In this document: positions 1 to 64,000 of the stretch, in pieces
Layout: every line of letters begins with the position of its first letter
How positions within the stretch are numbered: the stretch's first letter is position 1
NCBI RefSeq assembly: GCF_003574315.2
Contig: NZ_AP025739.1
Coordinates: 1,178,001 to 1,242,000, forward strand
Source: Capsulimonas corticalis
GTDB lineage: Bacteria > Armatimonadota > Armatimonadia > Armatimonadales > Capsulimonadaceae
DNA: 64,000 bases
Reading direction: 5' to 3'
Position numbers and translations under genes: made by a program
The notes under the pieces: generated by a model
What the model was told of the DNA's origin: nothing
Database searches by the model: none
The model's input: the letters and a program-made list of their open reading frames with translations, nothing else

Positions 1-646
1 CCGTGGGAGGGAGCGCGACCGCCGGGCTGTCGACAAAGTCGCTGGCCAGCGGCGCCGACGTGGCGTCCCCAAAGAGTTTGACGTCCGTCAGCATAACCGT
101 CCGCGACGGCTCCTGGATCTGCGAGAGATTCACCGGAGGGCCGGCAATAATGGCCAGGCCGTAGTTATCCGTCAGTATCGGAGTCGTTTCGCACGGCTGC
201 CAGGGGTTGAGGTAGTTGTAGTTGTAGCCGTAGGACGGCGACGATTGCAGATGATAAAAGTTGGCGTCCGTTGGGGTTTGCCAGGCGTTGCGCGGATCGT
301 GCTCGGCGTCGGGGCAGCGTAGGATACTCCAATTTTTGGCGTACGGCTGCACAACGCGGGCCCAGGTAAAGTAATCATTGGGCTTGACGGCGCCGTCCAC
401 GGTGTATTCGACCATGGGAACGGTCTCGTCATTGTCTTGAATGTACTGGAGGATCGACATCGACAACTGCCGCAGATTGCTGGAGCACGACGTCTGCCGC
501 GCCTTCTCGCGGGCTTGCGCGAACACAGGGAACAGAATCGCGGCGATGATTCCGATGATGGCGACAACTACTAAAAGCTCGATCAGCGTGAACGCGCTGA
601 GACGGGGTTTGGATATGGCGGGCGGAAGCGAGCGCTCATGGGTCAT
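1..646 (-). CDS. DUF1559 prepilin-like protein (C-terminus off window)
   Basis: The frame read from ATG at 646 has a type IV pilin-like start: a short basic leader, then [25 protein letters not shown], here seen as FTLIELLVV followed by a hydrophobic helix, and then the [17 protein letters not shown] segment and QDNDET typical of DUF1559 proteins. The leader would be cut by a prepilin peptidase and the protein probably stays at the cytoplasmic membrane or in a pseudopilus. An AGGAG-like site (GGAGAA) lies just upstream of the start. The open frame runs off the window edge with no stop, so the C-terminal H-x9-DG motif cannot be seen. Function of the family is unknown; it is heavily expanded in Planctomycetes and Armatimonadota. 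Confidence 0.85.
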   Translation of the reverse strand, partial: MTHERSLPPAISKPRLSAFTLIELLVVVAIIGIIAAILFPVFAQAREKARQTSCSSNLRQLSMSILQYIQDNDETVPMVEYTVDGAVKPNDYFTWARVVQPYAKNWSILRCPDAEHDPRNAWQTPTDANFYHLQSSPSYGYNYNYLNPWQPCETTPILTDNYGLAIIAGPPVNLSQIQEPSRTVMLTDVKLFGDATSAPLASDFVDSPAVALPPT

Positions 647-853
647 CACAGCGGTTCTCCCTATCTGAACCGAGCAAGATTGCGTGGCTCTCAACGAACG
701 GCGTGTCGCTCTGGGGACCGGCGAAAAGGCAATTGAGACACGAAATCAACCGGATATATAATTATGACTGAGTGGGGAATGGCTGTCAACTGCCGGACAA
801 TATTTTGGGCCGGATCGCGTGCGCAAGCGCGCACGCGATCCGGCCCGGAAAAC

Positions 854-1654
854 TCACACCGCGCCGTGCTGGAAGTCGGCGTATTGGACCATGGCGCCGT
901 CGACATAGATCTGCGAGCCGTTGATGTACTCGGCCTCGGACCCGCAAAGGAACGAGACGACGTTCGCCACATCTTCGGGCTGGCCGATGCGTCCCCACGG
1001 AATTTTGGCGTTGAGCAGCTTGGAGAGCTCAGGATCGCCCCAGACATTCTGGTTGATCGGGGTGGCGATAGCGCCGGGACAAACCGTCACCGCCCGGATC
1101 TTGTGCTCGGCGAGCGCGACCGCCATACATTTGGTCAGCATGGACAGGCCGGCCTTGGCGCTGCAATAATGCGCGAAGTGCGACCACGGAATCACATCGT
1201 GGACGCTGGAGATATTGATAATGACGCCGCCGGTCTGGTTGGCCGCCATCCAGCGCGCCGCCGCCTGCGCGACGAGAAACGGACCGGTGAGGTTGACATC
1301 GATCACGCCGCGCCAGACCTCGGCGGGCATCTCCAAAAACTCGTGGTCGTTCTCATACCCCGCGTTGTTGACGACGATATGGATACCGCCGAGCTGATCG
1401 ATCACCGTCTGGATATCCTGCTGGTCATTGACGGCGTCGGCGACATTTCCTTCCACCGCGATCGCGCGTCCGCCGGCGTCCGTAATCGCCTTGACCACGG
1501 CGTCGGCCTTGGACGAATCTTTGCCAAACCAGCCAACCGCGACCGCCGCGCCGTCGGCGGCGAGCTTCTTGCACATCGCGGATCCCAGGCCGCCGTCGCC
1601 GCCCGTCACAAACGCCACCTTGCCCGCGAGCCTCTGCCCTGTGTCATTCGCCAT
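854..1654 (-). CDS. SDR-family oxidoreductase, glucose 1-dehydrogenase-like
   Basis: A 266-aa classical short-chain dehydrogenase. The nucleotide-binding motif TGGDGGLGS is near residue 16, NNAGYE follows mid-protein, and the catalytic Ser (NISSVHDVIPW) and YCSAK motif are in the expected order and spacing. The NISSVH-IPW context is the one seen in Bacillus-type glucose 1-dehydrogenases, so an NAD(P)-dependent sugar or polyol oxidation is the best guess; other SDR substrates remain possible. I start it at MANDTGQ because GGAG lies about 9 nt upstream there; a longer in-frame extension lacks such a site. It is divergent from the aminopeptidase gene, with about 100 bp between the two starts. 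Confidence 0.85.
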   Translation of the reverse strand: MANDTGQRLAGKVAFVTGGDGGLGSAMCKKLAADGAAVAVGWFGKDSSKADAVVKAITDAGGRAIAVEGNVADAVNDQQDIQTVIDQLGGIHIVVNNAGYENDHEFLEMPAEVWRGVIDVNLTGPFLVAQAAARWMAANQTGGVIINISSVHDVIPWSHFAHYCSAKAGLSMLTKCMAVALAEHKIRAVTVCPGAIATPINQNVWGDPELSKLLNAKIPWGRIGQPEDVANVVSFLCGSEAEYINGSQIYVDGAMVQYADFQHGAV

Positions 1655-1750
1655 GTTTCCGCGTCTCCTCAAGATTGTAAATGCGATCAGCCCCATAGTA
1701 CCCAGTTTCCGCCGGGTATAATGGGCCAAGCCTGCCGTCAAGGAGTTTCT

Positions 1751-2878
1751 ATGCGCGACCCACGTGTGGCCCGATTGGCCGAAATCCTCGTTACTTATTC
1801 CACCAAAGTCCAGCCCGGCGAAAAGGTGCTGATTGAAGCGTACGACATTCCGAACGAAGTCGTGAGCATCCTGGTGGATGAAGTCGCCAAAGCGGGCGGT
1901 TTACCGTTCGTCACCCTCAAAAGCAACGCCGTACTGCGGTCGCTCTTTTTGAACGCCAGCGAAGAGCAGATCCAGCTGATCGGCAAGCTGGAAAAGGACC
2001 GAATGGAGGCGATGGACGTGTACATCGGCGTACGCGGCTCGCAAAACATCTCCGAGCACTCGGACATTCCCGATGAGAAGATGAAGCTCTACCGCACCTA
2101 CTGGTGGCATCCGGTCCATAGCGAGACGCGCGTCCCGAAGACAAAGTGGTGCGTGCTGCGCTGGCCGACCGCGAGCATGGCCCAGCAGGCCGGAAAGAGC
2201 ACCGAAGCGTTTGAAGACTTCTACTTCGATGTCTGCACCTTCGACTACGCGCGCCTCTACTCCCTGATGGCCCCGCTCAAATCCTGGATGGACCGCACGG
2301 ACCGCGTGCGCCTCACCGGTCCAAACACAAATCTGTCGTTCTCCATCAAGAATATCCCCACCGTCGCCTGCACCGGCGAGTGCAACATCCCCGACGGCGA
2401 ATGCTTCACCGCCCCCGTCCGCAACTCCGTCAACGGCGTGATCGCCTTCAACACTCCGACGATCTATCAAGGCACGGTCTTTGAAGGGATCACCCTGACA
2501 TTCAAGGACGGCAAGATCGTGGAAGCGACGGCCGCCGGCGGCAACACCGACAAGCTCAATCAGATTCTGGACAGCGACGAAGGCGCGCGTTATGTGGGCG
2601 AATTCTCCCTCGGCTTCAACCCTTACGTCCTGGAGCCGATGAAGGATATCCTGTTCGACGAAAAGATCGCCGGCAGCTTCCACTTCACCCCCGGCCAGGC
2701 GTACGAAGAGGCCGACAACACCAACCGCTCCAGCATCCACTGGGACATGGTCTACATCCAGCGCCCCGAGTTCGGCGGCGGCGAGATCTGGTTCGACGAT
2801 ACCCTGATCCGCAAGGATGGACTGTTCGTGGCGGAGGACCTGAAGGGGCTGAATCCCGAGGAACTGAAGGCGGGATAA
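1751..2878 (+). CDS. M29-family aminopeptidase
   Basis: A 375-aa protein that reads as a full-length family M29 (AmpS/aminopeptidase T) metallopeptidase: it starts with the typical RVARLAEILVTYSTKVQPGEKVLIE segment and has the conserved C-terminal region with FEGITLTFKDGK, YVGEFSLGFNP, and SFHFTPGQAYEEADNTNRSSIHWD, which supply the Glu, Glu, His, Tyr, His, Asp set used by this family to hold two metal ions. It is expected to be a cytosolic broad-specificity aminopeptidase. AAGGAG lies 5 nt before the chosen ATG; a much longer upstream frame overlaps the divergent SDR gene and is not believed. A strong hairpin with a T-run follows the gene. Confidence 0.9.
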   Translation: MRDPRVARLAEILVTYSTKVQPGEKVLIEAYDIPNEVVSILVDEVAKAGGLPFVTLKSNAVLRSLFLNASEEQIQLIGKLEKDRMEAMDVYIGVRGSQNISEHSDIPDEKMKLYRTYWWHPVHSETRVPKTKWCVLRWPTASMAQQAGKSTEAFEDFYFDVCTFDYARLYSLMAPLKSWMDRTDRVRLTGPNTNLSFSIKNIPTVACTGECNIPDGECFTAPVRNSVNGVIAFNTPTIYQGTVFEGITLTFKDGKIVEATAAGGNTDKLNQILDSDEGARYVGEFSLGFNPYVLEPMKDILFDEKIAGSFHFTPGQAYEEADNTNRSSIHWDMVYIQRPEFGGGEIWFDDTLIRKDGLFVAEDLKGLNPEELKAG

Positions 2879-2938
2879 ATCATAGAAAATTTTCACCGGG
2901 GCGCCAGGACTCACGTCTGATGATCACATCAGACGCAA

Positions 2939-2985
2939 GCCGCTTATTACTCGCACAGACGAGAGTAATAGGCGGCCTTTTTTTT
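2939..2985 (+). terminator. Intrinsic terminator after the aminopeptidase gene
   Basis: GCCGC-TTATTACTC pairs with GAGTAATA-GGCGGC around an 8-10 nt loop and is followed by eight T residues. A second small hairpin (CGTCTGATG/CATCAGACG, 2914-2935) precedes it. The rest of the 290-nt gap up to 3171 holds no recognisable gene. Confidence 0.8.
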
Positions 2986-3170
2986 GAGATATTATTTGAA
3001 AACGCCGCAAATTTTCTGGGTGAAACGTCACAATTGCTGGTATAAATTCAATATCAGCCGCCGAGTTTTACCATGTCGTGCTCCATCGCAATAGTGATAT
3101 TGCTTGCCACCCTAGAAAATCCCGAGCGACTTACCGATATTAATACCAGTAGTTTCAAGGGGGAAATGTC

Positions 3171-3890
3171 ATGGTAAATCGAAATCGCAGATTCAGTATT
3201 CCAGGATTTACTCTCGTTGAGATCTTGGTTGTTATTGGAATAATCACAGTCTTAGCGTCCATCTTGTTTCCGGTCTTCAACCAGGTGCGCGGCAGAGCGC
3301 GGCAAACGGTATGCGCCAATAACGAAAAGCAGATCGGTCTTGGGTTTCTTCAGTACGCTGAGGACAACGACGAAGCGCTGCCTGCGGCGTACAACATGTC
3401 TCTGACATTCCGAGCGATATTGGAGCCATACATTAAATCCGGGAAAGATGCTCGCTCCGTTTGGAAGTGTCCATCCAACAACTTCCCAAGCCACGATTTT
3501 TCAGGCTATCCGACAAACTACGTCTTGAATAATACGAATGCCCACTTCCTCATCGGCGCGCGGGGACTGCCGCTCGGCGCGGTCGGCGAGACCTCCGATA
3601 AGATCCTGATGGTGGAGTTGAAATACAGGGTGTGGTCGGACTACAATTCGCCAGGATGGGGATCGGCGCCAAAGTCCGTGGCGACGCTGGGCAATTGGGG
3701 ATGGGCGCAAGTCGCCCACGGCGGACGCTGGAACTGCCTGTTTTGTGATGGGCATGTCAAAGCGATGAAGCCGACACAGACCATCACGCCGGTCAACCAT
3801 TGGACTTACAGCTGCGACAGTCCAGACCCCGACACTCCGGTCGAGCCGATGCTGTCCGCGATGCATTGGCTGGAAGTCGCAAACCCTTGA
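3171..3890 (+). CDS. DUF1559 prepilin-like protein
   Basis: A 239-aa protein with a short basic leader, the prepilin cleavage motif (GFTLVEILVVIG) and a single hydrophobic helix, followed by RGRARQTVCANNEKQIGLGFLQYAEDNDE, the DUF1559 signature. Near the C-terminus is H-GGRWNCLFC-DGHVK, the H-x9-DG motif of this family. It is probably processed by a prepilin peptidase and displayed at the membrane; the true role is unknown. The start is supported by GGGGGAAA about 8 nt upstream. Its N-terminus is more divergent than those of the other copies in the window (VEILVVIGIITVLASI instead of [16 protein letters not shown]). Confidence 0.88.
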   Translation: MVNRNRRFSIPGFTLVEILVVIGIITVLASILFPVFNQVRGRARQTVCANNEKQIGLGFLQYAEDNDEALPAAYNMSLTFRAILEPYIKSGKDARSVWKCPSNNFPSHDFSGYPTNYVLNNTNAHFLIGARGLPLGAVGETSDKILMVELKYRVWSDYNSPGWGSAPKSVATLGNWGWAQVAHGGRWNCLFCDGHVKAMKPTQTITPVNHWTYSCDSPDPDTPVEPMLSAMHWLEVANP

Positions 3891-3919
3891 ATTTCGCCTG
3901 GAATAGACTGCGACTCTTC

Positions 3920-4729
3920 TTATTTTTGATGCGCGGCTAGCTGCTGCAATATTGCCGCGGACCGCGCATCCGCCGGGAAGAACGCCTCGATCGCCAGTTC
4001 CGAGAGCGTGATGTCGACGGGCGTTCCAAACACCGTCGTCGTGCTGAAAAACGAGAGTATCCCTTCGTCCGTCGTGATCTGTAACGGCGTGACGATTCCC
4101 GCGTACTCGCCATCATTGGCGGGCGGCCCCTCCGCCGCGCCGGGCGGCTCCGGATAACTCTGAATCTCCTCCACTAACTCAATCAAAAAGGGATCGGCGG
4201 TCGCGGCGATCTGCTGCCGCAGACGCGCCATCAGCAGTGAGCGCCACTGCCGGTAGTTGGCGATGCGCGGCGACAGCCCGTTGGGATGCACCGCCATGCG
4301 CAGGATGTTCACGGGCGGCTGAAGCAGCGCGGGATCGACGCCCATCCAGAAGAGGGCGACGGAGGCGTTGGACGCCCGCATTGTCCAATGCCGATCCACC
4401 GCGAGCGCCGGATACGGCTCATGCGCGGTCAGCACCAGCTCGATCGCGCCGCGCACGGCGTCCATCGCCGGGTCGGCCAGCTCACGCTCGGCGAACACCG
4501 GCGCGTATCCTCCCGCCACCAGCAGCGTATTGCGCTCGCGCAAGGGGACATCCAGACGCTCGGCGAGATGCAGCAGCATGTCGCGGCTAGGCTGGGCGCG
4601 TCCCGTCTCCACAAAACTCAGATGCCGGGAAGAAATATCGGCCTCGAACGCAAGATCAAGCTGGCTCATTCGGCGGCGCTGGCGCCACTCGCGCAGCATC
4701 TCGCCCACGGGCGGCTGGGTAATGATCAT
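3920..4729 (-). CDS. XRE-family regulator with MmyB-like ligand domain
   Basis: A 269-aa protein. Residues about 8-65 form a helix-turn-helix of XRE type (LREWRQRRRMSQLDLAFEADISSRHLSFVETGRAQPS); the rest matches the MmyB-like C-terminal sensor fold found in many actinobacterial and proteobacterial regulators (NASVALFWMGVD, NILRMAVHPNGLSPRIANYRQW, and a terminal FFSTTTVFGTPVDITLSELAIEAFFPAD). It is transcribed away from the SnoaL-like and hydrolase genes, and a 17-bp palindrome lies between the divergent starts, so it probably represses or activates them and itself. The ligand is unknown; MmyB domains have been linked to fatty-acid-like ligands. Confidence 0.88.
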   Translation of the reverse strand: MIITQPPVGEMLREWRQRRRMSQLDLAFEADISSRHLSFVETGRAQPSRDMLLHLAERLDVPLRERNTLLVAGGYAPVFAERELADPAMDAVRGAIELVLTAHEPYPALAVDRHWTMRASNASVALFWMGVDPALLQPPVNILRMAVHPNGLSPRIANYRQWRSLLMARLRQQIAATADPFLIELVEEIQSYPEPPGAAEGPPANDGEYAGIVTPLQITTDEGILSFFSTTTVFGTPVDITLSELAIEAFFPADARSAAILQQLAAHQK

Positions 4730-4762
4730 GCCCCATCATAGCACACAAATCGCGCCCTCGCC

Positions 4763-4779
4763 ATTACCTCGGAGGTAAT
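4763..4779. promoter_or_regulatory. Palindromic candidate operator between divergent genes
   Basis: ATTACCTC-G-GAGGTAAT is a perfect inverted repeat about 35 bp upstream of the XRE/MmyB-like gene and 100 bp upstream of the SnoaL-like gene. The position fits an operator bound by the adjacent regulator; this is inferred from position only. Confidence 0.5.
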
Positions 4780-4879
4780 TGTTATGCGTATGACGGCTCC
4801 GGTAAGATGCGGGTCAGACGCCGGGATCAACGGTCCTCCGAACCGCTCAGCGTCGCAATCCAACCCTGAGGAGACCGAG

Positions 4880-5242
4880 ATGAACACGACGGAATTGATC
4901 GACAACTACATCGCCATCTGGAACGAAACCGATGACGAACGCCGCCTGGCCCTGATCGCGCAGACGTGGACCGAGGACGCCTCCTATCTCGATCCGATGG
5001 TGAGCGGCGAAGGACAGGGCGGGATCGACGCCATGACGCAGGCCGTTCAAACCCAATTCACCGGCCTCAAATTTCGACGAACGGGCGATGTGGACACGCA
5101 CCATGATCGCGTGCGGTTCACCTGGGAGCTAGGGCCGGAGAACGGCGCCGCGCTCGCCGGCGGCGTTGACTTCGGCGTGATCGCCGAGGGGCGCTTGAAA
5201 ACGATCACCGGATTTTTGGACTTCGCCCCGACAGCAGGATAA
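4880..5242 (+). CDS. SnoaL-like / NTF2-fold protein
   Basis: A 120-aa protein beginning MNTTELIDNYIAIWNETD, with TWTEDASYLDPM and a terminal ITGFLDF, as in small NTF2-like SnoaL-type proteins that form a cone-shaped pocket and may act as isomerase, hydratase or ligand carrier. A start at 4784 is possible but GAGGAG lies 6 nt before the chosen ATG. It is followed 38 nt later by the alpha/beta hydrolase on the same strand and probably shares its transcript. The substrate cannot be read from sequence. Confidence 0.8.
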   Translation: MNTTELIDNYIAIWNETDDERRLALIAQTWTEDASYLDPMVSGEGQGGIDAMTQAVQTQFTGLKFRRTGDVDTHHDRVRFTWELGPENGAALAGGVDFGVIAEGRLKTITGFLDFAPTAG

Positions 5243-5280
5243 AGATCGAGGGTGAACAACGTTCGGAAAGGAAATCGACC

Positions 5281-6099
5281 ATGCCGTTTATTGAAACCGA
5301 CAACACACGACTATTCTATCAAGACTGGGGCACAGGCAAGCCCGTTCTCTTTATCCACGGCTGGTGCGTCGGAGCGGGCATGTGGGAGTATCAGACCACG
5401 GCGCTCGCCGAGGAAGGTCTGCGCTGCATCGCCTACGACCAGCGCGGCTGCGGCCGCTCCGACGATCCGGGGCGCGGCTTTGATTACGACACGCTCGCGG
5501 ACGACCTCGCCGCCATGATCGACCATCTGGATCTGCGGGATGTCGTTCTGGTGGGCCACTCGATGGGAGGCGGAGTGATCGCTCAGTACTTCCATCGCCA
5601 CGGCGCGCATCGCATCGCCCAGGCGGTTCTTATTGCGACGACCACGCCTTATCTGCGCAAATCGGAGGATAACCCGGAGGGCATTGACGCCGCGATATTT
5701 GACAACGTCATTGCCCAGTTAAAGCGCGACCGACCACAGTACATCGCCAGCCTGGCCCCGGCCTTTCTCGGCGAGGGCCTCCCCGGATGCAATCCATCGC
5801 CCGAAATGACGCAATGGGTCGTCAATCTGGTGCTGCAAGCCTCGCCCAGAGCCACCATCGAGATGGCGCGAACAAACTCAGAAGCCGACCAGCGCGCGGT
5901 GATGGCCTCCATCACCGTCCCCACCCTGCTGATCCACGGCGACGCCGACGCGGGCAACCCCGTGGAGCTCACCTCATGCAAATCCGCAGAGTTGATTCCG
6001 CGCGCTCGCCTCAAAATCTACGAAAACGCCGAACACGGCTTGATCCTCTCGCACAAGGATCAGCTCAATCAAGACCTTCTGGAGTTTATCCAAAGATAA
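5281..6099 (+). CDS. Alpha/beta hydrolase, haloperoxidase/esterase-like
   Basis: A 272-aa single-domain alpha/beta hydrolase. The oxyanion-hole motif HGWCVG is near residue 23, the nucleophile elbow is GHSMGG (Ser), the acidic residue lies in LLIHGDADAGNP and the histidine in NAEHGLILSH, so the triad is complete. The length and the sequence around DQRGCGRSDDPG match non-haem chloroperoxidase/arylesterase-like enzymes. It is cytosolic, with no signal peptide. AAGGAAA precedes the ATG. Likely co-transcribed with the SnoaL-like gene and controlled by the divergent MmyB-type regulator; substrate unknown. Confidence 0.88.
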   Translation: MPFIETDNTRLFYQDWGTGKPVLFIHGWCVGAGMWEYQTTALAEEGLRCIAYDQRGCGRSDDPGRGFDYDTLADDLAAMIDHLDLRDVVLVGHSMGGGVIAQYFHRHGAHRIAQAVLIATTTPYLRKSEDNPEGIDAAIFDNVIAQLKRDRPQYIASLAPAFLGEGLPGCNPSPEMTQWVVNLVLQASPRATIEMARTNSEADQRAVMASITVPTLLIHGDADAGNPVELTSCKSAELIPRARLKIYENAEHGLILSHKDQLNQDLLEFIQR

Positions 6100-6188
6100 A
6101 TGCCCCAGACGCAAAAGCGCCGCGCCTGCGAGTAAGAGCAGACGCGGCGTCCAATCGTCCAGGCGAACGCGCCGATCAACATACGACA

Positions 6189-6236
6189 AATCGCCCGGCG
6201 GTCCAACGTGTCTATGCGTTGAGCCTCCGGGCGATT
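6189..6236. terminator. Hairpin between convergent genes
   Basis: AATCGCCCGG pairs with CCGGGCGATT and the inner CAACG with CGTTG. It lies between the hydrolase and msrB genes, which converge, and may end transcripts from both sides although no clear T-run follows. Confidence 0.5.
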
Positions 6237-6260
6237 GGATATCACGGACGTTCTGAGATA

Positions 6261-6653
6261 CTATTTCTTCAGTTCGACACTCACCGAGTTGATACAGTAA
6301 CGCTGCCCGGTCGGCTTGGGGCCGTCGGGGAAGACGTGGCCGAGGTGGCCGTCGCAGGCGGCGCAGGTGACTTCGATCCGGCGCATGCCGTGACTGGTGT
6401 CCTCGTGCATGTCTACCGCGCCGACCTTGGCGTCGTAAAAGCTGGGCCAGCCGCAGCCGGAATCGAACTTGGTGTCCGAGGAAAACAGCGTCGCGCCGCA
6501 GGCGGCGCAGACATACTCTCCGTTTTCCTTGACGTCGTAATATTTGCCGGTGAAGGGACGCTCAGTGCCCTTCTGGCGCAGAACTCGGTATTGCTCGGGA
6601 GTGAGCTCTTCGCGCCACTCCTCGTCGGTTTTGACAATCTTTTCAGTCGCCAT
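6261..6653 (-). CDS. msrB: Peptide-methionine (R)-S-oxide reductase MsrB
   Basis: A 130-aa protein of normal MsrB length. Both zinc-binding CxxC pairs are present (CAACG near residue 48 and [12 protein letters not shown] near 95), as is [10 protein letters not shown] and the catalytic cysteine in RYCINSVS near the C-terminus. It reduces the R epimer of methionine sulfoxide in proteins. There is no signal peptide, so it acts in the cytosol. The start has AGGTAAGGA upstream. Monocistronic as far as can be seen. Confidence 0.95.
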
Positions 6654-6754
6654 CGGTTCCTTACCTCCATTGTGTCCGCATCGCGTTCACACACCTTTTA
6701 TAAGGAATAACCAGGCCAAAAAGTTCCCATTTGTCACAGTTCCGCGCGGCGCCC

Positions 6755-7231
6755 TTACGCCAGGGAGTAGCGCGCCAAAAGCGCGTCGATGAGCTGGTCC
6801 GCCCACAGTTCACGCTCTTCCTGACTAAGAAATTCGAATCGCAGCCCGCCCTTCGCGGCGCCGGAATCGCGCCACATCAAGTCGGCCAGGACCAGCACCG
6901 CCGGGCCGGCCGGCGTCTTGAGACGAGCCGGAACGGGGCCGTTCACCCAGGCAGGCAGCACGGACAGCTTGGCGCCGCCGATTCCCAGATCGCTGCACTC
7001 GGCCTTGCGCCAGCCGTCGCTGTCGTGAAGCTCCAGAGTGACGCCCTCCGGCATCGGCCACCGGCGTCCCTCACGCCGCCCGCCGCCCGCCGTCTCCTGC
7101 TCTTTCTTCAGCACCGGCTCGGAAAGACGCAGACGCTCCAGCAGCGCCATGGCTTCGTCCTGGCGCCGCAGCGCCTCTTCGACTTCCTCTAATTCCCCGT
7201 CATCGACGAGGTCTTCCGTCATATCCATCAT
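6755..7231 (-). CDS. PilZ-domain protein, probable c-di-GMP receptor
   Basis: A 158-aa protein with an acidic, helical N-terminal part (residues 1-50, many Glu/Leu heptads) followed by a PilZ-type domain: RREGRRWP resembles the RxxxR arginine motif and DLGIGGAKLSV the second motif, in which the usual Ser is replaced by Gly. The terminal EFLSQEERELWADQLIDALL fits the closing helix. This suggests binding of cyclic di-GMP, but the altered second motif leaves affinity in doubt. AAGGAG is 8 nt before the start. No partner gene adjacent. Confidence 0.75.
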   Translation of the reverse strand: MMDMTEDLVDDGELEEVEEALRRQDEAMALLERLRLSEPVLKKEQETAGGGRREGRRWPMPEGVTLELHDSDGWRKAECSDLGIGGAKLSVLPAWVNGPVPARLKTPAGPAVLVLADLMWRDSGAAKGGLRFEFLSQEERELWADQLIDALLARYSLA

Positions 7232-7317
7232 GCGCGCGCTCCTTCCGGCAGTCTCCGCAAAAAATATACTCTCAGTACTATTCCACAGCGCGCCGCAAGG
7301 TTACAACACTGTTATTT

Positions 7318-7833
7318 TCACAGGGGGAACGCGCTTTCTTCTCCCATTTCATCCAAATGCACCACGCCGTCCTCCACCCAGTAATCCCAAGGCGTCTCCA
7401 GCGTACGCGACCACTGTTTCCCGCCCCGCAGATCCCACGCCGAAAGCCCCCGCTCCGCGCGCATCAACACGGCGTCGCCGCTCCTCGCCCAGGCCCACAG
7501 CGGCGACGGAAGTTCTTCCTCCCACAAACGCGCCGGCGCGCTCAAATCGTAGGCAAAGATGCGATGTCCCGCGCCCACAAATAGCGTCGATGTTTCGGGA
7601 ATAAGCAAAGCCCCGGGCAGGACACTCAAACCCGTAGCGTGATAGCGCAAGGCGAGCGTCAGAAACGGCCAGCCTGCGCCCCGCCGCACGGCGAGAAAGG
7701 CGATAGGGCCATGGGGATCGTCCAGGCCAATCTCCTCGGCGAGACGCGCGCGCTTGGCGTACTTTTCGTACAAAGGAGGGGGGCCGTTTGGGAGGCAGAG
7801 AAGATCGTAGCCGTCAACGTGAATTTGGAACAT
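7318..7833 (-). CDS. Hypothetical protein, beta-propeller-like fragment
   Basis: A 171-aa protein that I do not recognise. The C-terminal half reads like two propeller blades (HRIFAYDLSAPARLWEEELP, RGLSAWDLRGGKQWSRTLETPWDYW), as in PQQ-like or WD proteins, with alternating beta-strand pattern and Trp-rich turns. There is no signal peptide and no catalytic motif. No clear ribosome binding site is visible at ATG 7833. Could be a conserved small immunity-like or scaffold protein; function unknown. Confidence 0.55.
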   Translation of the reverse strand: MFQIHVDGYDLLCLPNGPPPLYEKYAKRARLAEEIGLDDPHGPIAFLAVRRGAGWPFLTLALRYHATGLSVLPGALLIPETSTLFVGAGHRIFAYDLSAPARLWEEELPSPLWAWARSGDAVLMRAERGLSAWDLRGGKQWSRTLETPWDYWVEDGVVHLDEMGEESAFPL

Positions 7834-7959
7834 GGGGGCCGCTTTCGATGATCGATTGCGGCCATTTTACCTGATGTTCGCGCATAGACTGAAGCCGCTA
7901 TTCACGGCGGTCATATCCTGGGAGCCGGCGCTCGCAGCGAATATACGCTCAACATCCGT

Positions 7960-8796
7960 TTAATCCGGCGTGGCGGGATTGGCGACGGTGTCTTCCGTGA
8001 ACCAGCCGATGGCGTTGGGGTTGTCGCTGGTGCGGTAGACGACGCCGGACGTGCTTTGGACAGGCGTAACGTTCGCCGGGTCGCTTGGATCGCCGCTGTA
8101 GCTGGGGACGGGCAGATGGGCGAATTTGACGTGACCATCCGCGAAGAGATAGTTGGAGCCGTTGGGGTGGCGCGTCCGAGCAATTACGTACGATGTGTTG
8201 ACGTCTTTGTCATCGCCGGCGTTGCCCTGGCTGTTCAGCGGGTAGTTCCCCGTGTCGTTGCCGGTCGTAAACACCGTGCCGCCCGCGCCTTCCGCCACCA
8301 GGACGAGGCGCGACGGCGAGTCGATCGACGCCAGCGCGGACGGAGCCTGATCGATCCAAGGCTGCGGCGAAGTGTAAGCGACCGCAGGCATCAAATTGCG
8401 GTTGGCGACATAACTCCACGCGGGAAAGCCGCCCAATCCCGCCGCATGATAAATTTTCTCAAAGTCGGGGCAAACCCAAATGCTGAGTTTTGCGCCCGTC
8501 CGCGCCAAAGACCGTGTGTAGCTTGCCGCGACATAGGGATCGACCAGCTTATACCAGTGATCTTTGTCCGCATTGGTGTCGCCATAGTTCGCGAGCGGAA
8601 ACGTCTCATCGTTATCCTGATTGTATTGCAAAATCGCGAGACCGATCTGCTTTTCATTCGAGGCGCAGGTCGTCTGCCGCGCCTTTTCCCGAGCCTGCGC
8701 AAAGACAGGAAACAAGATCGCTGCGAATATCGCTATAATCGCTATTACAACGAGCAACTCGATGAGCGTAAATCCCTTTCGGGTCTGCGGAAGCAT
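7960..8796 (-). CDS. DUF1559 prepilin-like protein
   Basis: A 278-aa DUF1559 protein: [23 protein letters not shown] leader and helix, then [31 protein letters not shown], and near the C-terminus [21 protein letters not shown] lies 6 nt before ATG 8796, so I prefer this to the ATGs slightly upstream. The gene has its own promoter (TTGACT-17 bp-CATAAT) and, unusually, a terminator-like hairpin with a T-run between promoter and start, which suggests transcription attenuation. Function of the family unknown. Confidence 0.88.
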
Positions 8797-8831
8797 GGTC
8801 ATCCTCCTGGGGCGGTCAGATGCGCGCATTG

Positions 8832-8871
8832 CAAAAACAAAAAAGGCCAGGCGACATCAGTCGCGCTGGCC
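8832..8871 (-). terminator. Terminator-like hairpin in the DUF1559 leader (possible attenuator)
   Basis: On the minus strand GGCCAG...CTGGCC with an inner GCGAC/GTCGC stem is followed by TTTTTTGTTTTT. It lies after the promoter at 8927-8955 and before the start at 8796, so it would stop leader transcripts unless antiterminated. Confidence 0.65.
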
Positions 8872-8926
8872 TCCAGGTGTCTGGTGAGCGTGCAAATACT
8901 AGTTTCTTTATCACAAAATAGTCTAT

Positions 8927-8955
8927 ATTATGCGCGATATTTCGCGCCGAGTCAA
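8927..8955 (-). promoter_or_regulatory. Sigma70-like promoter for the DUF1559 gene
   Basis: TTGACT (-35, 8950-8955) and CATAAT (-10, 8927-8932) are separated by 17 bp on the minus strand, about 130 bp upstream of the start codon. Confidence 0.6.
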
Positions 8956-9132
8956 GAGAGGGCGACCACTTCCAAACAATTTTCTGGACTTCACGGGAAT
9001 GGGTGGAGATGAATGAGAGGCGATGGCTTATCAACAAAATGAGGCCCAGGGAAATACCCATTCCCCGGGCCATCGGTTTTTCCGCCACTTCGGCAGGCCA
9101 CCACGTTTAAGCGCGCGGTTCATTCATTAGAT

Positions 9133-9201
9133 CGCCGTGTTTTACTGTTAAACTACCCTTGCATATGGAGCAAGGGAGGGGAGATGCGCCCCCATCCGAC
9201 A
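9133..9201 (-). other. Circularly permuted tRNA-like sequence 3
   Basis: Read on the minus strand: anticodon-stem 3' strand TGTCG, a T-arm-like hairpin (GGGGG/CCCCT with a 7-nt loop that lacks the TTC consensus), acceptor 3' strand CCCTTGC, then TCCA, a 3-nt spacer, acceptor 5' strand GCAAGGG (7/7 pairs), TA, D-arm GTTT-AACAGTA-AAAC, and CGGCG which can pair with TGTCG. So all arms of a tRNA can form, but the two halves are in reversed order. The anticodon loop would be formed only after joining the two ends. Discriminator T and the D-arm look glycine-like. The T-loop is degenerate, so it may be a relic. Confidence 0.5.
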
Positions 9202-9250
9202 GATACCGACCACGCGCATTTGATTTGGCCTGCGACGGAGAATACTCAGT

Positions 9251-9477
9251 CTGGAGTAATAATCTCAGCCTGGTGTGGAACGCTCGACGCCTCTACCATG
9301 TTGGGCTACCTCCGCGAACGCGGACGCTGGAGTGCAGCGCCCGACCTATTGGTGCGGAGGGCAGGGCTCGAACCTGCACTATTTTCGAACGCGCCGTAAA
9401 AAAGAGTCTTAGCCTTAGCTTTTACTCACAGAGAGATTGTACCCGGTGAAGTCAACGATCGGGATAAACACGAATAG
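9251..9477. repeat. Direct repeat copy A (contains permuted tRNA-like sequence)
   Basis: About 200 bp that recur at 11538-11733 in the same orientation, with close identity over the outer parts (from CTGGAGTAATAATCTCAG to GGGATAAACACGAATAG). Copy A carries about 30 bp more between the CCA and the acceptor 5' strand. The two copies flank the ECF-sigma/ankyrin gene, so they could be a tandem duplication scar, attachment sites or conserved intron-like flanks. Confidence 0.85.
9283..9389 (-). other. Circularly permuted tRNA-like sequence A
   Basis: On the minus strand the order is TTCGA (possible anticodon-stem 3' strand), variable nucleotides, a canonical T-arm (GCAGG-TTCGAGC-CCTGC), acceptor strand CCTCCGC, ACCA, about 34 nt of spacer, acceptor 5' strand GCGGAGG (perfect 7-bp match), T8-A9, a canonical D-arm (GCCC-AACATGGTAGA-GGC) and TCGAG, which pairs with TTCGA (one wobble). 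No normal-order partner for either half is found nearby. After ring closure and cutting this would give a full cloverleaf. The flanks are repeated at copy B. Confidence 0.6.
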
Positions 9478-9958
9478 AAAGTAAGTGTTAAGAGTTGATG
9501 AGAGGCATTATGTGGAGGCGTGTGCAACCGCCGGCTCCCAAAGTATTTGCTGACACTCACTCCACTCATCTTTGCCCTAGACATTCCAGATCCAAAACAC
9601 GCTCATAAAAAGTTATTAGATCTCCTCACGCGGAGGCTTGTTTGCCGCCCTAAGCAGGGCATTGTCTTCGCGCGGTTGTCGGTTCTCTTGTCCGAGTCAG
9701 AACACTTATTCCTGTACAAACAGCGAATGCCAAAATTTACGGCGACTGTACGCTCAATCCCGTCTTTGCCATGGCGGCTATGACATCCACGGCGATTACG
9801 GTGAGAGCCCTGGCACAAAGACATGGCGGCGCTCGAAGGCGGGTGCTGAATCGCCTTGGCCGTCGGTGGGCGCGCTTCTTTCATATCTTCGCTTCTCGAA
9901 GAGCGTTTTGCTTAAAGGCCCCAAATCGCGAAAATGTGGCACATAATTATGGAAGCAG
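9478..9958. other. Gap with no recognisable gene
   Basis: Short frames exist on both strands but none has a convincing start, codon pattern or known motif. Stretches rich in Arg/Ala codons near 9771-9950 might be a decayed gene. The ECF-sigma gene starts at the end of this gap. Confidence 0.4.
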
Positions 9959-11521
9959 ATGAACAAGGATTATAAAGAAGATAAGCGGCGCCCGGAGGGA
10001 TCGATCAGAAAGCTCATTGATCGTTCCGTTAACGGGGACAGGACGAGTTATGACGAGCTCGTCCGGCGATTTCAGCATATGGCGATTGCGTACGGCTGCT
10101 CTATAATGAGTGATCGCGAGAGCGCCGAGGATGCAGCGCAAGAAGCGTTTGTGGAGGCATTCCTTCACCTCGACAAACTTCAGGATCCCGCTGCATTTCC
10201 CGGCTGGTTTCGAACGATCTTATTCCGGCAATGCCATCGCATTTTGCGGCGTAAGAAAGTCGAAACCGTTCCGCTGGAAGCATGCACCCTGGTTTTAGAA
10301 GTCCTTGGGCCGGCGCATGCGGTCGAACTTAATGAAACTCGTGCTGAAGTAAGAGCTGCAATTGCCAATCTTGCGGAACCTGAGCGACTGGTGGTGACTC
10401 TCTATTATCTCAGCGATTACTCAGTCGCGGAAATCGCATCTTTTCTCTCGCTTCCGACCAGTACCGTGAAGAAACGTCTTCAATCCGCGCGACGCAAGCT
10501 TAGGGAAAGGATCCTTCAATTGATGCCTGAAGTCATAAACCATGAAAAAGAGGAGAGGGACAGAGCGTTTGCTAGTCGTGTCGCTGATATGCTGAACGCC
10601 GCCTTATTGGGACAGGAGCAAATTGTGCATGATCTGCTCAATGCCGATCCCGCATATGCGAACGTAACTGGAGAATACGACACCACTCCCTTACATAATG
10701 TGGTTCAGTCGGGAAATGTGAAGATTGCCGAGGCGCTCATTGCGGCTGGCGCCGACGTCAACGCCAAGTATAACCGTACGGGCCATACGCCTCTCTCATG
10801 GGCGATAACCTGTGGGCAAGATAGCAGCGGCGTTGCCGAGGCGCTTGTGCGAGGCGGAGCCGTGCTCGACCTCTGGTGCGCCGCAGGCTTGGGCAAAGAG
10901 GATGTCGTCAGGTCTTTTTGGGATGCGCAAGGAAATATTGTCGATCAACCGTCATATAGCGGGAGCAGTCGCTATGATTCCGATGGAAATCCACTTCCAC
11001 GACCACCGTCGTCGACTGTTGACATGATCTCGGATGCGCTTTATATATGCAGCCGCAATGGGCATATCGAAGTGGCTCGCTGGCTGCTCGATCATGGCGC
11101 GGATGTACGGTTTAAAGCGTTTGCCGCGGGCACTCCACTGCATTGGGCTTATTTTTCCGGAGTAAACGCCCTTGTCGAACTTCTCATAGAGAGGGGATCT
11201 GATCTCAATACGCTTGAAAACTTCCATAATTCGACACCGCGCGAGTTCGGAATTATCGAAGCTTCCGGATTAGGACTTCTTGCCCGTGTTACCGGAATGC
11301 TGGATACCGGATTGGCCGAGGCAAACGCATGGTCTAGTCAAACCACGGCGCTTCATGAGGCTGCCCGCTTCGGCCATTTGGAAATCACCAATGTCCTTTT
11401 GAGCCACGGCGCTAATCCATTGCAAACCGACGCGAATAACAAGACTGCTCTCGACCTAGCGAGAGAGCGTGGACATACTCCTCTGATCGATCTGCTTGCG
11501 GCAAGGCAAGTATCCGTTTAA
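9959..11521 (+). CDS. ECF sigma factor fused to ankyrin repeats
   Basis: A 520-aa fusion. Residues about 15-85 are sigma region 2 (DELVRRFQHMAIAYGCSIMSDRESAEDAAQEAFVEAFLHLDKLQDP, GWFRTILFRQCHRILRR) and about 135-180 region 4 (LAEPERLVVTLYYLSDYSVAEIASFLSLPTSTVKKRLQSARRKLRE). From about 215 onward there are at least five ankyrin repeats (TTPLHNVVQSGNVKIAEALIAAGADVNAK, HTPLSWAITCGQ, GTPLHWAYFSGVNALVELLIERGSDLN, TTALHEAARFGHLEITNVLLSHGANP, KTALDLARERGHTPLIDLL). It probably directs RNA polymerase and uses the ankyrin part for protein contacts in place of a separate anti-sigma. GGAAGCAG precedes the start. Base composition looks less GC-rich than its neighbours and the gene sits between direct repeats, both compatible with transfer. 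Confidence 0.88.
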   Translation: MNKDYKEDKRRPEGSIRKLIDRSVNGDRTSYDELVRRFQHMAIAYGCSIMSDRESAEDAAQEAFVEAFLHLDKLQDPAAFPGWFRTILFRQCHRILRRKKVETVPLEACTLVLEVLGPAHAVELNETRAEVRAAIANLAEPERLVVTLYYLSDYSVAEIASFLSLPTSTVKKRLQSARRKLRERILQLMPEVINHEKEERDRAFASRVADMLNAALLGQEQIVHDLLNADPAYANVTGEYDTTPLHNVVQSGNVKIAEALIAAGADVNAKYNRTGHTPLSWAITCGQDSSGVAEALVRGGAVLDLWCAAGLGKEDVVRSFWDAQGNIVDQPSYSGSSRYDSDGNPLPRPPSSTVDMISDALYICSRNGHIEVARWLLDHGADVRFKAFAAGTPLHWAYFSGVNALVELLIERGSDLNTLENFHNSTPREFGIIEASGLGLLARVTGMLDTGLAEANAWSSQTTALHEAARFGHLEITNVLLSHGANPLQTDANNKTALDLARERGHTPLIDLLAARQVSV

Positions 11522-11537
11522 TCCGCGCGCTCACAAC

Positions 11538-11733
11538 CTGGAGTAATAATCTCAGTCTGGTGTGGAGCGGACGACGCCTCTACCGTTTTGGGCTATCTCC
11601 GCCTATGGTGCGGAGGGCAGGGCTCGAACCTGCACTATTTTCGAACGCGCCGTAAAAAAGAGTCTTAGCCTTAGCTTTTACTCACAGGGAGATTGTACGC
11701 GGTGAAGTCAATGATCGGGATAAACACGAATAG
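11538..11733. repeat. Direct repeat copy B (contains permuted tRNA-like sequence)
   Basis: Second copy of the repeat at 9251-9477, same orientation, lying just after the ECF-sigma/ankyrin gene. Identity is nearly complete over the T-arm side and the distal flank; the differences cluster in the D-arm/anticodon side and in the missing spacer. Confidence 0.85.
11570..11645 (-). other. Circularly permuted tRNA-like sequence B
   Basis: Same order as copy A on the minus strand: TTCGA, T-arm GCAGG-TTCGAGC-CCTGC, CCTCCGC, ACCA, a 3-nt spacer (TAG), GCGGAGA (6 of 7 acceptor pairs), TA, D-arm GCCC-AAAACGGTAGA-GGC, then TCGTC, which pairs only partly with TTCGA. The short CCA-N3 connector matches that of element 3 (9133-9201), which argues that the permuted order is real and not a chance assembly. 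The weaker pairs suggest this copy is decaying or uses other joining points. Confidence 0.5.
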
Positions 11734-11792
11734 GGATTCCTGACGTACGAAAGAATTGAAAGATGGCAACGCTCGTTTTTCGAAATACCTGG

Positions 11793-11963
11793 TATAATGG
11801 CCGCTGACATTACTGTCGCCCGGCTGTATCGGTGACTAGATCACGCACGTCGCAAGTCTCCTCGCTTGAGGAAGTAGCTCGATTTGTTGTTGTTCTACCA
11901 CGGATCCCATGGCGACACGGAACCTTTGTGAAGCCCTTCCCATCCGTGGAAGGGCTTTTTTTA
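11793..11963 (+). ncRNA. Candidate structured small RNA or leader
   Basis: An extended -10 box (TGG-TATAAT, 11793-11798) is followed by about 165 nt that end in a strong intrinsic terminator (11932-11963). Within it GTCGCC (11815-11820) can pair with GGCGAC (11911-11916) to close a long irregular structure, and CCTCGCTTGAGG forms a small hairpin. No protein frame is evident. It could be a free small RNA or a terminated leader of the peroxidase gene that starts at 12026. No known family was recognised. Confidence 0.45.
11932..11963 (+). terminator. Intrinsic terminator upstream of the peroxidase gene
   Basis: AGCCCTTCC pairs with GGAAGGGCT around a 7-nt loop and is followed by seven T residues. 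It ends the candidate RNA at 11793-11963, 63 nt before the next start codon. Confidence 0.85.
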
Positions 11964-12025
11964 TTGAGCAAATCCCAGCAGGCCACATGACTTCGACCTG
12001 GAGATAAGGATAAGGAGACGGGATC

Positions 12026-13837
12026 ATGAATCAATCAGTGCATGGCGGTGTAGGCACGCGCGAGCAGCAATTCACACATCTGCTGCCCCTTCGAAAGAAG
12101 ACGTATGACATTGGACTCCTCTGCGATATTGCCGAGAAGATGAAAAGCTCCGTGGACGGTGTTCATGACGGACCCGATCCGGAAGAGAACATCTGGATGC
12201 CCGCCGGCTACACGTATTTCGGTCAATTTATCGACCATGATCTGACCTTCGATAACACATCTTCGCTGAACCCGACCGACTCGACGGACCAAAGCCGCCA
12301 GCCGACAAACCTGCGCACTCCGCGCTTCGATCTCGACTCGGTCCACGGTGACGGGCCGGACGCGCAGCCGTTTATGTACGACAGCGACGGCGCCTCCCTG
12401 TTGTTCAAGGACGGGACAAAGAATGTGGTTCCGTTCTCGAATCCGGTTTCGGATCAGGCGGATCAAGATTTGCTGCGAAGCCCCAACGGCCGGGCGATCA
12501 TCGGCGATAAGCGCAACGACGAGAACGTGATCGTCGGTCAGCTCCAGCTTCTTTTTATCCGGTACCACAACGCCGTCGTCCAGAAGCTGAAGGCCGCGGA
12601 TCCCGCGCTCTCCGGGACCGCGCTCTTTGAAAAGGCGCGCAACGAAGTGCGCTGGACATACCAGAAGCTTGTGGTCGAGGACTTCCTGCCGCGCATTGCG
12701 CGCGCGGAAGTCTTTGCGGATCTCGCCGGCGCGGCCTCGTCTGACGAGCGGAAAGGTCGTTACGCGCTCTACACTGTTGAGGACCACGACAACAAACGAA
12801 AGAACCTTCCGCGGGAGTTCGTAGTGGCGGCCTACCGATTTGGTCACTCCGCCGTCCGGCAGGGCTATCGCCTGAACGATACGACCAGCAAAGATATCTT
12901 TCCAGGGTCGAATGCGCCTGCGGATGAAGCCACGCTTTTGGGTTTTAAGCCGCTCCCACAGGCATTCGCCATCGATATCAACCAGGATTTTGAACGGTTT
13001 TTCCCTTCGACCGATCCCATTACGACCTTTGAAAACGAAGCCGCGAAAAAGCGCGCGGCGGGCGGCGACGAACCCGATCCGACGGTCCGGCTGCAATTCG
13101 CGTACAAGATCGATACGAATATCGTCGATCCGCTTGGGGTGCTGCCGCTCAACGTTCTGCCCACCAGCTCCGCCAAAGGCGGCGCGATGGAGGAGCTTGG
13201 CGAAACGATCGCTCCCCGGAAACTGCCGGAGCCGCCGTCGCCGCCCCGCCCGTCGCTCGCCCTGCTAAATCTGCTGCGCGGCAACGTTTACCACGTACAA
13301 AGCGGACAGGCAATCGCCGCCGCGCTGCGCGCCCATGGCTTCGATAAGGCCCTGGCGCTGACCGAAGATCAGCTCGTGGTGCGCACGGAAACAGATGATC
13401 ATGGAAGCGACGCCAAGATCTATCGGTTCGAGCATATCGATTCGGCGTTCGCGAGCGATACCCCGCTCTGGTTCTACATCCTCGCGGAGTCGCAGGCGCC
13501 GATCGCGGATCATTTCGGCGTTGACAACGAATTCTCCGAGGATGAACTTCTCAACGGCGTTGGCGCAAGCACGCAGCTCGGCTGGGTGGGAGGCAGGATC
13601 ATCGCCGAGGTGTTCTACGGTCTGCTCGATTCGGATGAAGAATCCTTCATCAACGCCGCCCCGACCGGATGGAAGCCAATACTGGGCGGCACAGGCGAGC
13701 CGATCTTCCTCAACCTGGTGAAGTTCGTCGTGGACAATCCCGTGCCGGACCCCGTCCCGCCGGCCGGAGCCGACAAGACCGACACCGTCGTGGCGGCGGC
13801 TGAAGGGGAGGCAACTCCCGATCCTATGACTTCCTGA
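12026..13837 (+). CDS. Animal-type haem peroxidase
   Basis: A 603-aa protein of the animal haem-dependent peroxidase (peroxinectin/myeloperoxidase-like) superfamily. The distal site is FGQFIDHDLTF near residue 70 (Gln and distal His in QFIDHD), the region IVGQLQLLFIRYHN follows, and the proximal histidine lies in VAAYRFGHSAVRQGY near residue 270. The C-terminal NGVGASTQLGWVGGRIIAEVFYGLL also fits. No signal peptide is visible, so location is unclear. Such bacterial enzymes oxidise halides or phenols. AAGGAG lies 9 nt before the start. It heads a + strand group with a GH31 enzyme and a galactose-oxidase-like protein, which could supply H2O2. Confidence 0.9.
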   Translation: MNQSVHGGVGTREQQFTHLLPLRKKTYDIGLLCDIAEKMKSSVDGVHDGPDPEENIWMPAGYTYFGQFIDHDLTFDNTSSLNPTDSTDQSRQPTNLRTPRFDLDSVHGDGPDAQPFMYDSDGASLLFKDGTKNVVPFSNPVSDQADQDLLRSPNGRAIIGDKRNDENVIVGQLQLLFIRYHNAVVQKLKAADPALSGTALFEKARNEVRWTYQKLVVEDFLPRIARAEVFADLAGAASSDERKGRYALYTVEDHDNKRKNLPREFVVAAYRFGHSAVRQGYRLNDTTSKDIFPGSNAPADEATLLGFKPLPQAFAIDINQDFERFFPSTDPITTFENEAAKKRAAGGDEPDPTVRLQFAYKIDTNIVDPLGVLPLNVLPTSSAKGGAMEELGETIAPRKLPEPPSPPRPSLALLNLLRGNVYHVQSGQAIAAALRAHGFDKALALTEDQLVVRTETDDHGSDAKIYRFEHIDSAFASDTPLWFYILAESQAPIADHFGVDNEFSEDELLNGVGASTQLGWVGGRIIAEVFYGLLDSDEESFINAAPTGWKPILGGTGEPIFLNLVKFVVDNPVPDPVPPAGADKTDTVVAAAEGEATPDPMTS

Positions 13838-13967
13838 AGTCCATGGATCTCCACTGGGTGAGCGACACGCTTACCGACGCCATGCTGTCCGCCCGAGAGA
13901 TGCGGGGCGGACAGTACGGCAGCCGTATTGAGGTTGCTCCGAACCACATTGCAGAGGGGTTGGACCG

Positions 13968-16421
13968 ATGCTTTTGAAACCGTCGGGAAGTTTTCTCTCA
14001 TTCGACTCTGGGCCGCTCCAGGCGAGGATCTATCAGGCGACAGGACATATTGAACTTGCCGGGCCGGACCTTGCCGGGAATCCGCTGGCGAACGTGATTA
14101 CCTACGCGCCGCCATCGATCACCGTCCCGGGCGGCGCGATAAATCTCGGGCAGGTCCAGTCCTCGACGGCGCTTGCCGACGGCCTGGAGGTCGTTCAGTC
14201 CGCCGGCGCCTCCAATATTACCGCGCACCTCACCTTTCCCCACGACGGAGTCATGCGGTATGAGGTCGTGGATTGGCGCGGCCTCGCCCCTACCCAGGTA
14301 ACCCTGACCGCGTTCTCGGACGCCGGCGAACATTTCTACGGCTTCGGCGAAAAGTTCAACGCCTTCGATCAAAGCGGCGACACGGTGGACATCCTGACCT
14401 TCGATAACCCGGGGAACAAAGGCGACCACTCTTATAAAGTCTCTCCCTGGTTCGTCAGCACCCGTGGATATGGCTTCCACTGGGATTCCTCGGCCGAGAG
14501 CCGGTTTGACATGCGCGCCGGGGCTGCCGATCGGTATGTCATCACGAGCCGGTTTCCGCAGCTCCAATTCAACGTGGTCTACGGACCGAAGCTGACGGAT
14601 GTTTTGACCCGCTATACGGGTTACGCCGGCAGGCCCCCGCTATCGCCCCCCTGGAGCTTCGGCGTGTGGATCTCTTCGGACATCTGGCGCAGCGGCGGCG
14701 AGGTCCGGTACGCGGTCACCAAATTCCGGCAGCAGAATATCCCAGTCTCCGGATTTGTGTTCGATTCTCCGTGGGAAGTCGCATACAACGACTTCACGTT
14801 CAACCAGGCCCAGTTCGCGCAGGGCGGAACTTTCGAAGGCGTGAATTTTGCCGGGTTCGCGACCACGAAGGAGATGCTGGAGTTTCTGCGCTCCGAGGGC
14901 CTGAAAGTCATTTGCTGGATGACTCCTCTGGTCAACACAAGCTCCGACAGCGACGGGGTTCCCGGGCAAAACCTGGGCAAAGCGGCAAACTACGATGAGG
15001 GCGCCAATAACAACTTCTTCGTACGCAGCGCGCCCGGAGGTCCGCCCCTGGTCGTTCCCTGGTGGAAAGGACACGGCAGCCCGGTAGATTTCACCAATCC
15101 GGCGGCGGCGAAGTGGTTATCCGACCAGCTTCACGCCCTGGTGACCTCCAGCGAAACCGTGACGGCCTCGGGAGGCTCGGAACCCGTCATCGGAGGGTTC
15201 AAGACGGATGACGGGGAGTCGGGAAACGGAGCCAACACTTACATCCCGGCGACGGCGGCGTACGCGGACGGGCGCCGGGGCGTCGAAATGCAGAATGGCT
15301 ACTGTGTGGAATACCATAAAACGATCGGAAGCGTGCTGGGCGCTAACGGCGTGCTTTTCGCGCGCAGCGGCTTCACCGGCTCGCAGGCGTTTCCGGGATG
15401 CTGGGCCGGGGATAACGAGCCGAACTTTGGGGATGGGAACGGCCTGCCCAGTGTCATTGTCGCGGGGCAGTCGGCGGCAATGAGCGGCTTTTCCATCTGG
15501 GGACATGACGTCGGAGGCTATCAGAACACGAACTTCTCCCCTGTCTCGCCTCCGCAGCTTTTTATGCGGTGGACCCAATTCGGCTGCTTCACTCCTCTCA
15601 TGCAGATGCACCGCCAGGTCAATCCCGCCGATCTGCGGCAGTATCCCTGGGGATATGGAGCGCCGGCGCTGGAGAACTACCGATTCTTCGCCAGTCTGCA
15701 CCTACAACTATTTCCATATCTCTACACATACGCCAAAGAATCGAGCGATACCGGTCTGCCCATCATCCGCCCGCTCGTCTTGCTTCATCAGGACGACCCG
15801 CAGACCTTCCCGGTAAAACATACCTACTGCTTCGGGAATGAGCTGCTGGTCGCGCCGGTCATCCAGCCGACTCCGGCGGGACAGCCGACAACGCGCTCCC
15901 TTTATCTTCCGGAAGGGCAATGGCGGGATTTCTGGACCCAGGAGCAGCACGCGGGCCAGCAGACGATCGCCTGGACAAGCGGCAATCCGCAGCAGTTTCC
16001 GCTCTTTGTTCGGGAGGGAGCCATCGTGCCGATGCTTCTGAACGTTCCGCAAACGCTGTGCGACGCGAATTACGTCAACAACCCGGCCATTCAGACGATG
16101 GACGCAGGGCTTCAATTCCTTGTTTATCCAAGCGACGCCGCTCCCGCCTCCAGCTTCACGCTTTATGAAGGAACGGAGGTCACATGTCAGGGAAACAGCG
16201 GAGCGCCGATCTTGACCCTGACCTCAAACACGCCGCGCCCTGTTGTATGGAAGATTCTGGGAGCGGCTCCGGCGAACGGCGTCACCCGCGACGGCGCAGC
16301 CCTGAACGAGCAGGCGCTCGCGGCGGCTTTTGACGCGGCGACGGAGGGCTGGCGGCACGACGCCGGATTCACCTTCGTCAAGTTCAACCATGCCGGCGGG
16401 TTCACCAGGATCGCCCTTTGA
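13968..16421 (+). CDS. GH31-family glycosidase
   Basis: An 817-aa protein with the GH31 architecture: N-terminal beta-sandwich (FYGFGEKFNAFDQSGDTVDILTFDN near residue 125), a TIM barrel starting around PPLSPPWSFGVWISSDIW, the nucleophile in GGFKTDDGE and the acid/base in FPGCWAGDNEPNF, then C-terminal beta domains (LLVAPVIQP, EGQWRDFW). Alpha-glucosidase, alpha-xylosidase or sulfoquinovosidase activity is possible; the FKTDDGE form favours a 6-alpha-glucosyl or related activity but this is not firm. No signal peptide is seen. GAGGGG precedes the ATG. It follows the peroxidase after 130 nt and precedes the kelch protein by 61 nt, probably one transcript. Confidence 0.9.
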   Translation: MLLKPSGSFLSFDSGPLQARIYQATGHIELAGPDLAGNPLANVITYAPPSITVPGGAINLGQVQSSTALADGLEVVQSAGASNITAHLTFPHDGVMRYEVVDWRGLAPTQVTLTAFSDAGEHFYGFGEKFNAFDQSGDTVDILTFDNPGNKGDHSYKVSPWFVSTRGYGFHWDSSAESRFDMRAGAADRYVITSRFPQLQFNVVYGPKLTDVLTRYTGYAGRPPLSPPWSFGVWISSDIWRSGGEVRYAVTKFRQQNIPVSGFVFDSPWEVAYNDFTFNQAQFAQGGTFEGVNFAGFATTKEMLEFLRSEGLKVICWMTPLVNTSSDSDGVPGQNLGKAANYDEGANNNFFVRSAPGGPPLVVPWWKGHGSPVDFTNPAAAKWLSDQLHALVTSSETVTASGGSEPVIGGFKTDDGESGNGANTYIPATAAYADGRRGVEMQNGYCVEYHKTIGSVLGANGVLFARSGFTGSQAFPGCWAGDNEPNFGDGNGLPSVIVAGQSAAMSGFSIWGHDVGGYQNTNFSPVSPPQLFMRWTQFGCFTPLMQMHRQVNPADLRQYPWGYGAPALENYRFFASLHLQLFPYLYTYAKESSDTGLPIIRPLVLLHQDDPQTFPVKHTYCFGNELLVAPVIQPTPAGQPTTRSLYLPEGQWRDFWTQEQHAGQQTIAWTSGNPQQFPLFVREGAIVPMLLNVPQTLCDANYVNNPAIQTMDAGLQFLVYPSDAAPASSFTLYEGTEVTCQGNSGAPILTLTSNTPRPVVWKILGAAPANGVTRDGAALNEQALAAAFDAATEGWRHDAGFTFVKFNHAGGFTRIAL

Positions 16422-16482
16422 CGGCGGGGAGCGCTCCGCGCTCCCCGTCTCGATTTTAGCTTTGCATTCAGGAGGATTGACG

Positions 16483-19400
16483 ATGGCGAATCTTGGAAAT
16501 GCCTGGCATATTCCTAATAATCCGGAACCGGAGGGAAGAGCGGGTATGCGGCTCCCGGTCGGCGCGATCATTCCCGAAGCCGCGCTGACCATTATCAGCG
16601 GCAACCAGTTTCAGGGACCGGGAAACAGCGGCAATCAACTGCAAATCGGCAGCAACCTATTTTTCAAGCGCACCGTCGATGCAAACTGGACCAATCAGCC
16701 GATGGTCTTCGATAGCGTCCATGGAAACAACAAATATTTTTCGGCGACGATCCCCATGGACACGCTCCAGCCCGGCGACCAGATCCAATATTATCTGCTC
16801 ATCGCTTACAGCGACCACGATCCGACCTTCTTGTGCGCGAACGGCGCCGCCTCCGCCACGGTCGCCGTGGAAGCCTCGGCGCAAGCGACCCCATTTACCG
16901 TCGCGATGGCGCCGGCAGACGTCGCCGGCCAGTGGTCCGGCGAAATCCCTTTGAAGAACGTGCCGATTCATACCCATGTGCTGCCGAACGGCAAGGTCCT
17001 CTACTGGGGCCGCCGGACAACTCCTGGCAGTCAGGATGTCAATTCGCTCAACGAGCACGAAACACACACGTTCATCTGGGATCCGGCGACACAGCAGGAC
17101 AGACCGGCCAACACGCAGCCGCAAAAGCCCATTCCGGGGGCGGCGCCGCCCACAAGTGAATCGGTCAATCTATTCTGTTCCGGCCACACCTTCCTGCCGG
17201 ACGGGGGCCTGATGGTAGTCGGCGGGCATCTGTTCGACAGTATCGGCGTGGATCAGGCCACGATTTTTGACTACAAAACGGAGACCTGGGCGCCCTCAAA
17301 TCAGAAAGCCGATCCGGCTAAGTCCGCGGGACGCTGGTACCCGAGCGTCGTGACGCTGGCCGACGGCTCGGTCTTGGTCTGCTCGGGCAGCCATGCCGTG
17401 CTTCCCATTCCAGATCCCCCGCCAGCACAGCTGCCGCCCGGCAACTCCAGCCATATCAATGACACGGCGGAGAGATGGGACGGAGTTCAGTGGAAATTTG
17501 TGACTGACTTCAATGGAGACACCGGCCTTAGCATGCCGCTCTTCCCACGCCTGCATGTTGCGCCGGACGGTCGCCTTTTTATGGCGGGAGGACTGGCGGA
17601 AAGCTTCTTCCTCAGCACAAATCCTCTCGGCAAATGGACTGTCGGCCCCACCCGAACGGCCGGCATGGCGCGCGATTATGCGCCTTCCGTGATGTACGAG
17701 GCCGGTAAGATCGTATTTATTGGCGGCGGATTGGACGACGACAAACAGGATAACTCTGACGGGCCGCCGACCAATATTGTCGAAGCGATCGACCTGAATC
17801 AGCCGAACGCTCAATGGCAAAAAATGACCTCCATGAATTTCCCGCGCCGGCAGCACAACGCGATGATCCTGCCGGACGGTACGGTTCTGGTGACTGGCGG
17901 CACCCGAGGAACAAGGTTCAACAACCTCGACCCGGGGCAGCCGGTGCATCAGGCCGAGCTTTGGGATCCTGTGAATGATACCTGGACGGTGATGAGCGCG
18001 GAACGATTCGACCGCTGTTATCACTCGACATCGGTATTGCTGCCGGACGCCACGGTCCTCTCCGCCGGAGGGGGCGAGTATGCGCCCGAAGAACGAAAAA
18101 ATGATAATCTGCCGAATTTCGCCAAAGACAGTCTCGCCAACGCCCAAGTATTTTCCCCGCCCTACTTGTTCAAAAAGGCGCAGCGCCCCGTCATCACCGG
18201 CGCACCGGACTCGGTAAACTATGGGCAGGCATTCAACGTGGAGGTCGACGCTCCGCTGCAGATTCGGAGGATCAGCTGGATCCGCCTTCCGTCCGTCACC
18301 CACTCATTCGATCAGAATCAGCGGCTGAACTTCCTGGATTTCGTATCCAGCGATCAGGGGCTGCGTGTGACCGCGCCGCCGAACGCCAATGTTTGTCCTC
18401 CGGGCCATTACATGCTGTTCGTTTTGGACAGTGACGGCGTGCCTTCGGTCGCAGCGATCGTACAAATTGCGGCAGTGGCGGCGGCGGCGCCCGTCGTGGC
18501 TGCGCCAGCCGCGCTGCTTCATCCGCTGCCCATGCTCAGCAAGTTCGAGAAGGCGCAGAAGATCGCCTCATCGGCGAAATTTCCTCCCGTCCGCGTCGGC
18601 GTGACCGCCACTTGTCCCTATGGCATTTCCGCCTGCTGGGGCGGCGCGCATGAAGCCCTGCAGCACATGTCCGGCGTGGACATTGTGCGTCCCTATCCCA
18701 ATTCGGACGACTCCATGGCCCTGGTCTACATGAAACATGGCGGCCTTCCCGATGTCGATGCGTGGGCCCGGGAGTTCGCGCATTTTGCCAATGGCATTCA
18801 TCATTTTCGGGGCGTCGAAGTGCGTCTTGAGGGATCGGTCCGAGAGGCCGAAGGGCGATTTTTCCTGGCGGCGACCGCAGATCGGCCGGAGGTCGCGCTG
18901 GCGCCGATCATGCCGGAGGATAAGATCCAATGGGATCATTCGGCAATGAGCCTCAAGCCGCTGACTTCGCGAGAAATCCATGCCTATCAGAAACTGGTGG
19001 ATCGGATTCAAGAGACGCCCGGCGATCCCTCGGTCGTCCGAGTGATCGGGCCGCTGAAAAAGCGCGGCTCGGAATTTGTCCTGTCGGTTCGGATCATCGA
19101 ACCGCTGATCCGGCGTATCGCGCACGCGCCGCTGTCTCAGTTAGCCTCAAGCGCCAAACTTCAGGCGACAGCCGAGCAGCGGGGCGGACTCGCGCCGGGT
19201 TTCAGCGCCGATTCACGCAACGACCTTTCCTTCAACGGGGGGAAGACGATCGCCGACCTTTCCTACCAAAACTTCTTTGTTGGAAAATGGGCGAAGAAGG
19301 ACCACGCGAATATCGACGCCACCCTTGCCGCCGTTATGACGGATGCGGGCATGAATGATATTTTGGCGCAGTATTTTCCAGGCCAGCAGGTCCGCGCGAC

Positions 19401-20073
19401 GGCGCTGCCCTCGAAATCGCTTCCTTCCATGGGCTCCGGCGCCGTCAATCGCACCGATGTGGAGAACCTGCTGCGCCGTCTCCATCTCGACGGCGACCTG
19501 GGCGGCGCCGATTTCAGCCATACCGTCTTTAACTTCCTGCTGCCGCGCGGAGTCTTTTTGACCACCGACGACGGCGCGGCCGCGGAGGACACGGCGGAGA
19601 TGGAGACGGCGGCGGGGCGCTCGGCGGCGCTGGCGCCGCCAAGGGAAGATGACGCGGATGACTCCCGCGCGGGGCTCGGTGGATATCACGGCTCGATCAG
19701 CGCGGCGCCCCCAGGCGGGGGGACGCCCACGACGCTCTACTATGCCGTGGGCGTGTTTTCGGAGGATGCGGGAGGCGTCCGAAACGGCATTCCCGTGTTC
19801 GCCGAACCCTGGAAAAATGTGGTCGCGACGTTTTACCACGAATTGACGGAGGCGCGTACGGACCCGGACGTCGAACTCGGCAACAAAACCGGAAGCGCCG
19901 CGCTCTTTGGCTGGGTCAACGCGAATGGCGAGATCGGCGATATCCCCATCGACCTCGCTTCGGATATCAGCCAGGTGATCAAAGAGATTACGCTGGCAAA
20001 CGGACAGCCGGCGCCGGTACAGTTAATGTATTCCAATCGCGTGCACGGCCCCGAGCAGCCTTCGTTCCCATAA
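16483..20073 (+). CDS. Galactose-oxidase-like kelch protein with metalloprotease-like C-terminus
   Basis: A 1196-aa protein. Residues about 140-520 form a kelch propeller of galactose/glyoxal oxidase type (HTHVLPNGKVLYWG, GHTFLPDGGLMVVGGH, RWYPSVVTLADGSVLV, RRQHNAMILPDGTVLVTGG, CYHSTSVLLPDATVLSAGGGEY), and 545-665 match the C-terminal DUF1929 domain (AQVFSPPYLFKKAQRPVIT, THSFDQNQRLNFLDF, PPGHYMLFVLD). About 300 residues of unknown type follow, then a part with TFYHELTEARTDPDVE and GWVNANGEIGD, resembling HE-x-x-EA-TDP metalloprotease-like segments. This fusion is unusual. The propeller would oxidise alcohols or aldehydes to make H2O2 if the Cys-Tyr cofactor is present. AGGAGG precedes the start; no signal peptide. 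Confidence 0.82.
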   Translation: MANLGNAWHIPNNPEPEGRAGMRLPVGAIIPEAALTIISGNQFQGPGNSGNQLQIGSNLFFKRTVDANWTNQPMVFDSVHGNNKYFSATIPMDTLQPGDQIQYYLLIAYSDHDPTFLCANGAASATVAVEASAQATPFTVAMAPADVAGQWSGEIPLKNVPIHTHVLPNGKVLYWGRRTTPGSQDVNSLNEHETHTFIWDPATQQDRPANTQPQKPIPGAAPPTSESVNLFCSGHTFLPDGGLMVVGGHLFDSIGVDQATIFDYKTETWAPSNQKADPAKSAGRWYPSVVTLADGSVLVCSGSHAVLPIPDPPPAQLPPGNSSHINDTAERWDGVQWKFVTDFNGDTGLSMPLFPRLHVAPDGRLFMAGGLAESFFLSTNPLGKWTVGPTRTAGMARDYAPSVMYEAGKIVFIGGGLDDDKQDNSDGPPTNIVEAIDLNQPNAQWQKMTSMNFPRRQHNAMILPDGTVLVTGGTRGTRFNNLDPGQPVHQAELWDPVNDTWTVMSAERFDRCYHSTSVLLPDATVLSAGGGEYAPEERKNDNLPNFAKDSLANAQVFSPPYLFKKAQRPVITGAPDSVNYGQAFNVEVDAPLQIRRISWIRLPSVTHSFDQNQRLNFLDFVSSDQGLRVTAPPNANVCPPGHYMLFVLDSDGVPSVAAIVQIAAVAAAAPVVAAPAALLHPLPMLSKFEKAQKIASSAKFPPVRVGVTATCPYGISACWGGAHEALQHMSGVDIVRPYPNSDDSMALVYMKHGGLPDVDAWAREFAHFANGIHHFRGVEVRLEGSVREAEGRFFLAATADRPEVALAPIMPEDKIQWDHSAMSLKPLTSREIHAYQKLVDRIQETPGDPSVVRVIGPLKKRGSEFVLSVRIIEPLIRRIAHAPLSQLASSAKLQATAEQRGGLAPGFSADSRNDLSFNGGKTIADLSYQNFFVGKWAKKDHANIDATLAAVMTDAGMNDILAQYFPGQQVRATALPSKSLPSMGSGAVNRTDVENLLRRLHLDGDLGGADFSHTVFNFLLPRGVFLTTDDGAAAEDTAEMETAAGRSAALAPPREDDADDSRAGLGGYHGSISAAPPGGGTPTTLYYAVGVFSEDAGGVRNGIPVFAEPWKNVVATFYHELTEARTDPDVELGNKTGSAALFGWVNANGEIGDIPIDLASDISQVIKEITLANGQPAPVQLMYSNRVHGPEQPSFP

Positions 20074-20084
20074 GACCATTCAAG

Positions 20085-20129
20085 CCACAAGAGAGGCCGG
20101 CGGTTTCTAACCGCCGGCCTCTCTTGTGG
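20085..20129. terminator. Bidirectional hairpin between convergent genes
   Basis: CCACAAGAGAGGCCGGCGG pairs with CCGCCGGCCTCTCTTGTGG around a short loop: about 20 perfect base pairs. It lies between the kelch gene (+) and the DUF gene (-), which converge. Confidence 0.75.
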
Positions 20130-20141
20130 ACAGTGTCGTTT

Positions 20142-20876
20142 TTACGAGAACAAGTAGGCAAAGAGGGCGTCGCCGAGCTTTTTGTCGGGCGCTTCGGTGG
20201 CGTTCGCTTCTTCGCGGGCGAATTTGACTGCTTGCTGGAGCTTCTCGACGCGATCGCCCAGTTCCTTGACGCGGCTGGCGGGCAGCGCGCCGCTGAATTT
20301 GACCGTTTTCCAGTAGCCGACGACGACATCTTCGTGGAAGACTTCGACCTGCGCGGGGTGCTTTTCGGTGGCTTCGGCTTTGACGTGGTTGCGCGGGACC
20401 TTTTTGGTCTTGGCGGTCTGCACGGCTTCGGTCACGAAGGTATCGGAGCCGGCGTCGTAGGACCAGGTCTCGGAGGGATCCAGGGTCGGCAGCTTCTTGA
20501 CGAACGTTCCCAGGTCGACTAACTGCTTCTCCAGGAACAGCAGATAAGTAGAGGGAACATCGGATAAGAGCGTTTTGCCGTCGACGATGACGTCCGCTTT
20601 GGCGACGCAGTTGGCCCAGTCCTTGGTCGCGGTGACATCGAATAGCTTGGTCAGGATCTTCGCCGTATCCTTGATGACCGTGTCCGCCGAGGCCTGCACG
20701 CGGGTAACTTCGGATGGGAACACTTCGCCCTCTTCGTCGCGGGGCTGGTATGTGCGCGAAATGCCCGTCAGCAGGCTCGGCTTTTGAAGTAAGTGGTGCG
20801 CGTCGGTCAGTTCCTGAAACGACTTCGCCTTGACGCCCTTTTCGATGGCGATGATTTGATTGAGTTTTGCTGTCAT
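20142..20876 (-). CDS. Conserved protein of unknown function (actinobacterial DUF7873-like)
   Basis: A 244-aa protein with very regular sequence: MTAKLNQIIAIEKGVKAK, then SFQELTDAHHLLQKP, GISRTYQPRDEEGE, LFDVTATKDWANCVAKADV, YLLFLEKQLVDL, KVPRNHVKAEATEKHPAQVEVF, VGYWKTVKFSGALP and a terminal AVKFAREEANATE. I recall nearly the same blocks in Streptomyces hypothetical proteins (DUF7873), from memory only. The strict conservation suggests an enzyme or phage/defence-linked protein, but no motif betrays its role. AGGAAG precedes ATG 20876; the longer frame upstream is unlikely. No signal peptide or membrane segment. Confidence 0.8.
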   Translation of the reverse strand: MTAKLNQIIAIEKGVKAKSFQELTDAHHLLQKPSLLTGISRTYQPRDEEGEVFPSEVTRVQASADTVIKDTAKILTKLFDVTATKDWANCVAKADVIVDGKTLLSDVPSTYLLFLEKQLVDLGTFVKKLPTLDPSETWSYDAGSDTFVTEAVQTAKTKKVPRNHVKAEATEKHPAQVEVFHEDVVVGYWKTVKFSGALPASRVKELGDRVEKLQQAVKFAREEANATEAPDKKLGDALFAYLFS

Positions 20877-20996
20877 GATTGCTTCCTGTTTCGACATCGA
20901 TGCCGGTCTTGCTAAACGACGGCGCGCGCCGTCCACGCCATTCCTCTTTACGGGTATTATCTCAATAACATTTCCGCTTGTGCGTGAGGATTACCA

Positions 20997-22016
20997 ATGC
21001 GACTCCGTTCCTCTCAGTACCTGGCTTTTGTCGGCTTAGTGCCGCCCATCCTATTCGTCTGCGCCTCGGCGCAGGGCGCGCCGAGAGAATCGGGTTTTGC
21101 GCCTCCCCATTCGTCCGATTTTATCTACTCTCCCGATGGAAAATCCATTGCGGCCATTCATGTCGATGCGAATTCCTTTCCTAAGGATGTCCTCATCTGG
21201 GATGTGCGAACACAGGCGATTCGTCATACCATCACCCTGCCGCATCACAACGAACCAGCGCAGGTGGTTTACTCACGCGACAGCCGTTTGCTCGCGATTT
21301 CGGTTTCCAGCGTGTTTGATAGCGAAGTAGAATTATACGACGCGCGAACGGCAACGAGAATTCGCGCCATTGCTAGTCCGAGTTTGGGAGAAATTACTTC
21401 GCTCAACTTTTCCCCCAATGGAAAAGTGCTGGCGATCGCGGCGTTCACGGAAACAGAGAAGGCATCGGGCAAAGACCGGGTCTCGCTGTGGCGAGTGTCC
21501 ACGGGAAAAAGCGGCGTGATTTTGGGCGACGATCAGCACGGAATAGTTTCGGCGCCGGCCTTTTCTCCGGACGGCAAAACACTCGCGACGCTGGACGGTG
21601 AGGGCGCAATTTCCTTTCGAAATGTGCGGAATTGGAGAATCCGCAGCTCCATCGCGCTGCACTCCGTTTCCCCGAACACGGGATACCATCAACAGTGCAT
21701 GACGTTTTCAAAAAACGGCGAGCGGCTGCTTATCTCTGGGGACCGCGTGAGCGTCTATAACGTCCGAACCCATCGCCTGTTATGGGAGCAAATGCCGCCC
21801 GACGGCTACACCGAAGACTATCTGGCGGCGTTCTCGCCGAACGGCGACACGGTCGCTTACTCAAAGCGCGGGGAGAAGTCTCTTCGTATTTGTGAAAGCC
21901 AAACCGGGAAAGTGCTGCGCGAAATCCAAATTTCCGATTCCACTTTGCACTCTCCCATTTTCTCTCCCAATGGGAAGTGGATGACCGCCAGCGGACTACC
22001 CGTGAAGCTCCCGTAA
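20997..22016 (+). CDS. Secreted WD40-like beta-propeller protein
   Basis: A 339-aa protein with an N-terminal signal peptide (MRLRSSQYLAFVGLVPPILFVCASAQGAP) and repeated propeller strands with the FSPDGK/FSPNGK signature: DFIYSPDGKSIAAIH, LNFSPNGKVLAIAAF, PAFSPDGKTLATLD, MTFSKNGERLLIS, AAFSPNGDTVAYS, PIFSPNGKWMTAS, each followed by a WDV or similar turn. Six or seven blades can be counted. It is probably exported and serves as a binding scaffold. Nothing enzymatic is seen. It converges with the SGNH hydrolase 14 nt away. Confidence 0.82.
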   Translation: MRLRSSQYLAFVGLVPPILFVCASAQGAPRESGFAPPHSSDFIYSPDGKSIAAIHVDANSFPKDVLIWDVRTQAIRHTITLPHHNEPAQVVYSRDSRLLAISVSSVFDSEVELYDARTATRIRAIASPSLGEITSLNFSPNGKVLAIAAFTETEKASGKDRVSLWRVSTGKSGVILGDDQHGIVSAPAFSPDGKTLATLDGEGAISFRNVRNWRIRSSIALHSVSPNTGYHQQCMTFSKNGERLLISGDRVSVYNVRTHRLLWEQMPPDGYTEDYLAAFSPNGDTVAYSKRGEKSLRICESQTGKVLREIQISDSTLHSPIFSPNGKWMTASGLPVKLP

Positions 22017-22029
22017 CGCCCCGCTCCCG

Positions 22030-22668
22030 TCAGATGGCGGCGTACAGACGCCGCCATTCCTGCGCAATCGCTGTCGCGCCGGCGTAGTTCGGCTCGATCT
22101 GCATGGTGATCCAGGTATCCTGCGCCTGGACACCGTGGCGGTGAAAGAGTTTTTCCAAGTCGCAGAGCACAAAGCCGTGGCGCTGGGCAATGCTCTTATG
22201 GGCGTCGTTGATGGTGTCGAACGCGGCGCGCAGTTCGCGCGGGATGCCCATTTCGGCGGCCAGCGCGTCGTTGCCGTCGCTCGGATCGTAGACCGTGTTC
22301 CAGATCACGGGGCAGTCGAAGCGCTTGAGATAGACGGCGATCGTCTCCAGCCGGCTCTCAATGGCGCCGACTTCGGACATCGCCCGCGCGGAGCGCTCGC
22401 CGGGCGATAACCCGGCCAGCGAAAAGGTGAATTGCAGGAAGTCGTTGCCGCCCGCCGTCACCGTCGCGAGCTGCGGCGCGATATTCACGCGGTCAAGCGA
22501 GTCGATCACGGCGCCCGTCGTGTTGCCGTCCCGCGTCAGATCCTGCACGAGACGCGCATCGATTAGCCGCCCAAACTGGCTGACGGCCCCGCCGCCCCGG
22601 ACTTCCGTGTAGTCGTCAATGCTGATCGAATCGCCCAGGGCGAGATAGTTGGGAGTCAATGTTCTCAT
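22030..22668 (-). CDS. SGNH/GDSL-family hydrolase
   Basis: A 212-aa protein with block I ALGDSISIDDYTEV at residues 10-23 (catalytic Ser in GDS), block II-like SRDGN/GAVIDSL, block III TVTAGGNDFLQF (Gly and Asn of GxND), and a C-terminal part that lacks an obvious DxxH but has QIEPNYAGATAIAQEW, where a terminal His is missing. An esterase or lipase-like activity is expected, though the missing terminal His leaves this open. The GAGAGGAAAA sequence before ATG 22668 fixes the start. It forms a tight pair with the upstream gene at 22695. Confidence 0.75.
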   Translation of the reverse strand: MRTLTPNYLALGDSISIDDYTEVRGGGAVSQFGRLIDARLVQDLTRDGNTTGAVIDSLDRVNIAPQLATVTAGGNDFLQFTFSLAGLSPGERSARAMSEVGAIESRLETIAVYLKRFDCPVIWNTVYDPSDGNDALAAEMGIPRELRAAFDTINDAHKSIAQRHGFVLCDLEKLFHRHGVQAQDTWITMQIEPNYAGATAIAQEWRRLYAAI

Positions 22669-22694
22669 AATTTTCCTCTCGCCCCGCCTCGAAG

Positions 22695-23513
22695 TTAATC
22701 GAGAAAGACAACGGAGCCGCCCTGGCTCTCCGCGCTCATCACGACTTGATGCCAGCAGGGCAGAATAATGGTCGCGTGGTCCGGATGCCGGATCCGCCCC
22801 CGCGCGTGGACCGATGGGTTGCGGCGCATCGGACGCCAATCCCAACTGCTCGCCTTCGGCTTGCGCGCCAGCAGGGCCTCGTATTGCGATTGTGTCAATC
22901 CATTCGGGTAGTTCCGATGGACATAGACTTGTACGCCTCCGTCGCGGTAAAGCTCCTCGACCATATGCGGCTTGCCGCCGCCACGACGGATCGGCTCGTC
23001 GCGCAGGATCATAAACGAATGCGACGGCTCGAAGTTCGGGCGGGGTAGGAAGAACCATTCTCCCTGCCGAATAAATCCAGCATTGTGTCGATTATGCCAA
23101 TCCTTGGCGCGGACGCCGCTGCGGCGCTGGGCTCCGATTACCACCGCAGGCTTGAGCGCCTCCATCGCCTCGGTGACGCTGGCGACACCACGCGAATTGG
23201 GCACATTGGCGACAAACCAGTGACGCTCATCGTGACCGCACAAAAACTTACGTTTCTCACCGCTGGCCTGTGTCAGAGTCCGGTCCAACAGCAAGAGATG
23301 ACGCTGATGGGGCCGAATATCGGTCGCCGTCAGGTCAAGCCCATCCGCCGCGCCCGGGCTTAGCTTCAGCACAAACAACTCACCGCGCCGGTCGCCGCCA
23401 ATATCGAGCGTGAAAGGCTGTGAAGCAGACAGCGTGCGGCGCGTATTCCATTCTTCTACTTTCAGGCGCGCGCCGATCGTTCCAAATTGCCGCGCCAGCA
23501 AATCAATGTCCAT
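22695..23513 (-). CDS. Hypothetical protein, 272 aa
   Basis: A protein not recognised. The visible features are an N-terminal part rich in beta strands (FTLDIGGDRRGELFVLKLSPGAADGLDLTATDIRPHQRHLLLL), a CGHDERHWFVANVP segment with Cys and His, and a C-terminal HPDHATIILPCWHQVVM. The Cys/His clusters could bind metal. No signal peptide. GGGAGG lies about 9 nt before ATG 23513; a long upstream extension is not supported. It lies 27 nt before the SGNH hydrolase and is probably co-transcribed with it. Confidence 0.65.
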   Translation of the reverse strand: MDIDLLARQFGTIGARLKVEEWNTRRTLSASQPFTLDIGGDRRGELFVLKLSPGAADGLDLTATDIRPHQRHLLLLDRTLTQASGEKRKFLCGHDERHWFVANVPNSRGVASVTEAMEALKPAVVIGAQRRSGVRAKDWHNRHNAGFIRQGEWFFLPRPNFEPSHSFMILRDEPIRRGGGKPHMVEELYRDGGVQVYVHRNYPNGLTQSQYEALLARKPKASSWDWRPMRRNPSVHARGRIRHPDHATIILPCWHQVVMSAESQGGSVVFLD

Positions 23514-23654
23514 TGTTCGCTTCCTCCCATTGCCATGTCGCGAAATGTCGATGTTCTGATAAAGAGCGCGCCGCGAAAGATATTTTTCAATGCATGTCGA
23601 AATCGCCCGGCGGCGTCCGTCATACCAGTACAACCACTCAAGGAGAGTTACTGA

Positions 23655-24110
23655 ATGACCGCACGAATGACCAACCCGGCAATCCTCGTTCCCGAGGCGC
23701 TGAAAGCCCTGCAAGCCCTTTCGGCCTCCATACAAAAGAGCGGCCTCCCCGCACGGACGCTCGGCCTTGTCGAAATGCGCGCCAGCCAGATCAACGGCTG
23801 CGGCGTCTGTCTGGACATGCATGCGCGCCAGCTCCGGAAGGACGGCGAAAGCGACGAACGCCTCTTCGCGGTGGCGGCGTGGCGCGATACGCCCTACTTT
23901 ACCGACGCCGAGCGCGCCGCTCTGGCCCTGACCGAAGCCGTCACCCGGCTCAGCGACCGGCCGAACCCGGTTCCCGATGAGATCTGGAATGAAGCCGCCC
24001 GTCATTACGACGATGCGGCGCTGGCGTCTCTGATCCTGGAGATTGCCTCAATCAATGTTTGGAACCGCCTCAATGTCACCGTCAAACAAGTCGCGGGCGC
24101 TTCCTGGTGA
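23655..24110 (+). CDS. AhpD-like carboxymuconolactone decarboxylase-family protein
   Basis: A 151-aa protein with the AhpD core: LVEMRASQINGCGVCLDMHARQLRKDGESDERLFAVAAWRDTPYFTDAERAALALTEAVT. The Cys-x-x-Cys pair lies in GCGVCLDMH and is followed by the usual His, so peroxidase or disulfide reductase activity is likely. Cytosolic. AAGGAG lies 9 nt before the start. The next gene encodes a DoxX-like membrane protein and then YciI and an ECF sigma factor, an arrangement often seen for oxidative stress or ECF42-type loci. Confidence 0.88.
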   Translation: MTARMTNPAILVPEALKALQALSASIQKSGLPARTLGLVEMRASQINGCGVCLDMHARQLRKDGESDERLFAVAAWRDTPYFTDAERAALALTEAVTRLSDRPNPVPDEIWNEAARHYDDAALASLILEIASINVWNRLNVTVKQVAGASW

Positions 24111-24149
24111 CTTCGTTTGCCACGCCGCGAAGGAGACACGACGATCAAA

Positions 24150-24539
24150 ATGCAAACAACGATCTACTGGTGCGCGACCATCATCCTGGCGTTTGTCCTC
24201 TTGTCGGGCGGCGCGGCGGAGATCGCGCATCGTCCCGAAACAGTCGCGGGGATGACGCATCTGGGCTATCCGCTCTACTTCACCGTGATCCTCGGGGTCT
24301 GGAAGCTGCTGGGCGGCGCCGTAATCCTGGCGCCGCGACTGCCGCGCCTCAAGGAATGGGCGTACGCGGGAGCGGTGTTCGATCTGACGGGCGCTTCCGT
24401 CTCACACGCCGTCTGCGGCGACAACGCCGCGCATCTCGCCGTCCCTCTCTTCTTTACGGCGTGCGCGCTCGTTTCCTGGGCGCTCCGCCCGGAAAGCCGC
24501 CGCATTGGGACCCTCGTTCCGCAAAGAGCGGGCGGATAA
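24150..24539 (+). CDS. DoxX-like membrane protein
   Basis: A 129-aa protein with four predicted membrane helices (IYWCATIILAFVLLSGGAAEIA, YFTVILGVWKLLGGAVILAP, WAYAGAVFDLTGASVSHAV, LFFTACALVSWALRP). The pattern WKLLGGAVILAPRLPRLKEWAYAG is that of DoxX-like family proteins. The role is unknown; a redox or quinone-linked function has been proposed for the family. AAGGAG lies about 14 nt before ATG 24150. It follows the AhpD-like gene after 39 nt. Confidence 0.8.
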   Translation: MQTTIYWCATIILAFVLLSGGAAEIAHRPETVAGMTHLGYPLYFTVILGVWKLLGGAVILAPRLPRLKEWAYAGAVFDLTGASVSHAVCGDNAAHLAVPLFFTACALVSWALRPESRRIGTLVPQRAGG

Positions 24540-24643
24540 GCGCCTCCAACGCATTTTTGAAAGATTCTTGCCCGCCGGCGTCGAAAAGACCCGGCGAGCT
24601 TCGTCATCACAGCAGCCGCCCCGCGCGGCGAAAGGAACCGACC

Positions 24644-24994
24644 ATGAAATATGCGATTTTGATCTACCTCGACGAACAGAAACGAGCGGCGATGACCCAG
24701 CAGGACATTCAGGAAACATCGGGCGCGTTCAAAGCCTACACCCAGGCGCTGATGGAATCCGGCGCATTTGTCAGCGCGACCGGCCTACAGAGCTCCGCGT
24801 CGGCCTCCACCGTGCGGGTTCAGGACGGCGAACGTCTCGTGCAGGATGGTCCCTACGCGGATGCCAAGGAGCAGCTCGGGAGTATTTACGTCGTCGAAAC
24901 ACCCGATCTCGACAGCGCCCTCGAATGGGCGGCGCGCTGCCCGGCCACATCCATGGGCGTTCTCGAAGTCCGTCCACTGTGGAGCCAGGCGTAA
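24644..24994 (+). CDS. YciI/DGPF-domain protein
   Basis: A 116-aa protein of the YciI-like (DGPF) family: MKYAILIYLDEQKRAAM, SGAFVSATGLQSS, VQDGPYADAKEQLGSIYVVETPDLDSALEWAARCP. The VQDGPYA motif corresponds to the DGPF signature. It lies two nucleotides before an ECF42-type sigma factor, the classic pairing of this sigma group, in which DGPF genes are targets of the sigma factor. AAGGAACCG before ATG 24644 is acceptable. Enzymatic role unknown. Confidence 0.9.
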   Translation: MKYAILIYLDEQKRAAMTQQDIQETSGAFKAYTQALMESGAFVSATGLQSSASASTVRVQDGERLVQDGPYADAKEQLGSIYVVETPDLDSALEWAARCPATSMGVLEVRPLWSQA

Positions 24995-24996
24995 CC

Positions 24997-26250
24997 GTGC
25001 CGTCTTCCTTTGACAGTCACACCGAGCGGGCGGTCGAAATGGCCGCCCGCGAGAGCTATGGCCGTCTGCTCGCCTACATCGTCGCGCGCACCGGCGATGT
25101 GGCGAGCGCGGAGGACGCGCTGGGCGACGCCTTTTTGCGCGCCCTCGAAACCTGGCCGAAGAACGGCGTCCCGGCGCGGCCGGACGCCTGGCTGCTGACC
25201 GCCGCGAAGCGCCGCCACATCGATGGATATCGTCAGGCGAAGTCGGCGGCTCAGGTCATCGAGTCGCTGACAATCGCCGCCGAGCGCGACGCGCTGGAGC
25301 CGCAAGATCAATTCCCCATGGACATGGAGTATCCCGACGAGCGTCTCAAACTGCTGTTTCTCTGCACGCACCCGGCGATCGATCCGGCGGCGCGCACGCC
25401 GCTGATGCTGCAAACAGCTCTCGGGATCGACGCCGCGCGCATCGCCAGCGCTTTTCTGACATCCCCGGCGGCGATGGGCCAGCGTCTCACGCGGGCCAAA
25501 ACAAAGATCCGGCAGGCCGTCCTCCGCATCGACGCGCCCGACGAATCCGAACTGCCGCAGCGCGTCGGCGCGGTGCTCGAAGCCATCTACGCCGCCTACG
25601 GCCTCGGCTGGGACCGCTCCGTCTATGGCTCGGACCGCCGCTGGCGGGGTCTGAGCGACGAAGCGATCTGGCTCGCCCGCCTGACCGTTTCTTTGCTTCC
25701 CAGCGAACCTGAAGCCAAGGGGCTCCTGGCGCTGATGCTTTACTGCGAATCGCGGACCACGACCCGGCGCTCAGGCGACGGCGCTTATGTCCCGCTCAGC
25801 GAGCAAAACGCCGCGCTCTGGTCCAAATCTCTGATTGACGAGGCGGAAACTCTGCTCACCGCCGCATCGTGCGCCAGGCGCCTCGGCCGTTGTCAGCTCG
25901 AAGCCGCCATCCAATCCGCCCACTCCCGCCGCGCCTACGGCCAGCCGATCGACTGGCGCTCCATCGCCCAGCTCTACGACGGACTCGTCACCTTCGCCCC
26001 CACCGCCGGCGCCCTCATCGGCCGCGCCGCCGCCGTCGCCGAAGCCATCTCGCCCGCCGAAGGGTTACGATTATTAGAAGAACTGGACGCCGCCGCCATG
26101 ACAACCTACCAGCCCTACTGGGCGCTGAAAGCGCACCTGCTGCTCCAGCTCGGGAAACACCCCGAAGCCGCGCACGCCTACCAGCAGGCCATCGGCCTCA
26201 GCGAAGACCCCGCCGTCAAAGCGTTCCTCATGGGTCGAGCAAAAGAGTAG
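24997..26250 (+). CDS. ECF42-type RNA polymerase sigma factor
   Basis: A 417-aa protein, far longer than a plain ECF sigma. Residues about 10-75 are region 2 (YGRLLAYIVARTGDVASAEDALGDAFLRALETWPKNGVPARPDAWLLTAAKRRHIDGYRQ) and about 110-170 region 4. The C-terminal 240 residues contain GLSDEAIWLARLTVSLLPSEPEAKGLLALMLY, as in the DUF6596 extension of ECF42 (TPR-like, final repeats PYWALKAHLLLQLGKHPEAAHAYQQAI). ECF42 proteins have no anti-sigma; the extension is thought to control activity. The GTG start at 24997 lies 2 nt after the DGPF gene. Its stop directly abuts the convergent structured RNA at 26253. Confidence 0.88.
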   Translation: MPSSFDSHTERAVEMAARESYGRLLAYIVARTGDVASAEDALGDAFLRALETWPKNGVPARPDAWLLTAAKRRHIDGYRQAKSAAQVIESLTIAAERDALEPQDQFPMDMEYPDERLKLLFLCTHPAIDPAARTPLMLQTALGIDAARIASAFLTSPAAMGQRLTRAKTKIRQAVLRIDAPDESELPQRVGAVLEAIYAAYGLGWDRSVYGSDRRWRGLSDEAIWLARLTVSLLPSEPEAKGLLALMLYCESRTTTRRSGDGAYVPLSEQNAALWSKSLIDEAETLLTAASCARRLGRCQLEAAIQSAHSRRAYGQPIDWRSIAQLYDGLVTFAPTAGALIGRAAAVAEAISPAEGLRLLEELDAAAMTTYQPYWALKAHLLLQLGKHPEAAHAYQQAIGLSEDPAVKAFLMGRAKE

Positions 26251-26252
26251 AA

Positions 26253-26472
26253 TTTTCCGCGCGCAAGTTTCCGGAGCAAATGCGTTCGTCGCAGCGATGG
26301 CGCTCCGCCAGTGAGCTGTTACGCACTCTTTAATGGATGGATGCTCGTGATCCTACCTCCTGGGTTCTTCGCGCCAGCGCCGCTTCACGTCCGCAGGCCC
26401 ACAGCGGGGCCGGAGATACTGTTCCTCTCGTACTGATGTATGTATGCTCCGAAGATCGGGGCGCGCGGAAAA
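26253..26472 (-). ncRNA. Chimeric RNA element with 23S sarcin-ricin loop and L11-binding domain
   Basis: The outer arms form 12 perfect base pairs (TTTTCCGCGCGC at 26461-26472 with GCGCGCGGAAAA at 26253-26264, minus strand). Inside, the hairpin 26411-26451 presents the universal sarcin-ricin sequence AGTACGAGAGGA (26423-26434) on a 9-bp stem. Then comes a GGCCC/GGGCC hairpin, then 26308-26363, read on the minus strand as CCAGGAGGTAGG ... TTAAAGAGTGCGTAACAGC and CACTGG, which is the L11-binding domain of 23S rRNA (about 1051-1108 in E. coli). In the ribosome these two elements together bind translational GTPases. Here they are on one 220-nt RNA and in reversed order. I infer a ribosome mimic or decoy. 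It lies at the 3' end of the tRNA array. Confidence 0.7.
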
Positions 26473-26476
26473 GGGC

Positions 26477-26603
26477 TTGCCTCGCGCAAGTCCGGGAAGC
26501 TGTTGTTCGCACGCAGGATTTGAACCTGTGACCTTTTGCTTATTCGGCAAACGCTCTACCACTGAGCTAGTATGTAAGCTTCCCGCGTCGGGGCGCGAGG
26601 CAA
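26477..26603 (-). ncRNA. tRNA-like structure with extended acceptor stem
   Basis: The core 26505-26576 has a canonical D-arm (GCTC-AGTGGTA-GAGC), anticodon stem TTTGC/GCAAA with loop CGAATAA (G instead of U33) and a T-arm CAGG-TTCAAAT-CCTG, but the acceptor strands TACATAC and GTGCGAA hardly pair and there is no CCA. Instead the molecule continues into an 8-bp stem (GGGAAGCT/AGCTTCCC) and an 11-bp stem (TTGCCTCGCGC/GCGCGAGGCAA). So it is probably not charged; it may be a decoy or a scaffold. It sits 4 nt before the 23S-like RNA. Confidence 0.65.
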
Positions 26604-26624
26604 ATCGTATTCAGTTGTCAAAAA

Positions 26625-26712
26625 TGGCGGAAGGCATAGGATTCGAACCCAACTCCTTGCGGAGCGCAATGTTTAGCGGACATGCCGTCGGACCCGCCGA
26701 CGCTTACCTTCC
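26625..26712 (-). tRNA. tRNA-Ser(GCT)
   Basis: Class II tRNA: acceptor GGAAGGT/GCCTTCC, discriminator G, encoded CCA, long variable arm, T-loop TTCGAAT. The anticodon loop reads CCGCTAA, so position 33 is C instead of the usual U. Confidence 0.8.
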
Positions 26713-26803
26713 ACGATGTGCAATCACTCGTTTACCGTGGCAATTTGAAACTCGTCCTCGTAAATGATGCGCCCTGGCGTATCAGAAATGACAATATTCA
26801 AGT

Positions 26804-27091
26804 TCACTCCATATTTTCGAGTAGGGTGATGTAGAGATCCAGTTTTTGAACGACTTCCGTCTTCAGAGCGGATTCCTTAAACCAAGTGATCGCTTTTTCA
26901 TCATTTCCACTTTGATAAAGCGGAGGGATCGGCAGATGCTCTTCAAACCATGCGTATGCCTCCCGATAGGCGTCGTTTTCGACTTCGGTCAGCTTCTTGT
27001 CACGCACGAGAAACCAGACGGAGACAAAGACTCCATAGGGCATTTGCGTATGCGGGCTAATCGCATCCGTGCAGTAGCGAAAATATTTCAT
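26804..27091 (-). CDS. Hypothetical protein, 95 aa
   Basis: A small acidic protein between two Ser tRNAs of the array. It begins MKYFRYCTDAISPHTQMPYG and has WFEEHLPIPPLYQSGNDEKAITWFKESALK, helical with many aromatic residues. No known motif and no signal peptide. The pattern DEKAITWFKESA is reminiscent of small conserved phage or toxin-linked proteins but I cannot assign it. It reads in the array direction and could be made from the same transcript. Confidence 0.6.
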   Translation of the reverse strand: MKYFRYCTDAISPHTQMPYGVFVSVWFLVRDKKLTEVENDAYREAYAWFEEHLPIPPLYQSGNDEKAITWFKESALKTEVVQKLDLYITLLENME

Positions 27092-27101
27092 GGCTGCTTG
27101 T

Positions 27102-27187
27102 TGGAGGAAGGCGCAGGAATCGAACCCGACTCCTCACGGAGCGTAATCTTTTCAAGAGACCCCGCCGCCCAGCGGCGCTCACCTTCC
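27102..27187 (-). tRNA. tRNA-Ser(TGA)
   Basis: Class II tRNA with acceptor GGAAGGT/GCCTTCC, encoded CCA, loop CTTGAAA (anticodon TGA, U33 present) and T-loop TTCGATT. The discriminator base is T rather than the usual G of serine tRNAs. Confidence 0.85.
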
Positions 27188-27207
27188 TTATATGTATTGT
27201 CAAAAGT

Positions 27208-27297
27208 TGGCGGAAGACACAGGATTCGAACCTGACTCCATTACGGAGCGCAATCTTTTCGAGGGATGCCGCCGGACCCGCCGGGCGCTTGTCTTCC
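27208..27297 (-). tRNA. tRNA-Ser(CGA)
   Basis: Class II tRNA with acceptor GGAAGAC/GTCTTCC, discriminator G, encoded CCA, loop CTCGAAA (anticodon CGA), T-loop TTCGAAT. The anticodon stem is weak (one mismatch next to the loop). Confidence 0.85.
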
Positions 27298-27319
27298 GTT
27301 TTGTGTATTTCCTCTCAAG

Positions 27320-28024
27320 TCATTCGCGCTTTGCCGAGGCGATCAGCGCGCGGCGCTGCCCCCAGCCTGGGAAGGCGGCGGGGTAGGTTTCCAGTTCAAT
27401 CGTGCGGAAATATCGTCCGAACAACGCTTCCATCCATTCCACTTGAGGCGCGATCATGTGAGCGTGAACGCTCTTGCCGCTTTCTTCCGTGTAACTCCAG
27501 AGAATCCCCGTCACTGATATCTCGCCGGGCAAAACACTCTGCACCTGGAAAGGCAGATTGACGCCGGAGAGAAGGCGCGGATCCGCGAGCGGGACAAAAC
27601 AGCGGCCGGTGGGCGCGGTCCACAGGGCGAGGTTCGCCGCCAGGGTCTCCAGCTCCGACATCGACGATACGTAACCGTACGCATACCACATGCACGAAAC
27701 AAGGTCCCAGCGGTCGCGCCATTCGGGCGCGGGGTCCAGGTAGCTGCGTTCGTAAAACGTCACGCCGGGGTTCGCTTCCCGCGCTAACCGCAGCATGTCG
27801 GGCGACAAATCCAGACCCGCACGCTCCACACCGGGAAAACGGCTCAGAAAGAACCCGGTTCCACAAGCGACATCGAGCCAGGCTGGACTCCCCTCCAGCA
27901 GCCGAGCGAGAACTTTCAGTTCGTGCGCGGTATCGGACCTCGTTGTGTCCGACATCAGAAATTTCTCGTCATAGGAGCCGGAGTAAGCTTTGTTGTACAA
28001 CGCTAAAAGCTGTTCTTGATTCAT
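27320..28024 (-). CDS. Class I SAM-dependent methyltransferase
   Basis: A 234-aa protein starting MNQEQLLALYNKAYSGSYDEKF. The SAM-binding motif I is WLDVACGTGFFLSRF, followed by GLDLSPDMLRLAREANPG (acidic residue of the second strand), then WDLVSCMWYAYGYVSS. The substrate (small molecule or RNA) is unknown; placed within the tRNA array it might act on tRNA, which is only an inference. A longer frame upstream to GTG 28141 exists without a ribosome binding site close to it. The gene lies between tRNA-Ser(CGA) and tRNA-Arg. Confidence 0.75.
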   Translation of the reverse strand: MNQEQLLALYNKAYSGSYDEKFLMSDTTRSDTAHELKVLARLLEGSPAWLDVACGTGFFLSRFPGVERAGLDLSPDMLRLAREANPGVTFYERSYLDPAPEWRDRWDLVSCMWYAYGYVSSMSELETLAANLALWTAPTGRCFVPLADPRLLSGVNLPFQVQSVLPGEISVTGILWSYTEESGKSVHAHMIAPQVEWMEALFGRYFRTIELETYPAAFPGWGQRRALIASAKRE

Positions 28025-28192
28025 CGTCTCTGGGAGCCCTTTCACGATGGCGAGACATGCATCGCTCATGCCGATCGCCGTTTCAGCAAGCGGATAAACA
28101 TAGCCGTACGCTGCGCCAAAATGAATATCCTTCTTACGCACAGAGATTAGGCAATATTACTCCTCGCTGATGAGGTCGCTCCCCAAGATAAT

Positions 28193-28268
28193 TGGCGTCC
28201 TCGACAGGATTTGAACCTGTGACCTCGACCTTCGCAGGGTCGCGTTCTCTCCGCTGAACTACGAGGAC
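28193..28268 (-). tRNA. tRNA-Arg(GCG)
   Basis: Acceptor GTCCTCG/CGAGGAC, discriminator G, encoded CCA, D-arm GTTC..GAAC, stem CGACC/GGTCG with loop CTGCGAA (anticodon GCG), T-loop TTCAAAT. All arms pair well. Confidence 0.85.
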
Positions 28269-28279
28269 ATATCAGAACA

Positions 28280-28368
28280 TGGCGGAAGGCGTAGGATTCG
28301 AACCCAACTCCTCACGGAGCGCATTTCTTTCCAAGAAAGCCGCCGGACCCGCCGAGCGCTCACCTTCC
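28280..28368 (-). tRNA. tRNA-Ser(GGA)
   Basis: Class II tRNA with acceptor GGAAGGT/GCCTTCC, discriminator G, encoded CCA, loop TTGGAAA (anticodon GGA), T-loop TTCGAAT. It completes a set of four serine isoacceptors in this array. Confidence 0.85.
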
Positions 28369-28386
28369 GTGTCTTTCGTTTTTAAG

Positions 28387-28459
28387 TGCCCCCAGCAGGA
28401 CTCGAACCTGCGAATGACGGTATGTAACACCGCTGCCATAGCCGCTAGGCGATGGGGGC
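28387..28459 (-). tRNA. tRNA-Val(TAC)
   Basis: Acceptor GCCCCCA/TGGGGGC, discriminator A, no encoded CCA (CTTA follows), D-arm GCC..GGC, stem GCGGT/ACCGT with loop GTTACAT (anticodon TAC), T-loop TTCGAGT. Confidence 0.85.
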
Positions 28460-28464
28460 GAATT

Positions 28465-28538
28465 TGGCGAGACCGATGGGACTCGAACCCAGACAGGCTG
28501 AGCCAAAATCAGCCATGCTGCCGTTACATCACAAAGGA
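28465..28538 (-). tRNA. tRNA-Gln(TTG)-like, mismatched acceptor stem
   Basis: Anticodon stem GCTGA/TCAGC with loop TTTTGGC (anticodon TTG) and T-arm with loop TTCGAGT are fine, and CCA is encoded. But the acceptor strands TCCTTTG and CGGTCTC pair at no more than three positions, two of them wobble. The 5' half resembles that of the neighbouring Asn tRNA. Either a recombinant relic or a molecule with another role. Confidence 0.6.
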
Positions 28539-28568
28539 ACGTCGACAACGACTCTATTGAATTTTGAT

Positions 28569-28643
28569 TGGCTCCCCCGCCAGGATTCGAACCTAGACAC
28601 ACTGATTAACAGTCAGTGATTGCTGCCATTACATCACGGAGGA
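28569..28643 (-). tRNA. tRNA-Asn(GTT)
   Basis: Acceptor TCCTCCG/CGGGGGA, discriminator G, encoded CCA, stem ACTGA/TCAGT with loop CTGTTAA (anticodon GTT), T-loop TTCGAAT. Confidence 0.85.
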
Positions 28644-28646
28644 ACA

Positions 28647-28721
28647 TGGGCGCGGTGGCGGGAATTGAACCCGCTATTCTCGGCTTATGAGGCCGGCGTC
28701 TCTCCGTTTGACTTCACCGCA
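28647..28721 (-). tRNA. tRNA-Met/Ile2(CAT)
   Basis: Acceptor TGCGGTG/CACCGCG with a T-G first pair, discriminator C, encoded CCA, loop CTCATAA (anticodon CAT), T-loop TTCAATT. Whether it is elongator Met, initiator or a lysidine-modified Ile tRNA cannot be read from the sequence. Confidence 0.8.
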
Positions 28722-28734
28722 TCGTCGTTTTATG

Positions 28735-28807
28735 TGCCCTTAGCGGGATTCGAACCCGCACTGGTCGATGTTTAAGATCGATGCCTCTGCCGTTGGGCTA
28801 CAAGGGC
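28735..28807 (-). tRNA. tRNA(TAA), class I, nominal Leu
   Basis: Acceptor GCCCTTG/TAAGGGC, discriminator A, no encoded CCA, D-arm GCCC-AACGGCAGA-GGC, stem TCGAT/ATCGA with loop CTTAAAC (anticodon TAA), five-nucleotide variable loop and T-loop TTCGAAT. Leucine tRNAs normally have a long variable arm, so the identity is uncertain. Confidence 0.8.
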
Positions 28808-28822
28808 ATGTTTTATGTCGGG

Positions 28823-28895
28823 TACTCCCGCCGGGGCTCGAACCCGGATCACACCCTTATAAGGAGTGCGCATTGACCGATTATGCAACGGGAGC
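28823..28895 (-). tRNA. tRNA-Ile(TAT)
   Basis: Acceptor GCTCCCG/CGGGAGT, discriminator A, no proper encoded CCA (CCC follows), stem CACTC/GGGTG with loop CTTATAA (anticodon TAT), T-loop TTCGAGC. Confidence 0.85.
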
Positions 28896-28900
28896 GTAAG

Positions 28901-28974
28901 TGCCGCTGGAGGGAGTCGAACCCCCAACCTTCTCGTTCTAAGCGAGACGCCTCTACCAATTGGGCTACAGCGGC
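28901..28974 (-). tRNA. tRNA(TAG), class I, nominal Leu
   Basis: Acceptor GCCGCTG/CAGCGGC, discriminator A, no encoded CCA, D-arm GCCC-AATTGGTAGA-GGC, stem TCTCG/CGAGA with loop CTTAGAA (anticodon TAG), short variable loop, T-loop TTCGACT. It would read CUA, but it lacks the long variable arm of leucine tRNAs. Confidence 0.8.
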
Positions 28975-28982
28975 ATAATTTC

Positions 28983-29065
28983 GGAGGCCCTCATCCCCGC
29001 CACCCGCAAGCGGGTACCCGGTTCTCCCAATTCAGGGAGAAGGGGCCGGGGGGTGAGGGCCTCCC
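28983..29065. repeat. REP-like palindromic repeat
   Basis: GGAGGCCCTCA ... TGAGGGCCTCC ends enclose inner stems CCCGC/GCGGG and TTCTCCC/GGGAGAA. The same unit occurs, longer, at 33654-33814 and shorter at 29447-29497, all within the tRNA array. Confidence 0.8.
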
Positions 29066-29071
29066 CTCTTC

Positions 29072-29305
29072 TCACACATCCGAAGCGCGCCGTGTTTCAC
29101 GGTAATCCCGGCTGCGCTCCATCACATAGGCTTCCGGAAGCGCCGTGCCGACGGAAATGACGGTCCAGCCGTTTTTGCTCTTGTCGGGCTCGGTGAGCGC
29201 GACGTTTTGGCCGATCACCGCGTGGCGCTGAGGGATCCAGGCGACCTGCGCGACGCTGCCGCGCTGGAGGCCGCATTGGACATAAAGTCGTTCATATCCA
29301 GACAT
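29072..29305 (-). CDS. Hypothetical protein, 77 aa
   Basis: A small basic protein (MSGYERLYVQCGLQRGSVAQVAWIPQRHAVIGQNVALTE) with a beta-rich pattern; no recognised domain. AAGGAACG lies 8 nt before ATG 29305, a good start. It is encoded inside the tRNA array, between tRNA(TAG) and tRNA-Val(GAC), in the same direction. Similar small proteins are common in phage tRNA regions, but I cannot name a family. Confidence 0.65.
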   Translation of the reverse strand: MSGYERLYVQCGLQRGSVAQVAWIPQRHAVIGQNVALTEPDKSKNGWTVISVGTALPEAYVMERSRDYRETRRASDV

Positions 29306-29360
29306 TGTGGCGTTCCTTTCTTGTTGTGTTAAATCTCATCGCAATCTATAATCGCGCTAT

Positions 29361-29435
29361 TGGTAGGCCATGCGGGAATCGAACCCGCGATCTTCTCCAT
29401 GTCACGGAGACGCTTTGCCACTGAGCCAACGGCCT
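29361..29435 (-). tRNA. tRNA-Val(GAC)
   Basis: Acceptor AGGCCGT/ATGGCCT, discriminator A, encoded CCA, D-arm GCTC..AAGC, stem TCTCC/GGAGA with loop GTGACAT (anticodon GAC), T-loop TTCGATT. The loop matches that of the Val(TAC) tRNA, GTTACAT, which supports the call. Confidence 0.8.
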
Positions 29436-29446
29436 ATGCTTTCTTA

Positions 29447-29497
29447 CACCCCTCTCCCAATTTTGGGAGAGGGGCCGGGGGTGAGGGCCTCGGCCCT
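29447..29497. repeat. REP-like palindromic repeat (short form)
   Basis: CCCCTCTCCCAATTTTGGGAGAGGGG hairpin core followed by CCGGGGGTGAGGGCCT, as in the other two copies in the array. It lies immediately after the rtcB stop and may act as its 3' hairpin. Confidence 0.75.
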
Positions 29498-30276
29498 CAG
29501 TCCTTGTAAGGATCGAACTCGTTCTCGCCGGCCATCGCCACGCCGAGGGGCGTGAGGGTGTGCAAAATCTTGATCGAGTTCTTGTGGTGCTCCAGCACCT
29601 CCGGGAGACGCTTGTAGCAGTGCGGCGACTCATCCGTGCCCGCGCCGCGCAGCTCCACGCGCTCTTTCTGGACCCATTCGCGCATCATCTCCTTGGAGAC
29701 GACGCCCGGTTTGATCACTTCTCCCGTACGCCGGTTGACTTTGCCGCGCGCGGCGGTCCGGCTCATCACACGGCCCGCGCCGTGGACGGTGGAGTAAAGC
29801 GACTGACTCGCTTCCTCCGATTCGACTCCTTCGAGAATGACGGACTTGTCGCCCATTGAGCCTCCGACAAATCCCTTCTGACCTGGAAAGGCCGGGGTGG
29901 CGCCCTTGCGAACGACCCAGAGATCACGGCCGCCGTGGCTCTCCTTCCACGCGTAGTTATGGTGATTGTGAATCTCCTCCACAATCTTCGCGCCCAGGAG
30001 ACGCGCCACTTCCGCGCAGACCCAGTCCCGTCCAGCGTAGGCATACCGGCCCGCTAGAGTCATACAGGCGAGATAATCGGCTCCCAGGGAGGAACGGACA
30101 TGCAGCACCAAAGGGTCTACATCCATTCCGTCCTGCGCGCCGCCCGCATTCAAAAAGTAAGTCGCCGTCTTATGTCCCAGACCCCGCGATCCAAAGTGGA
30201 CTCCCACCCAGACCCGGTCCTTCTCGTCGGCGAAGTAGGGTGGAATGCTGGCGAGGTGGCATTCCTGCTCCTTTTC
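29497..30276 (-). CDS. rtcB: RtcB RNA ligase, C-terminal exon
   Basis: About 259 codons that continue rtcB after the group II intron. They begin near EKEQECHLASIPPYFADEKDRVW, then VGVHFGSRGLGHKTA (metal-binding His in HFGSRGLGH), NHHNYAWKES, KGATPAFPGQKGFVGGSMGDKSVILEG, and SLYSTVHGAGRVMSRTAARG, which holds the histidine that is guanylylated. So both GTP- and Mn-binding motifs are intact. Together with the exon at 32657-33094 the product has about 405 aa, a normal RtcB size. RtcB joins 2',3'-cyclic phosphate (or 3'-phosphate) to 5'-OH ends, as in tRNA splicing and RNA repair. The exon border is set by reading frame and may be off by one codon. The frame shown upstream of 30276 is intron sequence. 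Confidence 0.88.
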   Translation of the reverse strand, partial: EKEQECHLASIPPYFADEKDRVWVGVHFGSRGLGHKTATYFLNAGGAQDGMDVDPLVLHVRSSLGADYLACMTLAGRYAYAGRDWVCAEVARLLGAKIVEEIHNHHNYAWKESHGGRDLWVVRKGATPAFPGQKGFVGGSMGDKSVILEGVESEEASQSLYSTVHGAGRVMSRTAARGKVNRRTGEVIKPGVVSKEMMREWVQKERVELRGAGTDESPHCYKRLPEVLEHHKNSIKILHTLTPLGVAMAGENEFDPYKD

Positions 30277-30291
30277 CAACAAGCCCCCTCC

Positions 30292-30325
30292 GAACCGTGC
30301 TGGATACTTTCGCATCACACGGCTC
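30292..30325 (-). ncRNA. Group II intron domain V
   Basis: 34-nt hairpin with outer stem GAGCCGTG/CACGGTTC, a bulge and a GAAA-type tetraloop (TGCGAAAGTA). This is the catalytic core hairpin of group II introns and lies just upstream of the 3' splice site. Confidence 0.88.
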
Positions 30326-30334
30326 TCCAGTAAC

Positions 30335-32125
30335 CTATGTCTTTGACTGCGCACGAATGGGTTTCCCGTACTGGATATCATCATGGCATTTCTGGCACAC
30401 GACCAAGGTTTTCCGCTTACGGGCTGCCATTATTTGCATCCAAAGCGGTTTCTCCTTTTGTCCCTTTACCTTGAGGTCTGCAAGTTTACGGATGTGGTGG
30501 ACTTCCACTTTCTCCGCAGATTCACATATCTCGCACTTGTCCGCAAGTAGTCGTTTTACCAACTCCGTGCGTTTCGGCACATAGGCATGGGTCGTTTGAT
30601 CGTAGATTGTTGCTCCCGCTGCTTGTCTCAGGGCCAGTCCGCCGAAGTGGACTTCCAGAGGCGTTTTACCTTCTCTTGGTACGATGCACTGGATCACTTT
30701 TCGTGGTCCGTGCTCCGTATCGATGGTTGCAATGTATCGTTGAGCAATCGCATTTACCGTCGCCTTGTGCTTGTGGGCCAAGGTCTTCAGTAGAGACGTG
30801 TGCATATACCAATACAGTCTTTGCAGCCATGCGATGTTTTCCGCCAGTTGGTAATACTGTACATATCCCCGATACTCACTTTGATAGTCAGAGATGATTG
30901 TGAAGTCATCATCGTTGACCCTCTCTGCGCGATGAATCGGTTTGCCGTTCTTGGCGTACAGGCTGCATCTGTCGTTTATCACATCGACAGGGACTAGTAG
31001 TCCGATTCGGGATGACATCGTTCGACGGCTGGTGCTATCGTGTTTGTCATTTACCTGTCGGCCTGCTATTTCATAGCCGAGGAACCTTGCCCGTCCTGTT
31101 TGAGTGTGCGTAACCAGTGTCTTTTCCTCAGAGAGTTCCAGACGCAGTTTTTCGTTGAGAAAACTCTTGAGGCGCTGCTTGATTTCTTCGGCTTCTTCCT
31201 GTGGCCCCGCGAAGCCAAGAATGAAGTCATCTGCGTATCGAATATAGCGTAGCCTCCGATAGTTTGGGTCATATTGATCCGTTGATGGTAGCTTCTGATA
31301 CTGATGAAACAGCTCAGATGCTCCGTGACGGTCTCCATTAGCCCGTAACGTTTCGGCGCGTCCCGCGAGACGATTGTACTCAGGGTTCTTCCTTCGTTTG
31401 TTTCCACGGTTGTATTCCTGGAGTAATGTTGCTTCTACAAACTTGTCCAGTTGATCCAGGTATATGTTGGCGAGTATGGGACTAATAACCCCACCTTGCG
31501 GTGTGCCGCTCAGCGTCGGGTTGTAATGCCATCTCTCCATATATCCTGCCTGTAGCAGTCCCTCAACGAGTTTGATGAAACGGTTATCATGGATGTCTTT
31601 CTTCAGCACCTCCAGCAGAATCTGATGGTTGATGTTGTCGAAGCATCCTTTGATGTCCCCTTCCACGAACCATTTGGTGCCCACCCACGTTCTTGCGATT
31701 GCGGTGAGTGCCGTATGGCATCCTCGTTTCGGACGGAAGCCGTGTGAATGGTTGGAGAACTGCGGTTCGTAGTATGCTTCCAATATAGAGCGCATAACTT
31801 CTTGCAGCAATTTATCCGTCCATGTCGGGATGCCGAGAGGTCGTGTTTTCCCATTTTTCTTTGGGATATGCGTCCGTCTCACGGGTGTCCAACGATATCT
31901 TTCGTATCGAAGGTCTTCGATGATGGCATTGATTCTTGCCATCGACATTCCGTCTACAGTGTCTTCCGTCGTTCCTGGGGTCATGGCTCCATCATTGCGA
32001 TAGATTCTGCCATAGGCCCGTAGGTACAGGTCTGGATTGTATAGCTGTCTGTAGACATCCTCCAGTGGCAACTTTCGTTGGCCTCTGTCTCTGATAATGT
32101 TCAACACATCTTCGGCTGTTCGCAT
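30335..32125 (-). CDS. ltrA: Group II intron reverse transcriptase/maturase with HNH domain
   Basis: A 596-aa intron-encoded protein. Reverse transcriptase blocks run from about residue 85 (RRTHIPKKNGKTRPLGIPTWTDKLLQ) through HGFRPKRGCHTAL, EGDIKGCFDNINH, GTPQGGVISPILANIYLD and the active site IRYADDFILGF near 300. A maturase/thumb region follows (SEYRGYVQYYQLAENIAWLQRLYWYMHTSLLKTLAHKHK), then a C-terminal HNH endonuclease (CEICESAEKVEVHHIRKLADL ... CQKCHDDI) with two Cys pairs. All key residues are present, so retrohoming looks possible. GAGG lies 8 nt before ATG 32125. Inserted within rtcB. Confidence 0.95.
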   Translation of the reverse strand: MRTAEDVLNIIRDRGQRKLPLEDVYRQLYNPDLYLRAYGRIYRNDGAMTPGTTEDTVDGMSMARINAIIEDLRYERYRWTPVRRTHIPKKNGKTRPLGIPTWTDKLLQEVMRSILEAYYEPQFSNHSHGFRPKRGCHTALTAIARTWVGTKWFVEGDIKGCFDNINHQILLEVLKKDIHDNRFIKLVEGLLQAGYMERWHYNPTLSGTPQGGVISPILANIYLDQLDKFVEATLLQEYNRGNKRRKNPEYNRLAGRAETLRANGDRHGASELFHQYQKLPSTDQYDPNYRRLRYIRYADDFILGFAGPQEEAEEIKQRLKSFLNEKLRLELSEEKTLVTHTQTGRARFLGYEIAGRQVNDKHDSTSRRTMSSRIGLLVPVDVINDRCSLYAKNGKPIHRAERVNDDDFTIISDYQSEYRGYVQYYQLAENIAWLQRLYWYMHTSLLKTLAHKHKATVNAIAQRYIATIDTEHGPRKVIQCIVPREGKTPLEVHFGGLALRQAAGATIYDQTTHAYVPKRTELVKRLLADKCEICESAEKVEVHHIRKLADLKVKGQKEKPLWMQIMAARKRKTLVVCQKCHDDIQYGKPIRAQSKT

Positions 32126-32656
32126 CCCGCGTACCTCTGTGCATTGCCCATTAGGTTACCTGTTCCCCTTTGCCCTGTGAACGGCTTTCCCGCTCTCCCT
32201 GGTAGGTCGTCACTCCTACGACTACTATGGGAACTCCGTGGCCATAGGAGTCGCCTCCCGTAGGCCATCCTGCGTTCCGTCAACATACTACGTAATAGCG
32301 CGATTTAGGTGTCCGTTCGCTCTCTTGCGTGGGATCATTTCCCACATCTTCTGCTCTACGGAGATTGCGATTGCCGACATTTTAAGCATTCGCATAGAGC
32401 ATCAGTGACTACAGGCGTTGTATCACAGGGCCTACGTATAGACCACCGAGAGCTGGATTTCGAGCAGTATAGCCCTAACCATGTCGCGCGGGCTTTGCAG
32501 AACAACAGCGCAAACGCCTTCTTCTGTTTTCCGCTTTCCCAACAGGCTGTGTTGGCTGATCCGCTTTCGCAGATCAGTTGGTTGGGTAGCCCCGACACTT
32601 TTCTCCGAGTATCGGCTGGCTCAGCCAGCAATAGTATGCTGCATTACGCAGCGCCC

Positions 32657-33094
32657 CAGGTCCACATAGTGGTTTCCCGAACCGATCGTTCCCAGCTGGT
32701 TCCGGGCGGTCTGCTTGAGGGTCTTGACGGCGTGCAGCTTCCACGTTTCGTCGTCAAACAGCTCATGGTCCACGGAGGTCGCGTTGTTGCGGCCTACGCC
32801 GAACGACAAATTGCTCCACACCATATCCATGATCTGTCTGATCTTCCGGCGAACCTCGCTTGCCGGAATGTCCAGACGCGCGGCTTTGTTGCCGCAGCCA
32901 ATGTCAAAACCCACCCCGGACGGGCTGATCTTATCCTCGTAGGCGACCACGCCGCCGATGGGAACCGCGTAGCCCTTGTGATGGTCCGCCATCAGCGCCA
33001 CGTGAGCCGCATCTTTTGAACAGTTCATAATTTGCAGCATCGCGCCTTCGTCGACAGGGTCTCCCCACACCGGTACTCCCGCAATCATTTCCAT
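32657..33094 (-). CDS. rtcB: RtcB RNA ligase, N-terminal exon
   Basis: 146 codons starting MEMIAGVPVWGDPVDEGAMLQI, with LMADHHKGYAVPIGGVVAYEDKISPSGVGFDIGCGNKAARL, where the conserved Cys of the Mn site lies in FDIGCGN, and ending GTIGSGNHYVDL at the intron border. AAAGGAGG lies about 7 nt before ATG 33094. Without splicing the frame would run into intron codons and stop soon after. The gene reads in the array direction, between tRNA-Gly and tRNA-Val(GAC), next to an RNA ligase gene, which points to a role in repair or maturation of the tRNAs here. Confidence 0.88.
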
Positions 33095-33173
33095 CCGCGT
33101 GTCCTCCTTTCGGATAGATTTTCTTACCCATCCGAACTTGCCGCATCAATGCGGTCTTTTTGCCCATCGGGCA

Positions 33174-33247
33174 TGGAGCGAAAGAGGAGAATCGAACTCC
33201 CATCATCAGCATGGCGTGCTGGCGTCCTACCATTGGACGACTTTCGC
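33174..33247 (-). tRNA. tRNA-Gly(GCC)
   Basis: Acceptor GCGAAAG/CTTTCGC, discriminator T (as expected for Gly), encoded CCA, D-arm GTCC..GGAC, stem CCAGC/GCTGA with loop ACGCCAT (anticodon GCC; position 33 is C instead of U), T-loop TTCGATT. Confidence 0.8.
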
Positions 33248-33262
33248 AGATCTTTATAAAAA

Positions 33263-33338
33263 TGGCGCCGTCTGACGGATTTGAACCGCCGGCGCGAGGT
33301 TCTTCAAACCCCCGCTCTACCACTGAGCTAAGACGGCG
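33263..33338 (-). tRNA. tRNA-Phe(GAA)
   Basis: Acceptor GCCGTCT/AGACGGC, discriminator G, encoded CCA, D-arm GCTC..GAGC, loop TTGAAGA (anticodon GAA), T-loop TTCAAAT. Discriminator G differs from the usual A of bacterial Phe tRNAs. Confidence 0.8.
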
Positions 33339-33365
33339 TATCGAACATCTTCTTATTGTCAGAAT

Positions 33366-33453
33366 TGGCGGGCCGGGTAGGATTTGAACCCACGCGGGCA
33401 TTGCTGCCGGTAGTTTTGGAGACTACTCCCTTCAGCCGCTTGGATACCGACCC
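33366..33453 (-). tRNA. Class II tRNA with CCA (Trp) anticodon
   Basis: Acceptor GGGTCGG/CCGGCCC, discriminator G, encoded CCA tail, D-arm of the Ser/Leu type (TCCAAGCGGCTGAAGGGA), stem GTAGT/ACTAC with loop CTCCAAA (anticodon CCA), long variable arm around GGCAGCAATGCC, T-loop TTCAAAT. It would read UGG but looks like a serine-type class II body, so it may mischarge or be a chimera like the known allo-tRNAs. Confidence 0.75.
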
Positions 33454-33478
33454 ACGGATCTAACAACAATGCAAAATT

Positions 33479-33555
33479 TGGGGCGCCCGGCGGGATTTGA
33501 ACCCGCGTTCTTCAGTGTCACAGACTGACGACTTGACCACTCGTCTACGAACGCC
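33479..33555 (-). tRNA. tRNA-His(GTG)
   Basis: Acceptor GCGTTCG/CGGGCGC preceded by an extra G at position -1, discriminator C, encoded CCA, stem TCAGT/ACTGA with loop CTGTGAC (anticodon GTG), T-loop TTCAAAT. G-1 with C73 is the histidine hallmark. Confidence 0.88.
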
Positions 33556-33565
33556 ATAAGTTTTC

Positions 33566-33639
33566 TGGTCGGGGCGACAGGAATCGAACCTGCGATGGAA
33601 AGTCCCAAACTTTCTGTTATGCCACTTCACTACGCCCCG
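33566..33639 (-). tRNA. tRNA-Pro(TGG)
   Basis: Acceptor CGGGGCG/CGCCCCG, discriminator A, encoded CCA, stem GAAAG/CTTTC with loop TTTGGGA (anticodon TGG), T-loop TTCGATT. The C1-G72 start is typical of proline tRNAs. Confidence 0.88.
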
Positions 33640-33653
33640 AGATTTTTAGAATT

Positions 33654-33814
33654 GGAGGCCCTCATCCCCGCCACCCGCAAGCGGGTACCCGGTTCTCCCA
33701 ATTCTGGGAGAAGGGGAGCAAGAGTTTTGTTTTTAGAGATCAAAAATCTCACTCCTATTCCGACTCCCCCTCTCCCAAAATTGGGAGAGGGGGCCGGGGG
33801 GTGAGGGCCTCCCC
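33654..33814. repeat. REP-like palindromic repeat (long form)
   Basis: GGAGGCCCTCATCCCC ... GGTGAGGGCCTCC ends, containing inner hairpins TTCTCCC/GGGAGAA and CTCTCCCAA/TTGGGAGAG. Same sequence family as 28983-29065 and 29447-29497. It lies just after the RNA ligase stop. Confidence 0.8.
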
Positions 33815-33824
33815 TCTCCCCTCC

Positions 33825-34841
33825 TCACACGTCCCGACTATCCGTCACGTTTTTCGCGAACAAGTACGGGTCTCCGATGTACTTCATGCAGACACGACCG
33901 ACTTTCGGGTCGCGCCGCTCCGCGATCGGCTTCACCACGACGCCTTCGCGGATGTGCTCCGCGCCGAGGGTGGTGTTTCCCTCGGAGAGCGCCTTGATGA
34001 TTCCCAGCGCGTACGGCCCTTCGTAGAGGACCGGGACCATTGCGACGCCGAAGCTCGCGCAGACTTGCCGGAACTCAAACGCATTCAGATAGTGACCGTC
34101 GATCATCAGGTCGAAAGCTTGAAACCCGCCGGCGCCCGATGCGCCGTAGTGCAGGCTCTGCACTTTGCTCCCGAAGATCTCGCCGTAGAGAACCACCTGA
34201 CGATGGTCCTGCGCGAAGTGCTCCAGCAGCGAGACGACTTCCGGGATCAGCGCGGGCGCCCAGTAGACGCTGTGCGCCAGATTTTCCGGACGCTCGCGGC
34301 GCACTTGCCGGGAGCCGGCCATCCACTCGCCCTCAACGATGCCGATACGCGAGTTGGTCCCATGGATCTTCTCCGTCACCACCACGTCCTCGCCGGCGGC
34401 CAGAACGTCCGGGTAGTTGCGCAGGTTCTCGACATCCGTGTACTCCTCAAAGAGAGGATGCGGCGCTAGCGCGTCGGTCCTCTGCGCCCAGAAGCTCACC
34501 GGCGGCTCGTACTTGGTGACGCCGTAGTGCTCCGCGACGTCGGTCCCGAGCTCCCAGCGAGGGTCCTCCCGCTCGACGATCACGCCGAAGCTCGGCTCAC
34601 TGCGAAGACGGGCGCACCGAACGCGGCCTTTGCTCAGATACTGGGTGATTCCCCAGCGATCCGAGTGCTCCGCCGGGATCATGGCGTCGATGGGAATATA
34701 GGTCACTAAATCCCCCGCCGCGTATTTGCCCTTCGGAACCACGCACTGCCATCCTTTGATCTGCGCCAGCTCCAGCGCATCAGCGTTGTGATGCGGGCTG
34801 ACTTCATCGATCTCGCAAACTTCAACAACTAAAGTGGACAT
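33825..34841 (-). CDS. RNA ligase, DRB0094/Rnl5-type
   Basis: A 338-aa ATP-dependent RNA ligase. The N-terminal OB-like part (MSTLVVEVCEIDEVSPHHNADALELAQIKGWQCVVPKGKYAAGDLVTYIPIDAMIP) resembles the DRB0094 family. The adenylation motif is VVTEKIHGTNSRIG (Lys in KIHGTN), motif III-like VVLYGEIFG, motif IV REGVVVKP and motif V CMKYIGDPY. GGAGGACAGGG before ATG 34841 fixes the start; longer frames overlap tRNA genes and are not real. In the array it lies between tRNA-Tyr and tRNA-Pro, in the array direction, near rtcB, so two ligases with different end chemistry are present: 3'-P/5'-OH (RtcB) and, probably, 3'-OH/5'-P (this one). Confidence 0.9.
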   Translation of the reverse strand: MSTLVVEVCEIDEVSPHHNADALELAQIKGWQCVVPKGKYAAGDLVTYIPIDAMIPAEHSDRWGITQYLSKGRVRCARLRSEPSFGVIVEREDPRWELGTDVAEHYGVTKYEPPVSFWAQRTDALAPHPLFEEYTDVENLRNYPDVLAAGEDVVVTEKIHGTNSRIGIVEGEWMAGSRQVRRERPENLAHSVYWAPALIPEVVSLLEHFAQDHRQVVLYGEIFGSKVQSLHYGASGAGGFQAFDLMIDGHYLNAFEFRQVCASFGVAMVPVLYEGPYALGIIKALSEGNTTLGAEHIREGVVVKPIAERRDPKVGRVCMKYIGDPYLFAKNVTDSRDV

Positions 34842-34883
34842 CCCTGTCCTCCGATCTTCGTTCCAAAACGACGTGTTCTCTGC

Positions 34884-34969
34884 TGGTGGGTCAGGTGGGA
34901 TTCGAACCCACAACCCGTGAGGGACTTGTTTTACAGACAAGCGCAGCGACCCGTATCTGCCTCCAACCC
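34884..34969 (-). tRNA. tRNA-Tyr(GTA)
   Basis: Class II tRNA with acceptor GGGTTGG/CTGACCC, discriminator A, encoded CCA, stem CTTGT/ACAAG with loop CTGTAAA (anticodon GTA), variable arm TCCCTCACGGGTT, T-loop TTCGAAT. A long variable arm is normal for bacterial Tyr. Confidence 0.88.
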
Positions 34970-34991
34970 ATATTGCGTCGTTCTTGTTTTT

Positions 34992-35066
34992 TGGTAGCCT
35001 CGGCGGGACTCGAACCCGCTCCCGATCTGTGAAAGAGATCAATCCTAACCCATAAACGACGAGGCC
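34992..35066 (-). tRNA. tRNA-Glu(TTC)
   Basis: Acceptor GGCCTCG/CGAGGCT, discriminator A, encoded CCA, stem GATCT/AGATC with loop CTTTCAC (anticodon TTC), T-loop TTCGAGT. Confidence 0.87.
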
Positions 35067-35093
35067 ACGATGCGTACTGATTTTCGAATTTCT

Positions 35094-35169
35094 TGGTGGG
35101 GCCGACAGGATTTGAACCTGCGACGAGCCGCTTAAAAGGCGGCTGCTCTACCACCTGAGCTACGACCCC
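35094..35169 (-). tRNA. tRNA-Lys(TTT)
   Basis: Acceptor GGGGTCG/CGGCCCC, discriminator A, encoded CCA, D-arm GCTC..GAGC, stem GCCGC/GCGGC with loop CTTTTAA (anticodon TTT), T-loop TTCAAAT. First tRNA of the array in the direction of transcription. Confidence 0.88.
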
Positions 35170-35293
35170 ACGATGCGTTTGCGGGATTTGCGTTTCACGT
35201 CTTCCTCCTTTCCAATTTCTGACCGGACAATAAAAAATCGGTCCCTGGCTCTTGGCCTGGGACCGATCGTCTCATCCTCGTATGGGATGCTTC

Positions 35294-35599
35294 TCAGTTT
35301 GGGATGCGTTTGAGCGCATCCCGGGTTGAGACGATCGGCGGGCCGTATTCGGTTTGATAGTTATTGCGATGACTGACTTTGACTTCCGGGCGATCTTCGG
35401 GCGATCCGGGTATTTGGAAATCCAACAGGACGCCGCCCAAATTGGAATCGCCGGCCATGCCCTCACAGCCCATGCCCTGAGACGACGAGCCGCCCAGCCA
35501 CAAGACGACGGCGAAATCCGACGCGTCGGCAAACAACGGCGCAAACGCGCTGAGCGTCCGCCATGAGCCGGTATTCAGATTTTTGGATGTCGTTGCCAT
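35294..35599 (-). CDS. Hypothetical protein, 101 aa
   Basis: A short protein (MATTSKNLNTGSWRTLSAFAPLFADASDFAVVLWLGGSSSQGMGC) without a recognised domain. The pattern LGGVLLDFQIPGSPEDRPEVKVSHRNNYQTEYGPPIVSTRDALKRI is beta-rich and acidic. It lies upstream of tRNA-Lys on the same strand, after the leader terminator at 35716-35767. Only a weak AGGA site precedes ATG 35599. It may be a phage-type structural or regulatory protein; function unknown. Confidence 0.5.
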   Translation of the reverse strand: MATTSKNLNTGSWRTLSAFAPLFADASDFAVVLWLGGSSSQGMGCEGMAGDSNLGGVLLDFQIPGSPEDRPEVKVSHRNNYQTEYGPPIVSTRDALKRIPN

Positions 35600-35715
35600 C
35601 GAGCCGTCCTAATCTTGGTAGTTGGTCAGTTTTCGGGTCAGTTGCTAATCTTATCGATTTTCGCCGGGCGTCTGCTCAGCAGTATCGGCGGATCGCCGTA
35701 AAAATTTCAGGCCGT

Positions 35716-35767
35716 CAAAAAACAAAAAGCGCCTGCCTCGGCAGTTATGTGCAGAGGCGGGCGCTTT
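35716..35767 (-). terminator. Intrinsic terminator in the tRNA-array leader
   Basis: On the minus strand AAAGCGCCCGCCTC pairs with GAGGCAGGCGCTTT and is followed by a T-rich tail (TTTTTGTTTTTT). It lies between the array promoter (35992-36021) and tRNA-Lys, so array transcription would depend on readthrough, antitermination or another promoter. Confidence 0.8.
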
Positions 35768-35804
35768 CGAGAACGTGTTCTCGTGTGCTCTCAGGTTTGA
35801 AGCG

Positions 35805-35918
35805 CTATGGCCTGTTCAAACCTTCCTCTGCTCCGTGATGACGCAGTGGGCTGACCACTGCGATGACGTTTAAGCCTTGTGACATGGATATGAAATTGGG
35901 ATCGTAGCCGTATTTCAT
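35805..35918 (-). CDS. Possible 37-aa leader peptide
   Basis: MKYGYDPNFISMSQGLNVIA... to TAG at 35805, with GGAAAGAAA upstream of ATG. It lies between the strong promoter and the terminator at 35716-35767, as leader peptides of attenuators do. The upstream leader also has a CGGGC/GCCCG stem. Expression not established; the codons do not show an obvious run of one amino acid. Confidence 0.35.
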   Translation of the reverse strand: MKYGYDPNFISMSQGLNVIAVVSPLRHHGAEEGLNRP

Positions 35919-35991
35919 GAGTTTCTTTCCGGGCGGCGCCCCAGCGGCCTTTGCAAGCCTGCTCGGCGTTCTTTCCTGCCCGACGTGAGCT

Positions 35992-36021
35992 ACTTTACCA
36001 CGGGAGTTTGGGGATTGTCAA
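35992..36021 (-). promoter_or_regulatory. Sigma70-like promoter reading into the tRNA array
   Basis: TTGACA (-35, 36016-36021) and TAAAGT (-10, 35992-35997) with 18 bp between on the minus strand. It precedes the small ORF, the terminator and then the whole minus-strand tRNA array. Confidence 0.65.
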
Positions 36022-36121
36022 TAGAGATTTGAAAATATTTTTTTGAGATTCTCTCGCGTGTGCGTAAAGACAATTGACTACTGTTTTCTAAGATATTTCG
36101 TCCATGAAACCACACCCATAA

Positions 36122-36284
36122 TTCCCCGGTTATGAAACCCGGGTCTGGGAGGGCGTCGCCCTAACCGTCCGTGCCGGACGGAGGAGTTTGTGATCGACCA
36201 CCGGCATTTGCGTCCGGCGCCGGGTACCCCCTGGGTGGTTAGCGGCTCTTGCCGCTCACAGACCCGGGTTTCATAACCGGGGAA
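36122..36284. repeat. 163-bp element with perfect 26-bp terminal inverted repeats
   Basis: The arms at 36122-36147 and 36259-36284 are exactly complementary (TTCCCCGGTTATGAAACCC ... GGGTTTCATAACCGGGGAA). The interior has several smaller stems and no gene. This is MITE-like or a large REP-type RNA hairpin. It stands between the array promoter and the SDR gene. Confidence 0.8.
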
Positions 36285-36373
36285 TTTACGGGCGTCTTTC
36301 AGGACAACGAAAATCCATCGAGAGCGGCTATAATAAGAAAGATCTCCATCCAAGAACCCAAAGGATCACCCTT

Positions 36374-37129
36374 ATGAGCAACAACCCCCAACTCCCCCTC
36401 GCCGGCAAAGTCGCCATCGTCACGGGCGCGTCGCGCGGGATCGGCAGGGCCATCGCGGAGCGGCTCGCGGCGGACGGCGCGGCGGTGGTCGTCAACTATG
36501 CGCGCAATGAAGAGGCGGCGCGGGAAGTGGTCGCGGGAATCGCGGCGAAGGGCGGGACGGCGGCGGCGGCGAAGGCAAACATCAGTTTGGTTTCTGATGT
36601 ACGAAAACTGTTTGCGGAGGCGAAAGAAAAGTTTGGACGGCTCGATATTCTGGTCAACAATGCGGGCGACGCGCTGTTTGGGCCGATCACCGAGATGACG
36701 GAGGAAACATTCGATATGCTCTTTGACTTGAATGTCAAAGGCGTCTTCTTCGCTATGCAGGAGGCGGCGAAGGTAATGGAGCCGGGCGCGCGGATCGTCA
36801 ATATCTCCAGCGGGGTGACGATTGTCGGCGTTCCACAGGCGGGTTTGTATGCGGGAACAAAGGGCGCGATCGAGCAATTCGCGATGTCGGCGGCGAAAGA
36901 ACTGGGGCCGCGCGGGATCACGGTCAATACCGTTTCGCCGGGAATGACGGAGACGGACTTGCTGCGTAAGGTCGTGCCGGAAGAGTACCGCACGGATGTG
37001 TCGCAGAGCATTCCCCTGGGACGTTTAGGACAGCCGGAGGACATTGCCGACGTCGTCGCGTTCCTGGCGAGCGACGCCGGGCGCTGGGTCACGGGGCAAA
37101 ATATCCGGGCCACCGGCGGCGCAAGCTAA
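36374..37129 (+). CDS. SDR-family oxidoreductase (3-ketoacyl-ACP reductase-like)
   Basis: A 251-aa classical SDR: VAIVTGASRGIGRAIAERL cofactor motif near residue 15, LVNNAGDALFG in the middle, the catalytic Ser in VNISSGV, and LYAGTKGAIEQF with Tyr and Lys (YAGTK). The C-terminal PLGRLGQPEDIADVVAFLASDAGRWVTGQNIRATGG is that of FabG-type enzymes. Soluble NADPH-dependent reductase; substrate unknown. AAGGATC precedes the start. A terminator follows at 37150. Confidence 0.9.
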   Translation: MSNNPQLPLAGKVAIVTGASRGIGRAIAERLAADGAAVVVNYARNEEAAREVVAGIAAKGGTAAAAKANISLVSDVRKLFAEAKEKFGRLDILVNNAGDALFGPITEMTEETFDMLFDLNVKGVFFAMQEAAKVMEPGARIVNISSGVTIVGVPQAGLYAGTKGAIEQFAMSAAKELGPRGITVNTVSPGMTETDLLRKVVPEEYRTDVSQSIPLGRLGQPEDIADVVAFLASDAGRWVTGQNIRATGGAS

Positions 37130-37149
37130 AACCCATGGCGTTACGAAGA

Positions 37150-37187
37150 AAGGCGGCCGGCGATTTGAAGTCTCCGGCCGCCTTTTT
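37150..37187 (+). terminator. Intrinsic terminator after the SDR gene
   Basis: AAGGCGGCCGG pairs with CCGGCCGCCTT and is followed by five T residues. Confidence 0.8.
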
Positions 37188-37346
37188 GACGCTCCCTGAA
37201 GGAGTCTTTTTCGCGGCGTCTCCAAGGATCCGTGTGACGCGTGGGATGAGTTTGGTCTCTTGATGGTTCAGTTCCCGTTTAAGCGCTTCACGGCGGCGCG
37301 ATTCACTTGACTTCCCCACCCCGCAAGGCCCATAATAGGAACGCAA

Positions 37347-38216
37347 ATGACGAATTTTCAAGATGGAATCGACCTGCACGCCCACACCACGGCGTCGGAT
37401 GGAAGCCTGACCCCGACGGAGCTTGTCGACAAGGCGGCGGATCTGGGTTTGCAGGCGCTGGCGGTCACCGACCATGATACCATTGGCGGGCTTGCCGAGG
37501 CGCAAATCGCCGCGCGGAAGCGGAACCTGGACCTCGTTCCCGGCGTCGAACTCTCGGTGGAGGACGAAGGCGGGCGCTTCCATCTCCTGGGCTACTTGTT
37601 CGATCCGGAAAATGAAGCCTTCGCCGGCGCGCTCGTGCGCCTGCGCGCCAGCCGCGCGCGGCGCAATGAGGAAATGGCGGCGAAGATGGCGGAGCTCGGT
37701 CTCCCCGTCACCATGGACGACGTGCGCGCGGAAGCCGGCGAGGACGCCGAGGTGATCGCCCGGCCGCACTTCGCGCGGGCGCTGCTGAAAAAGGGGATCG
37801 TCAACTCCGTGCAGGATGCGTTCGACCGATTTTTGGCGACCGGGAAGCCTTTGTATCAGCCCAAAGAAGTTCTGACGCCGCGCGACGCGGTCGCGTTGAT
37901 TCACGGCGCGGGCGGCCTCGCCGTCATGGCGCACCCCGGCCTCGTGCCGCTGAACGACGGGGCTCTCGCGGCGCGGATCGCAAGTTTGGCGGCGGACGCC
38001 AAGATGGACGGCATTGAAGCTTACTACTCTCAGCACAGCCCCGCGCAGACGGAGCGCTTCTTAAAGATCGCTTCGGAAAACCATCTTTTGGTCACAGGCG
38101 GATCGGACTTCCACGGTATTCCCAAACCGCACGTTCCGTTGGGGATCGTTTACAACAATCGTCCCGCGCCCCCGCAGCTCCTTCAGGATCTGCGCGAGCG
38201 CTTGGCGTCACATTAA
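37347..38216 (+). CDS. PHP-domain phosphoesterase (RNase AM/YciV-like)
   Basis: A 289-aa PHP phosphoesterase with the usual metal ligands: DLHAHTTASDGSLTPTELV, AVTDHDTIGG, VPGVELSVED, ARPHFARALL, AHPGLVPL and GSDFHG. This set matches the bacterial YciV/RNase AM subfamily (5'-3' exoribonuclease or 3',5'-nucleotide phosphatase acting on pAp-type products). Cytosolic. It lies 10 nt before the SIS-domain gene, so the two are probably co-transcribed. Confidence 0.9.
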   Translation: MTNFQDGIDLHAHTTASDGSLTPTELVDKAADLGLQALAVTDHDTIGGLAEAQIAARKRNLDLVPGVELSVEDEGGRFHLLGYLFDPENEAFAGALVRLRASRARRNEEMAAKMAELGLPVTMDDVRAEAGEDAEVIARPHFARALLKKGIVNSVQDAFDRFLATGKPLYQPKEVLTPRDAVALIHGAGGLAVMAHPGLVPLNDGALAARIASLAADAKMDGIEAYYSQHSPAQTERFLKIASENHLLVTGGSDFHGIPKPHVPLGIVYNNRPAPPQLLQDLRERLASH

Positions 38217-38226
38217 GGGAACAACT

Positions 38227-39270
38227 ATGTCGCACATGCTGGACGAGATCCGGGAGCAGCCGGACGTCGTCCGTAATATCATCGACCGCGAATTTCATCA
38301 AGTCGAAGCCCTCGCGGCGGAAATTAAGCGTCGCAATGTCGCCTTCGCTTATATCGCCGCCCGCGGCACCTCCGACAACGCCGCCGTCTACTGCAAGTAC
38401 GTGCTGGAGATCCAGCATGGCCTGCCGACAGCCATCGCCGCGCCGTCCGTCGTCACGGTTTACGACACCGTCCCGAAGCTGGGACCGCAGGCGTTTGTCC
38501 TGGGCATCTCGCAATCCGGCGCCGCGCCCGACGTCATTGAAGTCCTCAAATGCGCGCGCCAGTCCGGCGCCCTCACCGCCTGTATCACCAATGAGCCCAC
38601 TTCCGCGCTGGCCGAGGCTTCGGAGCATGTTCTGACCATCGGCGCGGGCGAGGAAAAGGGAATCGCGGCCACCAAAACTTACACGGGGTCGCTCGCGCTC
38701 ATCGCCCTGCTCTCAACCGCGCTCGACGAGACCCATCCGGAACGCCTGGTCTACCTCCAGCGCGCCGCCGACGCGATGGAGAAATCGCTCGGGATGGACG
38801 AAGCGCTGCACCAGCTGGTCGAGAAGTACAAGGCGATGACAGGCTGCGTCATCATCGGACGCGGTTACAACCACTGCACCGCCGCCGAGACCGCGCTCAA
38901 AATCACCGAAACGTCCTATATCAGCGCCAAATCCTACTCGGCCGCCGCGTTCCAGCATGGCCCAATCGCGCAGGTCAACAGCGGTTTCCCCTGCCTGCTG
39001 TTCGCGCCGGACGGCAAGGCGTTCTCCGCGATGGCGGAGCTTGGCGAGAAGCTGCGCCAGCAGCATCCCGCGCTGATCTCCTTCGCGCATGACGCGGCGT
39101 TCCTCGCCAGCAGCGAGACCGCCGTGCGCATCCCCGCGTCCGTCGCCGAATGGGTCAGCCCGATGGTCTACGCCGTCGCCGGCCAGCTCTTCGCCTACTG
39201 GCTCTCGCTCGCGAAGGGACTCGATCCCGACGCGCCGCGCGGATTGGAAAAAGTGACGAAAACCGTCTGA
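38227..39270 (+). CDS. SIS-domain aminosugar isomerase/deaminase-like protein
   Basis: A 347-aa protein with two SIS domains, the part of GlmS that handles the sugar: AYIAARGTSDNAAVYCKYVLE, VLGISQSGAAPDVIEVLKCAR (Ser-rich phosphosugar loop), GEEKGIAATKTYTGSLALI, and VIIGRGYNHCTAAETALKITETSYISAKSYSAAAFQHGPIAQV. It lacks the glutaminase domain, so it resembles glucosamine-6-phosphate deaminase-type (GlmD/AgaS-like) enzymes. It follows the PHP gene by 10 nt. A strong terminator follows. Confidence 0.88.
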   Translation: MSHMLDEIREQPDVVRNIIDREFHQVEALAAEIKRRNVAFAYIAARGTSDNAAVYCKYVLEIQHGLPTAIAAPSVVTVYDTVPKLGPQAFVLGISQSGAAPDVIEVLKCARQSGALTACITNEPTSALAEASEHVLTIGAGEEKGIAATKTYTGSLALIALLSTALDETHPERLVYLQRAADAMEKSLGMDEALHQLVEKYKAMTGCVIIGRGYNHCTAAETALKITETSYISAKSYSAAAFQHGPIAQVNSGFPCLLFAPDGKAFSAMAELGEKLRQQHPALISFAHDAAFLASSETAVRIPASVAEWVSPMVYAVAGQLFAYWLSLAKGLDPDAPRGLEKVTKTV

Positions 39271-39284
39271 CACGCCATTCGGAG

Positions 39285-39325
39285 AAGCCCGCTCGATCGC
39301 CAAACGCGATGGAGCGGGCTTTTTT
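39285..39325 (+). terminator. Intrinsic terminator after the SIS-domain gene
   Basis: AAGCCCGCTC pairs with GAGCGGGCTT, then a run of T residues. Confidence 0.85.
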
Positions 39326-39438
39326 GCGTTTATCCGGGGTGAGAGGGTTACATTGTCGATAATGTTGGAATACTACAAACGATCGCTTTTCGTTGTGATG
39401 GAGATCCATCGCGAAAAGCCGCACATTGGAGAGGCATT

Positions 39439-40806
39439 ATGGCGATGAGCGCGCCGCTTACGGCGCACGACAATCTGAGAATTTTGATCGTTGACGATGA
39501 TGCGGTGGACCGAAGGATGGTGCGCCGCGCCTTGAAGACCGGCGAAGCCTCATCACGGATAACCGAAGTCGACAGCTGCGCCGCAATGCTCGCGGAAGTC
39601 GACGCGCATCGGTTTGACTGCATTTTCCTGGACTATCAGCTCGCGGACGGCACGGCGCTGGCGCTGCTGGAGAAGCTTCGCGAACAGAATATCGATACCC
39701 CGGTCATCGTGCTCAGCGGCCATGGCGACGAACAGATCGTGCGCGAACTCATGAAAGCGGGCGCCGCCGATTATCTGCCCAAGGATATCGCCACCAGCTC
39801 ATACATCAATCGCAGCCTGCGCAGCACGCTGCGTTTCTATCAGTCCGAGCTCCAGGCAAAAAATGCCGTCGAAGCGCTGCGCCTGCGCGATCGCGCGATT
39901 GCCTCGGCGAACAACGGCATTATCATCTGCGCCGTGGGCGCCGATTTTCCGATCATCTACTGTAACCGCGCCTTCGAGCGCCTGACGGGCTATGACAACA
40001 ACGAGATCCTGGGACACAGCTTCCGGATCCTGGTCGGAGCGGAGAGCGATCCGGAGACGGTCAGCGAGATCGCCCGATGTCTGAAGGAAGAGATGGAATG
40101 CCATCAGGTGCTGCGCAACTATCGCAAGGACGGCTCCTCGTTCTTCAACGAGCTGACCTTCTCGCCGGTGCGCGACATCGAAGGGCGTCTTTCGCACTAT
40201 GTGGTGGTCTGTAACGACGTCACCGAGCAGCGCCGGGCCGAAGAGGAGAACTCTCGCCTCCTGCGCGAAGTGCGCGACGCCGTGGAGCGCGAACGCTCCT
40301 TCCTGCGCGACGTGCTTTCCAGCGCCACGGACGGCAAGCTGCGGCTTTGCCACACGCGCCAGGAGCTGCCGGCGCAATTAGGCTCCTACGGGGGTTACGT
40401 CTCTCTCCAATCGATTGGCGGGATCCCGGAGATGCGACACCTGGTTCGCGAGGCCGCGATCACCTGCGGTCTGCCGGAAGAGCGCTGGCAGGACCTGATC
40501 ACCGCCGCCGGCGAGGCGTCCATGAACGCCGTCGTCCACGGCCAGGGCGGCTTTGGGCGCGCCTACTATACGCCGGGAAAATTGGTTCAAGTCTGGATCG
40601 AGGATAAAGGCACGGGGATTTCGCTGATCAATCTGCCCCGCGCCACCCTGGAGTGCGGCTACACGACCGCCGGCACCATGGGATGCGGATTCAGCTTTAT
40701 CTTAAAAACGGCCGACCGACTGTGGCTAATGACCGGCCCCACGGGAACGACTCTGGTGATTGAAAACGACAGCATGCTGCCGGAACTCCCCTGGCTGCGC
40801 GAATAA
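39439..40806 (+). CDS. Response regulator with PAS and RsbW-like ATPase domains
   Basis: A 455-aa protein with three domains. Residues about 10-125 are a receiver (ILIVDDDAVDRRMVRRAL, phospho-Asp in CIFLDYQLADG, VIVLSGHGDEQ, DYLPKD). About 150-270 are a PAS domain (GIIICAVGADFPIIYCNRAFERLTGYDNNEILGHSFRIL, VRDIEGRLSHYVVVCNDVTEQR), without a LOV cysteine. The last 150 residues form a HATPase of the RsbW/SpoIIAB type (WQDLITAAGEASMNAVVHGQGG, VWIEDKGTGISLINLPRATLE, TMGCGFSFILKTADRLWL). It is likely a phosphorylation-responsive serine kinase/anti-sigma or partner-switch regulator. Monocistronic; no partner adjacent. Confidence 0.88.
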   Translation: MAMSAPLTAHDNLRILIVDDDAVDRRMVRRALKTGEASSRITEVDSCAAMLAEVDAHRFDCIFLDYQLADGTALALLEKLREQNIDTPVIVLSGHGDEQIVRELMKAGAADYLPKDIATSSYINRSLRSTLRFYQSELQAKNAVEALRLRDRAIASANNGIIICAVGADFPIIYCNRAFERLTGYDNNEILGHSFRILVGAESDPETVSEIARCLKEEMECHQVLRNYRKDGSSFFNELTFSPVRDIEGRLSHYVVVCNDVTEQRRAEEENSRLLREVRDAVERERSFLRDVLSSATDGKLRLCHTRQELPAQLGSYGGYVSLQSIGGIPEMRHLVREAAITCGLPEERWQDLITAAGEASMNAVVHGQGGFGRAYYTPGKLVQVWIEDKGTGISLINLPRATLECGYTTAGTMGCGFSFILKTADRLWLMTGPTGTTLVIENDSMLPELPWLRE

Positions 40807-40880
40807 CGCGCTGGGAAAAGAGAAAACCTGCTGCCATCCGCCAAGAAAAGAAATCCGAGCATAGCGCCCCAAACAAAACA

Positions 40881-40934
40881 AATCGGTAAGCAGACAGCCG
40901 GCGATTTCAATCGCCGGCTGTTTGCTTGCCGATT
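40881..40934. terminator. Bidirectional terminator hairpin
   Basis: Outer AATCGG/CCGATT and inner ACAGCCGGCGA/TCGCCGGCTGT arms form a long hairpin between the + strand regulator gene and the end of the minus-strand respiratory operon. Confidence 0.75.
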
Positions 40935-40956
40935 ATCGTTTTCGAATATTCGGTCG

Positions 40957-41709
40957 TTACGGCTTGGTGGTGATATCGGCGGGCGTCTTGCCTTCGCCGC
41001 CGCCGCGCACCGGGCTGTGATCCTCGCCGGGCGTGATGCGGTTGACCGCGTTCTCGCCGAGCTGCTGGCTGGCCTGTCGATCCTGCGGCTTGAGCCACGG
41101 TCCCCAGCCGTCCGCGTGTCCATTGGCGGCGGTGTAGGTCTTGGGATCGTAGACTTCGCGCTCGAAGCCCAGCGTCTGGACGTAGGCGACGAGGTCGCGG
41201 GCGTCCGCAGTGGGGACCGGCGTGCCTTCGTGGTCCTTAAAGAGCCAGGTGAAGGCGGGCATGATCGAGCCGGGCACCATCTGACGCGGATAGTAGAAGT
41301 GCGAGTAATGCCAGTCGTCGCTGTACTTACCGCCTTCGCGCGAGAGGTCCGGGCCGATACGGCGCGTTCCCAGGAAGTGCGGGCGGTCGTACACATATTC
41401 ACGCTCGTTGGCGGGGATCGCCAGCGAGGTGCCGATCGAGTAGCGCTTGATCTCGCCTTCGAGCGGGCGGATCTGCTGCGTGTGGCAGTAGACGCATCCC
41501 TCGCGCTGGTAAATCAGACGGCCGCGCAGCTGCTGCGGCGTGTAAGGGTTATGGTAGTGCGCCTGATCTCCGGCCGGGTTCAGTGTGTTGAGCGACCAGT
41601 TTTCATTGAAGGACGGGATGAGCATGGTGAAGGTGAGACCGACCACAAAGGTCAGTCCCACTCCCAGTCCCGTCTTCAGCGCGCTTCGTTCAGCGGTAGG
41701 TAGGTTCAT
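40957..41709 (-). CDS. ccoO: cbb3-type cytochrome c oxidase subunit II (CcoO)
   Basis: A 250-aa protein with one N-terminal membrane helix (GLGVGLTFV VGLTFTMLIPSF, residues about 13-33) and a haem c site in REGCVYCHTQQIRP. The sequences EYVYDRPHFLGTRRIGPDLSREGGKYSDDWHYSHFYYPRQMVPGSIMPAF are diagnostic of CcoO/FixO, and the axial Met lies in SIMPAF. It carries electrons to CcoN in the membrane. It starts 13 nt after the ccoN stop, in one operon. Last gene of the operon before the terminator. Confidence 0.93.
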   Translation of the reverse strand: MNLPTAERSALKTGLGVGLTFVVGLTFTMLIPSFNENWSLNTLNPAGDQAHYHNPYTPQQLRGRLIYQREGCVYCHTQQIRPLEGEIKRYSIGTSLAIPANEREYVYDRPHFLGTRRIGPDLSREGGKYSDDWHYSHFYYPRQMVPGSIMPAFTWLFKDHEGTPVPTADARDLVAYVQTLGFEREVYDPKTYTAANGHADGWGPWLKPQDRQASQQLGENAVNRITPGEDHSPVRGGGEGKTPADITTKP

Positions 41710-41722
41710 AGGTGCTCTATCT

Positions 41723-43219
41723 TTACGAGTTCGCCTGCGCGGCGGCCGCGCCGCGGCCTTCGGCGACACGGATCTCATCTTCGCTTGCCGGCGGGGCCGG
41801 CACGGTCGCGGTCTTGTAAATGTTCCAGACGAACAGGATCATTCCCAGCAGCATCGCGGCGCCGCCGCCGGCGCGAGCGTGCCAGAACGGCTTCATAAAG
41901 TTCACCGTCTCGATGAACGGAATGTTCGGATCGTTCCACATCTGGCCCTGCGCATAGCCGCCGACCCAGAGCGCGGCGCTGAACACGATGAAGCCCAGGA
42001 ACGACAGCCAGAAGTGCCAGTCGGCGATCCCTTCCGAGTACAGCGGCTTCTTGTAAGCGCGCGGAATGGCGTAGTACACGGCGGCGTAAGCGTAGAACGT
42101 AAATGTGCCGAAGAGCGCCATGTGCGAGTGGCCGATGATGTAGTCGGTGAAGTGGACCACCGCGCTCAGCGAGCGCAGCGCCTGGAAGGAGCCCTGCGAG
42201 CTAACCAGGAAGTAGAACACCGTACCCGCGATGATGAACTTCAGCGGAACGTTGGTGCGCAGCTGGTGCCACTCGCCCCGAATTGTTCCGAAGAAGTTGG
42301 TCACGACCGACAGAACCGGGATGAACAGCAGGAACGAGAAGATCGTCGCCACCGTCTGCAGCCAGTACGGGATCGGGCCATAGATCATGTGGTGCGCGCC
42401 GTTCCAGATGTAGATGGCACCCAGGGTCCAGAAACCGATCAGCGAAAGCTTGTGGCTGTAGAGCGGCGAGTTCGCGGCCTTCGGCAGGAAGTAGTAGGCC
42501 AGTCCCAGGCCGCCGGGCGTCGCGATCAGGCCGACGACGCTATGGCCGTAGAACCAGTTGATGTTCGCGTCGTTCAGACCGCTGAAACCGCCGACGCCGT
42601 CCGTGCTGAAGAGCTGCGAGGGCCAGTTGCCGATCACGTACACAAAGGCGGTCCAGAGCAGACATCCCATCACGTACCAGAGAGCGGCGTACATCTGCGT
42701 GTACGTTCGGCGCGCGAACGTATTGCAGAGGTTCCACATCAGCATCACCCAGCCGACCAAGAGGAAGACGTTGGAGACGAGAGGATACTCTTCGTACTCC
42801 TTGCCCTTGGTCATCAGGAAGATGTTGGTCGTGTTCATCGGATTCAGCAGGCAGTAGGTCGCGATCAGAATGCCGATCGCCCAGACGATCGAGGTCGCCT
42901 TGCCCAGCTTTTCACTATAAAGCTTGGTTCCGCAAAGACGTGGGACCATATAGTAGAACATCGACATATAGATCGGCAGCAGCCAGCCGAAGATCATTCC
43001 CTGGACGTGCGCGGGACGGATACGCGACCAAGACATCCACTGCACGGAGTAGAAGAGGTCGGGGATCACAAACTTCACGGCGGTAATCACACCGAGCGTG
43101 CCGAACATGATCAGGTATCCGAGGCCGACCCACAGCGCCCATTTGACTGCGGTATCTTCATGCTGCAGTCGCTCCGGCGGAGCCGAAGGCTGCATCGCTT
43201 TGATTTGTTCGATAGCCAT
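41723..43219 (-). CDS. ccoN: cbb3-type cytochrome c oxidase catalytic subunit I (CcoN)
   Basis: A 498-aa polytopic protein with at least 12 membrane helices. The haem and copper ligands of cbb3 oxidases are present: RPAHVQGMIFGW (low-spin haem His), NWFYGHSVVGLIATPGGLGLAYYFLP (CuB His), GAHHMIYG (two His of CuB), and YIIGHSHMALFGTF (haem His pair). It reduces O2 to water with high affinity. The gene lies after the monohaem cytochrome gene in the operon (30 nt gap). The final 35 residues are an extension with Ala/Glu richness. Confidence 0.94.
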   Translation of the reverse strand: MAIEQIKAMQPSAPPERLQHEDTAVKWALWVGLGYLIMFGTLGVITAVKFVIPDLFYSVQWMSWSRIRPAHVQGMIFGWLLPIYMSMFYYMVPRLCGTKLYSEKLGKATSIVWAIGILIATYCLLNPMNTTNIFLMTKGKEYEEYPLVSNVFLLVGWVMLMWNLCNTFARRTYTQMYAALWYVMGCLLWTAFVYVIGNWPSQLFSTDGVGGFSGLNDANINWFYGHSVVGLIATPGGLGLAYYFLPKAANSPLYSHKLSLIGFWTLGAIYIWNGAHHMIYGPIPYWLQTVATIFSFLLFIPVLSVVTNFFGTIRGEWHQLRTNVPLKFIIAGTVFYFLVSSQGSFQALRSLSAVVHFTDYIIGHSHMALFGTFTFYAYAAVYYAIPRAYKKPLYSEGIADWHFWLSFLGFIVFSAALWVGGYAQGQMWNDPNIPFIETVNFMKPFWHARAGGGAAMLLGMILFVWNIYKTATVPAPPASEDEIRVAEGRGAAAAQANS

Positions 43220-43249
43220 CTTTCTTACCTTTTCTCGATGGACCGCACC

Positions 43250-44260
43250 TTAGTGAGTCGCGGCCGGAGCGCCGGCGCCGGCAGACGGTCCGCTGGAAGC
43301 GGGAGCCGGCTGAGCGACGGGCGCGGGCGACTGAAGGTTCGGACCGGTTCCGTCCGCGTTCGCCGGATTGTTTGGGATCGGCGAAACAGACTGCGGACCG
43401 GTTCCGGTGGTCTGCGACGAAGGCTGAGACGCGGCGTCCGGAGCGGACGGCTGTCCGGAAGCGGACGGCGGCGCCGTGGTCGTGTGCGCGGTCACGTCGC
43501 CATTGATCGAGGGCGTGATCGGCTTTGGGCTCACCTGCTGGCTGCCGCCCGTATATTCCGCGGCGCCGCCAGCGCCGGGAGCCAGCGCTCCCGCCGTGGC
43601 GTCCGGCGCGGCCGTCGCCGCCTTCGGAGCGCTCAGGCTCCAAACGTAGGCGATCACTTCCTTGATCTCGTCATCGCTCAGCGTTCCTTCCCATCGCGGC
43701 ATCGCCGTTCCCGGCACGCCCTTGTGGATGGAGGTGTTGATGCGCTGGTAGGACATGGACTGCATGAACGGCGCGTCGCGCAGGTTGCGCGGCTTGGGGT
43801 TCAGCGACGCGGCGTTCGCGCCGTTGCCGTCCTGGTTAGGACCGTGGCAGCCAAAGCACTTGTTCTGGTAGATACCTTCGCCGTCGGAGATCGCCGACTT
43901 CAGCGTCACGCCCTGCGGCAGATCGATCGCCGCCAGGTTGATTACGCTGACGGGATAGGCGCCGCGCTGGTCCAGGTCGGCCTGGATCTTGGCGCGTTCG
44001 GCGGCGCTGCCGCCGACGGGCCTGTACGCGCGTCCGGAGTGCGGGCCGAGCGCGCCAAAGGCGAGGCCCAGGCTGACAGCGCCGATCAAAACGATCGTCC
44101 AGAAGCCCCACAGCCATGGGCTGACGCGCGTGTCTGCGAGCTCTTTAACGTCGCCGCCGCTGTAGTAATGGAAGCCGCCCGCATCTTCGTCCGGGATCTG
44201 CGTTCCATCCGTCGGTTTGGCGGTCTCCACGCGAGCCGTGGGGTTCGTGTCTTCTGCCAT
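43250..44260 (-). CDS. Membrane-anchored monohaem cytochrome c (CcoP-like)
   Basis: A 336-aa protein: an N-terminal soluble stretch, one membrane helix (WLWGFWTIVLIGAVSLGLAFGAL at about 48-70), and a cytochrome c domain with one CxxCH (NKCFGCHGPNQDGNG) and Met ligand in GTAMPRWEGTL. A 110-residue tail rich in Ala, Pro, Ser and Gly follows (like a linker or periplasmic tail). CcoP of standard cbb3 oxidases has two haems c, so this is a shortened relative or a separate electron carrier. It lies between the pentahaem cytochrome and ccoN in the operon. Confidence 0.85.
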   Translation of the reverse strand: MAEDTNPTARVETAKPTDGTQIPDEDAGGFHYYSGGDVKELADTRVSPWLWGFWTIVLIGAVSLGLAFGALGPHSGRAYRPVGGSAAERAKIQADLDQRGAYPVSVINLAAIDLPQGVTLKSAISDGEGIYQNKCFGCHGPNQDGNGANAASLNPKPRNLRDAPFMQSMSYQRINTSIHKGVPGTAMPRWEGTLSDDEIKEVIAYVWSLSAPKAATAAPDATAGALAPGAGGAAEYTGGSQQVSPKPITPSINGDVTAHTTTAPPSASGQPSAPDAASQPSSQTTGTGPQSVSPIPNNPANADGTGPNLQSPAPVAQPAPASSGPSAGAGAPAATH

Positions 44261-44337
44261 GTCTTGAATATTCCTTCGCTAATCGGCGGTTCGGGCGCGC
44301 CAAATACCTTGGCGCGCTCCGCCGCTCTGAGAGTTGA

Positions 44338-45957
44338 TTATCGCGTCATCGTGGCGATGTCGGGCGTCTGAGCGCCCTTCGCCTTCAGCTCGCCGGTGGG
44401 CATATCCACTTCTTCGCCGACGGTCGTCGTTCCCGCCGGCCGCAGAGACTGATCGTAGAGCGAAAGCGCCTTGCGCTGGGAGTCCGAGAACGGGAAGATC
44501 GGCATGATCGACGAAGGCACGAACGCCTGCGGGTTCTCATAGTGCGCCGTGAGCCACTGCACGGAGTGGCGCGAGCCTTCCCAGGTCAGCTGCGGTCCGG
44601 CGACGCCGCCCTTGCCGGCCGGATCCTTCGAGGATTCGCCCTTGAAGTTCGGATCCCCAATATAGTGACAGGCGTAGCAGCCGCTCGATTCGAACAGCTT
44701 CTTACCGGTCTCGATCGATACGGGCACATCTTCCGGCTTCGCGGTGTTGTAAGACGCGATCTCCGTCATTCGGCTCGATGCGCTGGCCGCGTAGTTGTTT
44801 CCCGTTTGCGAGATGACGAACGTCACCAGCGCGTCCACGTCCTGCTGCGCCGCGGCGTCGGGAATATACCCGTGCGTCTTCAGCGTGTCGACGACGTCTG
44901 CGTTCTCGATCTTCGCGGGCGTGATCTGCTGCGAGCGCGGATCGACGATGTCGGCTTCCCGGTCTGGATCGTCCGTGTTGTGCTGGCGGGCGGCGAAGAA
45001 GTAGGGCATCACGCAGGCCGCCGTTTTATAACGCGGATCCCACAGCTGATGCTCGACGGCTTCCGGAATGGTGCTGCGGCCTTCGTAGGTCAGCTCCGGT
45101 CCGATATTGCCCTTGGAAAGGCCCTCGATCTTATGGCAGCCGTAACACGCCTTGTCGCGGAAGAGCTTCTCGCCGCGCGCAATCGTCGTCATCGCCGGCA
45201 GGTACGCAATCGAGAAGTCCTTGTTGTCATACTGCGCGTGGCACTGGGCGCACGCGGCGTCCATGTACTTGGCCGCGAGCATCGGGCTCAGCCAGTGCTC
45301 CGGGTCGCCATGCGCGTTCTTCTCGATCAGCTCGCGTCCCGAACCATAATGGCACGTGGTGCAGCCGAAGGTCGGGAACGGATGCAGCTTCAGATTTGTT
45401 TTCTGAGCATCATAGTCCGTAAGATCCGACGGTGTCAGGCTCTTTTCGGTCGCGACGCCATATGTGAACTTGTCGCCATGGATGACGCCCAGATCGCGGG
45501 GCTGGTCGCCCTCAACCGAGATGCCCGGGTGCGCGCCGATCGTCTTGATGACGCGCAGCGTGTCGGGGTGCTCTTCGAGATACTTCGGCAGATCTTCCGT
45601 CGAGACCGTCGTGTGATCGATGATCTTGATGATGTTCTCGGCCGTCATCTGCGGATTGAGCAGGCCGACATGGCACGACTGGCAGCGGTCGACACGCTGC
45701 TGCGTGGTTCCGTCCTGCTCCGTCACCGTGAACTGGCCGACCGTCACCTGCTTGACTTCAATCACGCTGTCGCGCGTCGCCTGCTTGACTGCGGGGTCTG
45801 TCGCCAGCGCCTCCGCAACGTCCTTGTACTGGCCTTGCCAGTACGTAAAGTCCTTGCTATCGGAGTTCTGATTGTTCCAGAGAGCGCGGGAGCCGGTGAT
45901 ACCGACGAGCGCCAGGAGCACAAGGCTCCACAGCACGAACTTCGTCACCATAGACAT
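44338..45957 (-). CDS. Pentahaem cytochrome c, membrane anchored
   Basis: About 539 aa, with an N-terminal anchor (FVLWSLVLLALVGITG) and five CxxCH sites: CQSCH, CTTCH, CAQCH, CYGCH and CYACH, in order. Four of the five are separated by longer linkers with HP and Met residues that could be axial ligands. It is probably exported across the membrane and carries electrons between the bc-type complex and the oxidase. Start codon: ATG 45957 is preferred; a TTG at 45966 is the longer choice. It follows the split cytochrome b genes in the operon and has no close named family that I recognise. Confidence 0.85.
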   Translation of the reverse strand: MSMVTKFVLWSLVLLALVGITGSRALWNNQNSDSKDFTYWQGQYKDVAEALATDPAVKQATRDSVIEVKQVTVGQFTVTEQDGTTQQRVDRCQSCHVGLLNPQMTAENIIKIIDHTTVSTEDLPKYLEEHPDTLRVIKTIGAHPGISVEGDQPRDLGVIHGDKFTYGVATEKSLTPSDLTDYDAQKTNLKLHPFPTFGCTTCHYGSGRELIEKNAHGDPEHWLSPMLAAKYMDAACAQCHAQYDNKDFSIAYLPAMTTIARGEKLFRDKACYGCHKIEGLSKGNIGPELTYEGRSTIPEAVEHQLWDPRYKTAACVMPYFFAARQHNTDDPDREADIVDPRSQQITPAKIENADVVDTLKTHGYIPDAAAQQDVDALVTFVISQTGNNYAASASSRMTEIASYNTAKPEDVPVSIETGKKLFESSGCYACHYIGDPNFKGESSKDPAGKGGVAGPQLTWEGSRHSVQWLTAHYENPQAFVPSSIMPIFPFSDSQRKALSLYDQSLRPAGTTTVGEEVDMPTGELKAKGAQTPDIATMTR

Positions 45958-46018
45958 GGGAAACAATACCTATCTTTTTCGCTATGCGCGCGTCGTTCTT
46001 GGGTGTGAAAGACCGAAA

Positions 46019-46558
46019 CTATTGAACTTCCTTCGGCATTTCGCCGGGCCAGAACCAGGCCCAGTTCGGGCCGCGGAAGTAAACGCCGATAATGATCAGA
46101 ACGATCACGACGACGACATACATCGTCCAGAGCGTGGTGGCGGTGCGACGGCTCTTGGCGAACCAGCGCCCGATTCCGCTGTGGTGACGGTCGACATAGG
46201 GAATAGCCATCAGCGCGACGACGACAAGTCCGGGAATTCCCAGACCGCCCCAGAAGGCGTCATACGCGACCAGCTCCTGCAGTCCCAGGAAGTACCAGGG
46301 CGCTTTCGCCGGGTTCGGGGGACGCAGCGGGTTCGCGGGCGCCTCCAGCGGCGGCGGGAAGAACACCGCCAGCGCCAGCATCGCGGCGAAGCAGCCGGCA
46401 AAGAGCGCCGCTTCGCGGATCAGCAGGTGGGGCCAGGACGAAACCATGTCGTCCGGACCGCGATCGACGCGCGTGGAGGACCCTTTGACCAGCTCCATCA
46501 AGCCATAGGTCTTGTTAGGGTTACGCGGAAATATCTCTTCTTCACGAACTCGTTTCAT
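46019..46558 (-). CDS. Cytochrome b/b6 C-terminal subunit (PetD-like)
   Basis: A 179-aa membrane protein with three helices (LLIREAALFAGCFAAMLALAVFF, WGGLGIPGLVVVALMAIPYVD, TLWTMYVVVVIVLIIIGVYF) and the quinol-site motif PPNPAKAPWYFLGLQELV (the PEWY-region in the form of APWYF). Like subunit IV of b6f, it completes the cytochrome b encoded by the next upstream gene, which ends 4 nt before it. The two form a split cytochrome b. Confidence 0.9.
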   Translation of the reverse strand: MKRVREEEIFPRNPNKTYGLMELVKGSSTRVDRGPDDMVSSWPHLLIREAALFAGCFAAMLALAVFFPPPLEAPANPLRPPNPAKAPWYFLGLQELVAYDAFWGGLGIPGLVVVALMAIPYVDRHHSGIGRWFAKSRRTATTLWTMYVVVVIVLIIIGVYFRGPNWAWFWPGEMPKEVQ

Positions 46559-46561
46559 AAG

Positions 46562-47473
46562 TTATTCCGGGGATTCCTTGGGGCTTGAGATCCCGCCGTC
46601 CTTGCGGATGCGCCACATGTGGTAAACGATGAATCCCGTCAGGATGACCGGCAGGACCGCGACGTGCAGCACGTAGAAGCGGATGAGCGCCTCCTGGCCG
46701 ACGACGTCCGATCCGAGCAGGCCCCAGCGCATCAGATCGCCGATGGCGGGCATCTTCGGCGCGTTGGGCGGAGCCAGCGCATTGATGTGATCCGAAACCC
46801 AGTTCGCCTTGCCCGCGATACCCGCGCCGACGGTGATGGCCCAGAAGGCCAGCTGATCCCACGGCAGCAAGTAACCCGTAAAGCCCAGAACCAGGGTCAG
46901 AACCATCAGGATGACGCCGACGACCCAGTTGAACTCACGCGGCGGCTTATAGGCTCCCGTATAGAAGACGCGGCACATATGGAAGAACACCACCGCGATC
47001 ATTGCGTTGGCGGACCAGAAGTGCATGCCGCGCAGGATGCCGCCGAAGGAGACCGCGGAGCGCAGGTCCAGCATTCGGCTGTACGCCTGTTCGGTGCTGG
47101 GAACGTAGACGAACATCAGCATCAGGCCGGAGATCGTCAGCAGCAGGAACAGATACATCGAAAGCAGGCCGAGGCCAAACGTATACGTGAAGCGCAGGGC
47201 GTGCTTTTCAATCTTGGCCGGCTGGATGTGCAGCAGGAACGAGTTGAAGAACGCTTCCGAACGCTCGCGCTCGGTCTTCGGGAAGGCCGTCGTGCGATAG
47301 ATCGACTTGTAGATATTGTGTCCGAGGGTCGCGGGACGAAGGTTGTCCCAGACTTCGGGGGCCTGGCGGTAGATCGCGCGGTTGATGCGCGCGAGCATTC
47401 CAGGCTGCCCGGGTCGCCGCCCGCCGGACGGCGGGACGGAGCCGCCCTCCGGTTTGACTAACTTGACGCTCAT
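46562..47473 (-). CDS. Cytochrome b N-terminal subunit (PetB-like)
   Basis: A 303-aa protein with four membrane helices and the haem-ligand His pairs (GGILRGMHFWSANAMIAVVFFHMCRVFYTGAY; RFYVLHVAVLPVILTGFIVYHMWRIRKD). The N-terminal 90 residues are soluble and longer than in b6. The GFTGYLLPWDQLAFWAITVGAGI segment is the typical Qo-side. Overlapping in function with the downstream C-terminal subunit. Part of a bc-type quinol:cytochrome c oxidoreductase. Confidence 0.93.
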   Translation of the reverse strand: MSVKLVKPEGGSVPPSGGRRPGQPGMLARINRAIYRQAPEVWDNLRPATLGHNIYKSIYRTTAFPKTERERSEAFFNSFLLHIQPAKIEKHALRFTYTFGLGLLSMYLFLLLTISGLMLMFVYVPSTEQAYSRMLDLRSAVSFGGILRGMHFWSANAMIAVVFFHMCRVFYTGAYKPPREFNWVVGVILMVLTLVLGFTGYLLPWDQLAFWAITVGAGIAGKANWVSDHINALAPPNAPKMPAIGDLMRWGLLGSDVVGQEALIRFYVLHVAVLPVILTGFIVYHMWRIRKDGGISSPKESPE

Positions 47474-47623
47474 ATCGCGCGCCTTTCCTTTTTCAATGCG
47501 CCGCCGGCCTCAATCTGGCCGCCGGCCGTAATCTTGCAGAATGCGGTATTCGTGAAACAGCGCCGGACGCTGACAGTCTGCGTTCCGGCGCGGCCGCTTG
47601 TCGGCAAAACAGCGATTCCCGAT

Positions 47624-48100
47624 TTAAACAATGTTATAGTAATGTCCCGGGTCGTTCTTCTTGGACTTGTCGACTTCCAGGTCGCCGCTCGGCGTCAGGC
47701 TGATGTCGAACCAGTACAAGGCGATCTGCGCGGGACCGTGGGTCACGTTGCCCATGTCGTCGTACTTGGAGCCGTGACACGGACAGTCGAAGCCGGTCGC
47801 GGACGCCGCAACGGTGCAGCCCAGGTGCTGGCAAACCATCGAAATGGCGCCCAGCTGCGAACCATGCTTGACGATCGTCACCTTCTGGTCGGCGATATTC
47901 TGCTTGACGCCGTCGGTGTATCCGCTCGCCTTACCAATGGTGAATTTGGATGGCGGGCCGTACTGCACGTTCGGCCAGAAGAAGCGGCCGAAGACGCCGG
48001 CGGCGCCCAAAGTCGCGATTCCGGCGATTCCCCATCCACTCAAAGAGACAAAGTTGCGCCGCGTCAGCTCCTGCTTTTCGCGGTCGTAGTTCACGGCCAT
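47624..48100 (-). CDS. Rieske iron-sulfur protein
   Basis: A 158-aa protein with a Tat-like leader (ELTRRNFVSLSGWGIAGIATLGAAGVF; twin Arg) and both Rieske boxes: CQHLGC and CPCHGS, which bind the 2Fe-2S cluster (two Cys, two His). It carries electrons from quinol to cytochrome c. First main gene of the bc-type cluster, just after ccoS. The ATG start at 48100 has GGTTCGACC before it, a weak ribosome site. Confidence 0.93.
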   Translation of the reverse strand: MAVNYDREKQELTRRNFVSLSGWGIAGIATLGAAGVFGRFFWPNVQYGPPSKFTIGKASGYTDGVKQNIADQKVTIVKHGSQLGAISMVCQHLGCTVAASATGFDCPCHGSKYDDMGNVTHGPAQIALYWFDISLTPSGDLEVDKSKKNDPGHYYNIV

Positions 48101-48171
48101 GGTCGAACCTCGAATCCTAACACGCTCGGTCTAAAATTTCGCGTGATTGACGCAATCGCGCTCACGATTCA

Positions 48172-48318
48172 CTAATCGTCGTCTTCGTCGCGAAATACGA
48201 TGTACTTGGCGTCCTCGGCGTTTTCGAAGGCTCCGTTACGAACCCCCCAAACAAACCCGATCAGCGTTACCAGTCCCATCGCCGCTCCCGCCACGAGCAA
48301 AGTCCAAATGCTTTCCAA
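48172..48318 (-). CDS. ccoS: CcoS-like cbb3 oxidase assembly protein
   Basis: A 48-aa product with one membrane helix (TLLVAGAAMGLVTLIGFVWGV) followed by RNGAFENAEDAKYIVFRDEDDD. The WxVRxGxFxDxE...IxFDxD pattern is that of CcoS, the small assembly factor of cbb3 oxidases. It begins with TTG 48318 about 8 nt after GGAGG. First gene of the operon, driven by the promoter at 48360-48389. Too short for many gene finders. Confidence 0.75.
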   Translation of the reverse strand: MESIWTLLVAGAAMGLVTLIGFVWGVRNGAFENAEDAKYIVFRDEDDD

Positions 48319-48359
48319 ATTGTCGCCCTCCCATATCGCGGGCTATTTGACACCCTAAT

Positions 48360-48389
48360 ATTATACAGTCGCCCAAAAGCCCATGTCAA
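48360..48389 (-). promoter_or_regulatory. Strong sigma70 promoter of the respiratory operon
   Basis: TTGACA (48384-48389) and TATAAT (48360-48365) both match consensus on the minus strand, with 18 bp spacing. The start would be about 35 bp before ccoS. Confidence 0.8.
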
Positions 48390-48536
48390 GGCGACTCCCC
48401 GGAGTCTTGTGAAATATTTCGCAAATAGGCAAAAACACGGGAACCGGGGGGCGCCGGAATCCGTATCCTCGCCCGCCATCGGGCAATTGGATCGAAAAAC
48501 CAGGAGAATTTCGCGGCCGGCGATTCGTGCGCGGAA

Positions 48537-49034
48537 CTACTCCAGCGGGCTGTTTTGCAGAGTCTTCAGCGCTTCAGTGACGTGTTTTTGTCCTTCTAAT
48601 AGCGACTCGAAGACCTGCCGCACAACGCCGTCCTTGCCGATGACGAATGTCACGCGCCCGGGAATCACGCCCAGCACATTGCGCACTCCGTAAAGCCGGC
48701 GGATCGCTCCGTCCTCGTCGCTGAGCAGCAAAAAAGGCAGGCGATTCTTCTCCGCAAACCGCCGGTGCGTTTCGCCGTCGCCCCGGCTGATCCCGATCAC
48801 CTCGGCGCCCGCCGCCGTGAACGCCTCATAGCTGTCCCGAAACGCGCACGCCTCGGCGGTGCACACCACGGAATCGTCCTTGGGATAGAAGAACAGCACG
48901 ACAGCGCCGCGCGCCAGGCGCTCGCTCAGGCGCACGGTTTCTCCCGTGGCGGTCGTCGCCGTGAAGTCGGGAGCGCGGTCGCCGGCGGCCAGGGAATGTT
49001 TGGGGGAGATTTTATCGTCGAATGGCGGCGTCAT
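48537..49034 (-). CDS. bcp: Bcp-type peroxiredoxin
   Basis: A 165-aa thiol peroxidase of the BCP/PrxQ class. The peroxidatic cysteine is in VVCTAEACAFRDSY; the second Cys 5 residues later is the usual PrxQ resolving cysteine. The motifs LFFYPKDDS and GRVTFVIGKDGVV fit the fold. It reduces hydroperoxides in the cytosol with thioredoxin. Monocistronic; it lies just before the respiratory operon promoter region but is a separate unit. Confidence 0.93.
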   Translation of the reverse strand: MTPPFDDKISPKHSLAAGDRAPDFTATTATGETVRLSERLARGAVVLFFYPKDDSVVCTAEACAFRDSYEAFTAAGAEVIGISRGDGETHRRFAEKNRLPFLLLSDEDGAIRRLYGVRNVLGVIPGRVTFVIGKDGVVRQVFESLLEGQKHVTEALKTLQNSPLE

Positions 49035-49102
49035 TGGGAATCCTCGCGCAGAGAATACCCGATGACGCCGCCCATTGCGGATAAGCAGCCTGGAAGCGGT
49101 CT

Positions 49103-52069
49103 TTATCCCGCTCGGCGCACCACGATCTCGGCGAGGCCGGTGTGCTGCGTGCTCGCCTTGACGCCCGTGACCTTAAACGTGAGCGAAGTGATCGTCTTGG
49201 CCGGGAAGTTCAGCGTCAGCGGCGCGATTCCATCGTCCGGCAGGGCGCCGACATCGAGCGTGCTTCCGTCGCTGAACGTGATCACGCCCGAGGTCACCTG
49301 ATCGGTCGTGTTGGGCCGGTCGTACAGCGCGATCTGGCCGACGGTCTGCGGCGTGTCCCAGGTAAGAGTCAGCGTCGCGCCCACGGTTTCTTCGCCCGAG
49401 GACCACTCGGCGGCTGGAGCCGACGGATACCCGTCGGCGACGCCGTCGATCGCGCCGGCGGGCGTGTGTCCATCTTCCGACGAGCTGGCGGTCGCATGCG
49501 CCTTTAGCGCCACGTTGTTCGGCTCGGCGATCGCGGGCCCCAGTGGCAGCTTATAGTCGGTCCCGTCGATTTGGAAGCTGACGCGCGGCTCGTACGGCGA
49601 TCGGGACGTGAGGTCCGCGACTTCCCCGCCCAGCTCATAATAATCCCAGTGTCGCGGCCCGGAAAACGCCGCCTCATGGTAGCGGTGCATGATCGCCACG
49701 CCGCCGAGCGCCAGCAGCGCTTCTTTTTGGGCGTCCGTCAGGCCGCTCGTCCCGTCCAGGACTTCCTTCCAGGTCTTGCCGCGCGCCGCCTCGCCGGCGA
49801 CCCCCTCCACGCGGCGGCTTTGCGCCAACGCGCTCAGGGCGGTCGGATCCACGGCGGCGGCGTGCACGACGATCTTGACCATCTTGCCGATGGGGTATGG
49901 CGGCGTGTTGATATGCGTCACGCACAGGTTAGTGTCGTAAAGCGCGGCGGCTCGCTGGCCGTTCACGGTCGCCTCGGTCGCCTTGCGCGTATTCGGGAGC
50001 TCGATCGAGTACGCGCGCTGGTCGGGCTGACCGCTGTAGCGCCCCTTCGCGGCGCCGATCGTCACCGTCACCCAGTCGCCATGGCGCACATAGCTCAGCG
50101 GGGTGGCGGCGTAGGCTCCCGCCGCGTACTTCTGGCTGTCGCCGTCGTCCTCATAGAGCGTATACGAGCCGGCCTTGCCGTCCTCGCCGGGGTAGCAGCG
50201 CACGCGCAGCGTGGTCAGCGGCGTGGTGGCCGGACGCGCCGCATAGGGCTGCATGGGGATCGGGACGCCGCCGCGCGCGTACAGAGGGAATTCGTTGATA
50301 TCCGCCGAGACGACTTTTTCAGCGCCGCCCTCGTACTGCTCGCCCGTAAAGGTGTTGTACCAGGTCGCGCCCTTCGGGAACCAGACGCTCTGACGGCCAA
50401 CGCGACCCGGCCCGACGCCGGGCATGGCGATCGGCGCGGCCAGGATATTATCGCCCAGCAGATACTCCTGCCCGTTGTGGTAGGCTTTTTCTTCGCCGGG
50501 ATACTCCAGATAGAGCGGCCGATTCAGCGACACGCCGGTGCTGTAGGTCTCACGCGCGCTGGAGTAAATGTAGGGAAGCATCTCGGAGCGCAGGTGGAAG
50601 CTGACGCGCATGGAGTCTTCGGCCCACTTCGGATAGTTCCAGGGCCGGCGATCCGTGGCGGCGTCGCGCGTGGAGTGCGAGCGCAGCGCCGCCGTGGTCG
50701 CGCCGAACTGACACCAGCGGGTGTAGGATTCTTCATTGCGGCCGCCCATATGGCCGCCGATATCGTGCGACCAGTAGTAGCAGCCGACGTTGCCCGCCGT
50801 GGACGTGAACGGAACCTCAAAGCCCAGCATCGCCCAGCCGGTATCGGCGTCGCCGGAGAACTGGATCGGGTGGCGATGGTCGCCCCACCCCGCCCAGCGG
50901 CTCAGGGAAACCCCGCGCTCGCTGGCGTGCTCGGTGCGCTTGTACAGAAGCTCATTCATCCAGAAGAGATTGGTCAGGTCCGGAACGGAGCGTGTGTAGG
51001 GATACTGCTGCCAGTCCAGCCACCAGAAGTCGACCCCGTCGTTCTCCAGCGGCGCGAGCACCTGCGTAAAGAAGGCGTCCATGTACTTCTTACTGCCCGC
51101 GTCGAACGGCAGGTTCTTCTGCTGCGCCGGATCTTCGCCCATCGCCTTCATAAAGGGAGCGTACTGATCCTCGTAGGGCGCGACGCCGTCGGCGGGATGC
51201 ATATTGAGCGTCACATGCAGGCCCTGCTGGTGGAACCAGGAAAGCAGCCCTTTGGGATCGGGGATCAATTTATTGTTCCAGGACCAGCCCGTCCAGCCGT
51301 CGCGATGCCAGTCCATATCCATGACGATATTGTCGAGCGGGAAGTCGTGCTGCGTGTATTCCTGCACGACGGCGTGGTACTCATCGGAGCTGAAGGGCCA
51401 GTAGCGGGAGTACCAGAGGCCCATCGCGTAACGCCGGGGCAGCGGCGCGGCGCCGCCGATGGTCACCAGGGATTTGAGGGCGCCCTTGTAGTCGCTCCCG
51501 TATCCGAACAGGTACCAGTCGGTCCCATTCTCCCTGGGTCGTGAGCGCACCCAGTCCGAGGTCAATAAGGGCGTGCGCGAATCGTCGATCACATACCAGC
51601 CGTCGCGCGACAGCAGGCCCTCCCCCAAATCCACCGGCCCTTTGACCTGATCCAGCGTGCGGATCGTGCCGCCGAGGTTGCCGGGATTCGCCGCGCCGGG
51701 CGTCCAATCGGCGTACCCCTTGTCGGTCTTGATCTTCGCCGAGAGATTGCCCGGCCCTAGCGGCTTGCCGTCCGGCGTATAGGTCAGGCGGATCGCGCCC
51801 GTGTCGATCGTCTCGGAATCTCCCGACTTCGAAAGCTGGAAGCCGTTGTACCGCGCCTTGCGCTCAACGGCGAACAGCGATCGTTCATCCACGAATTTGC
51901 CGTCGGCGGCGTACTCAATGCGAATACATTCGGGAGTGATCACCGTGAACCGGGCGCCGGGCGCCACGACGGGATTCGGCGCGGCCTGCGCCGCGCCATG
52001 GAGAGCGGAGGCGGCAAACAGCGCGCCGCAAAACAGTAGGGATGGGAAGCGTTGACGGAAGTTACTCAT
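49103..52069 (-). CDS. Secreted GH31 glycosidase with C-terminal discoidin-like domain
   Basis: A protein of about 988 aa with a signal peptide (SLLFCGALFAASALHGAAQAAP). The GH31 barrel contains NIVMDMDWHRDGWTGWSWN, GVDFWWLDWQQYP (nucleophile region), and SHDIGGHMGGRNEESYTRWCQFGA. C-terminal beta domains end in a discoidin/F5-8-like segment (NNVALKAHATASSSEDGHTPAGAIDGVADGYP). Between them is a stretch that resembles neither (VDPTALSALAQSRRVEGVAGE). Acts on alpha-glucans or oligosaccharides outside the cell. A 26-bp perfect palindrome, the likely LacI operator, lies about 185 bp upstream of the start. Confidence 0.92.
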   Translation of the reverse strand: MSNFRQRFPSLLFCGALFAASALHGAAQAAPNPVVAPGARFTVITPECIRIEYAADGKFVDERSLFAVERKARYNGFQLSKSGDSETIDTGAIRLTYTPDGKPLGPGNLSAKIKTDKGYADWTPGAANPGNLGGTIRTLDQVKGPVDLGEGLLSRDGWYVIDDSRTPLLTSDWVRSRPRENGTDWYLFGYGSDYKGALKSLVTIGGAAPLPRRYAMGLWYSRYWPFSSDEYHAVVQEYTQHDFPLDNIVMDMDWHRDGWTGWSWNNKLIPDPKGLLSWFHQQGLHVTLNMHPADGVAPYEDQYAPFMKAMGEDPAQQKNLPFDAGSKKYMDAFFTQVLAPLENDGVDFWWLDWQQYPYTRSVPDLTNLFWMNELLYKRTEHASERGVSLSRWAGWGDHRHPIQFSGDADTGWAMLGFEVPFTSTAGNVGCYYWSHDIGGHMGGRNEESYTRWCQFGATTAALRSHSTRDAATDRRPWNYPKWAEDSMRVSFHLRSEMLPYIYSSARETYSTGVSLNRPLYLEYPGEEKAYHNGQEYLLGDNILAAPIAMPGVGPGRVGRQSVWFPKGATWYNTFTGEQYEGGAEKVVSADINEFPLYARGGVPIPMQPYAARPATTPLTTLRVRCYPGEDGKAGSYTLYEDDGDSQKYAAGAYAATPLSYVRHGDWVTVTIGAAKGRYSGQPDQRAYSIELPNTRKATEATVNGQRAAALYDTNLCVTHINTPPYPIGKMVKIVVHAAAVDPTALSALAQSRRVEGVAGEAARGKTWKEVLDGTSGLTDAQKEALLALGGVAIMHRYHEAAFSGPRHWDYYELGGEVADLTSRSPYEPRVSFQIDGTDYKLPLGPAIAEPNNVALKAHATASSSEDGHTPAGAIDGVADGYPSAPAAEWSSGEETVGATLTLTWDTPQTVGQIALYDRPNTTDQVTSGVITFSDGSTLDVGALPDDGIAPLTLNFPAKTITSLTFKVTGVKASTQHTGLAEIVVRRAG

Positions 52070-52252
52070 AACGTGAACTTTCACAGGGAAGGGTCGGTGG
52101 ATCTGGCGTTCGTCATTCCAGCGATTTTGATCTAAAAATACAGGAAATAGAAACGTATGTCAAGGAGGCAAATCATGTTCGAGCATGTCATTTTGTGTGT
52201 TTCGCGCCCCGGCGCCCGGTAAGTGATTCCGTTGCGGGATCGTCTCCAGCGC

Positions 52253-52278
52253 GCATAACCTAACCGGTTAGGTTATGC
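52253..52278. promoter_or_regulatory. LacI-type operator (26-bp perfect palindrome)
   Basis: GCATAACCTAACC and its exact complement GGTTAGGTTATGC, centred on CCGG. It shares the core ACCnAACCGGTTnGGT with three sites before other genes of this locus (57591, 58668, 59715). It lies upstream of the GH31 gene. Confidence 0.75.
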
Positions 52279-52393
52279 GTTCGACCATTATAGAGGATCT
52301 CTTTTGATCTGTCAACACCGGAATTATCGCCCACGCAGAAGGCGGGCGCGAATACAAGATCCGCGCCCGCCCTCTCCATCACCGCATTGTCGA

Positions 52394-53767
52394 TCAATGC
52401 TTGAAGATGGCGAAGTCATGGGCCTGAAGCGAGAAGTTCGGAGGCGACGTGTGGGACTGGCCGCCGGGCGCTCCCGAGGGAGTGACTTCCGTCCAGCCCG
52501 TGGGCAGGCCGCTGATCGTACCGCCCACGGCCGAGCCGGATTCATTGATCTCGATCAAAAGCTCCTCTCCGCCCGTCCGCGAGTAGGTCAGCACCTGTCC
52601 GGAGGCGGAGTTCGCGCGCCAGACCGTTCCGCCTTGCTGCAATACCGGGTGGCTCTGGCGAAGCGCGATCAACTGGGAATAGAACTGAGGAAACGGGGTT
52701 CCGAAGTTCCAGTTGATCTTGGCGTGAGTGTTCACGCCGCCGGCGTTATTGGCGACTTCCATGCCGTTGTAGAGAAGCGGAATACCGGAGATTGTAAAGT
52801 TCATCACGGCGGCGTCCATCGCCCCAGCCATGCCGTTCAGCACATTGACGTCCCGGGCGTAGTCCCAGTCGTCCTGAATATTCATGTGCATCATTCCGAC
52901 CGGAAACTGATTGGCCTGGGCCTGCCAGGTCGTTTGCAAATTCATGGCGCTCGCGCCGCCCGCGACATTCACCATGTTGTCATGCAGCCACCAGCCGTAA
53001 TCACACTCGAACGGGGCCAGAGCCAGGTCCGTGGATTCGCATTCGCCGAGCATGAGGATGTCGCTTTTGACGCTTTCCAGCGATGAGCGCAAAGAAGTCC
53101 AGTAACTCTTTGGGATATTGCGATTGGATCCGCCGGGATAATCAGCGGTGTCGAAGCGAAACCCATCCACGCCGTAATTGGTAATCCACCACTGGAGCAT
53201 GCTCGTCATATAACCGCGAAGCCCGGAGCTTGCATAGTTTAACTGGGCGACATCGGGCCACGAGCCGGCCTGGACGATGGAGTTCGGATTTCCGGCGTTG
53301 CCGTCGCTATGCACATAGTATTCGGGATGCTGCGTGATCAGCGCATTGTCCCAGGAGGTGTGGTTCAGCACTTCATCCAGAATCACTTTCATCCCGGCCG
53401 AGTGCGCGGCGTTGATCAGCGCGTGCAGATCCGACGAGCCGCCGAAGCTGGGGTTGATCCCATAGTAGTCGTGGACGCAATAGGGACTGCCGATCGAAGG
53501 ATGCCCGTTGATCGGCTGGCCGATCGGCGTGACCGGCATGATCCAGAGCACATTGCACCCCATGCCCCGAATTCGGTTAATCTGCGCGGTGACGCCGGCG
53601 AAGTTCCCATTCGCGGAGAAGATGTCTGGATAAACGCCATAGATCACCGCCGAATTGATCCACGACGGATGCTGGGCGCTCGCCGGCTTCGGCGAGGCGC
53701 ATGTCAAAGTCAACATTGCAAAGGTTGCAAACAAAGCGAACGTCAAACGATTTCGTAATGTCTTCAT
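52394..53767 (-). CDS. Secreted GH13 alpha-amylase-like glycosidase
   Basis: A 457-aa protein with an N-terminal signal (LTFALFATFAMLTLTCASPKPASAQ). GH13 conserved regions are present: NVLWIMPVTPIGQ, MKVILDEVLNHTSWDN, GVDGFRFDTADYPG (nucleophile Asp), DILMLGECEST (acid/base Glu) and the third acid region near NIQDDWDYARD, which is less canonical. C-terminal beta-sandwich EELLIEINESGSAVGG. It hydrolyses alpha-1,4-glucans or oligosaccharides outside the cell. GGGAGAG precedes ATG 53767; a longer frame to 53878 is unlikely. It lies before the GH31 gene on the same strand, separated by the operator. Confidence 0.9.
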   Translation of the reverse strand: MKTLRNRLTFALFATFAMLTLTCASPKPASAQHPSWINSAVIYGVYPDIFSANGNFAGVTAQINRIRGMGCNVLWIMPVTPIGQPINGHPSIGSPYCVHDYYGINPSFGGSSDLHALINAAHSAGMKVILDEVLNHTSWDNALITQHPEYYVHSDGNAGNPNSIVQAGSWPDVAQLNYASSGLRGYMTSMLQWWITNYGVDGFRFDTADYPGGSNRNIPKSYWTSLRSSLESVKSDILMLGECESTDLALAPFECDYGWWLHDNMVNVAGGASAMNLQTTWQAQANQFPVGMMHMNIQDDWDYARDVNVLNGMAGAMDAAVMNFTISGIPLLYNGMEVANNAGGVNTHAKINWNFGTPFPQFYSQLIALRQSHPVLQQGGTVWRANSASGQVLTYSRTGGEELLIEINESGSAVGGTISGLPTGWTEVTPSGAPGGQSHTSPPNFSLQAHDFAIFKH

Positions 53768-53950
53768 ATTTCTCTCCCAATCAGAGCGCTTCCACGCGCT
53801 TTTCTTTCTCACGATGATTCTCTCGACAACGCGGCGCCTTTCTCGCCACGGGAATTTGACACTGAATTGCGATAACAACGATAAGATCTTTACATGATCG
53901 CTCCGAATTGTTATCGGGCGCAGTGCAATTAAAAATTGCCGAACGTATTC

Positions 53951-55270
53951 CTATTCTGAAAAGTCGCTCTCGGGATTCACCGCCAGCGCGGTGGAAGCGC
54001 GGGCGATGACGTTGGACCGCAAACGGACCTGGGAGCTCACGGGTTTTCCTTGCCAGCCGCCCAGCAGCAATCGCACGGCTTCTTCCGCCATCTGGTCCAG
54101 CGGCGGACGCACCGAGGAGAGGCTGAGCGCGGAGGACCGGCTGTCGTCGTCGAACCCGATCAATCCGAAGTCCGCTCCGGCGCGCAGGCCGGCCTCCTCG
54201 GCGGCCTGCATGACGGCGTACGCCGTATGGTCGTTGGGCGCGATGACGCCCCAGGGCGCCCCTCGGTCGGCGCTCGCCGCGAAACGCTGGAAAAGCGGCG
54301 CGATGGCGGCGTGCGAGGACGCGTCGGCGCGGCGCCATTCATAGGCGTCCGGTCGGGCGGAAGGATGGACGATCTCCAAAGACTCGGCGGGCAGCCGGGC
54401 CTGGCGCACGGCCTCCCGGACGCCCGTCTCGCGGTCATCCAGCCAGGCCGCCTGAAACGGTGAGAGGAAAGTCAGCCTTCGATAGCCCGCGTTCAGCAAA
54501 TGCTTGGCCGCCTGATATCCGGCATAGGTATTGTCGTAACTGATCTGCGTCAGCGGCGGCCGCATCTCATGCCAGGTGATGTAGACGACCGGGACATTGT
54601 CGATGTCCACGCTCGATACGATTTCATCGGAAAGGTCGCAGTCATCATGCAGCCCGACAATCACAAACGCATCCGACCCGGCGGCGCGCAGCGCGCTGAT
54701 CGCGTCGGCCATGGGAACCGTATCGCCGTGAAGGAGCCGGCCGGGGTAGTCCGACGGGCTCTTTGGGTGCCGGTTGAAAAACCGCGACGCGCCGCCGGCG
54801 CCCGACATCGCCCGCTCCAGCGTGCTGACGACCTGCCGCGCCCAGTAGCCGCCGATATCCGGCGGATGCAGGGGTTCGATCGGGATCGTCGTCACGATGC
54901 CAAGCGTCATCCCCGATGGACGCGCGGCGACAGGAAAGGCCACGGCTTGCGGTGCGCGGGACAAGGGGAGATCGGGACGCGGCGGCGACGCCGTTCGATC
55001 CAAAACTTGCGCCCGGGCGACAAACGTGCCGTTGCGATCAAACGATTCCAGGACGCCGTCGGCGATGAGGTTTGCGAACGCCTGCTGCACCGTCGAAAGC
55101 GCGACGCCGTATTCCTTGGCGAGGTTATGCCGGCTCGCCAGGCGAGTTCCCACCGCGAGGCTCCCGTCCGCGATCCGCCCGCGAATATTCTCCTCGATTC
55201 GCAGGTATGCGGGAACTGGAGACCGGGCGCTGTCCGCGCGCTGTTTTTTGCTGTACTGATCCGTGGTCAT
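53951..55270 (-). CDS. GntR-type HTH fused to LacI-type sensor (AraR-like regulator)
   Basis: A 439-aa regulator. Residues about 20-90 are a winged helix of GntR type (RIEENIRGRIADGSLAVGTRLASRHNLAKEYGVALSTVQQAFANLIADGVL) and the rest is a periplasmic-binding-fold sensor as in LacI/AraR (TIPIEPLHPPDIGGYWARQVV, NTYAGYQAAKHLLNAGYRRLTFLSPF, GVIAPNDHTAYAVMQAAEEAG, IGFDDDSRSSALSLSSVRPPLDQMAEEAVRLLL). It is a sugar-responsive repressor, located just upstream of the amylase gene on the same strand. An inverted repeat CTGTAT..ATACAG lies 26 bp before the start and is the likely autoregulatory operator. Confidence 0.9.
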   Translation of the reverse strand: MTTDQYSKKQRADSARSPVPAYLRIEENIRGRIADGSLAVGTRLASRHNLAKEYGVALSTVQQAFANLIADGVLESFDRNGTFVARAQVLDRTASPPRPDLPLSRAPQAVAFPVAARPSGMTLGIVTTIPIEPLHPPDIGGYWARQVVSTLERAMSGAGGASRFFNRHPKSPSDYPGRLLHGDTVPMADAISALRAAGSDAFVIVGLHDDCDLSDEIVSSVDIDNVPVVYITWHEMRPPLTQISYDNTYAGYQAAKHLLNAGYRRLTFLSPFQAAWLDDRETGVREAVRQARLPAESLEIVHPSARPDAYEWRRADASSHAAIAPLFQRFAASADRGAPWGVIAPNDHTAYAVMQAAEEAGLRAGADFGLIGFDDDSRSSALSLSSVRPPLDQMAEEAVRLLLGGWQGKPVSSQVRLRSNVIARASTALAVNPESDFSE

Positions 55271-55295
55271 GGTGTCATCATTGAGATCGTCGGCA

Positions 55296-55323
55296 CTGTA
55301 TCGATATGTGTATCAATATACAG
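55296..55323. promoter_or_regulatory. Candidate operator before the GntR/LacI hybrid gene
   Basis: CTGTAT ... ATACAG arms around a 16-bp AT-rich centre, near the start of the GntR/LacI hybrid gene. AraR-type regulators bind such spaced palindromes. Confidence 0.5.
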
Positions 55324-55405
55324 CACAATCGATTTGCTGTCAAGCGAATCTGGGAAACACACCTCCCGGGTGTCTGTCTGCACATTGCAGGGGAGGCTTG
55401 GGGAA

Positions 55406-56452
55406 TCAGCGAAGGGCGAGGCGAGGCGCGGGGCCGACGGAATCGCGGAGGATCAGCTCCGCCGGCAGCAGCTCCAGCGTTCCCACCGGCGTCGCGTGGC
55501 GGTCCGGGTGGGAGACGCGCTCGACGATCTTCTCGACCGCGCGCCGTCCGATGTCGTGATACGGCTGGCGCAGCGTGGTCAGCGGCGGCGTGGTTCCGGC
55601 CGACTGCAATTTATCGTCGATGCCGATGACGGACAGATCTTCCGGGACGCGAACGCCGAGGTCGCGGCAGCAGGCCAGGACGCCGTAGGCGATGCTGTCG
55701 TTGCTGCAAAAGATCGCGGTGGGACGCTCGTCGACCGGCAGCGCCATCAGGTTTTGCGCGATCTGATAGCCGCCGGCGGGGTCGTAGCCGCACGGGATAT
55801 CCAGCGCCGGATTGTACCGGGCCTCCAGTTCGCGCAGCCCTTGCAGATAGCCTTGATGGCGCTGCTCGGATGAAAGATACCAAAGATCGCCTTGCAAAAA
55901 TGCGATTCGCCGGTGCCCCAGCTCTCCCAAGTGGCGCATGATCGACACGCTCGCGCCGAAGTTGTCGATGTCGAGGCGGATGACGCGTGGATCTTCGCGG
56001 CTGTCGCCGACGATCGCGAAGGGAATGCGCTTGCGCAGGAGCGGCTCGATCAGCGGGCAATCCTTCAGTGGCGTGATGAGGATCAGACCGTCGCAGTAGC
56101 CGTCCGCGAGGATCGAAAGGTTGTCGTAAAGGGCGTCCCAGCTAGGCTCCTGGAAAATGACCGCCTTCTGCTTGCGCTCGCCGCAGGCGCGGCAGATACC
56201 GTCCAGAACGCGCCCATAGTATCCGTCAAAGACAAGCGTCTCGGGAACGACGCCGAAGACGACCCCGATGGCGTCCATGCGGCGGCGCTGGAGGCCGCGC
56301 GCAACGGCGTTGGGCTGATACCCCATGCGCTGGGCGACGTCCTTTACGTGCTGGCGTGTCGCCGTTCCGATCCGTCCCGTCTCATTCAGGGCGTATGAGA
56401 CCGTCATCACGGAAACGCCGGCTTCTTTCGCGATATCTTTGATGGTAACCAT
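55406..56452 (-). CDS. LacI-family transcriptional regulator
   Basis: A 348-aa protein with the LacI HTH (VTIKDIAKEAGVSVMTVSYALNETGRIGTATRQHV) and hinge (YQPNAVARGLQRRR), then the sugar-binding fold (GDSREDPRVIRLDIDNFGASVSIMRHLGELGHRRIAFLQG, PTAIFCSNDSIAYGVLACCRDLGVRVPEDLSVIGIDD). It likely represses a sugar gene; the ligand is unknown. It is divergent from nothing close and lies upstream of the GntR/LacI hybrid on the same strand. TGGTACCA (56471-56478) a few bases before its start may be part of its operator. Confidence 0.93.
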   Translation of the reverse strand: MVTIKDIAKEAGVSVMTVSYALNETGRIGTATRQHVKDVAQRMGYQPNAVARGLQRRRMDAIGVVFGVVPETLVFDGYYGRVLDGICRACGERKQKAVIFQEPSWDALYDNLSILADGYCDGLILITPLKDCPLIEPLLRKRIPFAIVGDSREDPRVIRLDIDNFGASVSIMRHLGELGHRRIAFLQGDLWYLSSEQRHQGYLQGLRELEARYNPALDIPCGYDPAGGYQIAQNLMALPVDERPTAIFCSNDSIAYGVLACCRDLGVRVPEDLSVIGIDDKLQSAGTTPPLTTLRQPYHDIGRRAVEKIVERVSHPDRHATPVGTLELLPAELILRDSVGPAPRLALR

Positions 56453-56718
56453 AGTTTTGCGCCAATTCTATGGTACCAGAATAATTCACTATTCACGAAT
56501 TTTTCACCTCGCTTTATCGATAAATTTTTGTCTATGTCGCCGATTCTTGTTACGGATCGTCCCGTCACACTTTTTTGCCACTCTCTCTCAATCGGATATT
56601 TCAGAGGAATATGCGGGACCGCAGAAAAGTGGGCGGAATGAGAAAACGCGGTTTCCCATTCCGCCTAGAATTCCGCAGAGTTGATGATGATAACTCGAAC
56701 AGCGAATGGGAGACGTTA

Positions 56719-57489
56719 CTATTTGTAGTTATTCGTTTCCACCTTGAGAGCGTACAGCGCCTGCCCCAGGACACTGACGCCATCGCCGTCCGCGCAGCTG
56801 CCCGGGAATGGCGCATTATCAACCGTCCAGTAATTGACGGGAGCGGAACCGCATGGAAAGATCGTAGCCATCGGCTTCAGCGCCTTCACGTGCCCATCAG
56901 CGAACAGATAGTTACTGACACCGTTGTGCCCGGCGAACAAATCGTTGTTGGCTCCCGTGTAATGGTTGAGGATGTTCGCGTCCGCATAACCTTCATTCGT
57001 CATTTCGAGCACGGCAATTACCTGAGCAGGCGCGTCGACAGACGCCATCGCAACACCCGGTCCGTCCGTATTCGCGAAGAGGGCCGTGCCGTTGTATGGA
57101 GTCGATGGATACATGTTGCCAAAATCCGTATTAAAGTAGGGGCTGCTATTGTAATTGGCGCCGTAGCTTATCGGATAGCCATCACCTCCATTGTTCGTAC
57201 TACTTTTATTGGACGGACACCTAAAAACACCGGTCGCTTTGACGTAAGGGAAGACTACGTTTCGCCATGACACCGCGCCGCCGTTATACTCTCGGGCGGG
57301 ATATTTCTCGTCGTAGTCCTGCACGTACTGCATAATCGCCAGGCCAATTTGCTTTTCGTTGCTGGCGCAGCTGATCTGGCGAGCTTTTTCGCGCGCTTTG
57401 GCGAAGACCGGGAAGAGGATGGCGGCAAGGATCGCAATGATAGCGATCACAACGAGTAACTCAATCAGAGTAAACGCTCGGGCTTTCAT
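56719..57489 (-). CDS. DUF1559 prepilin-like protein
   Basis: A 256-aa DUF1559 protein: leader [61 protein letters not shown] and the [15 protein letters not shown] motif near the C-terminus. A likely LacI operator (ACCTAACCGGTTCGGT) lies about 100 bp upstream of the start, so this copy is probably sugar-regulated. AAGGAATC is near the ATG at 57489. Confidence 0.92.
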
Positions 57490-57590
57490 AAGAAGATTCC
57501 TTTCGAATATGACGGCGGACAGTCTGTGACAAATGCTGGCGAGGATAGCGAAAGATACGACGACAACTCTGCGATTCTCACCTCCTTACC

Positions 57591-57606
57591 ACCTAACCGG
57601 TTCGGT
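57591..57606. promoter_or_regulatory. LacI-type operator site 2
   Basis: ACCTAACCGGTTCGGT, near palindromic, with one mismatch pair; shares the AACCGGTT core with the sites at 52253, 58668 and 59715. It lies before the DUF1559 gene at 57489. Confidence 0.6.
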
Positions 57607-57623
57607 AAACAGCCAAAATAAAA

Positions 57624-58646
57624 CTACGGAGCAGGCCCGGACGTATCCCGCACGATCAACGATCCCGGCAGGATCATCTTGCGTCCCGGCATTTCCTCTC
57701 CCTTGATATGAGAAAGAAGAAGATCGACCGCTCGCTCCCCCATTTCCTGACCTGGCTGGCGCATCGACGTCAAGGGCGTCTTCGCGGAAGCGCCTTCCCC
57801 GCTGTTGTTGATCCCGACCACTGAGATCTCTTCGGGGACGCGAACGCCCCGCTCTTCCAGCGCGCTGAGCGCGCCGAGCGCGATCCGGTCGTCTCCGCAG
57901 AACAGCGCGGTCGGGCGTGACTCTAAGGGCCGGTCCAGCAGCGTTATCGCTTGCTTGTAGCCGGAGGCGACGTTGTAGCCTCCATGAAGATCGATCGCCG
58001 GATCGTATTCCAGCTGGTTGTCGGCGAGTTCTTCCCGATAGCCTTGCGCGCGCAGCAAGGAGCTTTGGTGAATATCTTCGCCGCGCAGCATGGCGATGCG
58101 CTTATGCCCCAGCCCGATCAGATAACTCGTGATCCGCCGTCCCGCATCGATATTATCGAGATCGACGATGGACATATTGGGCTCGGTTCGATGATCTCCG
58201 ATGATGACGAACGGCGTGCGCCGATAAAAAAGCTGGGCGAAAAAGTTTTCCGGCGCCATCGGGACAATCAAAATCAGTCCATCGCAGAACCCATCGCAAA
58301 ATGACGGGATATTGGCAATGGCGTCCGACCAGCGCTCGGTATACAAAAGTGTCTTCTGCCGCAAACGCGAATTTTGCGCGACAACGCCGTCGATGATAGG
58401 CCCGAGATGCTGGTCGGCGATCAGCGATCCCCAGCCGCTGTAGTCCATGACCACGCCGATCGTGTTCATACGGCGATGACTGAGGCCGCGCGCGACGGCG
58501 TTAGGAGAGTAGTTCATCTGCTGGATCATTTCCAGCACGCGCTCACGCGTTTCCGGGCCAGCCGCATCGGGCGTGTTGTTCAGCACACCTGAAACGGTAG
58601 CCACGGACACCCCGCAAGCCTTCGCAACATCTCTCATCGTCGTCAT
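57624..58646 (-). CDS. LacI-family repressor of the AACCGGTT regulon (proposed)
   Basis: A 340-aa LacI-type repressor: HTH (TMRDVAKACGVSVATVSGVLNNTPDAAGPETRERV), hinge (YSPNAVARGLSHRRMNT), and sensor domain (PFVIIGDHRTEPNMSIVDLDNIDAGRRI, PTALFCGDDRIALGALSALEERGVRVPEEISVVGINN). An operator lies 20 bp upstream of its start, and near-identical palindromes lie before the GH31 gene and two DUF1559 genes, so I infer this protein binds them. The inducer is not known. CC-GG-centred palindromes are typical of LacI-family sites. Confidence 0.93.
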   Translation of the reverse strand: MTTMRDVAKACGVSVATVSGVLNNTPDAAGPETRERVLEMIQQMNYSPNAVARGLSHRRMNTIGVVMDYSGWGSLIADQHLGPIIDGVVAQNSRLRQKTLLYTERWSDAIANIPSFCDGFCDGLILIVPMAPENFFAQLFYRRTPFVIIGDHRTEPNMSIVDLDNIDAGRRITSYLIGLGHKRIAMLRGEDIHQSSLLRAQGYREELADNQLEYDPAIDLHGGYNVASGYKQAITLLDRPLESRPTALFCGDDRIALGALSALEERGVRVPEEISVVGINNSGEGASAKTPLTSMRQPGQEMGERAVDLLLSHIKGEEMPGRKMILPGSLIVRDTSGPAP

Positions 58647-58667
58647 AAAGGATACTTGGCCCCGCCG

Positions 58668-58693
58668 ATAACACCAAACCGGTTAGGCGTTAT
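58668..58693. promoter_or_regulatory. LacI-type operator site 3 (autoregulatory)
   Basis: ATAACACCAAACC and GGTTAGGCGTTAT arms, 11 of 13 pairs, centred on CCGG, about 22 bp upstream of the lacI start, which suggests autoregulation. Confidence 0.7.
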
Positions 58694-58763
58694 TCAATTA
58701 TATGATAACTCCGACGAATCTGTCAACAAGTAATTTTTGAAAACCGCCGACCGCCGCAGCCAG

Positions 58764-58799
58764 CAAAAAACCTCCGTTTCCCTCTTGGGAAACGGAGGC
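58764..58799 (-). terminator. Intrinsic terminator after the DUF1559 gene
   Basis: On the minus strand CCTCCGTTTCCC pairs with GGGAAACGGAGG and is followed by TTTTTTG. It comes after the DUF1559 gene that ends at 58814. Confidence 0.85.
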
Positions 58800-58813
58800 A
58801 AGTCTCCGAGTAT

Positions 58814-59653
58814 TTAGATCTTACTGAAGGTCAATGCGGCGCTGCCCGATGCGCCGCCGTTCACGTTCAGATAGCTCGTTCCAGAGGCGTGCTCGTTGGC
58901 GCTATCCTCGGGATTCTCGGCGGCCAGGGCGTCTTTTCCTGGAGAGATGCGGCTTGCCTTCAGCCATTTGACATGGCCGTCACACGCCAAATAATTAGCG
59001 CCGTCGGTGTGAATGCCCTTGGTTCCTTGATACAGCTGCAGATTCTGCCCGACCGGGTTCCCAGTGACATAATATCCATTGTTCGCCGGGCGTCCGCCCC
59101 AAAACTGTTGGTCCAGGGTTGAGGAAGTGGAATAGTCCGGCTGAACGCCGCTCGTGTTGGCGATATCCATTGTGGCCCCGAACGCTTCGCAAAGCAGCAC
59201 CGTTGAAGCGGGCGCCGCAAGAGTCGCGAGCGCAGTCGTGTGCGCGGTTCCGCCGGAATCGCGGCTGCCGTCACCCACAAGCGAGTCGTTAACGGAGTAG
59301 GACACCGGCTTCCAAATTCGGGCGTCGTTTGTGCTGAACGAACTCGGATCGTCAGGACACCGATACAATTCGACCGATTTGACGTAGGGATAAATCGGCT
59401 GAACCCACCCGCCGCAGTAGTTGTACGTCGTTGCTCCCAGCGGGAAGGTTTCGTCGTTGTCCTGAACATACTGTATAAAGCCCAGCCCAAGCTGCTTCTG
59501 GTTAGAGGCGCAGGAAATCTGGCGCGCCTTTTCGCGCGCTTTGGCGAAGACCGGGAAGAGAATGGCGGCAAGAATCGCGATTATAGCGATGACAACGAGC
59601 AATTCAATCAAAGTAAATGCGGACTGACGAACGGGGCTACGTTTCATGGACAT
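58814..59653 (-). CDS. DUF1559 prepilin-like protein
   Basis: A 279-aa DUF1559 protein: [66 protein letters not shown] and [17 protein letters not shown] near the C-terminus. GAGGAG lies 6 nt before ATG 59653, so I do not use the longer frame. A LacI-type operator (ACCGAACCGGTTAGGT) lies about 60 bp upstream. Probably a sugar-regulated pseudopilin-like surface protein; exact role unknown. Confidence 0.92.
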
Positions 59654-59714
59654 AATAAACTCCTCGAAAAGCATGGATAACGATGGATGCAATAGAATCG
59701 GTCAAAACACAATC

Positions 59715-59730
59715 ACCGAACCGGTTAGGT
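59715..59730. promoter_or_regulatory. LacI-type operator site 4
   Basis: ACCGAACCGGTTAGGT, palindromic except for one position, upstream of the DUF1559 gene at 59653. Confidence 0.6.
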
Positions 59731-59859
59731 ATTGCTGAGTTCATTATAGTGCATCTCTTCTCATCTGTCAACATGGAATTTTTGCGGGGCTGGAAACGGG
59801 TGAAATCGTGATTTATTCGGCCTTGCCGCCCCGCATTCCATAATGCAAGGCGGCGGCGA

Positions 59860-61248
59860 TTACTTCGCCGGGACCGTCATGAACAGGAAGACCAATCCTT
59901 CTGAGAGTGTGGGATGCGTCAGCACCGCGTCCCGTAGGGCGGTGTAAGGAAGATTTCCCAGCATGGCGATCTGCACCATGGAGAGGATTTCGCCGGCGTT
60001 CACCCCGAGGGCGGTGAAACCGAGGATGCGATCGTCCTCACCGATCAGCGCTTTCATAAATCCCTGACGCTCGTCCAGGGTGCGAGCCCGTAATACGCCG
60101 GCCATCGGAAGCTTCGCCAGCCGGTAGGAGATTCCCCTAGCCCGGGCTTCGGTTTCGTTCAGGCCGACGCGCGCGAGTTCGGGATCGGTGAACAGCGTCC
60201 AGGGAACGCTCCGGCCCGTCGTGGTTCGGGAGCCGCCGGCAAGCTGGTCTTTGACGATTCGGAAGTCATCGAATGAGATGTGGGTGAAGAGCGGACTGCC
60301 GGCGCAGTCCCCCATCGCCCAAACTCCGTCCGCCGTGGTCTGAAGCCGCTCGTCGACCTGGATATAGCCGCGCCCATCCAGCGCCACGCCGCCGGCCGCC
60401 GCATCGATGGATTCGGTATTGGGCGTTCGTCCGGTCGCGACCAGCACATGCGTCCCTTCGACAACGCTCTCCTCGGAAGCCCCCGTAATGGAGACCCGAA
60501 CGCTCTCTCCCGAAACGCCCTCCACTCGCGTGGCCGACGACGAAAACTCGAATCGAATCCCCTCGCCTTGCAGGATTTCGAGAAGCCCCGCCGACACCTC
60601 GGGATCCTCTCCGGCAAGCAGGCGCTCGTCGCGATGGATAACCGTCACCTCCGCGCCAAATCGCCGGAAAGCTTGCGCGAACTCCAGGCCAATATATCCG
60701 CCGCCAATGATCATCAGCCGCTCGGGGACGACATCCAGCTCCAGCGCCTCCACATGACTGAGCGGTTTTGCCTCCGCGAGCCCGGGAATGCCGGGCAGGG
60801 CCGAGCGCGTTCCCAGGTTCAGAAAGACCTTTTCACCCCGCAGCACGCGCGTTCCGCCGTCCCGCAGAGCGACTTCAAAGGTCCGGGGGCCGACGAAACG
60901 AGCGGAGCCCATCAGAAACTCCGCGCCGCTGGAGTGATAACGGTTCTCATGAATCGCGATCAGTTCATCGACCATCTTTCGCTTTCGACGCCGTACGCCT
61001 TCCATGTTGACGCGCCATTCTCCGGTTTCGATTCCGAATTCCGACGCTCTCCGAAAGAACGAGGCCACTTTGGCGGAATGGATAACGTTCTTACTGGGCA
61101 GGCAGGCCACATTCGGGCAAGAGCCGCCGATCATGGACCGCTCCACGACGATTGTTTTGGCGCCGCTCGGCGCAAGAGTCCAGGCTAGATACTTGCCCGC
61201 CTCGCCGCTGCCGATCACAACGTTTTCGTAGTCTTCGATATCGGTCAT
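59860..61248 (-). CDS. FAD-dependent pyridine nucleotide-disulfide oxidoreductase
   Basis: A 462-aa protein of the mercuric reductase/dihydrolipoamide dehydrogenase family. FAD-binding GSGEAGKYLAW near the start, redox-active disulfide in GGSCPNVACLPSKN, NAD(P)-binding GGGYIGLEFAQAFRRFGAEVTVIHRDERLL, and a C-terminal MGDCAGSPLFTH with the final dimerisation domain (TALGVNAGEILSMVQIAMLGNLPYTALRDAVLTHPTLSEGLVFLF). The disulfide is CPNVAC, so it can accept thiol or metal substrates; the specific one cannot be read. GAGGG lies 4 nt before ATG 61248. Confidence 0.9.
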   Translation of the reverse strand: MTDIEDYENVVIGSGEAGKYLAWTLAPSGAKTIVVERSMIGGSCPNVACLPSKNVIHSAKVASFFRRASEFGIETGEWRVNMEGVRRRKRKMVDELIAIHENRYHSSGAEFLMGSARFVGPRTFEVALRDGGTRVLRGEKVFLNLGTRSALPGIPGLAEAKPLSHVEALELDVVPERLMIIGGGYIGLEFAQAFRRFGAEVTVIHRDERLLAGEDPEVSAGLLEILQGEGIRFEFSSSATRVEGVSGESVRVSITGASEESVVEGTHVLVATGRTPNTESIDAAAGGVALDGRGYIQVDERLQTTADGVWAMGDCAGSPLFTHISFDDFRIVKDQLAGGSRTTTGRSVPWTLFTDPELARVGLNETEARARGISYRLAKLPMAGVLRARTLDERQGFMKALIGEDDRILGFTALGVNAGEILSMVQIAMLGNLPYTALRDAVLTHPTLSEGLVFLFMTVPAK

Positions 61249-61348
61249 AAAACCCTCTTCTTGAGAGCGCGATAAATAGAAAAACACGCGATCTGCGCCA
61301 AAAGCTACCCAAAGCTAGCAGCCCTAAAACACGGTTTCCCACGCAAGC

Positions 61349-61385
61349 AGCCCCCTCCTCTCTTTCTGAAAGGGAGGAGGGGGCT
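61349..61385. repeat. Palindromic repeat
   Basis: AGCCCCCTCCTC ... GAGGAGGGGGCT hairpin with a short loop, similar in style to the REP-like repeats in the tRNA array. It stands in the 260-nt gap before the DUF1559 gene, which holds no gene. Confidence 0.65.
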
Positions 61386-61509
61386 AGTGAGGTAGGGGGT
61401 TTCCGGTCCCGCAATAAATTACGGAGCTGCTCTGACCCCGCATTGAAATACGGGGCTGGGGATTGCTTCGCAACCGACTGTCCGTCCCGGACAGAAGAGA
61501 GTAAGGGAT

Positions 61510-62232
61510 TTAGTTCCAGTCGTCCGTGGTGGTCGGGTCAATCCAGGTTTTGAAAGGCATCACGCCGCGAATATTGTTGACGATCTCCGTGAACGTATCG
61601 CCGGACTTGTGCGGCGCCAGGATGGGCGACACATGGACATGTCCGTCGGCGAACGCCAGATTGATGCGCCCCGTATGGCGCGGCTGATTGTCTTCGATGA
61701 TCCGCCCCGCAAATAGCCAGATGGTGTAGTCGGAGTTCAGGCCGTGATTGGTCAAAAGATTGTCCGGATGTTTGTCGGGGTTGTCGCTGACAGGCGTAAG
61801 AACCCCATCGGCCAGCATGATGATCTGCGACGGCGTGTCCACTTTCGCCAGCGGCGCGAGATTCATATAGTGGTTATTGTAGAGATAACCGACCGCCGTA
61901 TCGGCGCTGTGCGGGTTGTCCGGGCACTGATAAACGGCGTAGCTTTTCACATAGGGAAAGATCGCCTGCGGCCAGTAGGAGAGTTGCCCGTCGCTGACAT
62001 GAGTGCTCTGCCCATTGTATCCCGAAGGATACGTCTCGTCATTGTCCTGCACGTACTGCATCATCCCCAGGCTCAGCTGCTTGAGATTGGAAAGACACGC
62101 AGTCTGGCGCGCCTTCTCGCGGGCCTTCGCGAACACCGGGAAGAGGATGGCGGCAAGAACAGCAATAATAGCAATAACTACCAGCAGCTCGATTAACGTA
62201 AACCCTTGTACTTTGCGCTTGGTAACAAACAT
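61510..62232 (-). CDS. DUF1559 prepilin-like protein
   Basis: A 240-aa DUF1559 protein: [63 protein letters not shown] and H-TGRINLAFA-DGHVHV near the C-terminus. GAAGGAGCGAATC lies just before ATG 62232. No AACCGGTT site is seen upstream. One of seven such proteins in this window, with the others differing mostly in the central domain. Confidence 0.9.
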   Translation of the reverse strand: MFVTKRKVQGFTLIELLVVIAIIAVLAAILFPVFAKAREKARQTACLSNLKQLSLGMMQYVQDNDETYPSGYNGQSTHVSDGQLSYWPQAIFPYVKSYAVYQCPDNPHSADTAVGYLYNNHYMNLAPLAKVDTPSQIIMLADGVLTPVSDNPDKHPDNLLTNHGLNSDYTIWLFAGRIIEDNQPRHTGRINLAFADGHVHVSPILAPHKSGDTFTEIVNNIRGVMPFKTWIDPTTTDDWN

Positions 62233-62408
62233 GATTCGCTCCTTCGTTGGTCGGGTCCCACATACGCAGGACAATAAAAGTCATCACTCATAGAGAGGTG
62301 ACTGTTTATACCGCAACGCCATCGGATGAAGCACTATGACAAATACTGGAATTTCCGCGCACGGTGAATATAATCTTCGAGTGGGGAGAAGGAGATCCGT
62401 CAAATGTG

Positions 62409-62449
62409 AGACTCACGGCTCTGAACAGGGCGTTCAGAGCCGTGAGTCT
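62409..62449 (-). terminator. Perfect hairpin after the ricin-lectin gene
   Basis: AGACTCACGGCTCTGAAC pairs fully with GTTCAGAGCCGTGAGTCT around five nucleotides. It lies directly after the stop of the gene that ends at 62462, without a T-run. Confidence 0.6.
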
Positions 62450-62461
62450 GATGCGTAGTGT

Positions 62462-64000
62462 TTACTTCAGGGTCCAGAGATGGTCCCCGGTGTAATTCTC
62501 GGGTGTTTGGAAGATCTCAGCGCCATTGGCCGTGCTCATGCCGTTCACGCCCAGCACCAAGCCGCTGTTCCAGTTGAACAGGGAGAATGAAGAGCCGGCG
62601 TCGAGCAGCTGCCAGAGATGATCCGTCGCCCCGTTCGCGCCCCAGATCACGGCGTCGGCCGTACCGAGCGAGCCGCCTGTGATCCCCAGCTCCCGTCCGC
62701 TGTTGGTGTTGAGGAACTTGTAGAGGCCGCAGCCCTGATCCTGGAGCTGCCAGAGATGGTCGCCGGTCCCGTTGTCGTCCCACTGCGTCACCAGCGTTCC
62801 ATCGGCGGTTCCCCCGCCTGACGGCGTCAGCACCTTGCCCGTGAAGCTATTGCTGATTCGGTATGTGGTTCCGGAGCGGACATCCTGGAGCTTCCAGTGC
62901 TGGTTCGCGCCGCCGGTGTCTATGTTCTGATCGACCAGCGCGCCGTCGGACGTGCTGCTTCCCGTAACCTCAAGAAGTTTACCGCTGCTTTTGTTGATGA
63001 CTTTGTAGTAGCCGCCGCCGATGTCCACCAGCTTCCAAAGCTGGTTCGCGCCGCTGGCGTCGTCCCACTGATCGATCGGAGCGCCGTTCGCCGTGCTGCT
63101 GGCGTAGTCTTCCAGCAGCCTGCCGCTGTTTTGGTTGACGATCTTGAAGTAGCCGTACCCGGCGTAGACGAACTTCCAGTTATGGTCCGGCGTCCCGTTG
63201 TCCGTGTATTGCTGCGCGTTCGCGCCGTTGGCCGTCGACGCGTTCACCACGGCGAGCACCTTGCCGCTGTTCTGGTTGAACAGCTTGTAGTAATTGAGCG
63301 GGCTGGTTCCCTGCGGGATCACGACCTGAATATTGTCCAGCTCCGCGCGGTTGGAGCCGTGGTTGAACTGAAGCGTATTGGCGCCGGCGTTCAGAGTGAC
63401 ATAAACGCCCGTCACAAAGGTCGGGCTGAAGCTGCCCCATGCGCCGGTGTACGGATAATTGACCGTGATTGGAGACCCGGTGTTGCCGTTGACGACCAGG
63501 CTGTGGGTGGCCGTGGCCGCCGCCGCGCTCTGGTCCACGTTGCTGTTGTTGTCGTAGGCGACCAGCACGGCGTACTGCCCCGCGACGGGAACGTTCACCG
63601 TGAACTTGACGTAGCTGCTCGCGGCGTCGAGGCCGCCCACATACTGGCCGCCGGCCGATCCGCCGCCGCTTCGGACCTGCCCGCCGCTGACAACCGCGCT
63701 GGCGGCGTAGTAGATGTCGGTATTGCCGTAGGAGACGCCGCTGCTAACGCCCCGGACATTCGCGCAGTTCGGGCCAAGCTCGGCAAGGAGCGTTCCGTAG
63801 GGACCATCGTTGCTGACGGTATTGCCTGAGAGCGTCGCGAAGTTATCGTTCGACAGCCAGACGCTCGTGTTGGAATCCTGGCCGCCCACCATGCCCGCCG
63901 GCGCAGCGACCGTCCCCGGACCGGCCGGATGCGCGTTGACGAAGGCGTTGCGCGTGATCTGCGTTCCGGCGCCGTTCACTATCGCGATATTGATCGCGTC
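62462..64000 (-). CDS. Secreted protein with carbohydrate-binding and ricin B-lectin domains (N-terminus off window)
   Basis: At least 512 residues are visible; the frame runs through the edge of the window so the start and any signal are missing. The first part reads like the end of a parallel beta-helix (ITRNAFVNAHP, SVWLSNDNFATLSGNTVSNDGPYGTLLAELG). Next comes a CBM-like domain (YVKFTVNVPVAGQYAVLVAYDNNS..NTLQFNHGSNRAELDNIQVVIPQ), then two ricin-type trefoils with repeated QxW motifs (KLFNQNSGKVLAVVN, YFKIVNQNSGRLLED, YYKVINKSSGKLLEV and so on, with HNWKF, NQLWKL, NQHWKL, DHLWQL). It probably binds and cleaves or scaffolds on polysaccharide. Catalytic part not visible. Confidence 0.87.
   Translation of the reverse strand, partial: DAINIAIVNGAGTQITRNAFVNAHPAGPGTVAAPAGMVGGQDSNTSVWLSNDNFATLSGNTVSNDGPYGTLLAELGPNCANVRGVSSGVSYGNTDIYYAASAVVSGGQVRSGGGSAGGQYVGGLDAASSYVKFTVNVPVAGQYAVLVAYDNNSNVDQSAAAATATHSLVVNGNTGSPITVNYPYTGAWGSFSPTFVTGVYVTLNAGANTLQFNHGSNRAELDNIQVVIPQGTSPLNYYKLFNQNSGKVLAVVNASTANGANAQQYTDNGTPDHNWKFVYAGYGYFKIVNQNSGRLLEDYASSTANGAPIDQWDDASGANQLWKLVDIGGGYYKVINKSSGKLLEVTGSSTSDGALVDQNIDTGGANQHWKLQDVRSGTTYRISNSFTGKVLTPSGGGTADGTLVTQWDDNGTGDHLWQLQDQGCGLYKFLNTNSGRELGITGGSLGTADAVIWGANGATDHLWQLLDAGSSFSLFNWNSGLVLGVNGMSTANGAEIFQTPENYTGDHLWTLK

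Follow-up and report, generated by a model that had tools for sequence, protein, structure and literature searches.

A permuted tRNA-like module in Capsulimonas corticalis within a candidate two-module non-coding RNA linked to DUF7873

The 64,000-nt stretch of the Capsulimonas corticalis genome analysed here (positions 1,178,001 to 1,242,000 of contig NZ_AP025739.1; hereafter, the window) carries on its minus strand a sequence in which the two halves of a tRNA occur in reversed order (Table 1). Along that strand, a flank-stem strand is followed by a T-arm, an acceptor 3' strand ending in ACCA, a 38-nt loop, the acceptor 5' strand, a D-arm and the second flank-stem strand. The initial annotation had described this order, with the T-arm, acceptor 3' strand and CCA preceding the acceptor 5' strand and D-arm, as well as a fully paired acceptor stem, TA at positions 8-9 and GG in the D-loop, and all these features are present in the sequence, denoted module 1 of copy A. 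A truncated duplicate, copy B, retains the same order (T-arm at 11617-11633, then the acceptor, and the D-arm to 11576), with a 7-nt acceptor loop, 6 of 7 acceptor pairs and a broken flank stem, and has neither the second domain described below nor a terminator. The 7.6-Mb genome holds no copies besides A and B, and no normal-order partner was found there for either half, the finding that the initial annotation had named as speaking against permutation. The window also contains a gene for a DUF7873 protein, Y-RNA-like elements, genes for two RNA ligases and an array of tRNA genes.

Table 1. Positions of the features discussed (window numbering)
Feature	Position	Strand	Remarks
Full-length DUF7873-associated RNA, copy A, ~400 nt	9043-9441	minus	homologous layout in relatives
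Promoter-like -10, TACAAT	9436-9441	minus	TATACT at the same place in relatives
Permuted tRNA-like module 1, copy A	9281-9389	minus	Rfam YrlA 18.7 bits; R1 24.2 bits
Module 1 flank, TTCGA	9389-9385	minus	then AAATAGT
Module 1 T-arm, GCAGG-TTCGAGC-CCTGC	9377-9361	minus	
Module 1 acceptor 3' strand, CCTCCGC + ACCA	9360-9350	minus	then 34 more loop bases
Module 1 acceptor 5' strand, GCGGAGG	9315-9309	minus	7/7 paired; then TA
Module 1 D-arm, GCCCAACATGGTAGAGGC	9306-9289	minus	GG in D-loop; then G
Module 1 flank, TCGAG	9287-9283	minus	could pair with TTCGA as an anticodon-type stem
Conserved linker, CTGAGATTATTACTCCAGACTGAG	9240-9268	minus	family consensus AGnyTnAG..TTATYGCTCYAGnCTnAGCA
Second domain: permuted module 2 within two long-range helices	9095-9233	minus	model R1
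Module 2 proper	9139-9193	minus	T-arm stem kept; T-loop CGCATCT degenerate
CTTAAACGTG, most conserved single-stranded motif of the family	9102-9111	minus	
Intrinsic terminator	9043-9071	minus	loop GGGTAT, matching the GGATAT-type loop of the family
Copy B, truncated duplicate of module 1	11538-11697	minus	R1 25.2 bits, module only
DUF7873 (PF25283) protein gene	20142-20870	minus	only copy in the genome
Y-RNA-like scaffold element	26261-26464	minus	insert: 23S sarcin-ricin loop and GTPase-centre sequence
Y-RNA-like scaffold element	26484-26596	minus	insert: normal-order tRNA without acceptor stem
Repeated Ser-like tRNA sequences, long variable arms	26621-26700, 27200-27299, 28276-28355	minus	no ARAGORN call
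Split RtcB gene	29497-33094	minus	N-terminal part 33094-32621, C-terminal part 30384-29497
RNA ligase, PF09414 + PHA02142 OB domain, DRB0094-like	33825-34841	minus	

RNA folding recovered the acceptor, T and flank stems of module 1 (-52.8 kcal/mol, z -2.9), and its energy was equalled in 1 of 200 shuffles. Of 390 shuffled stretches of 650 nt, a strict motif scan detected a permuted module in 5 and two together in none. Given these shuffles and the compensatory changes seen in homologues (see below), the presence of a permuted tRNA-like module at this locus, beyond chance, is confirmed.

Relatives of copies A and B were sought by BLAST in 201 Armatimonadota genomes and were found in other families of the phylum. 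Their acceptor strands differ and yet pair (CCTCCGC/GCGGAGG, CCCCGCC/GGCGGGG, CCCCACC/GGTGGGG and CCCCTGC/GCAGGGG). Every such relative extends into another permuted module, with a TTAAACG motif and a terminator as well, and one conserved protein gene lies upstream, encoding the Pfam family DUF7873 (PF25283; E = 3e-117). The layout of copy A was compared with that in 6 other Armatimonadota genomes, in Streptomyces and Nonomuraea and at tens of phage loci; the ends of the RNA were inferred from the -10 element at the 5' side, upstream of which the promoter scan found no -35 match, and from a terminator scan at the 3' side. The 5' part and the linker of the DUF7873-associated RNAs contain recurrent ACTNA/CTNAG units at ~6-nt spacing, e.g., CAGACTCAGACTCAGACTC.

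DUF7873 was found in 72 phage records, including those of Vibrio, Gordonia, Rhizobium, Klebsiella and Arthrobacter phages and cyanophages; all the listed proteins are hypothetical where annotated. Relatives were confirmed on 243 stretches in IMG/VR and in 7 of 291 Armatimonadota genomes. In the 650 nt downstream of the gene at 78 distinct phage loci, the strict scan detected at least one permuted module at 69 (two at 44 and one at 25) and none at the remaining 9; in the controls, modules were found in 1 of 78 reverse strands, 5 of 390 shuffles and 10 of 78 upstream regions, the last probably from tandem tRNAs. Because pairing of the acceptor and T stems was required by this search, it does not count as independent evidence, and independent support comes only from the controls and the long-range helices. 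Module 1 usually starts 50-190 nt after the DUF7873 stop codon, on the same strand, and most of the nine phage loci inspected show a gap without explanation downstream of the gene. Annotation pipelines misname this RNA: part of it, in the gap at one of these loci, is annotated as tRNA-Stop(tta) in the record of Klebsiella phage LPKP23 (4013-4096), and ARAGORN called one phage copy (L146) a permuted tmRNA.

To model the second domain, we built a covariance model, R1, on nine sequences from outside the window, eight of them from phages and one from Armatimonadota. Full-length matches above 70 bits were obtained in 7 of 151 Armatimonadota genomes, exactly the seven that encode DUF7873, and the next score was 49; the same gene-RNA pair was found in Streptomyces and Nonomuraea replicons (108-117 bits). 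RtcB is encoded within 3 kb of only 1 of 89 DUF7873 loci, an RNA ligase near none of the 89, and tRNA genes near 48. The RNA, found mostly in tRNA-rich bacterial viruses, is tied to DUF7873 and not to RNA ligases. The initial annotation had pointed to two ligases in this segment as a means of joining tRNA ends; RtcB and the DRB0094-like ligase are indeed in the window, but the phage loci show no such link.

The long-range helices were assessed on 32 aligned RNAs. The inner helix, of 9 bp around module 2, is 84% paired, compared with 48% for shuffled partners (maximum 58%), with compensatory changes at 9 of 9 pairs; the outer helix, of 5 bp, is 89% paired, compared with 62% (maximum 70%), with such changes at 5 of 5. 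RNAalifold on 9 sequences gave 33 pairs, 29 with double changes. The loop between the two helices is nearly invariant (AAUCGA on one side and UUAAACG on the other). The flanks of module 1 form their best stem when the spacing is the canonical one, exactly one base (26) and a 5-nt variable region, with pairing of 59% against 40% (maximum 53.5%); U48 is present in 38 of 40 sequences. Beyond their stems, the modules resemble tRNAs in carrying TA or TG at positions 8-9, a TTCGANT T-loop and GG in the D-loop. N73-C74-Y75 follows each acceptor, with C74 in 32 and 34 of 40 and Y75 (C or T) in 37 and 39 of 40 sequences for the two modules. The encoded CCA, which the initial annotation had read as a hallmark of tRNA, varies in the family (ACCA, ACTC, ACTT, ATCT, etc.), with C74 and Y75 mostly kept. 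A long-range stem, CAAUCUC/GAGAUU, obtained by folding copy A alone, was not recovered by the family alignment and was dropped.

Copy A conforms to this family. Its second domain fits R1 over all model positions (1-143 of 143; 89.8 bits, E = 9.5e-22), both long-range helices are kept (GCAGGCC/GGCCTGC and GCGCGTGG/CCGCGCGC), as are TTAAACG and the terminator, and the internal loop reads AAATCAA / CTTAAACG. Two permuted modules are present, the second with acceptor CCCTTGC-TCCATAT-GCAAGGG and D-arm GTTTAACAGTAAAAC, but its T-loop has lost TTCRA. The T-arms of the two modules start at 9377 and 9193, that is, 184 nt apart compared with ~150 nt typically in the family; this wider spacing goes along with the acceptor loop of module 1, grown to 38 nt. 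Furthermore, DUF7873 does not lie directly upstream of copy A, as it does in the 6 other Armatimonadota genomes, but is displaced by ~8 kb, ~10.7 kb from copy A on the same strand, and three plus-strand genes (peroxidase, GH31 and Kelch) separate it from copy B. The gene itself is intact, its product being 72% identical to a relative. Given the ~8-kb separation, the lost T-loop motif and the long acceptor loop, the local system may be drifting and decaying.

The AlphaFold2 model of DUF7873 has a mean pLDDT of 93, and a Foldseek search against PDB and BFVD gave no match below E 0.001, so that binding of RNA by this protein is proposed from the linkage only. No relevant paper on DUF7873 was found in the searchable, largely open-access literature. 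The associated RNA is absent from Rfam 15, where its nearest entry, the YrlA Y RNA, scores far below cut-off, and the same literature yielded nothing relevant on RNAs that carry two tRNA-like domains. Judged against Rfam 15, Pfam and the searchable literature, the RNA is thus previously unlisted, and a Pfam family with no assigned function gains an RNA partner.

Comparison across these genomes shows co-inheritance of the gene and the RNA, two permuted tRNA-like modules and a covarying scaffold, each module being joined to the rest of the RNA at the position of a tRNA's anticodon stem. We are highly confident that module 1 belongs to a structured non-coding RNA of ~400 nt, and consider it likely that this RNA is the partner of DUF7873. 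In the proposed mechanism, the RNA would fold into two L-shaped tRNA mimics on one scaffold, and DUF7873 would bind it to form an RNA-protein particle. RNase P, reading N73-C74-Y75 beside the acceptor stem, would open the acceptor loops, nicking the RNA and giving it 3' ends like those of tRNAs, in the manner of two-piece tmRNA. During infection or under translation stress, the particle could then occupy or redirect factors that handle tRNAs (RNase P, the CCA enzyme, EF-Tu or the ribosome). Two G residues of bacterial RNase P RNA pair with substrate positions 74 and 75, C or U being acceptable at 75, and it is for this reason that cleavage at both acceptor stems is proposed. From the sequence pattern, we would give such processing an even chance; N73-C74-Y75 could instead be a leftover of tRNA ancestry. 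The suggested action on tRNA-handling factors is more tentative and, taken alone, doubtful. A bolder version, in which RNase P cuts the RNA into three pieces with two chargeable CCA ends that DUF7873 delivers to the ribosome or another factor, would amount to a novel ribonucleoprotein class, employed by tRNA-rich phages and retained in some bacteria, but appears rather improbable. The pair is widespread (IMG/VR, phage records, Armatimonadota and Streptomyces), and its carriers include the isolated phages Arthrobacter Racecar and Gordonia Phendrix as well as Streptomyces, making direct testing possible.

As to function, we infer that mimicry aimed at the translation or tRNA-processing machinery ranks first and bait against tRNA-directed nucleases second. 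As bait, the modules would attract defence nucleases or toxins that strike the tRNA elbow or acceptor end, with DUF7873 stabilising the RNA, and would thereby protect phage or cell tRNAs. The mostly phage-borne occurrence, the frequent proximity of tRNA genes and the near-perfect match of the modules to the surface of a tRNA lacking its anticodon loop would all fit. However, no matching nuclease was identified, the common anticodon nucleases could not be baited by modules that lack an anticodon loop, and the conserved non-tRNA parts would be left to another explanation, so we regard this reading as improbable.

Similarly improbable is that copy A is a Y RNA of the YrlA type, i.e., a tRNA-like effector domain on a Ro60-bound stem. 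The Rfam model of YrlA (RF02553) aligns to module 1 in the same order (E 0.33) and, with 24-28 bits, to both modules of the Streptomyces RNAs, and the genome does encode a protein with the Ro60 fold. Every score is, however, far under the gathering score of 69, and the Ro-site bases (5' CYRA and 3' ACUUG), present in YrlA and in other Y RNAs of this genome, are absent from copies A and B on inspection. No Ro gene lies within 3 kb of any of the 89 DUF7873 loci, and the Ro60-like gene of this genome is ~270 kb away. In its three-dimensional topology YrlA is a circularly permuted tRNA (PMC11472068); its binding partners are Ro60/Rsr and PNPase, and tRNA-modifying enzymes act on it (PMC8394870). 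YrlA (Salmonella YrlA, PDB 6CU1) shares with the modules the T-arm, closed acceptor, D-arm and attachment at the anticodon-stem position, but has one module, a Ro60-binding stem and an rsr neighbour, whereas the RNA described here has two modules, no Ro motif, a DUF7873 neighbour and extra conserved helices and loop. The initial annotation, which named permuted two-piece tmRNAs as the only case known in bacteria, passed over these Y RNAs (PMC11472068, PMC8394870); with the DUF7873-associated RNA, permuted tRNA mimicry in bacteria extends beyond Ro60-bound Y RNAs.

Elsewhere in this genome, at 1.459-1.461 Mb, the YrlA model scores higher (43 and 31 bits). These matches belong to a set of four RNAs (1458.5-1460.8 kb) built on a constant frame, GCGCCCYRAY-N7-GCWTACATAC-insert-GC-N7-ACTTGCGC, which is similar to the stem by which Y RNAs bind Ro (YrlA consensus CgaA, AcUuG) and was found in 104 genome stretches, mainly of cyanobacteria; at 90 of 126 frame loci, this genome included, there is a gene whose product is 47-73% identical to the protein beside the four elements. 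That protein is Ro60 by fold, its 13 best PDB matches being Ro60/Rsr/TROVE with probability 1.00; searching the genome with Pfam TROVE missed it, and this divergent Ro60 was recognised from its neighbourhood and fold instead. Among the inserts of 270 elements, roughly sorted, 116 are tRNAs in normal order that open at the acceptor stem and at least 30 are permuted tRNAs that open at the anticodon; 23S sarcin-ricin loop plus GTPase-centre sequence occurs in 7, and sequence of 23S helix 68-71 in 3. The rRNA assignments were made by eye, except for the Rfam LSU match at 26286-26383. These elements form a widespread Ro60-linked Y RNA family whose inserts mimic tRNAs, normal or permuted, and pieces of 23S rRNA. 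The tRNA-Ile (AAT) called by ARAGORN at 26505-26576 is the insert of one of the two elements in the window.

In permuted two-piece tmRNA (ssrA), processing removes the loop that closes the acceptor stem. Descent of the present RNA from such a tmRNA, or identity with one, would account for the acceptor loop that interrupts a tRNA-like domain and for the permuted tmRNA call on one phage copy. That call was, however, the sole one among the scanned loci, and no Rfam tmRNA match was found in the window or in the Streptomyces RNAs. Two-piece tmRNA has one tRNA-like domain without a D-stem, a tag-coding part and SmpB as partner, none of which was found here: the modules number two, each has a full D-stem and GG in the D-loop, and no reading frame is apparent by eye in the conserved parts. 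We consider a tmRNA origin very unlikely.

The known maturation of permuted tRNAs requires a bulge-helix-bulge motif and the tRNA-splicing endonuclease, a route not known in bacteria. The initial annotation had interpreted module 1 as a circularly permuted tRNA-like gene that would need end joining to make a tRNA. On this reading, RtcB or the other RNA ligase would join the ends in the anticodon loop, and the acceptor loop would be removed to yield a working tRNA. The seven acceptor pairs, ACCA, the canonical tertiary bases and the two ligases of the window are in its favour, as is precedent: permuted tRNA genes of red and green algae and Crenarchaea likewise have the 3' half before the 5' half with an intervening acceptor loop (PMC3978253). 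Those genes, however, have a complete anticodon loop, a bulge-helix-bulge junction and a tRNA product. Here, no 7-nt loop forms at a defined joint, nor does it in the relatives, and the flanks TTCGA/TCGAG run into GGCGCG / CGTTCCACACC and the conserved helices of a larger RNA. The occurrence of two modules in one RNA, the inconstant CCA and the strict linkage to DUF7873 instead of ligases also weigh against it, and the YrlA alignment, with the same order and a circularly permuted tRNA, renders a permuted tRNA gene unneeded as an explanation. Because its flanks belong to a different fold and yield no anticodon loop, module 1 very probably does not encode a functional tRNA, and end joining is most improbable. 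For permuted 'tRNAs' in bacterial sequence, membership of a larger RNA is the first thing to test.

A chance arrangement or a degenerate remnant of tandemly duplicated tRNA genes, suggested by weak YrlA and R1 matches to tandem tRNAs, the truncation of copy B and the degenerate T-loop of module 2, is equally improbable and, for the family, largely refuted by conservation across phyla, covariation, the fixed gene neighbour and the second domain of copy A (E about 1e-21). Tandem tRNA pairs mimic the permuted order by placing the 3' half of one tRNA before the 5' half of the next, and such matches (at 596 kb, at 2,597 kb and in two further stretches, L148 and L157) were rejected as ordinary tRNAs.

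GOLLD and ROOL are long structured non-coding RNAs next to the tRNA arrays of tRNA-rich phages. The DUF7873-associated RNA is likewise structured and found beside phage tRNA arrays; no Rfam match to either was obtained with the window or the Streptomyces RNAs. Of the ligase genes in the window, RtcB is interrupted by a group II intron with its reverse transcriptase (30235-32125), and the DRB0094-like ligase lies inside an array of ~17 tRNA genes (26.5-35.2 kb), analogous to the stress-induced tRNA operon of Anabaena that is co-regulated with rtcB (PMC10272220). The repeated Ser-like sequences are apparently degenerate members of this array.

Follow-up and report, generated by a model that had tools for sequence, protein, structure and literature searches.

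The tRNA-like element at positions 11570–11645 of the window (the whole 64,000-nt stretch of Capsulimonas corticalis DNA that was analyzed) is a copy of the first domain of an RNA found in bacteria and phages. This RNA keeps a two-domain permuted architecture, covaries in its helices, is linked to genes encoding the DUF7873 protein (PF25283) and occurs in phage genomes. We lean, with some reserve, toward the interpretation that it is a stable tRNA mimic bound by DUF7873 and acting as a scaffold or decoy, possibly together with Ro60-like proteins. Within the window, copy A and element C make up one RNA of ∼400 nt with two tandem circularly permuted tRNA-like domains, and the element under study, copy B, is a duplicate of the first half of that RNA. 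The features are as follows.

11538–11733 (−), copy B: duplicate of domain 1 and its 5′ flank, containing the element 11570–11645
11617–11633 (−), T-arm of copy B, GCAGG-TTCGAGC-CCTGC
11596–11616 (−), acceptor hairpin of copy B (CCTCCGC, ACCA, TAG, GCGGAGA), 6/7 pairs
11610–11616 (−), acceptor 3′ strand of copy B, CCTCCGC
11606–11609 (−), ACCA of copy B
11603–11605 (−), TAG of copy B
11596–11602 (−), acceptor 5′ strand of copy B, GCGGAGA
11576–11595 (−), D-arm of copy B, tRNA-Leu type
9251–9477 (−), copy A: domain 1 of the two-domain RNA, acceptor 7/7, 38-nt loop beginning ACCA
9139–9193 (−), element C: domain 2 of the RNA of copy A, acceptor CCCTTGC-TCCA-TAT-GCAAGGG, 7/7 pairs
9102–9111 (−), conserved CTTAAACGTG motif behind domain 2
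9043–9071 (−), terminator-like hairpin of 11 pairs, 3′ end of the RNA formed by copy A and element C
20142–20876 (−), DUF7873 (PF25283) gene, the sole one in the genome

Read on the minus strand, copy B runs in the order T-arm, acceptor 3′ strand, ACCA, TAG, acceptor 5′ strand and D-arm, which is the permuted order of copy A, as the initial annotation had proposed. Its counts of 3 nt between the CCA and the acceptor 5′ strand (TAG, 11603–11605) and of six acceptor pairs out of seven were likewise confirmed, the acceptor of copy A forming 7/7. Element C reads TCCA followed by TAT, and its connector is therefore also 3 nt long, equal in length to that of copy B, in agreement with the earlier claim. 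The stem described as a weaker anticodon stem is indeed weaker in copy B (5/7 pairs between 11641–11647 and 11568–11574, versus 7/7 in copy A), but it is a connecting helix rather than an anticodon stem, and no anticodon loop was found. Model R1, our model of domain 1, matches copy B with 67.7 bits (11572–11635) and copy A with 66.6 bits (9285–9379). ARAGORN called 18 tRNAs in the window and none at copies A and B or at element C.

Copies A and B are identical at 125 of 128 nt in one block across the T-arm half and share 89% identity over 65 nt more, with an acceptor loop that is 31 nt longer in copy A. This near-identity indicates recent duplicates rather than independent inventions. The statement that the three elements share an architecture and differ in sequence thus holds for the architecture and fails for the sequences of A and B, and element C, which had been taken for a third independent copy, belongs to the same RNA as copy A. 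A DNA search of the genome returned copies A and B as its only two matches. No domain 2 is present behind copy B; with its acceptor mismatch and weakened helix, it resembles a partial duplicate more than a second gene under selection, and this stand-alone domain 1 may be a relic, perhaps in decay. The T-loop of element C lacks TTC and its D-arm reads TAGTTTAACAGTAAAAC. A simple promoter scan at copies A and B found no promoter; a TACAAT can be read by eye. Single-strand folding energies are weak (z −1.1 to −2.4) and were not relied on. The ORF between copies A and B (9959–11521, plus strand) encodes an unusual fusion of sigma-70 regions 2 and 4 to ankyrin repeats. Farther along the window, 18 tRNA genes cluster at 26505–35169 (minus strand) with further tRNA-like matches among them, a group II intron match falls in the region of this cluster (30235–30327) and a fragment of LSU rRNA lies near it (26286–26383).

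A DNA search of 41 genomes, comprising this genome and its relatives, detected homologues in three other genomes. Past domain 1, their alignment continues into another permuted tRNA-like domain, which is followed by a TTAAACG motif and then by a terminator-like hairpin. We extended the survey with a DNA pattern made of the T-arm and the D-arm, in which acceptor pairing was not required, and retrieved 48 stretches from the genome contig collection. ARAGORN called an ordinary tRNA, always tRNA-Leu, across the D-arm of 15 of them and none in the other 33, from which we dropped L058 (six pairs, no DUF7873) and kept 32 loci. Allowing for alternative registers, the acceptor forms 7/7 pairs in 30 of these loci, six in L040 and five in L035. 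Judged by their record titles, they belong to Actinomycetota, Myxococcota, Planctomycetota, Cyanobacteria, Chloroflexi, Deinococcales and Armatimonadota. One locus, L079, is titled Comamonas sp., whereas its element and DUF7873 gene nearly match Myxococcus, and the title may be wrong. As E-values of model R1 fail to separate the elements from tandem tRNAs, matches were judged by bit score (∼60 bits or more) or by a site beside DUF7873; the runner-up for R1 in G036, at 51 bits, appears from its spacing to be a tRNA array.

DUF7873 (∼243 aa) is encoded directly upstream of the RNA, on the same strand, in 31 of the 32 pattern-selected loci, the exception being L044, where the RNA is present and no DUF7873 gene adjoins it. 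Conversely, the 500 nt behind 61 DUF7873 genes contain a permuted domain with a 7/7 acceptor in 52 cases; among the controls, the scan found such a domain in 1 of 3050 shuffles and in none of the 151 upstream segments or 61 opposite strands. Among the 41 genomes, R1 reaches at least 66 bits in the same six that encode DUF7873 and in none of the 35 others (Fisher p = 2.2e-7, kinship not corrected). Of the 251 genomes of the phylum sample, seven encode DUF7873, and the seventh (L164) has a domain 1 match at 61.3 bits and a weaker match at the site expected for domain 2.

The C. corticalis protein belongs to PF25283, with 378.2 bits against a cut-off of 27 bits. The distance from its gene is ∼8.4 kb to copy B and 10.7 kb to copy A, the intervening genes are on the plus strand, and no element is found directly behind the DUF7873 gene. 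The gene and the RNA are therefore separated in this genome, and a function for copy B, a partial duplicate, is doubtful. The predicted structure of DUF7873 has a mean pLDDT of 89.5 and a pTM of 0.72. Foldseek searches with this model against the PDB and BFVD returned nothing at E ≤ 0.001; the best viral match was A0A7M1RW91 (probability 1.0, TM 0.47/0.61, E 0.013). VIA-align ranked TolC best (Z 6.8, rmsd 14.3, 164 aligned), with a Z in the common range, searches of PHROGs and NCBIfam gave nothing useful, and our literature search found no paper on DUF7873. Since its fold matches nothing known, RNA binding by DUF7873 is assumed from the genomic linkage.

The domain 1 alignment (45 rows) has 97.0% of its cells paired and the domain 2 alignment (29 rows) 97.8%, percentages that are biased upward because the rows were chosen for paired acceptors: they came from a scan requiring at least six acceptor pairs, the window rows being added by hand. 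As regards the acceptor, the 32 pattern-selected loci are free of this bias. Both alignments omit loci in which the scan found nothing or found a single, domain-2-like hit, as well as repeated entries of one genome and cores that are identical, and the row of element C is cut off at its 5′ end. Double changes occur in 11 of 15 pairs of domain 1 and in 14 of 16 pairs of domain 2, and none of 500 shuffles reached the covariation score of either domain. Covariation is strong in the acceptor and T-stems; the domain 1 D-stem is nearly invariant and tells little on its own. Among 18 full-length RNAs, double changes affect 40 of the 51 predicted pairs, including three helices that enclose domain 2. 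The order of the arms is thus kept, with covariation, across at least seven phyla and phages, which supports the suggestion of the initial annotation that the permuted form is under selection rather than the result of one chance rearrangement. The argument that had led there, three copies differing in sequence, does not stand, as A and B arose by duplication and C forms the second domain of the RNA to which A belongs. Random substitutions in all arms, named beforehand as the sign that would speak against selection, are not what the homologues display: they covary.

DUF7873 genes are also present in phages (73 records), plasmids (4 records) and viral contigs (22). Phendrix, NiceHouse and Rhizobium phage TM2_3B carry the gene among tRNA genes, and an unannotated gap of ∼450–530 nt follows it. 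R1 scores 41 to 75 bits behind DUF7873 in Racecar, Phendrix, NiceHouse, FBKp24, Ziko and PA-SR01, and less (26.6 to 32.5 bits) in two Rhizobium phages and Vibrio phage K479. Viral and plasmid loci selected by the protein carry a domain with 7/7 acceptor pairs within 500 nt in 19 of 26 cases, and in most of the remaining loci the R1 hits are weaker, more distant or on the opposite strand (0.9 kb away in L153, 1.4 kb in L143). In the Klebsiella phage FBKp24, an annotated 'tRNA-Sup-TTA' (L182:3515–3594) overlaps the R1 match at 3565–3649 behind DUF7873 and could be a portion of domain 2 misread as a tRNA. One viral contig carries a permuted tmRNA (L144:6546–6774; RF04321, 61.5 bits) ∼1.8 kb past its DUF7873 gene.

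The consensus structure places connecting helices at the site of the tRNA anticodon arm, so that the tRNA elbow and acceptor are kept and decoding is apparently dropped. The D-arm motif of domain 1 has the tRNA-Leu form, as all 15 ordinary tRNAs bearing the motif are tRNA-Leu; we relied on this count because the fetching pattern had enriched the isotype reference set in tRNA-Leu. The discriminator of domain 1 is A in 31/31 cellular and 10/13 viral copies. That of domain 2 is T in 25/37, and an isotype comparison of this domain gave no clear answer (Gly best in 11/37). CCA follows the discriminator in 7/13 viral copies of domain 1 and 12/19 of domain 2; the corresponding cellular counts are 6/31 and 2/18.

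Several known RNAs resemble the element. In permuted two-piece tmRNA, the 3′ half of the tRNA-like part is encoded before the 5′ half with the CCA acceptor between them, an arrangement that RF04321 and its relatives have in common with the element. The element differs from tmRNA in its tRNA-type D-stem, and copies A, B and C lack the G3–U70 pair, which is the alanine identity pair. No tmRNA covariance model reaches its cut-off at the elements, the partial cyano_tmRNA matches at L019 and L034 scoring 23.6 and 20.3 bits against a cut-off of 70. The genome also encodes a one-piece tmRNA, and tmRNA was rejected as the identity of the elements on both grounds. Circularly permuted tRNA genes of algae and archaea also place the 3′ half before the 5′ half; they yield full tRNAs with an anticodon, whereas no anticodon was found in the element.

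The nearest known RNA is YrlA, the bacterial Y RNA that partners the Ro60 orthologue Rsr; the likeness extends to the permuted T-arm, acceptor and D-arm and to RNA ends that lie in a long stem replacing the anticodon arm. At a relaxed threshold, the Rfam YrlA model (RF02553) matches copy A with 18.7 bits, aligning T-arm, acceptor and D-arm in order, and the elements of relatives with 23.6–39.2 bits (best in L034), all below the gathering cut-off of 69 bits. YrlA is characterized in PMC8394870 as mimicking tRNA, with a D-arm, a T-arm and an acceptor arm, and Hughes et al. 2020 (PMC7790460) suggest for it a role in RNA decay or anticodon nuclease inhibition. Unlike YrlA, the family of copy A and element C has two tandem domains, with loops that often carry NCCA, and adjoins DUF7873 (31/32) and not rsr (TROVE/Ro60). 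The family is neither YrlA by the Rfam cut-off nor linked to rsr, and constitutes a variant among permuted tRNA-mimic RNAs. Among the papers found in searches on permuted tRNAs and YrlA/Y RNAs, no title or abstract opening describes such a double RNA.

A PF05731 search of the C. corticalis genome found nothing. A 489-aa protein (C1:1457074–1458540), spotted by eye in the ORF list beside YrlA-like RNAs, matched nine TROVE proteins in a profile–profile comparison (98.0% probability, E 1.9e-13), and its profile gave weak hits to two PDB TROVE chains (E 0.004); it is thus Ro60-like and not a member by Pfam's model. In the region L012:7072–10672 of contig C1, the divergent Ro60-like gene has YrlA matches of 43.3 and 31.5 bits alongside, and a further YrlA-like stretch was read by eye. 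One of the YrlA-like RNAs beside this gene differs from the element in having an acceptor closed by GAAA, and the gene and its RNAs lie ∼270 kb from the window elements. Across the 251 genomes of the phylum sample, a Ro60-like protein occurs in six, DUF7873 in seven and both in four (p = 3.2e-6, kinship not corrected). PF05731 was detected in 12 of the 31 element-bearing genomes and P0001-like hits in 18 of the 34 genomes searched, 11 of them weak. TROVE-type Ro is present in 340 phage records. No Ro60-like protein was found in eight RNA-bearing genomes (five of the 31, plus G007, G011 and G018). The link of the element to Ro60 is suggestive, and Ro60 is not required everywhere.

These comparisons bear on what else the element might be. 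It could be a true Y RNA (YrlA) that binds the Ro60 orthologue Rsr and tethers it to a nuclease, with DUF7873 as an accessory. The permuted order common to both, the YrlA scores of 18.7 to 39.2 bits, the divergent Ro60-like protein of this genome and the presence of a TROVE (PF05731) or P0001-like protein in 26 of the 31 element-bearing genomes, weak hits counted, agree with this proposal. We nonetheless consider it unlikely, as every YrlA match stays under 69 bits, the genes linked to the element encode DUF7873 rather than Ro60, eight genomes have the RNA and no Ro60-like hit, the Ro60-like gene of this genome has YrlA-like RNAs of its own 270 kb off, and P0001-type Ro60 occurs in one phage record versus 73 for DUF7873. 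Alternatively, RNase P and RNase Z might cut the acceptor loops to yield a two-piece, two-headed RNA ending in CCA, maybe aminoacylated and somewhat like permuted tmRNA. The discriminator A of every cellular domain 1 copy, the D-arm and discriminator of tRNA-Leu, the NCCA read in all three window copies (A, B and C) and the CCA after the discriminator in 19/32 viral and 8/49 cellular domains would fit such cleavage. Most cellular copies, however, lack CCA, the acceptor loop shrinks to 2 nt in L077 and no tmRNA model attains its cut-off at the elements, which leaves processing of this kind a tenable but minority option in our assessment. The viral CCA may point to processing, for which a passive scaffold would have no use, and was counted against such a scaffold.

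Far less probable is that two ordinary tRNAs meet here at a junction or that remnants of tRNAs came together by chance. Exactly such junctions account for 15 of the 48 pattern hits and the window holds a tRNA cluster, but ARAGORN calls no tRNA at any of the three elements, the acceptors of A, B and C form 7/7, 6/7 and 7/7 pairs, and compensatory changes extend across phyla. For the family, an ordinary tRNA or two-tRNA junction is refuted; copy B, taken alone, may be decaying.

According to the scaffold or decoy model that we favor, the two-domain RNA would be made as a stable RNA and bound by DUF7873. Its elbow and acceptor surfaces would imitate tRNA, domain 1 presumably imitating tRNA-Leu, and an RNA apparently devoid of an anticodon loop could then serve as a scaffold or decoy for tRNA-handling enzymes. 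Ro60-like proteins may take part, in RNA quality control or stress, and the phage copies perhaps guard the tRNA pool. Inhibition of an anticodon nuclease would suit an RNA that resides in phage tRNA clusters and apparently has no anticodon loop. A bolder and rather speculative extension is that DUF7873 and an RNA with two anticodon-less heads (one with tRNA-Leu-like A73, the other mostly with U73) might form a new RNA–protein system, matured by RNase P and RNase Z, CCA-ended, charged or not, that would act on translation, tRNA damage or defense in at least seven phyla and in tRNA-rich phages.

The interest of copy B rests in the family that it revealed rather than in copy B itself. A widespread two-domain permuted tRNA-like RNA has seemingly been overlooked, as tRNA finders miss it and Rfam models score it below their cut-offs, and the stretch is mostly an unannotated gap in the phage records examined. 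DUF7873, to which no function is assigned, gains a likely RNA partner, and the RNA connects the tRNA mimics of the YrlA/tmRNA class with the tRNA clusters of phages. Permutation as a general route from tRNA to scaffold or decoy thereby becomes testable. The hairpin that terminates the RNA at its 3′ end is GC-rich in most members and has a TGGNYAT-like loop, whereas those of L034 and L136 resemble an anticodon arm, with 7-nt loops reading CTGTTAA and CTTGAAA.
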